64,000 nucleotides of DNA from Otis tarda (taxonomy: Eukaryota > Chordata > Aves > Otidiformes > Otididae), in contig CM048552.1 of NCBI GenBank assembly GCA_026413225.1, positions 27,021,001 to 27,085,000 on the forward strand, read 5' to 3'. Each line of letters starts with the position of its first letter. Position 1 is the first letter of the stretch. Below are positions 1 through 64,000 of this stretch, piece by piece. Position numbers and translations under genes: made by a program. The notes below the pieces were generated by a model, which worked only from the letters and a program-made list of their open reading frames with translations, was not told the DNA's origin and did not search any database.

Positions 1-226
1 ACATAAGAGCTTAGTCTCTCAGCCTAACAAAGTATTATATACACACATAGATTTCTGGGTGACCCTTTTAAGTTAATACATCAATGGTCTAGTGGGGAGA
101 GAAAGAAAAAAGAAGAAAAAAAAAACATATAAAATATCCAGGCATAAAACTTATAGGCAATACAAATGTTAGTGAAGAGCTAAACAGAGGGGAAATACAG
201 AGCAGAGTAATTATTTGGTAAACGGG
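1..226. other. Unannotated AT-rich flank
   Basis: AT-rich sequence with a purine-rich, A-rich run around 98-126. No coding or repeat signature is recognised. The last five bases (ACGGG) are the proposed left target-site copy of the LTR that follows. Confidence 0.5.
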
Positions 227-465
227 TGTAAAAGACTGTGTCGAATATTTGTCTCAACATTGTCGAAACATCAAACCACTACCCGAACAATGGCTTCCCG
301 TTATCTTGCAAGCCAACTCCTGTTGTCCTGCGAACCTCAATGCAGAGCTGATTCTGAGAAATTTAGCCCTACTCCCCGGCATGCGCCCAGAGACGATAAT
401 GGGCATGCATATCACTGCCAGGTGAGGGGTGCGGCTAGGCAAACCAGCTCTTGGAATACAACGAG

Positions 466-482
466 TATATGAACATAAAAGG
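466..482 (+). promoter_or_regulatory. TATA-like element in the LTR at 227-886
   Basis: TATATGAACATAAAAGG lies at the expected U3/R position, directly before the minisatellite. The call rests on position and composition only. Confidence 0.35.
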
Positions 483-483
483 G

Positions 484-571
484 GGAATACACATCAACGG
501 AATACACATCAATGGAATCAACATCGACGGAACCAACATCCACGGAATCAACATCAGAACCAACATCGGAC
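484..571 (+). repeat. 15-bp minisatellite inside an LTR
   Basis: About six tandem units close to GGAATCAACATCAAC. The first four are exactly 15 bp (484-498, 499-513, 514-528, 529-543), and the later ones are slightly degraded. Units differ mostly at positions 5-6 and 13-15. The array lies immediately downstream of the TATA-like element, so it would be transcribed as R/leader sequence. Confidence 0.85.
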
Positions 572-886
572 GGATTGTTCCCCCATCGAGTGAACTGGAT
601 TGTCGGGATGCCACAGCTCCGTGGTCGTAGCTATTGCAACTGAAACTCTTCTCCCTTTTTCCTTTCTTTCTCTCTTTTCTCTTGCATTTGCAAACTTGTT
701 TTCGGGTAAGTAAAGTTACCTGGCGCTTGACTCCGTTTTGAGTCTTAATTCTGTTCCCGAGAATACGAGCAAAACCACGCTCCAGTGTATGAGAGGTTGG
801 TGTAGCAGCCCCTAGCCTTCCAGACTCATCTGAGGTCGGCTAGAACGCAAGGGGGGCTTCCTCTCATCCGAAATCGGAGCGTGACA

Positions 887-2768
887 ATGGGACACAATTT
901 CACAAGTGTAAGGGAACAAACATTCAGGTCTGTATGTTGCCTAAGTATTTTGTTTCTGTATTTAAGCATATGAATTCCACCATAGTTTCTCTTTAGGTTT
1001 TGAAATCCTATTTAGGATTTAAAAACAAGTTGTTTTGTAGCACTTGGAGAAGCTCCAAACAGAAGGAAGGAGCCATACTTGAGGTCAAGAAAATCTTAGT
1101 ATAGATTAGAAGTTACTCATCTTTTGTTCTCCAGGACTCTTTAGGAACTTGAATACCAGGAAACTAAAGTGGGTTTTATTTAGCAGGAATTCTACAGAAT
1201 TAAAAAATTCTGTCTGCCAGCTAAATGTTATGAAGCAAATTAAGAGAGATTTCATGCTGCACAAGGAATCAGTTGTCAAATTAGAGAATTATAATGGGGG
1301 GTTTTTTTGTTTGTTTTTTAATTTTAAATGTTTAAGATAAGGTTTTGTTTAATTTAACAGATATTTTGGACCAAATTTATTAAACAAACCATTAGCAAAA
1401 AAATAACAGGTACTTAAAGGTCCCCAAATCTTCTGTCTTTTTTTGTCTTGCAAAACTGCTGAGACAGAAACTATTTCATTGGTTTTATTATTATGCTTAA
1501 GACATAAATTATATTGTGATTTATGGTTCTTTGTAGCTAGATACAATGACTGCATGTATTTCAAAATTATGCAATTTTCATTTTGTTGCTACTGATCTTT
1601 CTTTACTTTCAGTAGTGAGTGGGGATTATTTAAAGATTACTTAGTCTTTTAAAAATACGTAACTTTACATTCCCAAAAGTGAAATTCTGTAGACATAGGC
1701 TTTTATGCATGTTTATTTCTGGATTTCCATAAGACATGATGTTCATGCATATAAATGAATATCACTTATTTGCAGGGGGGCAATGGGTCCAGTCCATTAG
1801 CACTTGCAATCTGGAAGAAGGAGAACGAGGGAAGTTGTTTCAGTCCTGAGGCTGCAGTAGCCACAGCAGCAGCTGTTATACAATGTGCTCTTAGCATGGA
1901 TGAAATAGGTCAAGCCGAAGGCTGACTTGTCCTTGGGTAGGCTGCTAAGTGTAATGCCTCAGCACTTCGTGACTGTCGTGTGCCAAAAGTACATCTCCAC
2001 TTGAATGTTGTGACATAAGTTTTTGTCGCTTATGGCAGTGTTCTTGCCTCATACTGCACCAATTCCTTATGGAAATATCTCCTTAACTGCACACTGGTCA
2101 TTTACAGATTATTGCTGCACAGCTTATATGGCTTAGGACAGACTGGCTGGAAATAACTGCACAGCAAGTGTATGATGGAGGACTGGCTGGTGTGACAAGG
2201 AAGGGAGAAAATAATTTCACCTCATTGTCACCCTCCTTTTCTCTTTTCATCACACTCTGTTTCACTTAGCCAATTTCCTTTCCCTGGAATCCCATGAGGA
2301 ACAGAAATGCTCAAGCTTACCCATTTTTACTGCCTAGGAAGGCAAAACAGCAGAAATCAATGCATAAGTTGAGTTAAAGCACAGCCCTCAGTCTCCAGAA
2401 TTCCATCGGTGATAGCAAAGATGAGGAAGAAAAAAAATATGGCAGTTAAAAGCTGTGTAGGATAAAAGACATAGCTGCAATTCTAGTAAAGTTATTGCTC
2501 AGTCTTAAACCCCTGGGATCTCTTACAGAATCCAGTTTAAGTTTAGAAATAAATCTAATTATGAGGCTGTTAACACTTATAACTAGAAGCTAAGCTCAGC
2601 TCTAAACCAAGACAGCCAAAGTGCCTTTGCTGCTGTGTCACTAATTGGCCATTTGAAGCACTGGGATTGCCAGGATTGACACAGTGAAAATGAAAGGCAA
2701 TTGGTGAGTCACTGATAATTAAGTAGGGAGGAACTAAAGGAAAACCTATTTTATCAGTGCTTTGGCAG
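887..2768. other. Non-coding stretch, nothing recognised
   Basis: AT-rich sequence with no frame, repeat family or RNA gene that I recognise. It ends at the left edge of the LTR at 2769. Confidence 0.5.
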
Positions 2769-2929
2769 TGTTGTGGTTTAACTCCAGCTGGTATCTAAGC
2801 ACCACACAGCCACTTGCTTACTCACACCTGCAGTGGGATAGGGGAAGAGAACTGGAAGGGTAAAAGTGAGAAAACTCATGGGTTAAAATAAGAACAGTTT
2901 AATAATTGAAATAAAATAAGATAACAGGA

Positions 2930-2988
2930 TAATAGTAGTAGTAATAATGATAATAATGATGATGATGATGATGATGATGATGATAATA
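2930..2988. repeat. (GAT)n / (TAA)n trinucleotide microsatellite in LTR copy A
   Basis: Imperfect TAG/TAA/GAT triplets run into about ten uninterrupted GAT units (about 2957-2986). Copy B has only a short interrupted GAT/AAC patch at the matching place, so this is a secondary expansion. Confidence 0.9.
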
Positions 2989-3119
2989 CTAAGACATTTT
3001 AATGAAAAAGAATATAACAAAGAGAGATAAATAAAATCCAGGAAAGACAAGTGATGCAAATGAAAACCATTGCTCACCACCAACCGACCAATGCCCAGCC
3101 AGTGCCCACGTAGCAAACA

Positions 3120-3132
3120 CCCCCCCCCCCCC
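3120..3132 (+). repeat. Poly-C run (13 C)
   Basis: Thirteen consecutive C inside LTR copy A. Its length is likely to vary between individuals or assemblies. Confidence 0.9.
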
Positions 3133-3431
3133 GCAACCTTCCCCCTAGCTTTATTGCTGACCATGATGTCATATGGTATAGAATATTGCTTTGGTCAGTT
3201 GAGGTCAGGTGTCCCGACTGTGTCTTCTCCCAACTTTTTGTGTACTCCCAGCATTCTTGCTGGCAGGGCATTGTGAGGAGTAGAAAAGGCCTTGACTGTG
3301 TGCAAACACTTCTCAGCAGTAACTAAAATATCTCTGTGTTACCAACACTGTTCCCAGTCCAAATGCAAAACATAGCCCCACATTAGCTATTATAAAGAAA
3401 AATTAACTCTACTGCAGCCAAAACTGGCTCA

Positions 3432-6400
3432 AGCTGTTTCAGAATGTTAGCAACGGCCCAGCGGCAGAAAGCAAAATGCCACACTGAGTTAGTTAGCAAT
3501 GCATTTTTGGTGTGTGTTTCCACAGAAATTCAGTGCAAACAGAAGACTGCTAACAGATGTGGAGAGCTGACCCAAGGACACTTTGTCACTCTGTGTCAAT
3601 GAGACAGCAATATTTCATCATAACGAAGAACTTTCATTTCACACCTGACTGAAAGCCAAAATATGAAGTCCCAAAACAGATGCCACTTTTGGATTATGTT
3701 AGTCTGAGCAGTCACTAAGCATTAAAACTGCATGTGTCAGAAATGACTGTGCTACATATGTTTAACTGGTGCTCATCAAACAACTTTACAGCCTGCCATT
3801 GTGGTATAGCAAAACTGAGAAGACATCATTAGAACGTGTGAATCTGATAATTTGAGAACATGCTGGCCTTATTAGCTATAAGAAACAGACCTTGCTCCCT
3901 GAGCAATTTCTGCAAACTGTCAAACATCGCCAGACATGACAGCCTTTCCTTGGCTCTGGGATACTATCCATGCTGTACGCTATTTGCCTGAGGTTCTGCA
4001 GATAATGGAAATGGAACAAACACTGCAGTAAATGAACCTGTCTGTCTCACAGGGTGACATCAGACTGGATCTCCACATGAAATGCAAGTATTATTATGGA
4101 AATTGCATCTTGACACTTTGATATAAGAAACATTTCCAGAATATTGGAATATGTTATCTAAATTTATTTGTCTTGGGTAACAAAGAAACAATATACCAGT
4201 GGAGCAGCAACGAGAAGAATGACTGCACTTTTTTGTCTTTAGCCATTAGATAAATGCATTAAAAATAACTGCATAATGAAATACAAACAGTAGATAATGG
4301 GTCAGGGACTATTTATGAAAAAATTCATTGACACAGATAGTCTTTTTTCGCTCTGAGTTGTGCCCCTGTAACCAGGGTTAAATAGAGCATAAATAACACT
4401 CAGGGTTACATTCAATATGGCACAGCCAACATTTGCCACAGTTGAAGCTTCAGTTCTCCTTTGGGAAAGACCCCTCCAAGAGTTTTATGAAGAGAAAGAT
4501 ATCCTCAGTTCCTCATACCCACGTGTAAAACTGAGAGGAAAATGTCCCATTCTCTCCCTTGCTAATCCACTGCCCCTGGAAGTCCACAACTGATAGGGCA
4601 CATGCAGAAACTTCTGCCCTGCACATGGGCAATGCCTGTGCATCATCTCCCTGCCCTCTGCATCTGAGTAAAGCTGCCAACAACACCTTACTCCTGTGGG
4701 AGAAAAGGTGCTGATTTTCAGGGTCATGATGCAAGTGACACTTCTCTACTTCACCATCTGTTTATTAATTACCAGCTTGCTTTCACTCAGCAAACCAGCC
4801 TCCATCAATTCCTGTTGTTGCAGGAGGAGAGACATGAAAAAGGCATATGTGAGAATTTAAATGAGAAGACCCTGGGGTTGCATCTGGAAGACTGGTCGCA
4901 AGGGTCTGAAAGCTGAGAGAAGAAAAAAAAAATGCTCACTAGGTGTGATGCAGGGGAGTCACACTGCTGAAAAACTACACATTATTCAGAAAGCGCGGTA
5001 TAAAGCCCATAAAAGAGGTGATATAAAGCAACCTTAAAAAAAAAAAAAAAAGAAGATGAAAGAAAAAAAGATAGGATGTACACATTAAAAGACATATTTC
5101 CATATTTCAGTTTTAAGGATGAATTATTCCTAACTACGTGTATTCCATGTATACTCATGTACAAAGAAACCCCAAAATCAATGAACATTAAGTTAGAAAA
5201 AGATTAACCATAAAAATGGTGCAAGCAGATGAATTATGGAAGCTCTTTGGTCTTCCAGTAAGCAATAGCAGGGAAGTATCAGACATTGCTACGGCACTTG
5301 ACAGTATCTCACAATGGGGAAGAAAACAAGGGAAATTACGGGCAACTGAAATACACTTATTTTCATTTTCATTTAAAGAGTGAAAACGCCTATTACAAGG
5401 ACAACATTTTCTCAGCAAGGTATAATTATACTTTTATTTGGGAGCTGATGAAGTTGGGGAATTAAAGATGATTTTTCAAGCTTTTACAGACAAAAGAAGG
5501 AAAATTCATATATTTGGCAAACTGTATGCCATTTTATACTAAGTACATCCATGATTTAAAGTAATTGAAATGTTAGTGGTGAAACTCTATGCTTCAGTGG
5601 GAACAGGATTAAGGTTTTAAAATGAAGAAGGAAAATAATATATCCAGGAGGTACTTTTAAAATAAATATTCTATGAAATGTATCAGATATATTTGAATAA
5701 TGCTCTTACATTTGTCATTGTAACTTGAGTAACTAATTTTTTGACATTTTGTTTTGTTTTATTGATTCTGACACCATCAGGTTTAAGAAGAAAGAAGTAA
5801 AGACGTAATATATAGCACATGTACTTTTGATGAATGTTGAATATTATTACCTATTAATTATCCTAGATATGTATTTTATTATTTTTTCTTCTTCAGAAAT
5901 AATAGTATACAGTTTCTACAACATTCTTGTCACTATTTATTAATAGCTTATTTTCCAGTTTTTGCACACATGAAGATTAAACCTATACTCTCACTCCTCA
6001 CTACAATTCTTAGAACTTCACAGTGATTCATACTCTGGTGATCCCTCCCTAAAAAAAATAAGTGAAGGATCTGCGTTCACAGAATGGCTTTGATCTCTGA
6101 GCCCAGAGTCTTCTTCCAAGCAGAGATATTTCTGTCAGGGAAACAGGTTGCCATGGTTCATCTAAACTTAGTGAAAAGAAGTATGAGTATCCAGAGTGAT
6201 TCAGATCCCACATGTGCAGTCCTTCTCCCAGTGAGACTGTGTCCTATTTGGTCACTCTGTAGGGAATTTAGTAAAACTACAGCTTAAATGTTTCAATTAC
6301 ATTTCTAAAGTTAGGTGCTCGGATGAAATCTAGGCTGGACTTCACTGCAACAGAATACAATGTCTAAGTATCTAGGCCACATATGTACAAATCAAGAGAT

Positions 6401-6653
6401 CTCATAATCCACCTGATAATTGTCAACACACTGACTGAGGAACTGCCTTCAAGAAGAAAAAGGAATTCAGAAGCATGCTTGAACTTCCACTCAAGATATC
6501 TTATTAGTTGTCACTGGAGATGTCTCTTTCCACTCAGAATTGATATTCTTCAGTTTTAGAAATAGGTCCACGTGTCTTTCATTCTCTTATTTTAAAACTC
6601 TGAGAGGATGTTTGTGTCCCTCCACTTCTTTTATTTTTTTTTTTACTCTAGCT
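3432..6653. other. Non-coding stretch, nothing recognised
   Basis: AT-rich sequence with an A-run near 5036-5052. I see no homology to a gene or repeat family. The short frames (70-80 codons) have no domain features and unusual codon use. Confidence 0.5.
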
Positions 6654-7263
6654 TCTCATGGTTTAACCCCAATCGGCAATTGAATACTACACAGCTGCTC
6701 GCTTACCTTCCCCCTCCCCAGAGGGATGGGGGAGAGAATCGGGAAGAAAGGAAAACTTGTGGGTTGCGATGAAAACAGTTTACTAGGATAGCAAAGGAAG
6801 ATGATAATAACAACAAAATGTAGGGATAATAAAATATGCAAAATGAACAATGCACGATTTTTTACCACCCAATGACCTGATGACTGATACAGCCCTTCCT
6901 GAGCAGCAATCACGGAAGTTAAACAGAAAAGCAATGCTGAGTAGCAAGTAAAGGAGAGAGAGAGGGAGAGATGCCTTCCAGTCAACTCCCACTCATATAC
7001 TGAGCGTGATGTTTATGGCACGGAATACTCTCTTTGGCCAATTTGAGTAAACTATACTGGCTCTATCCCTCCCAGCTTCCTGCACCTGCACATTAGTGAA
7101 ATCTCGGAATCTTGAAAAAGTCCTTGGTCTTTTTAGCAACAACTAAGAACATTAGTGTATTATCAACATTCTTCACATACCAAATACCATACTAGATCTG
7201 AAATACTAGGTCTTAGCAGCTACTAGGAAGAAAATTATCTCCATCCCAGTCAAAATCAGCACA
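6654..7263 (-). mobile_element. Solo LTR, common avian ERV LTR family (copy B), with target duplication
   Basis: This is the same family and orientation as copy A: a GGTTTAACCCC edge on the left and CAGTCAAAATCAGCACA on the right. The length is 610 bp. The pentamer TAGCT occurs immediately before (6649-6653) and after (7264-7268), a perfect 5-bp target-site duplication that fixes both boundaries. On the minus strand a TATATGAG motif and an AGTAAACTG motif lie where the TATA box and poly(A) signal are expected. No internal ERV sequence adjoins it. Confidence 0.88.
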
Positions 7264-7692
7264 TAGCTCTACTATTTTTCATCTTCCATCAGTGAAAGCT
7301 GCTAGTTTGTAAAAGAACTGAATACAATTTCTCTTACCTTAAGGTATTCAAATTTACCTGTCTTATTCTTCAGGCAAATTGTAATGGACAGGAATTGAGT
7401 CATTAAAACAGAAGAGAGGCTCTCAAACACTTACTTTGAATTTATTCTTTTTTGCGTAGTCCATTTAAATACTCATCAGGCCAGAGAGAGAGAAGCAAAG
7501 CATCAAAAGGGCTATATCTGTGTTTGTAAGTAGAGTTTGCACCCATAAGCTAGATTCTTTCTTTCATCAAAACAGAGCAACTTCATCTGGACTGACTAAA
7601 AAGATCTACTTCTAGCCCTGTTAACCCCTCAATGTCTCCTGAACAGAGCCTGAGCATTATCAAGGAGAGATAATGCTCCTCGATAAAAGCAA
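7264..7692. other. Spacer between two LTR copies
   Basis: AT-rich sequence between LTR copies B and C. It contains the hairpin at 7652-7678 and nothing else I recognise. Confidence 0.45.
7652..7678. repeat. Perfect 10-bp inverted repeat, 7-nt loop
   Basis: GAGCATTATC (7652-7661) pairs with GATAATGCTC (7669-7678) across the loop AAGGAGA. It lies just before truncated LTR copy C. Function unknown. Confidence 0.8.
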
Positions 7693-8083
7693 TCACACAT
7701 CACCTCCCACTAGCAGACTGATGCCCAGCCAGTCTCCAAGCAACAGCCACCTTGGAAGCCAAAAACATGCTCATGCCCCTCATCCTCTACTACCATTTTA
7801 TTCCTGAGCATGACATTATACAGTAAGAATACCCCTTTGGCTGATTCGAGTCAGTTGTCCAAGCTGTGCTGTTTCTCAACTTCTTAACCACTATCTCAGC
7901 CTACTTGGAAAGGAGGATGAGTATAGTGGGAGAAAGAGAAAGACTTGACTCTGTCCAAGAACTGTTCAGCAATACGCAAAATATTAGCTTGTTACCAACA
8001 CTGATTTATCCACAAATCTGGAACAGTGAACCATATAGGTTGCTATGAAGAAAATTAACTGACTTCCAACAAGATCCAGTACA
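7693..8083 (-). mobile_element. Truncated LTR, common avian ERV LTR family (copy C)
   Basis: The right edge GATCCAGTACA and internal phrases (ATGCCCAGCCAGT, GAGCATGACATTATA, AGACTTGACTCTGTCC, GAAGAAAATTAACT) align with copies A and B in the same orientation. The part that would match the outer U5 half on the left is missing, so the fragment is about 390 bp. It is more diverged than B and probably older. The left limit is approximate. Confidence 0.75.
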
Positions 8084-10080
8084 GAGACATCTTAAGAAAA
8101 GCTAACTCTTGGTATATTTGTCATCAAAATACCTTTAAATTACTTGACCATTAAAAAAGCACCACAGTTCTCCTTTGTTCCCTCAGCTGAATGCTCCAGG
8201 CTGCTGGACAAAATGTGGTTTGTTTTGCTTTTTTTTTCCTTTGGTCCACTGAATAGTTATGTATTCTCTGCTAATAAATGGGGCATAACAGTAAGTTATT
8301 ATACCTACAGAGTTGCCGTAAGTCACCTTAAGTCCTGATTCAAATAAAGATAGTAGTATGCTTTAGATCGGGCCATTAATAAGAAAAAAAATACCATGGG
8401 AAAGATTTAGGAGCATTTAATTCTTCCCAAAACATAAATGAGGACAATTTTACCTTCAGAAATAAATTTCCTAAGTCACCAAAGCGGTCAAAATATCTCC
8501 AGTAGGAGGATGTTAAACTCTCCTCCTCAAGTTGTTCCACTTTCCATGACCTACTTCCATGTTCACAGGGGATGGAAGGCAAAACAAGAGAAAGTAAACA
8601 GGCGGACATCTGCAGAGCAAAATCAAGTATTGTCCAGCAAGTTTGAATTTGCATTTTTTCTACCTTTTTGGACTACAGTGGTAAGTGAAGGAAAGAATTC
8701 TCAAACCAACACTAACTGCAACGATGCTCAAACCAGAAGTTGTCCTTAAGTCTGCTTAAATCTTAGAATACTCACAAAAGAAATCTATGCAAATAATGTT
8801 TATCTACAAAATGCTTCCCAGCAAGTAGAGTACAACAGAGTAGCATGATTCTTGAACAATTATTTGAGCACCGAGAACACTGTGTGCCCTTGTTTTAAAG
8901 GATTCAATTACTCTTAACTTAATCAGGACTTCAAGTTACAACATGAAAAGAATTATCCCAGTGTTTCTGCTCTTGGCTATTCACTCCATCAGTTATAAAG
9001 AAATTTATGACCTACTATGGAGACTTTTAGGTACAAAATGCATAAAAATCTTTTCATCATTTTACTGAAAAAAAACAAAACACAATAAATTGATTTTGAC
9101 TTTCATGAAGGTTTCCGTGCTTGTCAGTTTTAGTATAAATTAAAAGCAAGCAGTTCAAAGTTTTCATCTTTATTTTAAATTTTCCTGTGTATTTTCAAGG
9201 CATTCAGTGAAATCTCTGTAAGTCCTCTGGTGGCCATAAGCAGCACTTTCCTCATAAACCCCAGAAATACTAGCAGCTGTGCAATAGCATGCATGAGACT
9301 TTCTACGTGGTATCATTAAAATAAGACCACAAGCCTTGTTTAAACTACTTCAAAGTAAGTATATCAGTCACTGTTCCAAGAAAGGTAAATGTGGATTAAT
9401 TTAATAGCATCAAAGATTAAATAATGCAGAAAATAGAAGTATGAATTATATTTACAAACCTCGGTAAGATTCCATGAAGTATTATACTTAATGAAGTTAA
9501 ATTTCATTATAATACTCTGCCCATTTGTCCAACTTCTCCAGAGAGAGCTACTTCAGCTTTACATAATCTTCATCCTTTCAATCCTAAAAAATTTCTGGAG
9601 GGATGCATTTAAATGAATAAATTAATTAAAATTTATAGAGAGCAATGTTCATGAATGTGATGGATGGAAGTATAATGACTACTGGATAAATAATTTATGG
9701 CATTTCATTTTGTTACACACTGTCAAACTGTGACAATAACAGATTTCCTTATTTCCATGCAGACACAAATCACAACATGGCAAGACTGAAACAAACAAGC
9801 AGCTCAGGCAAGACATAGTGAGCATTCTGCTGGTGGAAATAATTTTAAATACAAATGTCAGACATAGCTATTCAAATAATAACACTTCATTCATTCCTTA
9901 TTATTTGATCTCTGCCATTTTTAATTTGTTTCCACTTAGAGTAACAGATTTTATGACCAGAGGAATATTGTTAATGTGGGCTTATCTACTAAATAGCACA
10001 AGTCAAGAAACTTCATCCACTTATTCGAGTGGGCCATCAATGATATCTGCCTTTTCACTGTAGCATTTCTTGAAGTAAAT

Positions 10081-10118
10081 GTACATGTGAAGTACATGTG
10101 AAGTTGTGTACACGTGAA
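10081..10118 (+). repeat. Short tandem repeat, 11-bp unit GTACATGTGAA
   Basis: Two perfect adjacent units (10081-10091 and 10092-10102). A third, GTACACGTGAA, follows at 10108-10118 after a 5-bp insert. Confidence 0.85.
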
Positions 10119-11265
10119 GTTGGATATTCAATCTACTCATTTCCCAAGCTGTTAAATACCAGCCAGTTTTCAACCTGAAGTTCTATAGCTGCATTAACAT
10201 GGCCTTGTACCAAAACTATAAATGGACCTTAGTAGTGCAAGTTAGTCCATATTGCATCCATCTCAGCTTTGTACCAACACATCCTACTGTTCTGTGGCTT
10301 TCTACAGAATCAACCACCTGTCTTATATACCCAGGGTAGCAGGTGGAAAGAGCATGCTTATATCTATGCAGATAAAAACCCTTAAGTGGATTTCAGTCTC
10401 TGATGGAGCCTACAGTCAAATGCAAGTCATTAATTCTTCTAACAATTAAAAACATAACCCTTATCTCAAGCCTGAGTGTGTATGTTTTCAGCTCCAAGCC
10501 ACTGAGTTTCTCTATAGCTTTCTCAGTGAGTTTCCTTTCAAAAATCTAATTTTTTGATAAATATATATACACACATATATGTGCTTCAAATAATTTACCC
10601 TTCAGTAGACTAAAAATACCAAGTTTCTTTAGCATCTCCTATCAGCTATCATTTGCTGGCTAGCTGACTTCTCACTTTCCTCAGAGAGTGATTTCAGTCT
10701 CCATCAAGCACATTTTCAAAAAAAATACACCCTTAAGTGCCTTCTGTGTGCCTTTGGGAAAAGGTTGGGAAAAGCTCAGCACAAGCACCTGCACACTTGC
10801 CTCATGGTAAAGCTGCTCCATAAGTTTGTCCCTTGCCCCACATCCTTCAGAAATGTTAGACTGCTGATCTTGCATCAGCTCCCTATTTTCTTCTCTCTGT
10901 CATCTGTCTGCCTGAGTCTGTCTACTCTGCCTTGCTCTCAACAGAGTAAATTCGCCTTTTTTCAGGTCTATGCCACCACAGCTAGATTGCTTTGGATCTC
11001 ATTATCCAATGCTTTGTCATCTCATTAAAGGTTAGTGGGGCCATATATGTATTACATTGCATTAAAGCAGTATAAACATAAGGAGTAACTACAAAGTGTA
11101 TTTAATAGTTGTTTTAATAGAAACATCACCTTACTTTTCTTCCACCTACTCCATCTAATCTAATTAAGCAGTGATTTCAATATTCAGCACATGTAAAAGA
11201 AAACCATCAGGTTCAATAAATATCAACTATGCCAAATGTATTCACATACATATTTTTATTCTCCT

Positions 11266-11299
11266 TGTAGAAGTTTTTCTCATGTAGAAGTTTTTCTCA
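11266..11299 (+). repeat. Perfect 17-bp tandem duplication
   Basis: TGTAGAAGTTTTTCTCA is repeated without a mismatch at 11266-11282 and 11283-11299. The lack of divergence points to a recent slippage event. Confidence 0.9.
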
Positions 11300-12113
11300 T
11301 GATACACAAGAAGGAACAACAGAATTTTTTTCTTGTACACGCCTTAGTAGCTTGAGCTATGCATATTCACACTACTTTGAGCTCAGGAATAATTTGTCTA
11401 TGTCAGTCTGTGAGTGTGTGAGTTTGTGTCTGTGTAGGTATATTCAAAGCTGAAACACCTTAGAGGAAATTTATTCTTTTTAATCTATAACCACACTTAT
11501 TTCAGATATACACAGAGGATACCAGACTAAACATTTACACACTTTCAATAAATAACCTTGCAGGAAAGATCACAGAAATACATTTATGAAAAGTGAGCTT
11601 GTAAGTTTTCTGAACTAGTTCTAGAAATGATTTGACAAAAAGACAACTCAAACATTCATCCTTTTGGCAGACACAGGTTAACTATTTACTACAATTTTTG
11701 TCTAAGACATCCACTGAGCCAGTAGCTAAACATTTCCCAAGACCACTTGTAGTTTATATTTCATAAGATATTTACATACATGCTTTATGTATTCTTAGCC
11801 TGAGAAATTATTTCATTTAAGTAAAATACTGAAGTACCAGTAGCAAGGCTGAATCATGCATTAAAAATGTGTCAGAGGCAGCAAAATCACTGTAACGTAC
11901 ATCAAAAGACTCGTATCAGATTTGTATTAACTTGATGAATTGAGAGTATTTTTAGTACATAAGAGTAGTCTTAAGTAGAAATTCCATTCACTTGTTTATG
12001 ATCTCAAAGGTGACCAGCAAAAAGTAATATACTGTATCAGTATTATGACAACATCCAGTACCTTCAACAAAAGGCAGAATAGTATAAGATTGAGTGAGCT
12101 ACTCAGGTCATTG

Positions 12114-12545
12114 CTAAATGACACAGTACTCCAGCTGAGGCCACACCATTGGTAAATACAGAAGGATAATCACCTCTTTTGATTCACTGTTTATGCTGTG
12201 CTTTGTGAACCCCAGGATGTGGTTTGCCCTCTTGGCTGCCAGGGCACACTGCTGACTCACACTGAGCCTGCTGCCAGCCAGCACCCCCAGAGCCCTTTCT
12301 GCAGGGCTGCTCTCCGTTCACTCCTCTCACAATTTGTATTTGTGCTTGACAATATTCCATTCCAGGTGCAGAATCTGGCATTTATTCTTGTTAAATTTCA
12401 TGCCATTGATGATGATCCAAATGTCTAACCTATCTAGATCTCTCTGCAAGGCCTCTTGTCCCTCAAGAGAGTCAACAGCACCTCCTAGTTTAATATCATA
12501 AGCAAACTTACTACTGGTGCATTCAACTCCTGTATCTTGCTTCAT
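12114..12545 (-). pseudogene. CR1 LINE ORF2 fragment (reverse transcriptase C-terminal part)
   Basis: Translated on the minus strand, 12545-12327 reads through a segment with the CR1 phrases KLGGAVDSLEG, ALQRDLDRL and MKFNKNKCQILHL. After a stop, the downstream part still carries SPAERALGVL and QQCALAAKRAN, both characteristic of CR1 reverse transcriptase beyond the catalytic core. The start and the catalytic YxDD region are absent and stops are present, so this is a dead 5'-truncated copy. Its 3' end is also missing. CR1 is the main LINE of bird genomes. The fragment is not expected to be functional. Confidence 0.92.
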
Positions 12546-14329
12546 TGAATCATATGCTTTTTATTAGCTGTCTAAAATTTGGAATTTTTAGTCCAGCATA
12601 ATTTTCTCAGCTTTATTTGTTCTGCCTACCTTAGACATCTATATGGAGATGATATCCTATCCAATGATGAGCCATGGATCACAGTATTAGGAACTAATAA
12701 ATTGCAGCATGGGAGAAAATGGATTTGGAAACATTATTCATTTGACTCAGACTGTACAACTTGTCAAAATGGAACATTTCCTCTGGTAAAGTATTAAGTA
12801 AAGTAGTGAAATTATGGTGTTTGAAATGAAGTAGTCAGTAGCTGGACAATAAAAGCAAAGTTAAAGAAAGACATCAAAGAGCCAACCTGAAACTGAGACA
12901 GTGAAGGGGTATAAGGAGCCCACAAATCCTTTTTATGTTTTACCACCTTTACAGAGGCAAAAAAAACTTCAAGGGGTTGATTACAAAAGACTTCAAGACA
13001 GAGTAATAGATCTATGCACAAATCATCTACTTTGGAGAAAAACATGACCAAGTGTCTTGTGTCTAATAAAAGGTTTCTGAAATTATAGTAAATTCACACT
13101 TACATTTTTTTCCTCTTTAATTTTCAGAAATGTCAGAGCAAGTGTAGCACACTAGCTCAAAATTTTCATGCAATTGTGACAGATTTTTCTCTGAAGAGAA
13201 AGTTATTAGACGGCTAAGACTATGAGATATAATGTAAGCAATGTAACTACTATTGTGCTTAAATTACTGAAAGTAGTAAGTTCATCAGACTACTTCCTTT
13301 GCAGGGCTTCCAGAATCTGATTCTTGTATTAAGTGCCTGAACTACACAGCTACAGAATCTAAGCAGCAATCCTAATTTAGACATTGCAGCTAATATCTCC
13401 ATTATCATCTAGGCAACCCTAGTTCATCAGCAGGTTCAAACACTGAAATTCTTTATTCCAAGGACTTCTTGACCTTAGAATCTCCACTAATGCTAAATTA
13501 TACTTTTCTGCTAGGCAAATTGAAATCAATGCATCATCAAACACAAAGTCCTTGAATCTTCATACAGATTTTATCTACAAGGCACTGTGCCTCTTGCGCA
13601 GTCTTTACTCTCATTATTTATTTCTGACTGACCATAACATTCTGTTTCTCAAAATAGAAATAAATGTCTCTGAAAGGAAGTAGAAATTCATAAAATTAGT
13701 ATAATGCATTTTTTTACCTTTTTTTTGTGAATAAGGGAAGAGAAGAGGTTACAGAATTTGGTCTTTCTCTTAGCTTTTCACAGTTTCATTGCTCTCTTCT
13801 CTCATTAATAAAGATTTCTTGTCAAGGACAAGGGACTCATGAGACAAGGAGAACAAGACAAGAAGGCCCATGTGGCTTCATCTTAATCAGATCTGAGCTC
13901 ATTCTGTCTGCAAATACTGAAGGGAAGATCTATTCCATAACTTCAAATTACTGATTATAAAATCAAAATGTTGTTTATAACTTCAAGTTACTAAATATTA
14001 AAATCATGTAACTCTAGCCTTCTAAAAACTCCATATCTAGTCTAAGGTTGTCATTTACAAGCCCTCTCTAGTCAATGAAGGTAAAGAGGTCACCTTCACG
14101 GTGATTCATTCCATCTACCTTAGGCACACTCTCCATGCCATGGAACTTTCCCTCTTCAACTACAACAAAAAGCAGAGGCTCGATGCACAGTGTTTTAAAT
14201 GGCTACAGTCAAGTGCAATGACTCTCATACTAAATTATATAAATAAAACAGGTCTGAAACCATGAGAATAATGATAGTTTGAGATCTAATTCCTTTATCC
14301 TAAGAGTGAATAAAAAAAACGCTAGGTAG
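12546..14329. other. Non-coding stretch, nothing recognised
   Basis: AT-rich sequence flanking the CR1 fragment. No repeat family, exon or RNA gene is recognised. Confidence 0.45.
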
Positions 14330-14410
14330 AAGGTCAAAACTGGCAAGCCTGCCACAGCTCTGCACCCTCAGGTCCAATGAGCAGCAAGGCTGAGTGTGTG
14401 TTCTCAGCAG

Positions 14411-14515
14411 GCATGCATGCACAGGCACACATGCACACACATATACACCCCACACGTAAACACACACCTCCAGCCACACAGGTCAGCACACACAGGCAGA
14501 CCCAGCACTCACACA
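14411..14515 (+). repeat. CA-rich imperfect microsatellite
   Basis: Interrupted CACA/CATGCA tracts, for example CACATGCACACACATATACA. Low-complexity DNA; the apparent Cys/Val- and His/Thr-rich frames here are artefacts of the repeat. Confidence 0.8.
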
Positions 14516-15204
14516 AACATGAGTAACGTCCGCGGCCTCATCCACTCGCCAGCGCCCACACATGCACTTGCACACCTGCTCCAGCTGTTGCCCCATTGTG
14601 GACATTCAGGACTCCAAGCCCTGGCCCCCTTCCAGAGGCTGCATTTAGAGTCCATACACATGCACGCACAAGAGAGGCCTACAAACAAGAAAAGAGTTGG
14701 CAGTAGAGTTTAATGAGAGGACAGGACAGACTGCCCTGACCAGGTGCACAACACAGCCAGCCTTTTTTATCTCATTATTCTGCTATTTTCCCAAAGTTGG
14801 TCCTCCCCAAAGCACCAAGATCCCTCTCTTTCCTCACGTCTGCTTCCTCCACTAAATATCCTGTAAGAACTCCTGTACTCCTGTACTCCAAAATGTTCTT
14901 CACTTGCATCCTGTACTGCGTCACATACCTCTGGGCAGTGAGCCCCCTCAGGACAAAAGGTATTCTGGAAGGTTACACCTGTTAACTCATCTTGACGGTT
15001 TCACAACTGAATCTTGGAGCCGACGAACTGCTTGGATAGCCAGCAGTGACCTGGACAGAGAATCCTTTTCTCTGAGTCTCTGAGCCTCTCTGCTCCCCTG
15101 GGCTGGTGCGAATGGGCCTTTGATGGGCTGATGGCTCCCGTGATGGGTCTGGGTGCAGCTGGAGCAGGGTATTGAGTGTCCTACTCACCTTGTCGCCCTG
15201 CCTC

Positions 15205-15211
15205 TTTTATA
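15205..15211 (-). promoter_or_regulatory. Minus-strand TATA box candidate
   Basis: The complement reads CCTATAAAAGAGG. A 5' splice-site-like CAAGGTGAGT follows within 25 nt on the same strand, probably too close to the expected start to serve as a leader donor. Confidence 0.35.
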
Positions 15212-15250
15212 GGATTGAGCAGGGGAGCTTTTATCACATAACTTAGCAAA

Positions 15251-17173
15251 CACTATATCCCTCCCTCACAGAGACAGAAAAGTATTTGAAATATAAGTTG
15301 GATAGCATACAACATAAATACAGGATCACCTACAGAATATTCAAGAAAAAAAATCATTGGAAAATACTATATTAACTTGTAAATTGAGACCTTTACTAAA
15401 AAACTGTGTATTCAAAATCATATTGCTTTTTTGAATGTAAAGTGTTCTAGACACCCTGAAATTATTTCTAGAAAACCCTCTGAAGTCTCATAGCAAGAAG
15501 GTCAAAGAAACATTTCTAATTAAATATCTTCATGGATGTTTTTTCCTCATAATCTGAAAAAGTTTTTATTTAAAACAATGATTAGTATTTTTTTTTCAGT
15601 CAATTAGTTAATGTGTGAGAGCACACAGGCCAATCTCAGATGGCTTACAAAGATGCTCCTGTCTGGATGCCGGTGCAACTGTGCTTAATTAGGATAAATA
15701 CATTAAAATCAAGAGCAAAGCTTGTTGCTCTCAGGAAATAAAAAGATATCAGAGAATGGATTCTTTTTTTTTCCTTTTTTAAGCATGAAAGATGCATAAC
15801 AAGAATTTGATAGGAGCTGGTCTAGTACAGTTTAGATCAACTCTGATACAAAAAACACACTCAGTGTTCAGATCTGAATGCTGAATTATTTTTCTCTGGG
15901 AATTCTGCTGTACCGGGCCCTGTACACTCAGCAGGATTTATCAAAAATATCAATAATGACAATGTGGAGATTCGTAAGAGATTAAAATGGTGGTGAATGT
16001 CCCACAGGACATTTCCAAAAGTAAGGCATGAAAACAATATCAGGGAGCAAAGTTGGAGTATGGTTTCCATTGCACCACTCTGTCATACACATTGTTTTAA
16101 AATAGGAAAATGACTGCAAAGAGCTGTATAGTTAGTCTGCATATGCATAGCACAGTTTTTCCTAGGCATTTGTTGTAGATCTCCTATGATTTTCTCAACT
16201 TAAAGTAAAGGCAAGCCTGTTCAAAGTTATTTGTGCACTTGAATTAGCTCTGGAGATTAGCTCCACTCAAAACTCTTTTGCTCTGCAATTTTGAGGCAAA
16301 GGAGGAACAATAGCTTCAAGCTTAAGGATCATTTTTCTTTCCACTAGGTGTTCATGGACTGAATTCTTGATGAACGCTTGCTTTGCTCATGTAAAGAATA
16401 TATTTCCCTTTTTCTCAGCAAGTAGGTTAATTTGGATAATACTGCAGTTGAACTAATAAAACACTGCAAAGTTAGATACAAGACTATCTTCAAGTGCATT
16501 CTTCTCACGTACTTCTACAATGCACATGCACTTCAGTTGATCTACCAACTGGCCAATACTGCTGAAAGGCAAATAAAATCACTGTGAAGTATAGATACAG
16601 CCCTAATTCCTCCCTTGGAAGTCTCTTGTGGAGAGTGAGAGTGGCATCTGAAGTAATGGATTACCAACTCAAATAGTGATTGAGAAGCCAAAGTTGATGA
16701 CAGAAAATATCTGTGAAGAAAAAAAACTACCACAATATCAGAATGTTCTACAAAACTAATCTGCAAGGAATAGTTCTAGTAGATTAAAGAAAAAACCTCT
16801 CTTGAGTACTAGAATTGTAAAATATTTTCCTTATTTTTAATTTATTACTATCAGGATAGAATAGCTTACTTTAAGTATCTTTTTTTTTTTCCTTTGGGAA
16901 CAATGCCATAAAGCATCTCCAGTGATTTGTTTTCATGTGTGCTATATATAGAAGGACACACTTTATCATCAAAACATAGTTTGTTAATACATTGTATTGA
17001 AAGTATTAAATCCTGCATGCAGAATAAACAGATTAAAAAAAAAATCCAAAGTGTAGCAAAGGGCTTCTATATGATGTAAAGATTATTTCTTTCCTTATTT
17101 TTTTAAGAATTCAAAAAGTTTATATTTCTACAAATCTTCTGTATCAAATAGAACATATTTAGTAAGTTGAAAT
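15251..17173. other. Non-coding stretch, nothing recognised
   Basis: AT-rich sequence with T- and A-runs. No gene or repeat family recognised. Confidence 0.45.
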
Positions 17174-17331
17174 GAAATGCACTGCCCAGGGAGGTTGTGG
17201 AGTCACCGACCATGGGGGTGTTCAAGAAACGTTTGGATGTTGTGTTGAGGGATATGATTTAGCTGAGAAGTATTGGTGATGGTTGGACTGGATGATCTTT
17301 TAGGTCTTTTCCAATCTTGATAATTCTGTGA
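17174..17331 (+). mobile_element. CR1 LINE 3' end fragment
   Basis: Phrases CACTGCCCAGGGAGGTTGTG, GTGTTCAAGAAACGT, GGTTGGACTGGATGATCTT and TTTTCCAATCTTGATAATTC match the end of CR1 ORF2 and its short 3' UTR on the plus strand. It ends in a decayed form of the terminal ATTCTRTG repeat (AATTCTGTG). The copy is about 158 bp and severely 5'-truncated, as is typical for CR1. Confidence 0.93.
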
Positions 17332-19232
17332 AAATACAAAGAAACAGAATTGAAGTGTCTTAATCCTTATTTAGAAGGGGTTTTGATTAAAATTTATATG
17401 ACAATTTATAGAGGCTGTGCACCTAGAAATTATTCCATGTTTCATTTAGAAATTGACTTTGTATATGTGAACTAGACTTCAAAAATATTTTGCATATAGG
17501 ATTTAATCATATTCTGTACTAACTTTTGTCTCCAAAAAGGTATAATTCCAGAGCAGGTGACAAGAAATATCTCTAATTCTGTGGAAATGCTGTACAAGAA
17601 GGGTTACTAATATTTGATGATCATCTGTTCAAATGGGGGAGCCTTGAATGGTGAGATACCTGTCTCTTTGCCAGAGCAAGCCAGGTCTTCAAAGTTTTAT
17701 TCTAGGGTGATGTAACTAAGCAACAGATAACCAGATGGGAGACTTTGATGACTGGAGGAGATTGCTAAGGGAGTTATCAGAGAAAGAGGAACTCAGTGGA
17801 AGGGATTAACTTCTTTTCATAAAGGAAGCTAAAGCAGAAAAAGGAACAGTAGAACACTATTTTCTAAAGCAACAAGAGTGACGTGAGCAATGGACATTCA
17901 GGTGGGTTGTTCAACTTAAAATTGAGGAAAAGAAAATTCTTTTCCCAGTTGACCTGAAAAATGATGCTTCATTTTTTTCAGAAAAAAAAAATAAGCCAAC
18001 AAAACCCCTCAAATACGGCTTTATTTTGAATCTACCAAGACTCTCATACATCTTCCTGTTAAAGACAAAACTTATTGTGTGTGATTTCTTAACACTTTTT
18101 CTACATTTTTACATCTTAGGTTGATTTTGAAACTAGTAGCCTGCCTATTTTTTTGACCATTTTTCATGTGTGAAACTATTTCTGGTTTCACATTGGTGAA
18201 TAGCTACTGTTTCTTTAACCTGTGTGTTTTCAGTAAATTTGCTGTTTGCTCAACTAATTTCACCCAGGTGTAACCACATATTCCTGCTATTTAAAAAAAA
18301 AAAATTCTACAATAATTCTTAACTTTTTATTAATTTAAAATGTTTAAATCTATTTCCTTCTCCTGAAATTTCTATAAGGGTTAGGTTTTTTTTTTTCATT
18401 TTCAATGAAGTACCTTATATTACATCTCTCCAAATTAAAAATCAACAAGTTAACATAATCCATGCTTTTGTAAGCATGTGACATTTTATTTAAGGTAAAT
18501 TGCTAGCAAAATGCAAAATTAATCTGTTTTCAATTTAGTACCACTTCTATTGGACAATAAATACCATCAATGACAAACCTCAAATTTACACGTCATTACT
18601 CCCATACATCAAAAAAACAGACTCCAAATCAGTCATATTTTTGCAAATTTGAAATCTTTGTAATATAAAACACACAGCCCAGCTCCGACAACTGGAGAGA
18701 AGCTTTTAAAGTTCCTAGGAAGGCTGGCAGAATCACAGATAGTGAGCAGACAGCAGAAGCCACAGATTAGAAACCTCTGCCAGGGCAAAGCAACTCTCAC
18801 CTTTTTCTCCCATTGACGTCTCAGTTCCAGTTTGATCCAGGAGCCCAGTTCATTGCTGTGCTTTCCTAGAGAGACAAAACAATGTGCACCGGAGGGCCTT
18901 TTGCTACAACGCTGCAATCAAAATGAAACGGCAATTAAGTGGCTTCCCTTTTTCCCTCTGTCTATTAAATCATCTCCACCAGATTTGACTTAGACAGCAG
19001 ACTCATAAAAACAAAAAGCATTTACAAGGGACAACTTGACTTTTGAGAGAACACAATCTTCTACAGCCTTAGAGCAACCAGAAAGAATCTGCCTAGGGTC
19101 AAGTAAAAATTGCTAACAGAGATTTTTCACTTACAGTAAAAAAAAAAAATGTATTTTGCATTAACAATCTAAAACAATATAAATCCATTGAAACCAATTT
19201 CACTTATTAACATAAATAATTATGTAGAACAA
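17332..19232. other. Non-coding stretch, nothing recognised
   Basis: AT-rich sequence. A small perfect hairpin CATGCTT-TTGT-AAGCATG lies at about 18461-18478. Nothing else was recognised. Confidence 0.45.
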
Positions 19233-19288
19233 CAGTTCTCTATGCCGAGAACTGGTGTAAGCATTTTACATTATATAATGTAAAATGC
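19233..19288. repeat. Two adjacent perfect inverted repeats, including a 28-bp palindrome
   Basis: CAGTTCTC (19233-19240) pairs with GAGAACTG (19247-19254) over a 6-nt loop. Six bases later a perfect loop-less palindrome of 28 bp (19261-19288) has arms GCATTTTACATTAT and ATAATGTAAAATGC. The palindrome is AT-rich and could extrude as a cruciform. It might be a remnant of a hairpin-type DNA transposon or a chance structure. Function unknown. Confidence 0.85.
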
Positions 19289-21970
19289 ACTGGCTGTATG
19301 AGAAACACGTAGTCAGAAATCATCCTGACATTTTTTATGTCTATGACAATGAGTTTCAGTTATTTTAATACTTTTTTATTTTGATTTTTCTCCTGAGCTT
19401 ATTGTAGAATTGTAGCACTTTCAGATGAGATGTTCAAAAGTTTTATGATATTTGTTTCCTCAGAAGCAGGTGTTGGATAGAGTCACAAGTAGTGTCAACC
19501 TCAGAATAAGATTGCAACTTTTAAAAAAGTGCAGTCTTACAGGCAGACGAATCCAAATATTTCCAAAAATCAAAATTAATATTGTTGCCATGCTATTAGG
19601 TCTTTATTTTAAATAGCTGGAAAATAAAGTAAAAGACTGCAGTGTTCCTCAATCATCTGGTTTGCAAACACGTGAGCTTCAGAGCACTAGGTTCATCACA
19701 AACTAGTGACAAAAGTCTTGTGAAAGCTCCTTGCCATGACCCTGGGACAACCAAATGTTGCACAGTATCCTTTCCATCTCTAATCTGACTTTCACTTTGA
19801 AGAGTGATGAAGCCACAGCTCAGCATATTTTCAAATCATTCACTCAGACTTACTGAACAGCATTACACTTTGTGTTGCCACAATCTGATTTCAGAACCAG
19901 ATGGTGATCCCACTGCAGCCTTTTATGACTGTCACTGATTTACAAAAATAGAAATGTGTAATACAAAGATGAGATCTTTCCCTTTGACTGTTCCTTATTT
20001 CATTTCCCACAGCATATTCCCCGAGTGTTTCATTTGCAAAGAGTCTTGTATCTCCTAGTTCTCTGTTACATCTCTGCTTTTTCTCATTTATTCGGTAGTT
20101 ATTTCTCTCCTTATCTCTACAGCTTCTCAAGACTGCACTATCTCATTAAAACAAAATTGAAACTGTTAACCTCCCTATTCTCAGTAGTTTCTCAAGGTTT
20201 TTGAAGGACACAACAATGCAATCACATATCCATCAACTTTTAGAAACCTAGATTAACCTCAGAAATGTTGAATATTTAAAGTAGAACTAGGCAATGCGTT
20301 CTTGTCTTGTCACCATCATGCTCTAAACAGTCCCAGAATACAAACAGACTCAGAGACAGAGCCAGAAGAGAAACCTTGAAGGAAAACGAGACTGGGTTTA
20401 CTTTTCCGTTCAGCACAATCCCAAATAAATCAAGGTTCATTTGAGAACTCTATTTGTAAATTACTTATAAAACAGACTGTGGTTTACATACCATATTGAC
20501 AGCAAAACTGAGTCTAAGAAGAGACTGTCACTCATTCTTCACCATATTGTGTAAGGCCCATTCTCAGACTGTCCCTCAGACAGGGTGGACATAGTCCTCT
20601 ATGCTGGTTTGCTGATCAAATTATAGAGATGCTGGTGACCTGGTCAGACATTAGGCAGTTTCCCAATATAATCTTTTGAGACTCTTTACTCCCAGACTTA
20701 GTGGCTGACTGGAGTTTTTGTCAATACTTTTCACTGAATTCTGTGAAGCTGTGCAAAGTCTGCTCTGAGGTTTGGTTCCTATGTCTCCAGGCAGAATTCA
20801 TTACAAGGCAAAAAGTATTAAACAGTCATTATGGGAGAGAAAGAGCATCATGCAGAGAGTGAATAGGACAAAGAGATTGAGAAATTCTCTCCCTAACAAA
20901 ATACTGAAACCAATGTTAGGAAAGAAGATCTATGAGCATTCAAAGGTTAACAAAAAAGTCAAGAACAATAGGCAGTGCAAACATTTGAAGTATAAAAATG
21001 GAAAGTAAATTTGAATTACTTTGAATAAGATTATATTATCAGTTAACAAAGGGAAATAAATGAGCTGAGTATAATTTGAGTTTGGTAGACCGTTCTGTAC
21101 AATGTGTCACAAAATTAGACCTATAGAATTAAACAAAATGAGGCTAGAGGACCATATTGTCATACGAGTTGTGGTTCAAAGATGCTTACTCTAAGGTAAA
21201 TGGAAGAATTTCCATCTTAAATGGAAGAATGTTATTTTTAGATGAGCTCTCCTGTACCTCTGAAATTTGTATTAGGTCCACTCTAACTTAACATTTCTAT
21301 TCATAATTCAAAAGAAGATGGTAGATGCCATATTAGTCACTCTTATAGCTAACAATTAACTTAGAGAAGTTGAAAGTACAGTGAAGGGGGAAATACATAA
21401 AAGAATATAACACATTTAAGAGTATTAGTGAAATGCACAGAAAATATAATTCCTCTGTGTACACACCATCCCTAGGAATAATATTGATAATATAGCCAAA
21501 ACAGAATTTCCCTTTCTAGGGCAATCAAAAAAAAAAAAAGTTTTGGGACGCTCATGCTGTAACAAATATGGATTTCAGGGTGCCTGGCTAATACTATCTC
21601 ACCAAGAACCCAGTTCAGACTTCAGCTGCCTAATGGACCTTGAGCTTCTCACATTACTGTTCCAGCATCTTCTCTCCTAAAATTGAGCTAGTTAGTAATA
21701 GACATCCTTCCCCAAGCAAGGTTTCTCACACCTTTCCAGCTACTTTTGTATACCACAGTCTTTCAGACACTCAAGCACAAGCCTTGAGTGAACTGCCAAG
21801 CAGTATCTAATTGACCTCCGGCATGGCTTTTGCTGTTGCTTTGCCCTGTGATCTCCCTTGAAATGTGAGAACTACTGCTGGTAGAAGTTAAGATCATTTG
21901 TTTTGACAATGTAAAATTAGGGGTCTGGTTGTCTTCACCTATTGCCTGACTTAGTCCTTAAGTAAACAAT
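19289..21970. other. Non-coding stretch, nothing recognised
   Basis: AT-rich sequence with an A-run near 21526-21539. The frame near 20772-21008 is Lys/Arg/Asn-rich, has no domain and is not treated as a gene. Confidence 0.45.
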
Positions 21971-22143
21971 TGTTCTGGTTTTGTTAGTGAGGGGGGGCCT
22001 AAGGTGGTAGCTTCTGTAGGAAACTGCTAGAAGTCGTTCCCCTTTGTTTAGTGGACTCGGCCGGGCCTAGGGCGGACCCACTCCTGGCCAAGGCTGAGCC
22101 AATTGGTAGCAGAATGTCCCGTGATAACGCCTCTGCGATAACG

Positions 22144-22151
22144 TATTTAAG
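22144..22151 (+). promoter_or_regulatory. LTR TATA box (TATTTAAG)
   Basis: Identical to the motif in the two young LTR copies (40770-40777 and 42219-42226). It lies about 173 bp from the LTR start, ahead of the GC-rich part. Confidence 0.6.
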
Positions 22152-22426
22152 AACGGGAAAACAGAAAAAAGGAAGAGAGAAGATGTGAAGCAGCCGAGCG
22201 GGGGGCAGAGAGGGGGAGGCACGAGCCTCGTGGGCCTTGCAGGCCTCACCCTCTGGCCTCCCGCCGGGCAGCCGACTGGGCCCAACTCGGCCCAGCCTGG
22301 CTGCAAGAAGTGGAGAGGAGATGAGAAGCAAATAAGATGTAAAAAGGATCCTGAGAGGCATCTGCCAGCCTGTTGTGAGGAACGGCTGCAGACGCCAAGG
22401 TCAGTGAAGAAGGAGGGGGAGGAGTA

Positions 22427-22576
22427 ATGTGGCTCCTGGCCAAGATTCCTCTGCAACTCGTGGTGAAGACCATGGTGGAGCGGGTTGTCCCCCTGCAGCC
22501 CATGGAGGTCCACGGAGGGGCAGAGATCCACCTGCAGTCCGTGGAGGACCCCACGCCGGAGCAGGTGGAGGCCTGA
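22427..22576 (+). CDS. Possible 49-codon LTR-internal reading frame
   Basis: ATG to TGA frame starting MWLLAKIPLQ and ending with a GAG GCC TGA context. The same start, length and stop are present at 41061-41210 and 42510-42659. It lies after the LTR TATA box and before its poly(A) signal, so LTR transcripts would carry it. By eye, the solo and young copies differ at 15 codons, about 4 synonymous and 11 changing. That is not a pattern of protein constraint, and absence of indels over 150 bp is weak evidence. Most likely non-functional. Confidence 0.15.
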   Translation: MWLLAKIPLQLVVKTMVERVVPLQPMEVHGGAEIHLQSVEDPTPEQVEA

Positions 22577-22852
22577 AGGAGGCTGTGGCCCGTGGAGGGC
22601 CTGTGCTGGGGCAGCTGTTCTAGAGGGGCTGCACCCCGTGGAGGAGATGACCCACGCCGGAGCAGTTTCACGAAGGACTGTGGCCCGTGGGAGGGACCCC
22701 ACGCTGGAGCAGAGGAGGAATGCGAGGAGTTCTTCCCCCGACGATGACACAGCAGCATAAAACAACGCGTGATGAACTGACTGCAACCCCCATTCCCTTT
22801 TCCCCCCCCGTGCCGCTCGGGAGGGGAAGGTAGTAGAGATAATATTAAGCCC

Positions 22853-22874
22853 GGGAAGAGGGAGGGGTGGGGGG
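22853..22874 (+). other. G-quadruplex motif in LTR
   Basis: Four G-runs: GGG-AAGA-GGG-A-GGGG-T-GGGGGG. It sits about 43 bp before the poly(A) signal. The young copies keep three long runs, the fourth being broken to GGATGG. Confidence 0.7.
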
Positions 22875-22916
22875 AGGTTATCTTGTTCCCTGTGTCATTC
22901 TCCTGCTAATTTTAGA

Positions 22917-22922
22917 AATAAA
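22917..22922 (+). terminator. LTR poly(A) signal AATAAA
   Basis: Canonical hexamer at the position matching 41548-41553 in the 5' LTR of the young element. Confidence 0.7.
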
Positions 22923-23104
22923 TGAATAGTTTTCCCCAAGTCGAGTCTGTTTTGCCCGTGACGGTAACTTTAAGGATTTCTCCCCGTCCTTATCTCAAAC
23001 CTTGAGCCGATTTTCTTATATCATCTCCCCCTGTTCTCCCGGAGGGTGGGGGGAGCAAGAGGGAGACTGCGTAGTCTGGTCCCGATCAGGGCTGAACTAC
23101 GACA

Positions 23105-26100
23105 ACAATTCTCCAATGATTAGTTTATTGTGAGGAAAACCACTATCTTCTTCCTAGAAGGACTGTGTTCAAATAAGTCGGTTTTTTAATACATTGAATC
23201 ATACATTTCCTATAAAACGTATAGCCTCCCACTCACATGTTACACAATCATACAAAAAGGATTAATGTCTTCGGTTAGTTAGTTACTAATTCTTGTCTCA
23301 GATGTGACCCCTCATCCAGTCTTTGACTGTCACCATGAAACTAATTTTCATTGCAAATCATTTAAACTCACACCCACTGAACTATACCCTCCTGATAGAT
23401 ATTGCTACCAGCTAGGCCAGAGCTAACTCAGATAAATCTGGTGTGTAAGCTCCTCTACTCTTGCGTTTTTCAGGTCCCAAATGGAAGTACTGTGTCTTCT
23501 ATCACTTTTTTTCTGAATCACTATCCTGACATTTGGAAAGAAATTTCTACCTTGGAAAGCTCCCTGCCTGGCTGGGAGAGAGTCTGGAAATATGCTCTTG
23601 CTGTTGTGGTTTAAAATTTTCCTTGCCCTCCTGAACTTCTACTCTGGCTAATACAGTCTGCATTTTGCCTAAAAGCAAACTTTTTAAAAATCAAATCAAT
23701 ACATTGATTGCCTAGATCTGGCCTGTACTCCATTAAAATTTGACAAATATTTCAAAGTAGGCAGCTGCAATCAGCAAAGTGCACTGAAATTTATATTCCA
23801 TTTACAAATTGTAAGTTATGCAGAAAAATAAAATCTGTATTCTTGGGGAACAGGGCTACTCCAGTTTCCTTTTCGCAGCTGTAACAAGTGATGTGTGGTG
23901 CATTTCAGCATATTTACAGAAAGGATCTTTTTATATCCGCACATTACTGCTGAAGTTTCCTTCTCTGCTGGAGCATACCAATACTTAGCTTATGTTAGCA
24001 ACTGTGATACATTTATTTGTATTATTTTTAAAAAAGCATCTGTGGTCAATGTAATTTTTGTATGTACTGTTTTCCTGCCACAGGAATAGGGCCTCCATAA
24101 TTAACAACCTCAGTTTCTTATTCCTTATTTTTAGCTACTTAGCCCTTATACTCATTGCACGTATCTGTAGATGTGTGCTTTAAACCTATCTATTTCATCT
24201 CTTAGATTGAGTACAAATGCAATTATTTGAGTCTCCTTACTGCCAAATTTCTTCTATCCTTTCCTGCCTGTTAAGTCACTACAGCAAGAGCAATGCACTT
24301 GATTATCTTACCTTGTTGTCTTCTCTTCCAGCTACACCATTTACCTTTTACAGACATTGTTTTTGTTAGTTTATCTTTAACCAAGCAAATATGGTTCAGT
24401 CTGCTTCTCATGTTTTTTTGGTCATGCTTATCCACTTTTCCCTCCTGAACTAAAAGCTAATTTATGTGGTGGTATTTTTATCACCAAAATTAATTGTATT
24501 TTTCCATAACACAAAGTGAGCATAGCTCAGATGGCAGTTTAAGTAGATCTCTCAAAGGATAAGTGTTTATAAATGTGTTCCCTATTTGTCTAGGGGTCTC
24601 TATCAGATGTTGCTCATCAGTCAAGCATAAAAACTATTTGGCATCAACAATATCTTCTAACATTTTTCCCCTTGTAGTGAGTAAAATGTATTTTTGTGTA
24701 TTCATGTACATTGCCTTGGCTAAAATGGAAGTGAATTGTTCTTTTTGTCTTTTTTCTTTCATTTTTCCTAAAGTGACCAAACCTAAGAACATTGCAATAT
24801 AACTGCTGTAGCCATAGCTCAGTTATGATTTTCTTTTAATTTCTCCCTTAGGATAATTGAAGGTTGCTTAAATGCTCAGATGGTGGGATGAATTGGGTCT
24901 TCCACTTCTATTCTGCCACATTATTAGGATAAGTTTCTCTTGAGAGGCCTCACCAAGCTTTTTCTCAGCTCATGACTCCTTTTTCTGAATTCATGTTCAT
25001 GATCTGTGATACATGTATTGTATCTGCAAAATGCTATGGAATAAGGTAGAAAAATGAAAGTAAAGGAAGTCATTCTGTCCAGCAGCTGTTGTTTCTACTT
25101 TGACTATAAGTCACAGGAAGGTAGTTATCAAAATCACCTGTAAAGCTGCTTTTTTTTTTTTCTTTTTTTAAAGCAGCTCCTACCACGGTCAGCATTATCC
25201 TTTCCACTCAACCATGGATTTTATCAGCGTGCCCTTTTCTCATGTAGAACCTTGCTAAGAAAACAGCTTTACTTATCCTCCATTTAGGGTACCACTAAGG
25301 AGATCTAATGATTTCAGATTACTTAGCAAAATAGGCAACAAAGTTCTATCTTTAAAAGTAACAGTCCACTTCCTAAGAAGCATCCTATCATAGTTTGTTG
25401 CTTTAGGAGGAGCTGGATTCTTTTCCATAACATAGCAACCAACAATCAATGACAATACTCTAGATATTGAATTTGTCACAAGAGAAGAAACCAAAATATG
25501 TTTATATGATAAAATTTTTAGGTGGCAAAATGCCTATGAATTAATAATTTTCACTCCAGAATAGTATTTCCCTAGCTTTCCCACATTACTAACAAGAAGC
25601 TGAGTGAATGGTGCTTGAGGGAGTACGCAACATAGCCTTCAGGTGAGCTCTGCTGTGTCAGCTGCTCTACAGTAGCAGTGAGGGTGATACCACCTGAGGA
25701 TGCCACCTCACCGTCTAGCTGTTCTAGCCCATGACCCAGCACTATGGTGAATGTGAGGCAGCTTACCCGTTTGGTATCAAACTACCTCAGTGTTTCTCTG
25801 ATGCAAGAACTTCAAATTATTGTGTCATTTCTCATGTGTTACGAACCCACAACACCTGATTTCCTATTTACTCATTTTCTAATGTTGGCCATAGCTTTGC
25901 CACTGATTTCTCTTGTATGAAATTTGCTCATTTAAGTAAGCTTGAGCACTAGCTGACAGAAAAGTACTGAAGAAGAAGTTAAACTAGAATATTCTCTCTT
26001 TTGTTCCAACTTCATTCCATCTGTGACTGAAAATGTTCCTGTTTGGTTCTAGTTAGAAGTCAGTAAAAACTTCAGGGATAGTTCCAGTTCTGGATGAAAT

Positions 26101-27097
26101 ATTGATACAATTTTGGTCCAAGTTCAGTTTGTTTTCTTGGGCCCAAATTCATTAATCTGGGACATGGTACTTAGAAACAAAAAAAAATAACAGATGAGAG
26201 AAATATGTAAAATAGGAAAGCCTGTCTCTCTTGAGGAAAAAAAAAAAAGAGACTAGCCTCACAAATGCAGTCCTCACAACAGACCTCAAGAGAGGACCAG
26301 AAGATCTCATTCTTCTAAAGACTTTTTTTCATCTCTGTTATCTATGATCAGTGTTGGAATTAATTATGACAGGTTTTATTACTACAATATTTTACAGCTA
26401 AAAATAAAAAGGAAGACTGTGCTATCATTTGCATTGCCTGAACTTTTTGGTGTCTTATTACTGAAATATTACTAGAACAGAAGTTCTAGTAACTCTAGTA
26501 ACTTCATAACAAAACAGAATATCTGCTTTCTTTCTCCTATGTCACAAGACTGTGAAAAAAAAAAAGTGAAACAGTCTGTTTTTAGAGCTTATGACTGTTT
26601 TAACTTGGTTTCTATTAAACAGCTGCAAATATGTCAACAAAAGTGTAAACCTATCCTGTTAGGAGTGATTTACATGGTCAACATCAGCAGAGATATTCTG
26701 GGAATAATCTTAGCAAAATGACACTATCTATTTTTCACACTTTCAGCAGCATGGCTTCTCTAAAGACAGAGGTTCCTACTGATCAAGGATACCATGCTAG
26801 CAACATCAGTGCTGGGCACATATGGAGAAGAGAGAATGCAATTTAACGTTCGCATTTGACACTCTCACTAGGATTCACCTGATTTGCAAAGGAGGTAGAC
26901 AAGTGATTGAGCCATTAATAAAAATGCTTACTATAGTAGATGAACTTTGAAACATATACTTAAAAGATTAGATCTACTTACATCTCCAAATTCTCTCATT
27001 ATTTTTTAAAATTTACAGCAAGCGAGTCAGCTATTAAGACGTAATAATAACACAATAATTACAATACAATAACAGCCCAAAGCCTAGATATATTCTC
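23105..27097. other. Non-coding stretch, nothing recognised
   Basis: AT-rich sequence with no gene or repeat family recognised. T-runs lie near 25150-25170 and A-runs near 26236-26250. Confidence 0.45.
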
Positions 27098-27418
27098 TTG
27101 TTAGGTTATCTGCAGAAAGCTTTTAATAGAACGAATATCGATGTTTCCCAGATTAAGACTTGTTTGGATAACGTCCAGCTCCCTGGTGTTCAAGTTAAGA
27201 ATTCCACTGCTCTGTCGGATCAGATTTCACAGGATGAGGTTAAAGAGACAATTGTGTCTTTAAATTATCAGTGGTCCCCAGAGAAGAACGGCTTGGGGCT
27301 TATTTTTGTGAAAATATTAAGATCTCTCAGCAAGAAGAAAAATTTATCAAATACTGACATTATAGTTTTGAAGAGAAGTTTAATAGCCTTTGAACAAATA
27401 GAGATAAAATGGACCTGA
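27098..27418 (+). pseudogene. Possible L1/Tx1-like LINE remnant (endonuclease-RT linker)
   Basis: An open frame of 106 codons without a clear ATG start contains CLDNVQLPGV, then SDQISQDEVKETIVSL followed by a degenerate SPEKNGLG. The order 'LDNIQLP ... I(T/S)-x-x-E(V/I)-x-x-x-I-x-S-L ... SPGPDGLG' is what the start of the reverse-transcriptase region looks like in L1-clade LINEs. This is recognised from general knowledge only. The conserved GKSPGPDG core is eroded, and I cannot follow clear RT motifs beyond it. L1-clade elements are scarce and ancient in birds, so this would be an old remnant. A chance resemblance is possible. Confidence 0.35.
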
Positions 27419-30400
27419 GGAACATCGAACATTGCTATATGTTGATCACAGTTTTAGTGTGATATTTTGGAGCTAATAAGGGGCAGCTGTACTTAAGTGA
27501 CTAACAGATTAGTGCCCAGAAGAATACTGACAAATTAACATTATTCAGTGGACTAAATAGAGATAAGGTTGAAATGCCCCAGATTAAATTTTTTTTGGAA
27601 AATCTACTCTGTGTTTTTCGTTTTACAGATCAATATACAAAACTGCTTGGTACTCTAGGTTCTTCTAACCTACCAATTAAGTTGTGATCAAGAAATCTTT
27701 TAACATAATTTGAAACAGACTGATATGCATAGTAACTGAGGTGTACAGTACTCACAGATGTATTTGTGGAAAAGCAATCCAGGAAAACTTATTAAAAACA
27801 CAAAACTGACACATCTTGGGTATTCTTGACCTCCATATTTCTGGTGTTCAGTAAAGACCCAAGATAAGCTTTTTATGTGCTCTGTGTTTATTTTGCTCTT
27901 ACACTCCTTGCAAGATATCTGCTATCAGTTCCCATCAGAGGCAGGATGCTAGGCTGCACAGGCTTTTGATTTCAACTGGTATGGCAAATCTTATGTTAGT
28001 TTGAGACTAGAGGCAACTGCAGTTCTACTGGGACTGTTGGCATGGCACTTGCAAGATACTTACCATAGGCATAGAAGTATAAGAGATATTTTTGGCTCTA
28101 GACTATTTCATTGATTATTTCAAGAAAGTTTCCACAAACTGCAGCAGCTTCCAAGACACCAATGTAAAATATTTTTTTGTCAGCTGAAGAAAAACATTGA
28201 GTGTATAATCATTCTGAACAAGATACAGTTTTATGTTCTCTTCAGAGTCTTCATCCTCTTTGGATGCTTCTTTTTAGATTTTAGGATATTTTTTAAAATT
28301 CTATATGAGAAAAAGATGGTGAAATACCTTTCTGAAAAGCTGCATTGATTTTCATTGCTTCATGAACTACTTGCATTAATCCCACATGTGGACAAGCGTT
28401 TTGCTGGTATTCCAGGCAAATACTAGCAAGTCTGCAGCCATGCCTTTTGTGAACAGAGCTGCACAGATACCTGCCATCAATGAACAGACATTCATCTCTG
28501 CCTACTGAGGATTTATTTCGCTTTCAGCTCTGTGTACAAATGAACAACAAGGAATTATCCCTTGACATTTTTAGTTCATCAGCTCTCTTGCATCTTATTT
28601 TGATGGATTTTTCCATTTTATAGATCTTTTAATATCTCTAATCGAATCTCTCCCTCCCCACTTTTTTCATTTTTATTTGCTTTATAATTTTGCCTTTATC
28701 TTCTATTCCAGTTTCTTATGACTCATATCATTTTCATTACATTGCCAGTTGTGAAAACAGTGAGAAATCTGTCAAGAACGGATGTAAACGAGATGTAATA
28801 GAGGAATATTTGAGATTTATTTTAGCAATTTGTGTGATATTAAAGAGGCAAGGAGGGAAAAGAGAATGCTTATTTAATATATATAGAGAGACAATGCTAA
28901 GCAAAGTGGAGAACAATATGTAAAGACAATCTCTTCCCCCAAACATAGTCTGCTCAGATCAGCATGTTCAATCACACTTTTACTACTATAATGTTGTGCC
29001 AGATGTGACATTTTTTAAATGGAAAAGCAGGGTTTGTTCATGAAAATCCTCTGCAGTTATTGACATTATTATTTATTCAGGACAATTTATATGCTCGATT
29101 CTTTATTAAAAAAGTAAAAAGCACAAATCTTAGCTTGAAGATTTTATGATGCTGAGCCCTTCTGCAGTAAATCAAGTGGGCAGACTACTGCCAGACAGCA
29201 ACACACTGATGTTAATGTGTCTCCGCAGGAAGCCAGGAGTTTGCTGCTACAGGCAACTTGCAAGGTCAGGCCTTTCTTTAAAATATAACATAATAAATGA
29301 AATAAACCATCACATTTGTTTCACAGAAATAAAAAAGAACACAGTTCCTAACACATATATTTTTATGTCCATTCATTTTAAAATACATCATTTTCAAAAA
29401 ACAGATATATTTGTTAGATACAGCTATATATTGCATTCAATTGTCATATTCTATTCACTTCTTTAAAATTAAATTGTCATGCCTGTACTGTTCAGCAGGT
29501 GCTCATAGCCTAGGAGTTTGAAAGAGGCCAGTTTCCCTCATATGAGAATTTTAATTGCTCACAACTGTGTAATACAACACTAATGAGAGCATAGCCTAAG
29601 CCAGAGTCCAGCAGAGTTCCTCACAGCAGGAAATGATGCAGGAATGACACAAAAGTTTAGGAGAAAGCATAGCTGGGAGAAGAGGATAGAGCAGAGCACG
29701 TGAAATAGAACAAGTCAAAGAGCACATGTGGAATGATTTGGCAGCAAAGACCTAACATGCTGAATCAGATGACAGGTTCATTACCAACACAGATAACACA
29801 GGAACAAATGACTCATTAAGAAGCATATGAAGTGTGTGGGATTGAAAAGCAAAATTTTGGCTACGGAGAACTTGTTTTTGGAGTTACAAAGCTGCAGGTG
29901 TTCAGTAGAATGAGGATTGAGCATGAGTGAAAATAGTTCATTTGAAAGTCTTGATTAATATTACAGGGTTAGTACTCTTAATTAAGTTTCTCTTTACTAA
30001 AGCAAGAAAAAAAAAATCTTCTGTTAGCTCCTCTAACTATCATTCTAAGTGATTCTCTCTAGTTCCTGATAATAACTCAACTGTGGCAATATACTACTGA
30101 ATTAGGCTGAAGACATACTGGAGAAGAAAAGGCAGTGCTAGGATACAGAGAAGTAAGAGACAGTAACAGAATAATAATGTCTGTTTTGTGGAAGAAAAGC
30201 AAAGAGCCAAGACCCTACCCTTCTGAATCCATAAGAGACATCAGTAGATTTAAAGCAACCCATGTAATACTGGTATCTTTTCTGCAACACTGCTGTAAAT
30301 TGTATATTGCTACATATGTTGAATACAGAAGTTCTTAGTTACATATGAAATATGAATATTTGCATTTGGTTTCAGTTTGGCTTTACAATTACAAGAAATT

Positions 30401-33350
30401 CAAATTACTATACCTGTGTCACACTGACTCAGCAATGTGCCAGTATTAGAAAGCCTATTAATATTTTATTGTAAAGCAATTCTACCAGACTCCTTCCTTT
30501 GTTTTCTTCTGAATGCCTTTTTCATTTTGCATGCTGTGTTGTACATTGACAAATAAATTCCTGAACAAATGATAAACCATCAGACTCCAAGCTACTAGTA
30601 TCTGTCTCTAACCAAGGTAAAGGCAGTTTTCTGATTCCCTTTTATGAATTTGTCATAGCTTTTCTGTTCAAGAAAAATTATCAAGAGTTCAGAGCACTTG
30701 ACACCTACATTGTATCCTAGTCAGAAAAATAGTCGCCTATTTGAAGGTCCTAAGTAGGCATCACAATTACTCTGCTATAGAGAGTCTGGATGTGGAAGCC
30801 CACAATAGTATTAACTCTACATTTCTCAAATCTCTATTTACATGCTTTGTTGTCACAACACCTGTGTCAGTCATCTCCCATACACAGTTTGAATACAGCC
30901 TAAGTGACTCTCACTCACTGTATATTACATGATACACCTCACTCAGCTTGTCATGTAAGAGTTGGGTATCTTGCTCAAGCCAGCGATCTGCCAGTACAGA
31001 GAAATAAGCAGCGCAGCAGAATGGCTGCAACTATTTTCAGCAACTGTTTTGATAACAAGAATTGTCATCTGATAACGCTTATCTTTCTCCAGCAGTTGCT
31101 CTGGAAGCTGAAGAGACTGACTTGGACTTGACTCCCAATTACTGTTAATTAAAATTAATGAAATAAGTTTCACTACTATTGACAGAAACTGCAAGCAAAA
31201 TGAAATCTCTGAATTTCCCCCTTATCAAGCTCTAAAGAGCGGTTCTTTTTCAACACTCCTACTCAAAAGAAAGAAAACAAAAAAAAAAAAAGAAAAAAGT
31301 TTCCTCAATTTTATTGTTTTATGTTGCTTCTCTCAGTAACTCACTGAAAGTTTGTCTGTGGAAATAAAATAACTAGAATGAAAATACTGCAAACATTTGC
31401 AGGCATCATTCTCAGATCAGCAGTCTTACCTACACTAGTCTGATGCTTTTAAGGCGAAGTAGGCTGAAGGACAGACTGTGGTCTGCAAATGTATACAGTG
31501 TATACAAGCAAGGTCAAGCCTACATTACAAATAATATTGCATAGGCTGTTACCTCCATTTAACTTCCATTTTAGAACAGCAATAAAACTGTGAAAAAGTT
31601 GTGTAGGTTTTTCTTTAAAGTTACTTTCTCTAGCTCCAAAATTTTTTATAGATTGATACTTTTCCTAACACTTAACTTTTCAGCTTCATAATGGTCCTTT
31701 AATATTGTACTTCAAAAGACCAAAGCAGTTCCTCAGATAAAGAAGGCTTCTTAGAAAACTAGGGATACATTTTTAGAGGCAATAAGACTGTAAATAGATT
31801 TTACACCTTTATGAATTGCACATCTAATTCTCCTATGCAGCACTCTACTCTAAATTTCGCTCCTACCTATCATGCCATACCACACCATGCAGTTCCTAGC
31901 ATTATACAGCCCTCAATACTGTGTTTAAAAAAAAAAAAAAAATCTTTCCTATGTCATAGCTTAAATATGGGATGCTCAACAATTTCCTTTGAACGTTGGA
32001 GACTTTGGAAATAGTCCATGCTAAACAATATCCTTACAGTGAAGAGCTAATCATTATCCTTCAGTTCGTCAGAACATTTTCATTTTACTTTCTACAGCTT
32101 TTATTTCAGTTAGCTAACTACTTTTGATTTGTAAACATCCCCACCAAAGGCATCACTTCCCCACCAAGCCGAACTCATCATCTTCTCAGGAGATAGGAGA
32201 AAGTTTATAGCTGTACATATGATTATTCTGCTCTCCAATTTATATTCAAATATTTTTTGCCCTTCATAAGATATTTTTAATCAGGTATTTGCAGAGCAGA
32301 ATAATTAAATCAAAGGGATCATTTTGGTAAAACTAAAGGTAGGTGTACTTTTAATAACTTCTAGAAGTACTCCAAGAGGTTGACAGGGAAGTTCCTCTTC
32401 AGAAAGCAAAAACTCATCTTAAAACAGTGTGTTTCCCCGAGAATGCGTATTATGTAGGAAGTGGATTTAAAGTGGAAAATCAGAAGATAATAGATAATAT
32501 ATATTAGCATAAAATAGTTGCTTTTCTGTGCAGTAAGGATTTTTGTTTGTTTGTTTCAATGCAATGTTTCTCTTATTAGATAACCTGAGAGACATGTAAG
32601 TAACCTGTGGACATATAAAAGTTAAAGGTCTGTGCAGCCAAGGAGAATCAGCTTCACAAAAAGGCTATTATGATTCACCTTAAGTTCAGGGTATCTCTTA
32701 TCTTGGGTTTCTCATGGACATCCTTTCCTCTTATTTCTATCAGCTGAGTGCATACAGTGTTTTCCGGCTGTCATTAACGAGCCAGGTCAGGACAACAGTT
32801 GTCAAGTTTATGTTGCCTGACAACCTTCATTTCTCACCTCCTTGACATACTGATTTTCCTGCTCTGACAACCACATTTCTGTATTTTCTATCAAGAGTTT
32901 TTGTATTTGAGATGTTTAATTCAAAATTAAAATATTCAATATTTGACAATCTTATTTGAAACCTCTTCAAGACTATGTTTACCCAAGATGTAAATCAAGG
33001 TAGTTTGGATTTTAAAGCAATTTGGTGCTTTTAACTGGTCCTATTTTTTATAATAATTTTTCATCATTCACATACCATCTCAACAAATCTGTCACTGTGG
33101 TAGAAATGTTTTCGTGGTGCATTTTCTCCTCTGTTCCCCTCTTAGTATAGTCATAACTGGCCACTGGCCATATGATTTTCCAGACAGCCCGTAACTTACC
33201 TCATATTAGGGAAGCAGAAGTAAATGCAGCTACTAGATTTGCTGTAAGATATTAAGAGTAATTATAGCAACTGGAATTAGGGCAGGAACTAAAAATTTTC
33301 AGTGTCCTTTTAAGAAATATCTAGTAATCCACTTTCTACAAAAATTAGCC

Positions 33351-33420
33351 CTTAAAAGAAAAAAAAAAACTAACAAACAAAACCAACAACAACAACAAAA
33401 AACCCAACAAAAAAACCCCT
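33351..33420 (+). repeat. A-rich / (AAC)n low-complexity tract
   Basis: Runs of A interrupted by C, including CAACAACAACAAC. It could be an old poly(A)-derived tail, but no retroposed body is recognised upstream. Confidence 0.8.
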
Positions 33421-34644
33421 TAAAACTAAAATGAGCTTTCCAAATAAATACCCTTATCAAAAAAGGAGAATTTAGTGTGGTGGAGAATGGAGGATAGGAA
33501 AGAGAATAGAGGATTGAACTCTGCACAGAAATGTCTCCCACACAGTGCAGTTAAGTACTCTTTTCACACTGCAGAACATCTGAACTAATATATGGTCTTG
33601 ACATTTTTCTTTCTGATGCTTAAACTTAACAGAATCAGTGCTGGACACATGCATGTGAATGGATATTTCAGACATGCAAGTTGTTTCTGGGGTTATCGAT
33701 AACATAACCAGCAAAACCCTTCTGAACATTAATGTACTATAAATGACCTTCCAAGGAGCTTCAAGCTTCAAAACTCTACCATACATGACAACATAGCACT
33801 GCAGAGGTGTATATGTTCTCAGACTGCTCTGTGTCAGAGCTGGAATCCATTGGTTCAGTACCCACCCCATGACAGGAGCAAAGACAGGTCTGAACTTGCA
33901 GATCGTAGTTCGCCACAGAACACCAAAATGTCAAATGGTATATTTGCAATAATTTCAACTTGGTTTACTTGGAACACAACAAAGACATACATAATCTTCA
34001 GCCTTGAAACTGCCCCCATGAAGGAGTAGTAATTGCTTTCTCCCAGTTAAAACAAATAGCTGGTACTTTGCTGGGAATCTTTAATGGTTCTACAGGAGAG
34101 ATTTAGTAAGTCCTAATTACTACCCTTTGTATAATCCTATCTGATTTCCTTAAGCTTCCTTCTCAGAAAATAAAGATGCATTACAGCTTTACGGGATACT
34201 CTGAGCGTTTATTCTGTCCTTTTACTTGAAAAGTAAATTCATTTTATTGCTGTGTTACTGACTACCAACTAAATATTAACTGGGAATACAGCTCTGTGAA
34301 TAAATACTCATGCATTCTTTAGAGTTAACAAAAGACATTATTTAATAAATTATAAGCAACAACTTCTCAATTGTTACTGTCTCTATCAAAGCCATTTACC
34401 TCTTTCATTAAAAAATAACTCATGGATTATCAAAGGGAAGATAGGTTATACTATTAAATCTGCAGGCTAATCAACAGCAATGTTTTGTAGTTCTTACATA
34501 GCACACTTTTCATGTGCTATGATATGGAGATCCGTATCTTCAGATTAAATCAGATGTAATTGAGCTACTCTGGGTGTGGCAGTGCTTCATCTTCTACAAT
34601 AGAAACCTAATTTCTGAAAATTCTTTATCCTATCAGCAGTCCAG

Positions 34645-34668
34645 AAAAAAAAAAAATATATATATATA
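34645..34668 (+). repeat. (A)12(TA)6 microsatellite
   Basis: A run of A grading into TA dinucleotides. Confidence 0.9.
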
Positions 34669-37600
34669 GTCCCTAACTATTGCAGAAAGAAAGGAAAGCA
34701 ATTACTACTCTCCTAGGGACATCAGAAGAAAAAGGAGTAACAAAATATCATCTCCTACAGACTCAAATATCTTACCTGAGAATAAAGCTTAGAAAACCTG
34801 ATGGGCTGTTATTGCTTGTGTTGCAATAATATCTGTGTGCATCTGTTGTTTATTTGTAAGACTCCTTTACGCTAAGCACTGTATGCACACATGGGAAAAG
34901 CATGATCCTTACCATCAAAGAATCCAACCTTTAATACAAACTACTGCAGGAATTTCAACAGTCTAGAAGAAGTGAGATGAGAAGACATGGAAACAGAAAC
35001 AAAGGTATTGTACAACATGCTGAGGGGTGATAAAGCAGCATCATTAGTACAAGCTGAAGCAAGGAGAAAAGGTCCCTTAGCATAAGTCTCTTTAGCAGAT
35101 TCGCTATTTTAGGCACTGATGTCTCCCCTACCCAGAGGGGCTCACCTCATCTCCTGCAGGAGTTTCTTCCACTGTTAATGACAGCAATGAAGACAGTCAC
35201 CTCAAAGGAATCTTTGCAGGCTATCTAGCCCAAATACTGAAGCAGAAAAGCGAGACTAAGAGCTGAAAACAAAGAAAGTTCTCTACAAATAAAAGCTTGA
35301 TCTTTTAAGTTTTGTTGCAGTTAGGGGCCTGTGAGTGGTAAAACACAAGGATATTGACTGCTGCAATTCTAGCACTCTGAATCATAACCAAACCCAGACA
35401 CATGGTTAAGTATAAAATTACATCAACAATGTTAGTGAAAATTCCCTTAATAGTAACTTTTATATGACAGTATTCCAGTTCCAAACAGTTCTATTTTAAA
35501 GCACTTACCAAATCCCCAGTGTTGCTGTCAATACAGGAATGCAAAATTAAAGTCGCTGAAACAACATTACTTCTATCCCCACATCAGTGCCACTACGTAC
35601 ACCCAGAACATCTGGCATTTATGATACATAATTAGAAAGGGACACAGAAACCTGTAATATGCTTTAAAAGGAAACTTGGTTACAGCATTAGCTATGGAAG
35701 GAGTCCATACTTTATTCTTTCAAAGAGCCAGTCAAGTATTAATTAATTCTCAGGATCCTGAGAGACAGTTAAGTAATCCAGTCACTTTGCACAGAAAACT
35801 TGCTGGAAGGTAGTGTAGCCTTTGCTGTATTTTTCAATATTTGCTCATTGGACCTTATCCTCAGAAAACCAGACTTTATAGTAGGATCCCTAAAGGCCAT
35901 CCTTTGAATTTGAAAAACATATGTGATAGAAATGTGCAGGTCTTACGTTGGGAAATGTCCTTTTTCTCTCTGTCATCTTCCTCTTCACTGCTTCCCAATT
36001 TGAGTAAGTGAGAAGAAGGAATTAGAAGGTCAATGTTTGACTATGATTTTACTGTTAATATCAAAAATTACTATTTCCTAAAACAGTTTTCCCTTTGAGA
36101 AAATAGGAATAATATTTTGTCACAGCTGTCACCTTCGTAGGCTTTGAGCCTCAAACAATGATTACTGATTACATGAAAACCTCAGATAAAATAGTGTGAA
36201 AAATTCAGATTACCTAGATCATGCAATTAGAAGATAAAATTCAGGGTACTCTTCAGAAGATGGCATATCTGTACCTTTTTCTTAGTCCTTTCTCAGGACT
36301 TTCAGTGGCAGGATCCTAATCATATCTTTCTATCTTTAAGTAAATCCCTGAAACTTCCCTCATTCAATACACACCTAAAGATACTCACCTGGGCGTATCA
36401 TATGCTAACGCATCAGAGCTCATTGTTTCTGAGTGTACACAAAGAACTTCAGTTAACACTGAAACCGATCTCTTGCCAGCTGCAGGGCTGACTGACAACA
36501 GGAAACAAAAAAAAATATGTCTCTTCTGCAGTGGTGCTGCACAGAGATACACTTACAGGGCAGATTACTAACTTTGCTGGCTCTTAATGCACTATAAAAT
36601 TAAATGTTCTGAAGTATTAACAGCAGCTTGGATAAGCATCAGTCTTTCCACTTTTAGGTATGTAAAAGACATGCATCTACCTCTACTCCAAGGTAATAGC
36701 GTGAGGTGCCCTCTACAGTTAATAGCAGGAGATTCATCACACTTAAAAGCTGATGGGACGGAGACAACTCTAAAAGTTGCCTACCACCCTGTCCCACCTG
36801 GGGAGTAACTCTGGAAAACGGTGTCTGAAAATGACCTGCCTTATCTTTCAGTGGTTATGACTGGTGAGACGAATCTCACCTTTCTCTTGTATAGAACTGC
36901 CAAAATTTGAAAACATAACAGCAGAACCTCTTCCATAAATAGGCAACCCTAGACCCTGAATCAGAAAATCATCAGGAGAACGGACTGGAGAAGTTTATGG
37001 TACCGCCTGCTAGTTATTGCGTCCTTTTCTTCAGAATCTGTGTTAAACCTCTCTAAAAAATATCTCACAGAATAAATTATCTTTCTCTCCCTATAAATAT
37101 TTCTGTCTCTAGGAGTTAAAGGTAAAGATACAACTGATCTTAATTGATGAAGAAAGGCAGCTAATCTAAGGCAACTCAGAAGATAATTCCAAATCTAGCC
37201 TGTTCTGACAAATTTACAAAACAAAAGAAATCAGAATCCAGCCAATACAGGGATAACACTTGTTCAACTTTACAGTATAATAAGAACAAGAGACATACTG
37301 TAAAACAAGAAAGGTCCTTTTAATTACCTTCCATTTGGGGAAAATTTTGTGTTACATTTTCTTCATCTGGAAAATCAAGTTATGTGTTCATAAACATTGT
37401 AAAATATAAACCAGAAAAGACAAGAGGTTCTTACATACAGTCACAGACAAAGCCACCAGCTGGACAAGCACTAAAATTCTTTGTAAATGTGTCACTCTAA
37501 ATAGCAGTCACGCAATTATCTCCACCTGGTCTATCTTTAAACTGATTAAAAATTGCTAACACAGGAAAATAAGTTACTTTAGTCAGAAAATATTCCTTGT

Positions 37601-39020
37601 CATTTTTCTTTAATATGTTTTTTTCTGTCTGCTGAATGAAACTGAAAGCTAAAAAACCAGTATTTTAATAACACACTATTTTATAAACTGACTTATCTTC
37701 AGAAAGATTGTTATAAGCCAGTCTTTCTATCACTGTGTAATCTGTACTGGGGAACTTTCTCTTTGAGAATGGGATATAAGTTTTTCCACAAAGTTACAAC
37801 ACACACAACTAAGGAACGATTTCTATTTGAGGAAAAATATTTGCAATCAACCGTGTCTCCTAGTGACAACGTCAGATCCTAATACTCAAGGCCTTAAGTC
37901 ATCTGTGCTGTTTTTAGACAGATGTGAGATAACTCTATGTAATGTGATACTGAGGTAATACACTTTGTGTTTCAACGTATTAGTTCAGGCTGAGTAACAG
38001 TAAAACAATTCACTCAGGTTCAAGTGAGTAAAAAAAGGCTCACAATCAAGTGTCTGGAGAACACTCCAATATCCTCATTATTCCTGTCAAGTTGTATCTT
38101 GTTTTCATACTAAAATACTGATGAAGCCACCAACTCTCATAAAAAGATCACCCAACTGGACATCTACATAAACAAACCGAGTACCGTCAAGCCAATTGCA
38201 GAATAATAATTGGCACATTTAATTTTGTCATGCAGCTGGCAAAGGCAGAAATTGTTTAAAGAAATGACAAGATTGCAAAACCATTATTCCCAGTAAATGC
38301 TAGGAGAGTTTTGGAGTTCCTAGATACTATAAATACATAAGTAACTCTGGATCAGGAAGCTTTAATTAGTGTTAGATACCTACAGCCAAGGGCTGAGGGT
38401 TGGAACCTCATTGCCTTCTGCTTATTAGGTTGGTCGAGACTTTTACTCTGCTTGTTAATTTCTTTCCATTTTGCATAAAATTATAATTTAAAAATCATAG
38501 CGATCACTTAATACACATTATTGTTTAAAAGCTTATCTGACAGTTATTTGATCCAAACACTCCTTACAGTACAACCAGATGAACTATTTGTGACTTTGCT
38601 TTCCATTCACTTTAAGGTAACATTTTACTTTACTAAATCGCTTAGGAGACAGTCTAACTTGAGCTTATCTTACAGAGAATTTTATAAGATTACTTACAAG
38701 ACAGTATGCTAATAAAAATATTTATTTTCTGCTCACCATTGCTCTAACTAAAATACAAATGTCATTGTGCTTTTTCTGTATTTCCTGTTGATAAACTTTC
38801 CCTGTTACTTAATTTCTCATTTCTATACTGTTCTAAATCTTATTCATCTTCTCAGGCAGCTAACTCCCTACATTACAATTTCAAAAGAGTTCCCTGGGAG
38901 ATTAGATAATCTTACCTTGTAATTACTTTTTTTTTTTTTTTTAAATAAGACCTACCAACAGAATAGAGCAAAAATGAGACACCTAGCTGTCAAAAGCAAC
39001 TCTGTTTTAAAAGTACACAC

Positions 39021-39249
39021 TACACTGGGTCTGGTTGGGATAGAGTTCATTTTATTCATAGCAGCCCATACGGTGCTGTGTTTTGCATGTGTGACTGAAA
39101 CAGTGTTGATAACACAGAAATATTTTATTCTAGAACGGAATAGTGCTTGCACAGTATCAGTGTCTTCTCTACTTCTCACTTTGTTAACCCAGCAAGTAAA
39201 CTCGGAGTGGGCAAGAGATTTGGAGGGGACATAGCCAGCACAGTTGACT
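39021..39249 (+). mobile_element. 5' (U3) fragment of the common avian ERV LTR family, plus strand
   Basis: GGTTGGGATAGAGTTCATTT, GTGTTGATAACACAGAAAT and AGGGGACATAGCCAGCACAG match the U3 part of the family seen on the minus strand at 2769-8083. Only the first 230 bp are present; the TATA box and everything beyond are missing. No flanking duplication is visible on the truncated side. The frames in both directions here are LTR sequence, not genes. Confidence 0.82.
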
Positions 39250-40398
39250 GCTAGCTGATAATTTTATAAATTATAAAAACTAGAGTAAGAGATTATAACC
39301 TTAAAAACAGGTGCATAACCTACCTTAAAACCAATTAAACTGTTTATAAAGGCAAAAATTACTGATTTATGAAGTTTTAATTAGATTATTACAAACATAT
39401 ACAACTCGGTTTTGAAATCTGGGATGTAGTTTAAGCTATGTATTTTGAATACAGGCATTATGATTGCATGATTCCATGATTTATCGAGGACCTTATCTTT
39501 GTCTTACCTACAATCATTTACAATTGGTAAATTTTAATTCAAACTTCTCATTTATTGTTTTGCTTATTCATGTTTTCTGATGGTGTTGATTTAAGCAGGA
39601 CACTTTGCCTTCAGGCTGTGTTAATTCATGCCCATTTGAGTTATCACAGACCTATAATCATAAATGTGAATTTGTTTTCCCTTGTCTTTGAAGAATTGAT
39701 TTATTACCTGCTCAGTATTTTAGAAATGGTATCAAATTACATGAGATTAATACCATGCATGCACATAGATTGATGGGGTATTTGTGCTTTCATTGATATT
39801 TGGCTTGAGTAGGGAGAAGACAGAGGAATTCTGTATGTGTAATGGAAATGAAGGCACTTAATTGAACAATTATTTGGGGCTATATGCATGTAAACATTGA
39901 TAAATGGTATTTATTAAGTACCTATACGAGCTATTTCATTACTTACCTTATTTTTAGTTCACTACAGGTTCAACTGGCCAGTGAAACACCTGTTAAAGGT
40001 ATAAATTTATGTTCAGCTTTATCATCTCCACTAATTTTAGTTATCTAAAAAATGATGATGCCATAATAAGCTAGTTCTTCAAGCTCCCTTTGTAACTTCT
40101 GGTGAGAATTAGAAAATCTGAAAGGATAATTCATCCCATTCAAAAGTAGGATAATTATAGGTGATATGAATTCCCCTAGAAGGGCATCTCTCTCATGAGT
40201 AACACAGGCTAGATGCTGAAGGCTGAAGTTAATGAAAAGAAACTCCACCTCAAGTCACTTCTTCAATTTCGGAACATACAATTTTGGTCTTTCCAAGCCT
40301 CAACACAGTGTTGTAAGAAGTGAAATGTAACCATAAGTCTTCAAGTTCAGGCAGTAGAAATTTAAAATTATTATAAATTAGGCTGTACCTTGTGACCA
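39250..40398. other. Non-coding stretch, nothing recognised
   Basis: AT-rich sequence up to the nested ERV locus. Bases 40394-40398 (GACCA) are the left target copy of the old LTR. Confidence 0.45.
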
Positions 40399-40596
40399 TG
40401 CTGTAGTTTAGCCCCACTCAGGACCAAGCTACACAGTCTCTCTCACTCCCCCCACCCTCCGAGGGAATAGGGAGAGATAATATGAGAAAAAAGGCTCAAG
40501 GTTTGAGATAAGGACAAGGAAAGATCCTTAAGGTTACCGTTACAGGCAAAACAGACTCGACTTGGGATAAACTATTTGTTTATTATTAAAACCAAA
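40399..40596 (-). mobile_element. Old family T solo LTR, 3' (U5-side) part, split by a later insertion
   Basis: The reverse complement runs from an AATAAA signal (plus-strand 40579-40584) through GTCGAGTCTGTTTTGCC, TTATCTCAAACCTTGAGCC and the LTR terminus GGGGCTAAACTACAGCA. This is the 3' end of family T with clear divergence. Its other half resumes at 43192. The rejoined length would be about 1,106 bp, close to a full family T LTR. The outer flanks are GACCA (40394-40398) and GACTA (44100-44104), a 4-of-5 target duplication. Nothing internal remains between the two halves except the younger element. Confidence 0.92.
40592..40596. repeat. Target-site duplication CCAAA, left copy
   Basis: Identical to 43187-43191 on the far side of the young element. 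It lies inside the older LTR. Confidence 0.9.
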
Positions 40597-40769
40597 TGTC
40601 GTGGTTTTGTTAGTGAGGGGGGGCCTAAGGTGGTAGCTTCTGCAGGAAACTGCTAGAAGTCGCTCCCCTTTGTTCAGTGGACTCGGCCAGGCCTAGGGCG
40701 GACCTGCTGCTGGCCAAGGTCGAGCGGATTGGTAGCAGAATGTCCCGTGATAACGCCTCTGCGATAACG

Positions 40770-40777
40770 TATTTAAG
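40770..40777 (+). promoter_or_regulatory. TATA box of the 5' LTR
   Basis: TATTTAAG, conserved in all readable family T copies. It is the likely promoter of the mini-ERV transcript. Confidence 0.6.
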
Positions 40778-41060
40778 AAGGGGAAAACAGAGAAAAAAAG
40801 AGAGAAGAGAAGATGTGAAGAAGCTGAGCGGGGGCAGAGGCGCAGAGGGGGAGGCGCAGGCCTCCTGGGCCTTGCAGGCCTCACCCTCTGGCCTCTTGCC
40901 AGGTGGCCGACTGGGCCCGACTCGGCCCGGCCCGGCTGCGAGAAGTGGAGAGGAGATGAGAAGTGAATAAGATGTAAAAAGATCCTGAGAGACATCTACC
41001 AGCCTGTTGTGAGGAACGGCTGCAGACGCCAAGGTCAGTTCAGAAGGAGGGGGAGGAGTA

Positions 41061-41210
41061 ATGCGGCTCCTGGCCAAGATTCCCCTGCAGCCTGTGGTGA
41101 CGACCATGGTGGAGCAGGTTGTCCCCCTGCAGCCCATGGAGGTCCACGGAGGAGCAGAGATCCACTTGGAGCCCGTGAAGGACCCCGTACCGGGGGAGGT
41201 GGATGCCTGA
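41061..41210 (+). CDS. Possible 49-codon LTR-internal frame (5' LTR copy)
   Basis: Begins MRLLAKIPLQ and stops at TGA 41208-41210. It is identical to the frame in the 3' LTR (42510-42659) and homologous to 22427-22576. The old split LTR also keeps this frame open through the equivalent segment but reads on past the stop. No known domain; substitutions look neutral. Confidence 0.15.
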   Translation: MRLLAKIPLQPVVTTMVEQVVPLQPMEVHGGAEIHLEPVKDPVPGEVDA

Positions 41211-41547
41211 AGGCAGCTGTGGCCCGTGGAGGGCCCGCTGGGACAGCTGTTCTGGAGAGACTGTACTCCGTGGAAGAGATGACCCACGCCGGAGCAGTTC
41301 CACGAAGGACTGTGGCCCGTGGGAGGGACCCCACGATGGAGCAGGGGAGGAATGTGAGGAGTTCTTCCCCCGACCATGAAGCAGCGGCATGAAACAACGT
41401 ATGATGAACTGACTGCAACCCCCATTCCCTCTTCCCCCCTGTGCCGCTCGGGGGGGGAAGGTAGTAGAGATAATGTTAAGCTTGGGAAGAGGGAGGGGTG
41501 GATGGAGGTTATCTTGTTCTCTGTCTCATTATCCTGCTGTTTGTAGT

Positions 41548-41553
41548 AATAAA
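41548..41553 (+). terminator. Poly(A) signal AATAAA of the 5' LTR
   Basis: Canonical hexamer. The same site in the 3' LTR (42998-43003) reads AGTAAA, a weaker variant. Confidence 0.7.
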
Positions 41554-41743
41554 TGAATAGTTTTCCCCAAGTCGAGTCTGTTTTGCCCGTGACGGTAACT
41601 TTAAGGATTTCTCCCTGTCCTTATCTCAAACCTCGAGCCGTTTTTCCTTATATTTTCTCTCCCTGTTCTCTCGGAGGGTGGGGGGAGTGAGAGAGAGACT
41701 GCGTAGTCTGGTCCTGATCAGGGCTGAACTACGACAGTTATTT

Positions 41744-41761
41744 TGGCGCCCAACGTGGGGC
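41744..41761 (+). promoter_or_regulatory. Primer-binding site, tRNA-Lys type
   Basis: TGGCGCCCAACGTGGGGC lies 7 nt after the 5' LTR end. It matches the 18-nt sequence complementary to the 3' end of tRNA-Lys(1,2) used by several retroviruses, recalled from general knowledge. It marks the first-strand priming site and confirms plus-strand orientation. Confidence 0.93.
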
Positions 41762-41804
41762 TCGAGGAATTTGAGATAAGGATTGAGTTTAATTGGGAGC
41801 GGTA

Positions 41805-41936
41805 ATGGGCAAAACAGGGATTGAACTTGACAAAAGAGCAAAATGATTAGGGGAAAATTTATGTTCTGATTGTGGTGAAGGGATAAGTGGTGAATTGTGT
41901 GTAAATTGCCTGGTATATCCACAGTTGGTGTTTTGA
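41805..41936 (+). pseudogene. Broken gag-like leader frame with CxxC-x8-CxxC
   Basis: An ATG at 41805 opens a frame whose second residue is Gly, as in myristoylated Gag proteins. It meets a TGA at 41844-41846 after 13 codons. The same frame then stays open to TGA 41934-41936 and contains two Cys pairs, CSDC (41862-41873) and CVNC (41898-41909), spaced CxxC-x8-CxxC like a small zinc-binding unit. This is unlike the CCHC knuckle of retroviral nucleocapsid. Whether it derives from gag, from captured sequence or from chance is undecided. I regard it as non-functional because of the stop. Confidence 0.4.
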
Positions 41937-42030
41937 GGATATTATTTTGATTCTTGGTGCTGGGAATTCTTTTTCTTTTCTGTTGATGTGTGTGTATTTT
42001 AATTAGAATTCTTAAATACGTAATTCGCAG

Positions 42031-42045
42031 AGGCAAGGGGTGGAA
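42031..42045 (+). promoter_or_regulatory. Polypurine tract before the 3' LTR
   Basis: AGGCAAGGGGTGGAA abuts the 3' LTR start. It is purine-rich with one C and one T, and in the position where second-strand priming occurs in retroviruses. Confidence 0.8.
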
Positions 42046-43186
42046 TGTCGTGGTTTTGTTAGTGAGGGGGGGCCTAAGGTGGTAGCTTCTGCAGGAAACT
42101 GCTAGAAGTCGCTCCCCTTTGTTCAGTGGACTCGGCCAGGCCTAGGGCGGACCTGCTGCTGGCCAAGGTCGAGCGGATTGGTAGCAGAATGTCCCGTGAT
42201 AACGCCTCTGCGATAACGTATTTAAGAAGGGGAAAACAGAGAAAAAAAGAGAGAAGAGAAGATGTGAAGAAGCTGAGCGGGGGCAGAGGCGCAGAGGGGG
42301 AGGCGCAGGCCTCCTGGGCCTTGCAGGCCTCACCCTCTGGCCTCTTGCCAGGTGGCCGACTGGGCCCGACTCGGCCCGGCCCGGCTGCGAGAAGTGGAGA
42401 GGAGATGAGAAGTGAATAAGATGTAAAAAGATCCTGAGAGACATCTACCAGCCTGTTGAGAGGAACGGCTGCAGACGCCAAGGTCAGTTCAGAAGGAGGG
42501 GGAGGAGTAATGCGGCTCCTGGCCAAGATTCCCCTGCAGCCTGTGGTGACGACCATGGTGGAGCAGGTTGTCCCCCTGCAGCCCATGGAGGTCCACGGAG
42601 GAGCAGAGATCCACTTGGAGCCCGTGAAGGACCCCGTACCGGGGGAGGTGGATGCCTGAAGGCAGCTGTGGCCCGTGGAGGGCCCGCTGGGACAGCTGTT
42701 CTGGAGAGACTGTACTCCGTGGAAGAGATGACCCACGCCGGAGCAGTTCCACGAAGGACTGTGGCCCGTGGGAGGGACCCCACGATGGAGCAGGGGAGGA
42801 ATGTGAGGAGTTCTTCCCCCGACCATGAAGCAGCGGCATGAAACAACGTATGATGAACTGACTGCAACCCCCATTCCCTCTTCCCCCCTGTGCCGCTCGG
42901 GGGGGGGAAGGTAGTAGAGATAATGTTAAGCTTGGGAAGAGGGAGGGGTGGATGGAGGTTATCTTGTTCTCTGTCTCATTATCCTGCTGTTTGTAGTAGT
43001 AAATGAATAGTTTTCCCCAAGTCGAGTCTGTTTTGCCCGTGACGGTAACTTTAAGGATTTCTCCCTGTCCTTATCTCAAACCTCGAGCCGTTTTTCCTTA
43101 TATTTTCTCTCCCTGTTCTCTCGGAGGGTGGGGGGAGTGAGAGAGAGACTGCGTAGTCTGGTCCTGATCAGGGCTGAACTACGACA
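42046..43186 (+). repeat. 3' LTR of the mini-ERV
   Basis: Nearly identical to the 5' LTR. It carries the derived bases at both substitutions (A at 42459, G at 42999), judged against the solo LTR at 21971. The second changes the poly(A) hexamer to AGTAAA. TATA box at 42219-42226. The same small sense frame (42510-42659) and antisense frame (42874-42074) recur; neither is supported as a gene. Confidence 0.96.
42998..43003 (+). terminator. Altered poly(A) signal AGTAAA in the 3' LTR
   Basis: Homologous to AATAAA in the 5' LTR and in the solo LTR; A-to-G at 42999. This is the copy that would end the element's own transcript. Confidence 0.65.
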
Positions 43187-44099
43187 CCAAAGTAGGATAA
43201 CGAGAAAGAGAACAAGATAACTTCCCCCCTACACCTCCCTCTTCCCAGGCTTAACATTATCTCTTCCTCCTTCCCCCCTCCCCGAGCGGCACAGGAGGGA
43301 AGAGGGAGTGGGGGTTATGGTCAGTCTATTACATGTTGCTTTACACCGCTCCTTCTTTCTCGGGGGAAGAACTCCTCACATTCCTCCCCTGCTCCAGCAT
43401 GAGGCCCTTCCCACGGGCTACAGTTCTTCGTGAAACTGCTCTGGCATAGGTCATTTTTTTTTTCCACAGGATGCGGTCCCTCTGGAACAGCTGCCCCAAC
43501 ACGGGCCCTCCACAGGCCACAGCCTCCTTCAGGCATCCGCCTGCCCCAACATGGGGCAGATGGATCTCTGCTCCTCTGTGGGCCTCTATGGGCTGCAGGG
43601 GCACAGCCGGCCTCACCATGGGCTCCATGGGAATCTCTGCCAGGAGCAGCATTACTCCTCCCCCTCCTTCTTCACTGACCTTGGTGTCTGCAGCCATTCC
43701 TCTCACAAGAAATTCTTCACAACAGGCTGGCAGACACCTCTCAGGTTTTCTTCACATCTCCTCTCTCCACTTCTTGCAGTTGGGCAGGGTCAAGTCGGGC
43801 CCAGTCAGTGGCCTGGTGGGAGGCCAGAGGGTGAGGCCTACAAGGCTCACACCTCCCCCTCTCTCTCCCCACTCCAGCTTCTTCACATATTCTCTTCTTT
43901 TTTCCTGCTTTTCCCCTTCTTAAATACATTATCACAGAGGTGTTATCAGGGAACATTCTGCTACCAACTGGCTCGGCCCTGGTCAGCAGCCGGTCCACCC
44001 TAAGCCCAGCTGAATCCACTGAACAAAGGGGAAACACCTTTTAGCAGCTTCTTGCAGAAGCTACCACTGTAGCTCTCCTCACTCAAGAAAACCAGGACA
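43187..44099 (-). mobile_element. Old family T solo LTR, 5' (U3/R) part, after the nested insertion
   Basis: Begins with the right CCAAA target copy (43187-43191). It continues as the reverse complement of family T from the segment before the poly(A) signal back to the LTR start, TGTCCTGGTTTTCTTGAG (44099 leftwards). TATA-region homologue near 43917-43926 (TTAAATACA on the plus strand). It is clearly more diverged than the young LTRs, with many small indels. The right outer flank GACTA pairs with GACCA at 40394-40398. Confidence 0.92.
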
Positions 44100-44218
44100 G
44101 ACTAGAAGTTGGCCCTTATCATGACTACAGTTATGAACCCACTATTAAATTCCTACCCACTTCCCTAACCCAGACAGCAGCCAGCCAGACGTGTGGGGTG
44201 GAGTTGTCCACTGGCTCA

Positions 44219-44283
44219 AGTGGGAGTACTCACATGCTTAAAGAGAAACACTTATCTGAGTGCTTTGCTGGATCAAAGCCAAA
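44219..44283 (+). repeat. Old sauropsid interspersed repeat fragment
   Basis: AGTGGGAGTACTCACATGCT, then CTTATCTGAGTGCTTTGCTG and GATCAAAGCC. This resembles a phrase common in turtle, crocodile and bird DNA ('GTAGTCACGTGCTTAA...CTTAAGTGCTTTGCTGGATCGGGGCC'). I know the phrase but cannot name the family with certainty. Confidence 0.5.
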
Positions 44284-44564
44284 GTATTCTCCAGGTTTCC
44301 TGGTGTCTTCTTTATCTTTACCCCAGCTTGTCTGAATGGACTTTTAGGTTTGGTAAAAAAAAAGGTCATATTTAATTTCTCGTTACCAAATACAAATGCT
44401 GCATCTTCTGAGAGCAATTCACTTGAAGTAGCTATGCATCCTTCTTACTGTCCACTGTTCCTTTTTGTCCTTCATTTCCAATAGTATTAAAAGCAATTTT
44501 CTTTTCCTTACGAAATAACAAGATGTAGTAATAAAATATGTTAATGATCTGACATAACAGCCAT

Positions 44565-44601
44565 TGAGATCGATGGGAGTTTCTCCATTGACTTCGACAG
44601 G
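44565..44601 (+). repeat. Second old repeat fragment of the same kind
   Basis: GATCGATGGGAGTTTCTCCA then TTGACTTCGACAGG resembles the common amniote repeat phrase 'ATGGGAGTTTTGCCATTGACTTCAATGGG'. It lies about 280 bp from 44219-44283 and may belong to the same copy. Confidence 0.4.
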
Positions 44602-46559
44602 TTTTGAACTGGGTTCTAAAATGTTAAATTTAGAGAATAGCAATGAAAGAATTCTCTGATCAATAGCCAAAAGATGAGAATGTCTATATATATTAATTTT
44701 ACTGAAAACAATGGCCCAATAACTGTTTTCTTGCCTAAAATTAATTGCTCTTAGTCTGTGTGATATAAACAATTGCAATAATCAGCATGTACGTATACAG
44801 ATATACAAAACACAAATGTATGTGGTAATTAAAAATTAAATTATGATTCAACAGATGTAATGAGATGTAACAATTAATAACCTCACTTAAAAGTCTGATG
44901 AATGCAAAAGCTTTCCTGTTATAATTACTCTCAGAACAAAAAGAAGTATTGTTAATCTACTGAGCAGCTGATGACATAGAAAATTATAAATAAAAGAAAC
45001 ATTGCACAAATTAATTCTAGATTAGAAAGATAGAATAGTTTGTATTTAATGACAGGAAGACCATTTTTAGCCGACAATAGGCATAATGTTCTGGTGGAGA
45101 CTGTTATAATTGTTGGACTCCTTTTCTCTCCCATGATCCTCAGTGTCTTTAAAAAGAAGGAATCTCTCTCTAATAATAGGTTTAAGTGAAGCTAAATGTT
45201 GTCCAGGAGCTTCCTTCAAACACCACATCATCTGAATACTGCTGAAAGGTCTCATTTCAAAAAGTTTTGAGGTTGTGAAAGACTCGTAGGAGACTTTTCA
45301 AAATGCAGAGTAACACAGAAGATAACTGAACAATTTTAGGCAACAGAGTTTGTAATATTCATATTGATTTGTTTTGTGTAGTTGGTGAATATTATGCTAG
45401 TTAAGATAATTCTGGATACAGACTGGGGTTTTATTAGTCTGAGCTACTTCTCATATGTAGAGGCATAGCTACTGAAATAGAAATCTAAAAAGGCTAGGCT
45501 ACTGTTATTTATCGTATTTGGCAAAGAAAATTCATCATTGCTGTATCATGCACTGCCAGCATACTCTGCATTTGGCACTTTCAGTAAGTGACATTAATAT
45601 TTTTATCCCCACCATCACTTTCTAATGTCTTTTAGTAATGCAGTAAATCTGGCACATATTTTGCATGTAAACTCCAGGCAGTGGTATAAAATACAAGTTT
45701 ATCTTTGCCTTCAATTAGTATCGTTATTTCTGTTTAGTTATTGGTTCCTTGAAGAGTCAAACTGAGACAATTGCTTATGTTAATCATGGCAAGAAATGCT
45801 ACGACAGCCCATGAGAACTATTTTTTACTTATTGGCTTTTTGTACAAGCTGTATTGGCAAAGTCATTTCACAAGTTTAATGGATGATTCTGGCTTATAAA
45901 ACGTATTGGTCAAGGTAGGTCATATAGCGTAGTATTTACAGAAACTGAAGCAGACAGATTCAGTGACTAGAGTAGTTAAATAATAATGACAAAAAGGCCG
46001 AGCGTATATCCTTGCTTTTTATGCCCTCAATAAATATTTTTGTGCCATAGGAAATTTAATACTATAATGCAGTCAAAAGATCAAGATTTAATTACTACAA
46101 TCCCTTCAGGTCAAAAGTTACGTTATGTTGTAATTTGTAATTTATAAAAGCCATCATCAGAAGCTTAATGTACCTGATGAAGATTGAAGTTGTGCCATCA
46201 CGAAGGCTGGTCTCATTTGTGTCTAAAAACAGGACATGTGAAGTGTCTGTAGCAGTAGCAGTAAAGGAGTTAGTTAGGAAAAATCTCTTCATTTTAAAAT
46301 AAAAATCATTCATAGTGGAAGCCTTCAGTTAGCGACTAGCTATTAGACCTGAATCCAGCAGTCTGCTTTTATCTCAAGGATGTTTTGGGTTTTCTAGTGT
46401 AGACATGTGCTTATGAATGCAGATTTACTATCATGAAAATAAAATACTGAAATTCACATATTGTCATGTAAAGGTAAGAGGTTAACAATAAAGGCGCTTT
46501 GAGGTCTAAATGACGGCGCCTTTTATTTTGTTCTTGGACTAACTGTTTACACTTTCCAT

Positions 46560-46905
46560 TTTGAATTATCATGGAATCATAGAATGGTTTGGGTTGGAAG
46601 GGACCTTTAAGGTCATCTAGTCCAACTCCCCTGCAAGGAGCAGGGACATCTTCAGCTAGATCAGGTTGCTCAGAGCCACATCCAACCTGGCCTTGAACAT
46701 CTCCTGTCTTCGTAGGAGAGGTGCTCCAGCCCTCTGATCCTCTTCGTGGCCCTCCTCTGGACTTGCTCCAATGGGTTCATGTCCTTCTTGTGCTGGGGAC
46801 TGCAGAGCTGGCCATAGTACTCCAGGTGGGGTCTCACAACAGAGGAATAGAGAGGAATTAGGATTTGGTTGTTCACCACTGGTGAAGGGCACTGAGTGCC
46901 CACTA
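46560..46905 (-). pseudogene. CR1 LINE fragment with an internal deletion
   Basis: The left part (CATAGAATGGTTTGGGTTGG, AAGGGACCTTTAAGGTCATC) is the CR1 3' UTR read on the minus strand. The right part encodes, on the minus strand, SSVVRPHLEYYGQL and EQVQRRATKRIRGLEHLSYE, the C-terminal part of CR1 reverse transcriptase. The usual remaining C-terminal codons between SYE(E/D)R and the UTR are missing, with the two parts joined near 46695-46710. The right limit is approximate (recognisable CR1 ends near 46865). Confidence 0.9.
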
Positions 46906-49900
46906 ATCCTAAACACTTTGCTGTCTCACCTGAGGGATTTAGCTTTAATTATTGATTTAACGTCCACCGATGACTTTAAATATTTCTGCACAGGCAGGTA
47001 CAGAGATATATATGCTTGTTCTCACTCACACATTGATCTGCCAGAAAGAAGCCAGCTCAGTCATACGTTTTCACAGTACCATACTGAAGCTACTGAAGTC
47101 TTTAGAGAGATGTCAGCCTATTAGCTGGGCCCAGGTCTGCATTACTGCACCTACATGTTTTCCCAACTGATCCTAAATTTTCTGCAGTAAATTCATAGTG
47201 CATACAGTGCCCTATGTTTGTCCTGTCTTACCCATGTAAACAAACCCTCTCTAGCAGTGCGCTTCATAGTCTTGTTCCACCCTGTCATGTTGCCTTCTAC
47301 TCTGGCTTCTCAGAGGGATGGAACTGCCCTGGAGGGGAACTGCAGCCAATGTACCCACATAGATGTGCCCAGTGACAACTGGGATTTTCACACATTGGTG
47401 AACTGGGAGTAGCGTTGGTGAACTGGGAACTAGCTGCTGCCCGTGAGCAAAATGTCTGAGGAATACTCCTTTGAAGTAAGAGTCTTCCTTTTGTCATTCC
47501 TGACCAGTGTAAATACACTTCGCAGAGCAAGACTTTTTCATACAACTTGGAAGAAAATACTAACATAGAAAACATTATTTTTTCAGCGCTTACAGTAATA
47601 TATTTTGCGCACCAGGCAGAAAAACACATGAAACACTTCAGATAACATTCATTATAATGTAGAGTAAGTTATCACATTGACAATTAATGAAATAAAGCTC
47701 TGGAGTTTATGGGAAAGAAAGCTGTACTTGTGATAAAAAGGAATGAACAGAATAATATCATATTAAGATGCTCCTCCAGTGCAGAAGTTGCTTCACAACA
47801 AAGTGAAAAGCCTCTGCCAACAAGGCTTTCAAAGTTAAATAAATCTACTTGTGTTTGGTGTTCTAATTTAGGAGGTCCATATTTCAAAGAAACCCTGGAG
47901 ATAAGCAAGCTGGCAGGAAAATGAGAGAAGTAGTCGTGGGGAGGAGAGTGAGAAAAGGGTTTGAGCCTGAATTACTCCTGGCATTTACAGGTTGTGAGTA
48001 ATGTTAATAAACATTAAGGCTGCAACAATGATGACTCTCTGTTATAATACATACTGTCAGGAGCAGCCTCTTTGGTGACCTCTGGTAATATGATTCTGCT
48101 GGTGGATGCTTGAGAACTTGCTGAGGAAGCAAGTTTGAGTTGCAGAAATGGCAAGCCATTCCTCATTCCCCATTCCCCAAACAGGAATCTGGCACTGAAC
48201 CAGAGTTCTAAAAACTACAATATATGTTGTGCAAAAATAAATAAGAAAATAAGAAAATCTTTTCTTTTTCCTACATGAGAGGAATACTTCCATTCTATGG
48301 GATATAAGGGTCATGACAGCACATAACCACCGTGTCTTTGTCTGACAGATCAATGACTATTCTTTTGACTGTGCAAAAATGTCTTTGGTCCACAGGATAA
48401 CTGCTGAATGAACAAAGCAATTGGAAAAAGCATTGCCTTTTACATGCTTGAAGTAAACACAGTAATTTAATGCTTATATCTTTTGTTATACCTTCTTCAG
48501 CAATAGTACTCTATATTTCATTTTCAGCCCACCTGTAAAAGTACAAATGCAGCAATTATGTACAAGCATTTTCTAGAGAAATATAACATGTAATTACAAC
48601 AGTCAAAAGCCATTAAATTTGCAGTTCTGCTGGAGTTTGTTTTTATAATTTCAATAACACTTTAAAAACAAAAAAGATAGATGCTTACCTTAGCCACTAA
48701 TCCTCAAGAAAATGTTATTTATCAGTAATACACAGTAAAAAGTAACTAATCATTAACACTCCACCAGTCGAGTTGCTAGAATTTGTAACTACCAATTTTC
48801 TGGGGTTTCTGCCTAATAGAAACTGTATTCATCATTTCATTTGTTCCTGAAGTACAGAAAAGCAGTTGAAGAAGCTGTGTTTATGTGTAAAAGCGAGTCA
48901 GCTCCCTGTCGTGAACAGGCTGTTTCCTGCCTATTACAGTAAATAAAATATCTAAGCATTGTTTAAAAACTTATTTTAGTCTTGAAATTTTTGTGCTGTT
49001 TCTTTTTCTTCTCTTCTCCTTACCATAAAAACCTTCAGAAAAGTATTTTTAGTTCTAAATGAATGTAGGAAGTAAGGCATGTGAATAACAAGTGCCACAA
49101 TTTAATCATGCATACCCTTCCCTATTGCATGTAATTTGACTATGAGCCAATCACTTTATTCCATAAATATAGCAGCCTAAGAGGGCCTTCTGAAAGCTCT
49201 CCCTGTTAGGCAATGTGGCTGCATGGTGGTGATCTCCCCTTGAGCTGGGATACCCCTCAAGGTTGCTTCTCGAGGCAGAGAAACCTTTTACCAGCAGCAG
49301 ATCTTCGGTAAGCGATTGATATTGAGCATAATCCTGTAGTAGGATAACTTTGATTTTGCCTTGGTAAATTTGATTGCATGCTAAATTGCTGCTAGTGAGA
49401 CATTACATAAACACTGCATATATAATCCCTAGGCATAAACTGTTGACCAAGCCTGAGACTAAGTTTGGACTTGGCTGCACCTAGACTTCTCTCTCAGATG
49501 CAGTTGAGAAAGAAAGGAAGTCCCTACTGAACCTCATGACACAACGGGAGGGCCCTCTCTACTCTCTTCATCTTCAGTCTCTCTCTCTGAATCATTCTAA
49601 CTTAAGTGTAACTCAATTTTCCTTTGTATGCTTTTCCATGTAGTAATTGAGTGAATGTTGCCACTGGACTTTGTTAAGTTGCACTGTTACAATATCGTAC
49701 TAAAACCACTTTTGCTAGTAGCTTTGACAGTGGTTCTTTAAGCATCTAAATCTCCCATCCATGACAGGTGAGGATCAAGAAAAGTAGGTAGAAAAATCAA
49801 TTCAGAATTGCAGAAGTTTTAAAATTGCAAACATAATTTTATATATGCATTTCTTATAAGCCTCTTTTTATAGGTTTTCAAGTCAAATCACTTACATTCT

Positions 49901-51019
49901 TTCAGTGTGTTAGAGCTAATAAAGTAAGAGAGCACATAGAAAACAAAAAGATTGCTTCAAATATTCCACTGCTTTCTTTTTGGGACTTCATGCAGGCAAG
50001 CAGCAGCGACAATGAAGATCATACCCTGAAATTATTAGGAAGGGGAACATATTAGAATGATTTTTTTTTTTATATACTGCTTTTGAAAAGAAGAGTACTG
50101 ACAACAAGATTATTTCCCTAATCTAATTCTGGCTAATATTACTATTATACTTCTCACAACCATGCACTTACTGGACCTAGGCAGATATATGCAAAATGGA
50201 GCTATGCCTTTGTATATATTGCATAGATATTACACATAATTAGATACACACTTGCAGTCTTCATGTATTTGAAAGTTCAGTTCTATGCACTAAGATTGAG
50301 AACTCCTTTACATTTCCCTGAAATGAGAGCTGTAGTTCCCATACTTGCAGTGCAGAGCCAGAGTATCTCTTCTTTCTGTGGCCTGACTGACTACAGGCAG
50401 CTGGTCACATATCCTTTAATCTCGGGTTAAACTCATCTATCACAATTGAGCCCCTACGGAAGAGGACTCATTGCCAGAGTGTTTCAGTGCTGTCAGGGAA
50501 GGCTAGCGTCCTGGCAAGGTTTCAGGTTTTACAGAGTCTCGGTGAAGGCAATAACTCCTACCTGCAAGTTTGAGCTATGGTCTTTATCCCCTTCCCCTTC
50601 CGTTAGCTCCATTACCTGGCACAGACCCCAGGATGAGATTCTCCATAACATGGTCACACAACCAAAGCACAAAGCAGTAAGAGGCCTAGAAAACTGCACA
50701 CTGCATGTGTGTGCGTATGCGAACATATAACAAGTATGTCAACAGATAATGGAAAGACAATGTATTTGTTCCCGTGTGAGAAATGTGCAATTGACTCAGC
50801 TTTTTTCAAAATCTTTAGTGAATTAAAAAATGTCATATTATTTTTCAGATGAGTCATGAGCCTGGGAAACATTTTTTCGGAGTTAAAATTCTGTTAAATA
50901 GCTGAGGAATAAGTACCTTGATTTCCCGTGCATTTTGACTGGGTTTTAAACAACCATCTATATTTGAGTAAGTTTCCTTAGCCTGCCTTTGCAGTCACTG
51001 GAGAGAAGTTGGCATTTCT
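46906..51019. other. Non-coding stretch, nothing recognised
   Basis: AT-rich sequence; no gene or repeat family recognised. Confidence 0.45.
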
Positions 51020-51080
51020 AGGGCACAATTTATCTCATCTTAAAATAGATGTCTGAAGCAGGTCAGACAAATTGTGCCCT
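51020..51080. other. 61-bp inverted-repeat structure, three-way-junction shape
   Basis: A perfect 12-bp outer stem, AGGGCACAATTT (51020-51031) with AAATTGTGCCCT (51069-51080), encloses two hairpins with no unpaired base between elements. The first is ATCT/AGAT (51032-51035/51047-51050), weak at 4 bp. The second is GTCTGA/TCAGAC (51051-51056/51063-51068) with a 6-nt loop. It could be an RNA structure, a remnant of a small hairpin transposon, or chance. No known RNA family is recognised. Confidence 0.6.
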
Positions 51081-54000
51081 TGCAATGCCTTTTCCTCCTC
51101 ACTGACTATAAAAAGCATGACTAGCTCAGATGTATACGTCTACACTGTAGACATTTACAGGTAGGTGATAAATTCCACACTACATGATTTATGATGAACT
51201 GACTTTGATGGTCAAGGAGGGATGAGTTCCAACTGAGTTTTTCCCAGCTCCAAAGCTGGATCATTTATAGGGTTTCTTTGCAAAGTAGATACCACTGTAT
51301 CTTCCAAGCGACTGAACTCATACTGTTACCTTAAGTGCTGTGGCATTTAAACAGGCATTCAGCCCTTATTCACTGGTGGAATTGTGGTCATTTCTGAAAC
51401 CATCCCACCCTTTTGAAACCTTCCTTGGCAGATTTGACTGTATAAACTCGTAGATTCAAGAGCTGTTAGGGGAAGATCAATAGAGACACATACAGTTAGC
51501 ACTGCTATGTAAGCGTCTCAGGGAAACCATGATAAAAATTTCAAAGAAAATTAGGAGAATGGATTGTCACTTTCCATTTAGTTGTAAGTAATTAATTGAA
51601 ATGAGATATAATAACTATATAAATAAAACTGCTCATGTCAGACTATATCTTTTGCTTCTTCATTTCCTTCCTACTCCTTTTATACAACTAATTGTTGTCT
51701 TTTATTTGTGATTAAAAATGTCACATACTAATCCCACTGAAACTAAGCTAGTATTAAATATTAATAAGAGTTTCACTATTCAACAATATGCATCTCATTG
51801 TACATTTTTGTCTGAAATCCTGTAAGATTTCTGTGGTTCAGGGACAGTTCTTTGTTTTTTCTTGCTTTCTACATTTATCATCTATGCAAGTATGATACAT
51901 AAATGATAGAAAGAATAGTGTTATTTGCACAGAGAGAATAATAAAATCACTGTAGTTTAAGCAAATATCTTCTTAAGTAGCAAAATGTCTTCTTAAGTAA
52001 TGGTCATTCTAAATTTTAATATTTTACACTTTCCAAATTTGTACTGCAAGACTGAACTTTAATTTGTCACCTGTCAGGCTCTGTGTACACTGCACAAGGA
52101 TGAATGCTGTTTGAAAAAAACTTTTAGGTCAAGTTATTTCACTGGCTTCTTTATTATAGCTGCTGAGAGAAGTAATAATATTTTTCTACCAATACTACCA
52201 TAAAGGAGAAAAACCTGGATTTTCTCAAAAGAGTTAGACCCAAGAACAATTGAATATGTTGAAAAATCTTACATTGAATTCAATTTCCTTTGATTTTGGC
52301 CCCTGTAGAAGCCACTCTCACTTTAAGGATGAGATAAAAATAAATAATTTGTGTTTCTTCATGAACTTTCAAAGGGTGTTTTCCACTTAAATTGTATCCT
52401 GTAATTCCATTGTTCTATGGGAACCTTAATGTGTTATCTGATTTCTGTGTGATAGCCTAGCCTTTTCTAGTATAAACTCTTGAAAGGAAACTGAAAAAAA
52501 ATCTATTTTTTCAGAAGATACACTTTCTCATTTCAAAGACCAGAAATTATCTGTTATATTATTTTGAGTTAAATTACTTTACTATAATGCTCTATCTATA
52601 GACTGGAAAGAGTCAGAATAAGGCAAATTTTGATGTAAAATTCCTGTAAGGTAATAATTCTCATTTTTGTCCAATTTATTTAACCTCACACAGCGTGGAA
52701 TCACTATGTGGACACTTCGCTTTACAGGAATTATTAAATGTTGTATGGTGTTGAATAGGGATTAGAGATACCTTTGTAGTATCCAAATCTATTCTCTGAC
52801 TTTCATAAGTCTTGTTATCCTATGATCCTTTCATAAAATACACAATATAAGTAGGCAAGATACCTAGGAGTATACCTGGGAGCACAAGAGATTACATGGT
52901 GGGAAGAGGTCAGAGTCACAGTTACATCAGAGTTTGACATACGAACGATGACTCATCTAAGAGGCTTAGATGAATTCTCCATCTCAGGTTTGGACTATTT
53001 TCTATACATTTGCTAGTACTGCTATTATAAATTAAATGTCACAAAGAACATCCTGTGTCCTATTAAGACATTAAACTCTCACTTTGTATTCAGGTCCATG
53101 GTACTGTACATGACACAATTTGTTTTGTACTCCATTTGAAATGTTTCAATTATTGTTTTGGAATTATGTTCTGTAAATAAGAAACTGAATTCATAAGTAG
53201 GAAATTTATCAAACAAATATAAAAAAAAATAGGATCTGACATTTGATGATTAAATATACTCTTCTCAGGACTGGAAGAGGGGTCAGAATATAATTGTTGA
53301 TTGATAATTTAAAAATGACCTGAAGAGGTAACACAAAAAAAAAAGACTAATTAACTTTGCCTTTTAGATAAGCTATAATTTTTTACTTTAAAATAATTGT
53401 ATTTGTTCTCTTCCAAAACTGCACATAATTAAACATTAATTTAATTTTAATTGGGTCCCTAGTGAACACCCATATGCCATTTTGTCTTTTAAAACTTCGG
53501 CTAGTTTCAAACAAAAAACTTCTACTGGCAAATCAGCCAGAGGCATGATGTTGCCTTTCATTGACACCTGTGCCAGTAACTCTCTTTTAATAAGACAGGG
53601 ATGATTTGGGTGGTATAGATCATTTTGCTAAGTGTAGGCGACAGCCTCAGGCACAAGTAGTCCAAATGAGTGCTTGAAGGCCCATGCTTTTAAGTAACCC
53701 CAGAGGTAGAGCTAATCCAACCCTTCCCTACATCAGGTTATCACATATCAACAGCTCTGAAGTATCTGTCCAGTAACAAAAGAGAGGTGAGTAACTCAGT
53801 CACCTATTAAAGTGTAAGTGGCTTGGAGATACTTCGTGTTTGTGCCTCATAGCAATTAACTTAGATTATAATCAGTGTTTCCTGTACATATATGTCAGCA
53901 GTGCCTGCAGTACTGCTTCCAAAGAAGCTCCTATGCAGGAAGGTTACAAAGTAAAAAGTGTGGAACTGGGGATCTGGTTTACAATCATGAATGGGACAGT

Positions 54001-54396
54001 CTGAAACTGAGAAAGGTGAGTTGCAAAGAGCTTCAGGGGTAAAACAGGAACACAGTGATATGCAACCAGGAAAACGAAAAATTTGCATGTTTTAGTGAAC
54101 AATCAGGTTTCTTCCTTGGAGCCTTCTACACTGACAAGAAATCAGCTATTCCACCAATAGAACTGTACTGCAGATCTAAGTAATGTCCATGCTAGGAGGA
54201 TATTGCCTGCACAATGCAGTGTCTCTGTACATTCCTTGGGTCCCGCAAGGAACTGCAAAATTCCACTTAAGTTTCTACAAGAATACTTTTTAATTGATAT
54301 TATTATTTGAGTACATTGATGTTATACTAATTCATACAAGTCAATAAAGCTTAGAAAAAGAAACAGTGCTACTGCTTGACAAGAGACCCAGACCAA
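51081..54396. other. Non-coding stretch, one doubtful old CR1 trace
   Basis: AT-rich sequence. Only the possible CR1 trace at 51447-51485 is noted. Confidence 0.4.
51447..51485 (-). repeat. Doubtful ancient CR1 3' UTR trace
   Basis: ACTCGTAGATTCAAGAGCTG and GGGGAAGATCAATAGAGAC loosely follow the 'ATAGATTC-AAGG..AGAAGGGACC..GATCATCTAGTC' pattern of old sauropsid CR1 copies. Short and degenerate. Confidence 0.25.
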
Positions 54397-54433
54397 ACTT
54401 GTGTTGATTCAACTCAAGTTGATCAACACAAGT
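54397..54433. repeat. Near-perfect 37-bp inverted repeat
   Basis: ACTTGTGTTGAT (54397-54408) pairs perfectly with ATCAACACAAGT (54422-54433). The middle (TCAACT...AAGTTG) continues the symmetry with a one-base offset. Function unknown. Confidence 0.75.
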
Positions 54434-56453
54434 AATGACTTCCCAGAAACAGAAGCCCATGATAGAGGAAGAAACCAATCCCAGGTCTTCAGAATTACAG
54501 ACTAGCTTCCAAATCACTTGGTTATTTTCCTGTCCCAGTGCAATCTTATGTGGTGGGGACTCTAACTACTAACACAGTAGCAATGCTGGAGTGAAGCCAG
54601 GGACCAAACCAGTGGCATAGCTGTTTAGTGTCCGCAGGCCAGAGCTCTAATTGACCTGCCTAAATAGGAAGTAGGTTGAGTGGATAAGGGACCTATTTTT
54701 ATTTCTTAGAGTAAGGTCCCAGATAAAGGTACTACTTCAGTCTGGTTGGTTAATTGATACCATAGAGGAGAGCAGCAAACTAAAGCAGATTTCTGGAATC
54801 TAGAAAGATACCATGAATGCTGAAATGAGTTGGAAACAATAGTGAGCAGATGAACAGTGTGAGCATCTGGTGCTTCAGCATCTATAAAGCAAGTAGTTTC
54901 ATTCTGTCAAAACTGATAGCTGTGAACTAACCCAGCCAAGGCAGGCTCTTTTTTGGGTGTTCTTGGGCAACATCACTGCTGCAACAACCCTTCTAAATCT
55001 TCTACAGTTCCTGTGGACCAGGTCATTCAGGGACCCTGGAATTTGCTCTGGCTTTAGGCCACACAGCTTTCCCCATTGCCTCAGACCCAGCCTTTGCTTC
55101 TTTAAGAGGAAAGTTAAGGATAGTTAATCAACTTGGCTTAAGGACTTCACAATATTGCAACCAAGCAAAAATGGGCTAAAATGTAACCATTCAGTGATGA
55201 CCGTACTCATCCCTGCCAGAATCTGCATCTGCAGAAGATAAACAGATAAATAGTTCTGTATTTTTGTTACTGCAAGAAATGGCAGCTAGTTTTCCCTGGT
55301 GCACAGTGGTTGTTAGCCACCAGTAGACATTCTTTTGCTTCACAACTGAAGTCCTGAAAACGGTAATATGATCTGAAATGCAGTGAAGCGTTAGCATATT
55401 TGTGCTTCTTCAAGAACTGTGTTAACTCTTATTCTTATGACATTGTTATTAGTCACTCACAGGCATTTTATTTTTCTGGCATCTATATTCCCCATATATT
55501 TGTTACACCTCGTACTTTTGGAAGACAGCACTCCGTATGCTTCATGCTTTCAACTCACTCAAACTATAAGGTAGGTATGCTTTCCAGTTATCAAAGTTAT
55601 AATCACACTAGGCTCAGTGAAATTTGGATCAAGACCTCAGTGAATGAACACTTCTGGTGACATTAACCATTGGATTTCTCAACTCAGATGCTCCAATTGA
55701 AATTCATGTCTTATATCTTTCCTATATAATTTCCATTGGGAAAATATTCTGTAATAAACCACTCCTTAAGGAGATGCTGAATGTCCTTATTGATAGATGA
55801 GGAGGAAGTGGTAAGTTACTGTGAAGAAAAAGGAGCCTTTCCTTAGAGAAAACTGTGCTTGAATAAGGTGGCAAGTTTAATAGCATCATTTCACTGAAAG
55901 AAAGAAAAACTATTATAAATTTAAGAATTTCTTCTTCTCAGAAAATGTCTGCCATTTTAAGAGCAGCTGTTATGACTTGGCACAGAATGACTGAGGTTTT
56001 GCAACTGAAATAATACTAATACATCCCTCCCTTCTAGGGGAAAAAAAAGTATTTATATAACTTCTGTTGATTTTATGGAACATTAATGGGGAAATTCTTT
56101 AATCAAATAAATTAGTCTTGTCTATGCAAAGAAACAAGTATACCAAAGTCAAATCAAATATTTTACCATTCTACAAGACAAGCACTTTGATTTCATACCA
56201 GAAACTAAGCTTGGCATACGGCAATGGTATTAGTAACAAAGAGGAAGGCAAACAAGAGCTAACAAACAAAACCAAAGCAATGCAATTTATGATTCAAAAT
56301 ATTAATTTTAATCTTGCTTTTATGGTGTGATAGGTATTTAGGAGCATGTTCTAGTGTTGTAGCTAAATATTACATCTGCAGGAACACAACGGTCTTTTGG
56401 GTTGATAGAAAGACTCATAGTGATGAAAAAGGACTTCAGTTCAGAGATGTAGG
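54434..56453. other. Non-coding stretch, nothing recognised
   Basis: AT-rich sequence without recognisable features. Confidence 0.45.
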
Positions 56454-56510
56454 TCTTAATTCAGTAAGACTTTTAAGCATTTGTAAATGTTAAGCACATG
56501 TTTAGATTGC
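56454..56510 (-). repeat. Old sauropsid interspersed repeat fragment, opposite arm
   Basis: CTTAATTCAGTAAGACTTTT, then AAGCATTTGTAAATGTTAAG and CACATG resemble 'CCTGATTCAGCAAAGCACTTAAGCATGTGCTTAACTTTAAGCAC'. This is the complement of the type of phrase seen at 44219-44283. Confidence 0.45.
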
Positions 56511-59230
56511 TTTAATAAATAGGGGTACAGTTAATTGTGTATGCAAGTAGCTTCATTACTTGTACATTTAATGTGAACATGCTGAAGACTTCTGTACAGA
56601 AAGTTGTGGAGAATGTAAATTCATGAACTAATAAGTCTTTTTGGCTTTCTTTTATTGTCTCAATGTATCTTTTTTTCATTACCCAGTCAGTAGAGTTCCA
56701 CCTTGCAATGTTTCATATCAGCCTGTGGATACCAAAGATGCATAATATATGGTATAAGCATTTTTCTTTCAGCAGTGGGTGGTCTGATTGTTTAATCAAG
56801 CTGACTTTTTCATTAAAAAGCTTAGCTCAGCTTTCGCTCTTAGAAAATTTATTTTACTCTGCTTGACTACATTTATTTTAAAGTATGTGTGTGCATACGT
56901 GCATGGCTCAATGCCTAGAAACCATATTATGTGGCCAGGAAGATCTCAGTTTTTCCGTCACAGTTCTTTCCTTCTTGAGATTTAACACAAAGCAATAAAA
57001 ATTCACTCAACTCTGAAAACAGGGCTTCTCTGCTTTAATGTACTTTATTTCATTCAGGAAAAAAAATCAGTTTCAGTAATAAAAATGTAAGGAAATAAAG
57101 AGAGAAAGATAGTGAGTAAGAAAAAACTTCCCACAGAACCTGTATTGTTTTTATCTATTTAACATTAATTTTTTCAGACCATTACTGTACCAAAGGACAT
57201 TAATGCCTAGATATCGCCAAGGGAAAATGCACTTTAAAAGGCTTCTGACATCTGTAATACATACTTCTAATTGTTGCACAGGGTGATCTTTTTTGTTTTT
57301 GCTGTAAATCAAGATACTCTCCTTATTTTTCTGTGATGGACATAATTTTTATCCTGTTACAAAAGTTATGATTTTTTACTTCAAATAAATTTTATATGAA
57401 CTGTGTCCTATGCCTCTGTTTTCTCCAACTTTTTAATGCATGGTACTATAGCTGTGTGTCAAAAAAAAAAATGGTAACTAAAGAAAGCTCAGGAGTCAAG
57501 AGTTTGAAGAGCTTAAACATAAATACAGCTCAAGAAGAATGTATTATTTTGAAATTATTCCTTTTTTTTTTTTTTGCATCAACATGAAACTGAGGACAGT
57601 CAAACTTTTAAAAGAATGGTCTTTTCATGTTGAAGTAAAAAATAAATGAATAATCATTTTACATGACAGGAAACCAACATCAAGTTCTAGCTGGGAACTT
57701 GAAGTGGTTAATGATTCTAAGATGCCCACATATCACAAAAGGAAGTGCTTATTATGAATAATTGTCTGTTCCGAGATGAATGTCCTTAGGCTTTTCAGTT
57801 TGAACTATGCTACTCTGTACATTCAGTTAAGGACTCATTGCAGTTGAGACATTAATCTATTGATAATGTTCTCACCTGGTTTGTTTGTTTGATCATTGGG
57901 AAATGGCAAGAGTTCTTTTTGTATCTGCTACACTATGATTAGAGTAAGAAATAGCATAAGGGAAAAACTCTGGGACCTCTCTTTCAACAGAGATTTTTCT
58001 TCTGAACTAAAATTCTTTTTTGGACAGTCACAGCTGAAATCCATTAATTAGAGAATATGTAAGCACCCTGAAGAGAGCAGATTTTATCAGAGCAGGGGGC
58101 CATCAGACCCCAAATATGCACACAATGTCAAAGTCATCATAATACAAAAGTCTGTCCTACAAATAAAATTGCCAGTCATTCAAATAAGGATAGAAATCTC
58201 ATGGGTAGCAAATATAGATCATCCTCTAGAACAGTTCAAGGTGCTGATCCTCTTAAAAGCAACTACAACTCAACTTCTCCTGAGATATTTGCACATCATT
58301 CTTTCTCTCTGCTTTGTTTCTGCCTAAGCAGGATATGCTGTGTATCCTTCGTTCTTCATAACTTCAGTGTAGTAGTTTTTATTGAGACAGAGAAGTCTCA
58401 ATATTGCTGCTGTCAGAACCAACACACATCCTAGGAGGAGCTGGCCGGTAAATGAGGAAACAATATATGTCAAAAATAATGGCTATTTGCCTAAACAGAG
58501 ATAGCATTATTTTGCTCTCCCCAGAGTATCTACACACTTCATATGCAGTATCAGTGATATGGGATGAAGTTCATATGTCTCTTCTTCCAGGACAAAACTC
58601 TAGCAGAGCTATTTAGCTGCTAAGAAGATTTGAGCATGAAGACTATCTATTTTTACATCATAGTCTTACTACTTCCTCACTGATTCCATCATTGACAATG
58701 TGAAAGTTGTATGTAATTTAGAATTGGAGTGTGGGTAAAAGGCAATATGTTCAGGAAACAGGCAGTATGTAAGCTTTGAGTCTTTTTTGAGAGGCAAGAC
58801 ATCCGTTTCAGCTGAGAGCAACACTGCTGGAGAGAACCAATGTGTCAGATCCCATTCAGGTGAGACAATTTATTGCCACATCTTGGTTGATAAAGGTGTT
58901 TATATGAAGTCCTTCTCTGCTGGATAGGGGCAAGGAGTAAGTGCTCAGAAATGACAGGTTGCAGCTCAGTCTCATAACTATAAGGCTGTTCTTCCTGAAG
59001 TGGAAGTACTTTCAAAGACCCAGAGGATCTGAACTGGGACATAACTGCTAGTGGATGTGTAGCAGTGCAACGGGATAGCTTATTAAACTGTCTCTCAGCT
59101 ACATCCAGCTGTGGAAGTGAAGTAACAAGTCTAAAGTATTTTTGGCAGCTGAAGCAGTAAATGCTATGAGTGAGCTATGTGACTGCAGTCATTTATCTGT
59201 GTGGGCATATCCATAGATACTTCTACAGAT

Positions 59231-59283
59231 GGAAAGGACTAGACTTGGAAGGTCCATGCAAGATCACTCAGTATAACTCAGAA
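59231..59283 (-). repeat. Doubtful CR1 3' UTR trace
   Basis: GGAAAGGACTAGACTTGGAA then GGTCCATGCAAGATCA loosely matches 'GGTTTGGGTTGGAAGGGACCTTAAAGATCA' of CR1 3' UTRs in the minus orientation. Short and diverged. Confidence 0.3.
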
Positions 59284-60960
59284 ATTATCAACTACATTCA
59301 AGTACGTGTCTGGAAAAAAAAAAAGTGAAGTTAACTTTAACGAACTCTTTACCTAGTAACTTTGACAAGTAAAGAAATTCATTCTGTTTCAGTCATTCTA
59401 AAATATGGTTTTCTAAGGGTTTACCTTACCACTTCATTCTAATGTTTCTTCCCTTTCACTTGATTCCTAATAAAAATATATATTCCCTCCCTTCCCTCCC
59501 TTAATCCTTTTTAAAAACAAATTGCTGTAAAATATTTCTGAGATTATCAACCACTGTTTACTCTCTTTCGTCTCTTTCTGTCAGTAAGTTTCTTAATTAA
59601 CTCTATTCACATACATAAAACAATATCCTAAAGTGTGCACCTTTGGATCTAGATTTTGTCTTGAAGAGAACCAGGAGTAAACATGTTTCCTTCCACATCT
59701 GAGAACTTGTTTCCAAATTACAGTTTAAATGAACAGATAAATCTAATCCACTACAATCTTCAGCTTGCTGTGGTTATCTGTTTGTTTTAAAGAGATTCAT
59801 GTCTGCAGATTCACAGTAGTGGAAGTCAGGACAGATGTGGTGACAGAAGTCAGTAGGATAGATCATTGCACATTTGGTATCAAGTTTAGTTGCAGCCAGC
59901 GTTACTCATGTCACTTTTATGAGCACTATAGGAACAAATATTCAAAGATCTTATCTGGATGATGCAGAATGCCTCCTCAGTGCTCCTTGGGATTTTGAAA
60001 GACTAGGGTACAATCATGTGACATTCATGAAAGTAATTTTGATTCTGTTACAAAGTTTTATATTCATTTAGCTGATGTTTTACACTGATAAATTCAATTT
60101 TTTTTATGACATTCTATAGTGTGGTATACTGTTGTAAAGACTTTATTGGAGTCCTCTATTTGTTTTGGCTTGATGGATCGAAAAATTGTTTGCATTGTAC
60201 AGGTCTGTTCATTTAACAGGTATTCATTTAAATGGGTAATAAGATACAAGGGTTGTGTAATGAGATGGAAAATTGCTAACCACATATTAGGTGATTACTA
60301 TGTTTTTTGTCCAAATCAATTTTGGCAGAAAATAATAAATCTAGAAAATGGACTTGGAACCTACATTTCATATTGGTAATCAGTAGGTCACTCTTGTGAA
60401 AATATTTTCCCATGTGTTCTTGTTTAATGGGGAAAGAAGCCATTGCCTTATTTAATAGCAATTTCACAGTGAGATACAGGAGGCATATGAAAAGGGATAT
60501 GTATCTAGGCTAAAAATTCCCCTAGACAAAAAGTCATGTCTTCTGTCTTTTTTCCTCTACTGAATATTTGCTATTGACATTTTTGCTGGTCACCTCTTAA
60601 GATAACTAGACTCTGTAATGCTCAAGAAAAAGGAGGACAGAAGCAGAAGCTGTAGGTGTGATTAGGAGACTAGGAAGACAGCTCAAGCATGGATTTATCA
60701 GGGAAGGCTTGGATTATGCTTTCCCCAGCCTTGCTATGGTCTCTCAGTATGGCTCTCTCTCAGCCCTCCAGCCGGACTTCACATAAGAAGAAAGCTTCAA
60801 TCTCTCTCCCAGAACACATGTTCTGGCAGGGATGTGGTAGGAGAGAACTAGAGAATTCAAAAGAATGTTGGAGCCTTATCTGAAGCCATGCCAGGGGCCA
60901 CACTGTTCCCAAGGTGGGAAATCTTATTCACCCCATCCTTTGGGACTACTGTCACCTTAT

Positions 60961-60997
60961 TTTACATATGTATGTGTGTGTATATATATTTATATTT
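60961..60997 (+). repeat. TG/TA microsatellite
   Basis: Interrupted ATGTATGTGTGTGTATATAT-type tract. Confidence 0.75.
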
Positions 60998-61903
60998 ACA
61001 ATTTCCTGTTCGTCCACCTAGGGTTTAGTACAAGCCAACATTCTGAAATGTCTATACAGCATGTCCATGCTGTCATTGTCTGTGGCTTGTGTCTACAGAA
61101 GAATAATTCTGAGGTAATCAGGCCATAGTGGAGGGGGATAAAATTGCCATGGTAGAAGCCAGGCAGAGCCTGACTGAGTCTGTATTCATTTCTGAATAAG
61201 TTGATGTAAGTCTGGCCTAAAATAATAGCATCTGCTCACATGGTCATTCACAGCTCAAAAGCTTTCTTGGAAGCTATTTCTTTCCCCAGCCCCAGAGCTA
61301 CTAATTGCTAAGTTACAGCTGTGATGTACTACCAGACTGTGAAGCAATTTCAATGCTAATAAATTAAATATGCTTCTGACCTTTCTCCAGCACTGAAGCC
61401 AGATAACCTAGAAAGGCTTGCACCCATACTGTTAAGCAGTCTTTCTAGGCAGACCACACTGACAATATCCAAAATGACTATTGGAAATAGTCATTGGACT
61501 CTGATAATTCCCAAACTGTACCCAAGAATTATTTAGGAAACAGGTAGTTTACTGAGGCCAAAACTGAAAAACAAATTGTACTAATAGTTCAGCAGTGTAG
61601 ACAACTGAATACTAGTATGATGAATGTTGCCTGACACTCTTTAATTTACTAGTATAAACATACTATGATGGTACAGACTGACTTAATATATACTAAAATG
61701 TCAGAGATATGAACAGATTTTCATGTTATCAGGCATGAACCACAATAACCAGGACAAAGTAGAATTAACATTTGTCCAGTCATACACTGTGATGACATGC
61801 CATAGCCTTAAAGACATGGGTTTTTTTTTAAACAAGAGGGTCCTGCATTACATGTGTGGGAAACAAGAGCTACTTTAAAGTAAACAGGAAGTAATAATTG
61901 CAT

Positions 61904-61930
61904 TAATAATTACTTGTGATGTAATTATTA
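61904..61930. repeat. Perfect 10-bp inverted repeat, 7-nt loop
   Basis: TAATAATTAC (61904-61913) pairs with GTAATTATTA (61921-61930) over TTGTGAT. AT-rich, so it may be chance. A 12-bp palindrome TACTTTAAAGTA lies just upstream at 61871-61882. Confidence 0.7.
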
Positions 61931-63830
61931 CCTACACCTGAGCAAGGTTGGGGTCTATCCTTACCACTGCCCAAAGCCTTGGCATTACTAGCACGTTGCC
62001 CTGTATGACTTTACTCTGAGGAACCATGGGTTCTTTATTTTTATTGTTTGCAATTCATAGCTGCATTATTTGTGGTCCAATATAGTTAATCTAGTGTTAG
62101 GCCCCTGACTTGAAATAAGCTCTATTTGGGTGGATGCCTGCATTTGCTCAAAGCTCTGTTAAAGCCTCTAAAGCTTCAGAGGACCGCAAGACTCAGATGA
62201 AATACAGTTCAGTCCAAGACTACAGATGCAGTATGGTCTCAGAATTGCATTTAAATAAAATTAGTTTTCTTTGCTTCTATTTTAAGGTTTTTGTTTATCA
62301 TAATACTTGTCTAAGTCAAAACAAAAAAAAAGTATTTTTCTGATTCTGGCTTTCAGAGTGACTTCGCAAAATTTCTCTTTCCTCCAAAAATCATACCTTC
62401 TAAGCATCTCAATCCCTTATCTAAATTGAACTGGACAGGAAGGTTAGTTAGTAGTGAAATAATGTTGTTTAAAAATAAATCCCCATCATGCATTGGAGCT
62501 ATCCACTAGGGAAACATTAAGGAGATACAAATTTATGTTTCCCAGCTTGCAGCTTCAGACTGTCTATTTTAATTTTGTTCATATGCCACTGGTTATCTGC
62601 AGTGGATTTAATATTCTGCAGTACCAGATTTTATGTGATCTCTCTGGTCCTCTTTCTCTTGCATTCCATTTACTACTCCATGCTACTATCCGCTTGCATG
62701 AAGGAGCTTGGCTATTACTCTGTTGTTTCGTTTCTGCTGCCAGAATGTTTTTGATCAATACAGCTTGCAAAAAAATTAGATCATAAAATGCAGTGCATTT
62801 AACAGAACTTTTTTTTCAGTTACTCTAAGAACTTTTATTTCAAATACAGTATCTATAAATGGTCTAAACACCACTTTCAGCTTTTTTGTGTATTTTTGCA
62901 AACTACTAAATATAAAATACATGTGAATAGTTAGTTCATCCTTGAATAAACACATTGAGTTTGAAGTTTTTTAATGCTACTGTGTAAATTTATATTTCAA
63001 CATATTTTCAGTTCCAACATGAAGTGTACAAGATAATGGGGCAGAGCTAACAGGATGATTTAGCACCTACATCTAACTACAGTATTTCTTCATCAATAAA
63101 AGGCCAACAATATAAAAAGGAGTTGTGGCAGTCCCAATTTCTGTGGACTCTACAAGGTAACAAGCTTTTATGTTGTATGTAACAGAGTTCACATTTCTAT
63201 TACTGAAATTATTATCCCATAACACCACACCAGGGAGTCTTTCTAATGACATTTCTATGCAAAACGTTTGATTCAGCAACAAGACCTATTCACACCTTTA
63301 AAACAATTTATGCATAGCTAAATGAACAATTGTTCCTAGCACACAGTCAGTAACTTAATCATTTTTATCTTAATAACCCACAGAGGAAACTCACAAGCAG
63401 TGATTACACACTGTGTGGACTGCTTTCCATTTACTTTGGAGATTTCCATAATAAAGCTCTGCCTGGAATAGGAGCAGTTCTCCATTCTTAAAGGGCTACA
63501 GGCTAGAGAGTTTAATTTTTGTAAATATTTGAATGCAGAATTCTTGTTTTCTCTCAAATAAAGTAGGTCTGAGCATTTATCAGAATCAGAACTATTAAAG
63601 TAAAACGCACCAGTAAAAAGGGTAACTTGAGAAGCTACCACTAGTTTTGCTCAAGCACGTTGTCCTCTCTCCAGAAGCATATCTTTACCAATTTGTAAAG
63701 ATTGCTTGTGACTTTTCAGATTTCTCTCTAGCTGCAAGTTATTTTTCCTATTAATATTGAAAATGTATAAAACACACAGATGTTAAAAAATAGCATGTTT
63801 CCAATTCCCCGTAACAGTTTATGGTTATGG
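61931..63830. other. Non-coding stretch, nothing recognised
   Basis: AT-rich sequence without recognisable genes or repeat families. Confidence 0.45.
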
Positions 63831-63869
63831 TACCACCTTAGGCCCCCCCTCACTAACAAAACCACGACA
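63831..63869 (-). mobile_element. Isolated 39-bp tip of a family T LTR
   Basis: The reverse complement of 63869-63831 is identical over 39 bp to the first 39 bases of the young LTRs (40597-40635), including the 7-G run. Similarity stops abruptly at 63830. The right side is a natural LTR end, the left side a breakpoint. The rest of the LTR is not present in the window to the left, and only 131 bp remain to the right. Confidence 0.85.
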
Positions 63870-64000
63870 CTAAGATATCACAAGGGCTGTAGTTTTGGTT
63901 TTAAACATTTTCCTAAATATAATTCAGGAAAAAAAAAATTACTATTAGAGAAAATAAGAAATAAGTAATGTTTAAATACATACAGACACCCTTTACCTCT
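63870..64000. other. Window end, nothing recognised
   Basis: AT-rich sequence with an A-run near 63929-63938. Confidence 0.4.

What the first reader, a model, noticed from the sequence alone, without database searches (positions are those of the whole stretch)
40597..43186. Mini-ERV with intact cis signals but almost no interior
Seen: two near-identical 1.14-kb LTRs, a tRNA-Lys-type primer-binding site 7 nt after the 5' LTR, a polypurine tract touching the 3' LTR, perfect 5-bp flanking duplications, and only 309 bp between the LTRs. Known: retroviral reverse transcription needs the LTR ends, primer site and polypurine tract in cis, while proteins can act in trans. Inference: this may be a non-autonomous, trans-mobilised ERV family, similar in logic to TRIM/LARD elements, and still young.
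Basis: partly seen in the sequence, partly recalled or inferred. Interest (0 to 1): 0.75.

Follow-up and report, generated by a model that had tools for sequence, protein, structure and literature searches.

The report
Young coding-free mini endogenous retrovirus
A recently inserted retrovirus-like element carries the DNA signals needed for copying but no genes, so it probably moved using another element's proteins; whether it is one of a family or a one-off could not be tested here.

Summary
Two 1.14-kb LTRs (2 substitutions and one G-run indel apart) enclose 309 bp with a perfect tRNA-Lys1,2-type primer site, a short imperfect polypurine tract and a perfect 5-bp target duplication. The element sits inside an older antisense LTR of the same lineage. 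A solo relative (91%) lies 17.5 kb upstream, and a 39-bp LTR stub lies near the window end.

The leader pairs with U5 around the primer site, as in retroviral packaging leaders; the stretch before the polypurine tract pairs with the U3 TATA region. Both beat all shuffles tried. No sense frame is open, and the LTR divergence is too small for the stops to have arisen after insertion.

Best reading: a non-autonomous mini-ERV, short already when it integrated and mobilised in trans. A multi-copy family is possible but unshown: all 21 requests to search the home genome did not complete, and the collections that did answer (microbial and viral) could not settle it. Deletion after insertion remains a live rival. 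Trans-mobilised ERVs (ETn/MusD, bovine ERVK D-type) are known, so this is a new member of a known kind.

The parts
40592..40596 (.). Target-site duplication, left copy (CCAAA)
43187..43191 (.). Target-site duplication, right copy (CCAAA)
40597..41736 (+). 5' LTR, 1140 bp; TATTTAA at LTR position 174, AATAAA at 952
42046..43186 (+). 3' LTR, 1141 bp; poly(A) signal reads AGTAAA here (42998-43003)
41737..42045 (+). 309-bp interior, GC 39% (LTR 57%), stops in all three sense frames; one antisense frame is open through it (171 aa stop to stop, no Pfam match)
41744..41761 (+). Primer-binding site, 18/18 to the recalled tRNA-Lys1,2 complement, 7 nt after the LTR
41618..41639 (+). U5 arm pairing with the leader (LTR positions 1022-1043)
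41759..41782 (+). Leader arm: reverse complement of U5 1022-1043, one 2-nt bulge
   Evidence: score 37, best of 500 shuffles 29
41578..41588 (+). U5 arm (LTR 982-992) that can pair with the ATG region
41805..41846 (+). ATG-led 13-codon reading frame; 41807-41817 (from the G of the ATG) is complementary to U5 982-992
   Evidence: the 11-nt match alone (score 22) is within the shuffle range
42009..42034 (+). Pre-PPT arm: reverse complement of the U3 TATA region (LTR 159-183), one mismatch and one indel
   Evidence: score 40, best of 500 shuffles 29
42204..42228 (+). U3 TATA-region arm in the 3' LTR that pairs with the pre-PPT arm
42035..42045 (+). Short polypurine tract AAGGGGTGGAA touching the 3' LTR, 10 of 11 purines
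40399..40596 (-). 3' part of the older antisense LTR into which the element inserted
43192..44099 (-). 5' part of the older antisense LTR; its own duplication is GACCA (40394-40398) / GACTA (44100-44104), 4 of 5
21971..23104 (+). Related solo LTR, 90.8% identical outside gaps, duplication ACAAT on both sides

Best explanation
A young, gene-free ERV of a presumably avian lineage making 5-bp target duplications (ERVL-like by that criterion). Proposed steps: (1) the LTR promoter makes a short RNA, about 2.2 kb if it starts about 30 nt after the TATA box; (2) U5 folds with the leader around the primer site, giving the RNA a retroviral packaging-type leader; (3) it is packaged in particles made by a full-length relative; (4) it is reverse-transcribed from tRNA-Lys1,2 and the polypurine tract; (5) the helper's integrase inserted it, here into an old antisense LTR. 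The ends, primer site, duplication, nesting, lack of open sense frames and sequence complementarity are shown. The transcription, folding in vivo, packaging, helper and shortness at the time of integration are inferred. Membership in a multi-copy family is untested (I give it about 0.4; a one-off about 0.22).
For: Complete cis set with exact integration marks. Two substitutions over 1140 bp predict about 0.27 substitutions per 309 bp of interior in one copy (my arithmetic), yet all three sense frames carry several stops, so the interior was non-coding when inserted. U5:leader duplex -75.5 kcal/mol against -45.7 (sd 4.8) for 300 shuffles, best shuffle -65.6; pre-PPT:U3 duplex -50.1 against -20.8 (sd 4.1) for 300 shuffles, best shuffle -35.9. 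Local folds z -6.3 and -4.1 against 100 shuffles each. The U5 of the solo and the older LTR still pairs with this leader better than most randomly mutated controls carrying the LTR-wide number of changes (34 of 500 and 5 of 500 as stable). Retroviral packaging leaders contain U5/Gag long-range pairings (PMC4264320, passages). Trans-mobilised ERVs are established (PMC7472051 and PMC10924933, passages); ETn and MusD share LTR sequence and primer.
Against: No second copy of the interior was seen; the window has one and the genome search did not complete. A clean DNA deletion between leader and 3' UTR would look the same. Controls that gave little or no support for constraint: with only the same number of random changes as observed, 102 of 500 (solo) and 49 of 500 (older) were as stable for U5; for the pre-PPT:U3 arm 46 (observed number of changes) and 36 (LTR-wide number) of 500 in the solo, and 196 and 170 of 500 in the older LTR; identity of the U5 segment to the solo LTR is not significantly raised (Fisher p 0.11) (all). 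The 11-nt match at the ATG is not above shuffles on its own (score 22), nor is the rest of the left arm (64 of 1000). The pairing tests followed from seeing inverted repeats, so they are partly post hoc.
Confidence: 0.62

Rival explanations
1. A full-length provirus integrated here and later lost gag-pol(-env) by a local DNA deletion. The element was never mobile in its short form.
For: Common fate of ERVs (general knowledge). All interior sequence could be leader plus 3' untranslated region, so the absence of open frames would follow from where the deletion fell. No second copy known.
Against: The element is young (about 0.18-0.46 My under assumed rates of 5e-9 to 1.9e-9), which leaves little time. 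The usual loss is LTR-LTR recombination to a solo LTR, as at 21971-23104, not a deletion that spares leader and pre-PPT arm ('usual' from PMC6523648, passages).
Confidence: 0.25
2. One-off: the deletion arose in viral RNA or during reverse transcription of this single copy, which then integrated with helper proteins but founded no family. This is a sub-case of the best explanation, and its weight is counted there.
For: Fits all anatomy seen. Deleted genomes are a known by-product of retroviral reverse transcription (general knowledge).
Against: Nothing direct; the genome search was unanswered.
Confidence: 0.22
3. Assembly artefact: a longer provirus collapsed onto a short interior between near-identical LTRs.
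For: Near-identical 1.1-kb repeats are hard to assemble. A 39-bp exact stub of the LTR start at 63831-63869 (minus) hints that assembly around LTRs of this family may be imperfect.
Against: No Ns. The two LTRs are not letter-for-letter copies. Primer site, polypurine tract and both complementarity arms sit where an intact interior would have them.
Confidence: 0.06
4. The interior is a degenerate inverted LTR, not a leader plus 3' UTR. Both its ends match the reverse complement of the LTR in order.
For: Collinear inverted matches at 41759-41782 and 42009-42034.
Against: Outside those arms homology is little or no better than shuffles: 64, 213 and 254 of 1000 shuffles reach the observed scores for left arm, right arm and middle. 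The order also follows from nesting of two local hairpins. GC is 39% against 57%.
Confidence: 0.04

Closest known systems
ETn (mobilised by MusD), mouse
   Same: Non-coding, LTRs and tRNA-Lys primer shared with a coding helper, mobilised in trans (PMC7472051, passages; a switch of ETn to Lys1,2 is also described there).
   Different: Mouse betaretrovirus-like elements. By recall ETn interiors are kilobases of unrelated sequence, here 309 bp. No helper has been identified here.
Bovine ERVK[2-1-LTR] D-type (helper: C-type)
   Same: Defective ERVs lacking functional genes that dominate new insertions through trans-complementation (PMC10924933, passages).
   Different: D-type is about 6.8 kb; this element is 2.59 kb with 309 bp between the LTRs.
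TRIM / LARD elements (plants, ant, Echinococcus)
   Same: Small non-autonomous LTR elements (papers seen only as search listing with abstract starts).
   Different: By general knowledge TRIMs are mostly under about 1 kb in all with LTRs of 100-250 bp, and LARDs have long interiors. Here the LTRs are 1.14 kb and retroviral, the interior tiny.
Avian ERVL families such as TguERVL2 (songbirds)
   Same: 5-bp target duplication, the criterion for ERVL/ERV3 in PMC6523648 (passages); recent activity; most copies solo LTRs.
   Different: The TguERVL2_I_Ucy consensus there is about 6.4 kb with pol domains.

Membership tests
LTR retroelement / endogenous retrovirus | Paired LTRs with TG...CA ends, primer site, polypurine tract, target duplication | tested here: met
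   polypurine tract short and imperfect
ERVL (ERV3) by bird-annotation criterion | 5-bp target-site duplication | tested here: met
   Perfect 5 bp at this element and at the solo LTR; 4 of 5 at the older LTR. Criterion from PMC6523648
ERVL (ERV3) by phylogeny | pol groups with ERVL | not testable with these tools
   No pol in the element; home genome not searchable
Non-autonomous trans-mobilised ERV family | No coding capacity | tested here: met
   Sense frames closed. Pfam on two sense pieces gave no match above cut-off, best DZR E 0.013; the open antisense frame gave none
Non-autonomous trans-mobilised ERV family | Several loci with the same short interior | not testable with these tools
   Genome search unanswered; one copy in the window
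Non-autonomous trans-mobilised ERV family | Coding partner with same LTR and primer site | not testable with these tools
   Genome search unanswered; no second primer site in the window
TRIM | Very short LTRs (about 100-250 bp, recalled) and total length under about 1 kb | tested here: not met
   LTRs 1140/1141 bp, total 2590 bp

The most novel reading that the evidence does not exclude
A bird ERVL-like lineage has produced a mobile family reduced to cis signals. Over a quarter of its interior (87 of 309 bp) is primer site, polypurine tract and stretches complementary to the LTRs (U5:leader:ATG at the 5' end, pre-PPT:U3 at the 3' end). It would be a natural minimal retroviral replicon and parasite of a full-length helper.
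Probability: 0.36. Interest if true: 0.62.

Novelty: new member of a known kind. Interest (0 to 1): 0.36.

Why it matters
If mini copies recur, the 309-bp interior defines from nature how little an ERV needs besides its LTRs to be copied in trans. It would also give birds an ERV helper-parasite pair to set beside MusD/ETn and the bovine C/D types, where defective copies are proposed to contribute to the demise of the active element (PMC10924933, passages). If it is a lone deletion, it is an ordinary, if neat, ERV remnant.

Tried and rejected
Home-genome copy search: 21 identical requests, none answered. Relatives elsewhere: exact patterns from LTR start, leader and primer site in viral contigs, LTR end and interior in prokaryote genomes, and blastn of 5' LTR plus interior (1449 bases) against phage records: no match in any. 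These collections are hardly expected to hold bird DNA.

Inverted-LTR origin of the interior: considered after and rejected, because homology beyond the two arms does not clearly exceed shuffles. Protein remnants: 8 of the 23 ORFs (the 8 outside LTRs) and two sense pieces of the interior were scanned against Pfam; only sub-threshold matches (IL7 E 0.014 at 10633-11025; DZR E 0.013 and zf-dskA_traR E 0.14 on one interior piece). The antisense frame open through the interior matched nothing. The other 14 ORFs, all overlapping LTRs, were not scanned. tRNA and Rfam scans of the window: nothing.

Literature for a described bird mini-ERV: the listings (titles and abstract starts; one search listed 15 of 71 papers, one search found none) showed no such element to me. 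The library lacks most subscription journals, so this is weak evidence of absence.

Full report
Observation. The element runs from 40597 to 43186, with a 5-bp duplication CCAAA on both sides. The LTRs are 1140 and 1141 bp. They differ at 41010/42459 (T/A) and 41549/42999 (A/G) and by one G in a G run. At both substituted sites the solo relative agrees with the 5' LTR. The interior is 309 bp. The primer site 41744-41761 matches the recalled tRNA-Lys1,2 complement in 18 of 18 positions, against 13 of 18 for Lys3. Only 2 of 100 shuffles of the window hold even a three-mismatch match. The polypurine tract is AAGGGGTGGAA, shorter and less pure than the finding suggests. There are no Ns in the window.

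Setting. The element lies inside an older antisense LTR of the same lineage (40399-40596 and 43192-44099; 85% and 76% identical in the two BLAST pieces), whose own duplication is GACCA/GACTA. A solo LTR at 21971-23104 is 90.8% identical outside gaps and has duplication ACAAT. Thus two of three integrations show perfect 5-bp duplications and the oldest shows 4 of 5. By the criterion used for songbirds this is ERVL/ERV3 (PMC6523648, passages). A CR1-type 3' end at 46570-46585 (one mismatch; octamer) agrees with a bird or reptile genome; the species is not known to me.

Age. Two substitutions in 1140 bp give about 0.18-0.46 million years for assumed neutral rates of 5e-9 to 1.9e-9 per site and year (rates recalled, not measured here). 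The same load predicts about 0.27 substitutions for the interior, so the stops found in all sense frames were almost surely present when it inserted.

New anatomy. Searching the interior against the reverse complement of the LTR gave two matches well above 500 shuffles (best 29): 42009-42034 with LTR 159-183 (score 40) and 41759-41782 with LTR 1022-1043 (score 37). The first pairs the stretch before the polypurine tract with the U3 TATA region. The second pairs the end of the primer site and the leader with U5. An 11-nt exact match at an ATG (41807-41817 with LTR 982-992) lies in register with it, but with score 22 is not significant alone. Folding 41560-41860 gave -126.5 kcal/mol against -90.3 (sd 5.8); folding 41990-42260 gave -96.2 against -78.4 (sd 4.4); 100 shuffles each. 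Duplex energies were -75.5 and -50.1, beyond all 300 shuffles in each case. Among LTR windows of 91 nt the best partners are the expected ones: for the leader, the window from 946 at -66.3, next the window from 496 at -55.5; for the pre-PPT, the window from 136 at -51.5, next the window from 406 at -41.4. U5/Gag long-range pairing is a feature of the MMTV packaging leader, and similar ones are said to exist in a number of other retroviruses (PMC4264320, passages).

Is the pairing under constraint? Only partly shown. Identity of the U5 stretch 982-1043 is 60 of 62 to the solo and 55 of 62 to the older LTR; the U3 stretch 159-183 is 25 of 25 and 22 of 25. The excess for U5 to the solo is not significant (Fisher p 0.11, totals). 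Against random mutants with the LTR-wide number of changes, the U5 of the solo LTR (34 of 500 as stable) and of the older LTR (5 of 500) keep the pairing. Against mutants with only the observed number of changes the figures are 102 and 49 of 500. For the pre-PPT:U3 arm they are 36 (LTR-wide number) and 46 (observed number) of 500 in the solo, weak support, and 170 and 196 of 500 in the older LTR, no support. The partner tested is this element's leader or pre-PPT stretch, since the other copies have no interior. Promoter and U5 function could also conserve these stretches.

Could the interior be an inverted LTR? Its two ends match the inverted LTR in order, but outside the two arms the resemblance is not clearly above chance (64, 213 and 254 of 1000 shuffles as good). 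Two hairpins, one at each end, explain the order equally well. I hold it at about 4%.

Mechanism. The anatomy is that of a natural minimal retroviral genome: promoter, R/U5, packaging-type leader, primer site, polypurine tract, U3 and integrase-recognisable ends. Proteins must have come from elsewhere if it was short when it integrated. That last step is inferred. The alternative, a local deletion after integration, is not excluded, because leader plus 3' untranslated sequence is what such a deletion could leave.

What is known. Trans-mobilised defective ERVs are well documented: ETn by MusD, bovine ERVK D-type by C-type, and others listed in PMC10924933 (passages; PMC7472051, passages). TRIMs work similarly but have much shorter LTRs (recalled; papers seen as listing). 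So the principle is not new. A bird family with such a short interior would be a new member; the paper searches named under Tried and rejected listed none that I could recognise.

Limits. The home-genome search that would decide family against singleton did not complete in 21 attempts (last). Collections that answered hold prokaryotes, phages and viral contigs, so their blanks carry almost no weight.

Noticed in passing
63831-63869 (minus strand): A 39-bp exact copy of the young LTR's first 39 bases, beginning at the TG terminus and ending abruptly in unrelated sequence. It is either a recent LTR insertion cut short by deletion or an assembly remnant of a heterozygous insertion.
   Followed up: partly
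42998-43003: The poly(A) signal AATAAA of the 5' LTR reads AGTAAA in the 3' LTR. Since the related solo LTR has AATAAA, this is probably a change after insertion that may weaken 3'-end formation of this copy's RNA.
   Followed up: partly
41737-41743: Seven bases separate the LTR end from the primer site. Most retroviruses, as I recall, have about two, so integrase or another nuclease would have to trim seven bases from the U5 end.
   Followed up: no
21971-23104, 40399-44104, 63831-63869: Four footprints of one LTR lineage in 64 kb (solo LTR, older antisense LTR, nested mini-ERV, stub), which suggests a family that is abundant and long active in this genome.
   Followed up: partly
46570-46585 (minus strand): CR1-type 3' terminal octamer repeat, one mismatch, as expected in a bird or reptile genome.
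   Followed up: no
41847-41933: An interior frame without a start reads with a CxxC...CxxC spacing and gives a sub-threshold zinc-ribbon match (Pfam DZR, E 0.013); probably chance in a 29-residue piece.
   Followed up: partly
41626-42141 (minus strand): One antisense frame is open through the whole interior and into both LTRs (171 aa, stop to stop); no Pfam match, presumably chance.
   Followed up: partly
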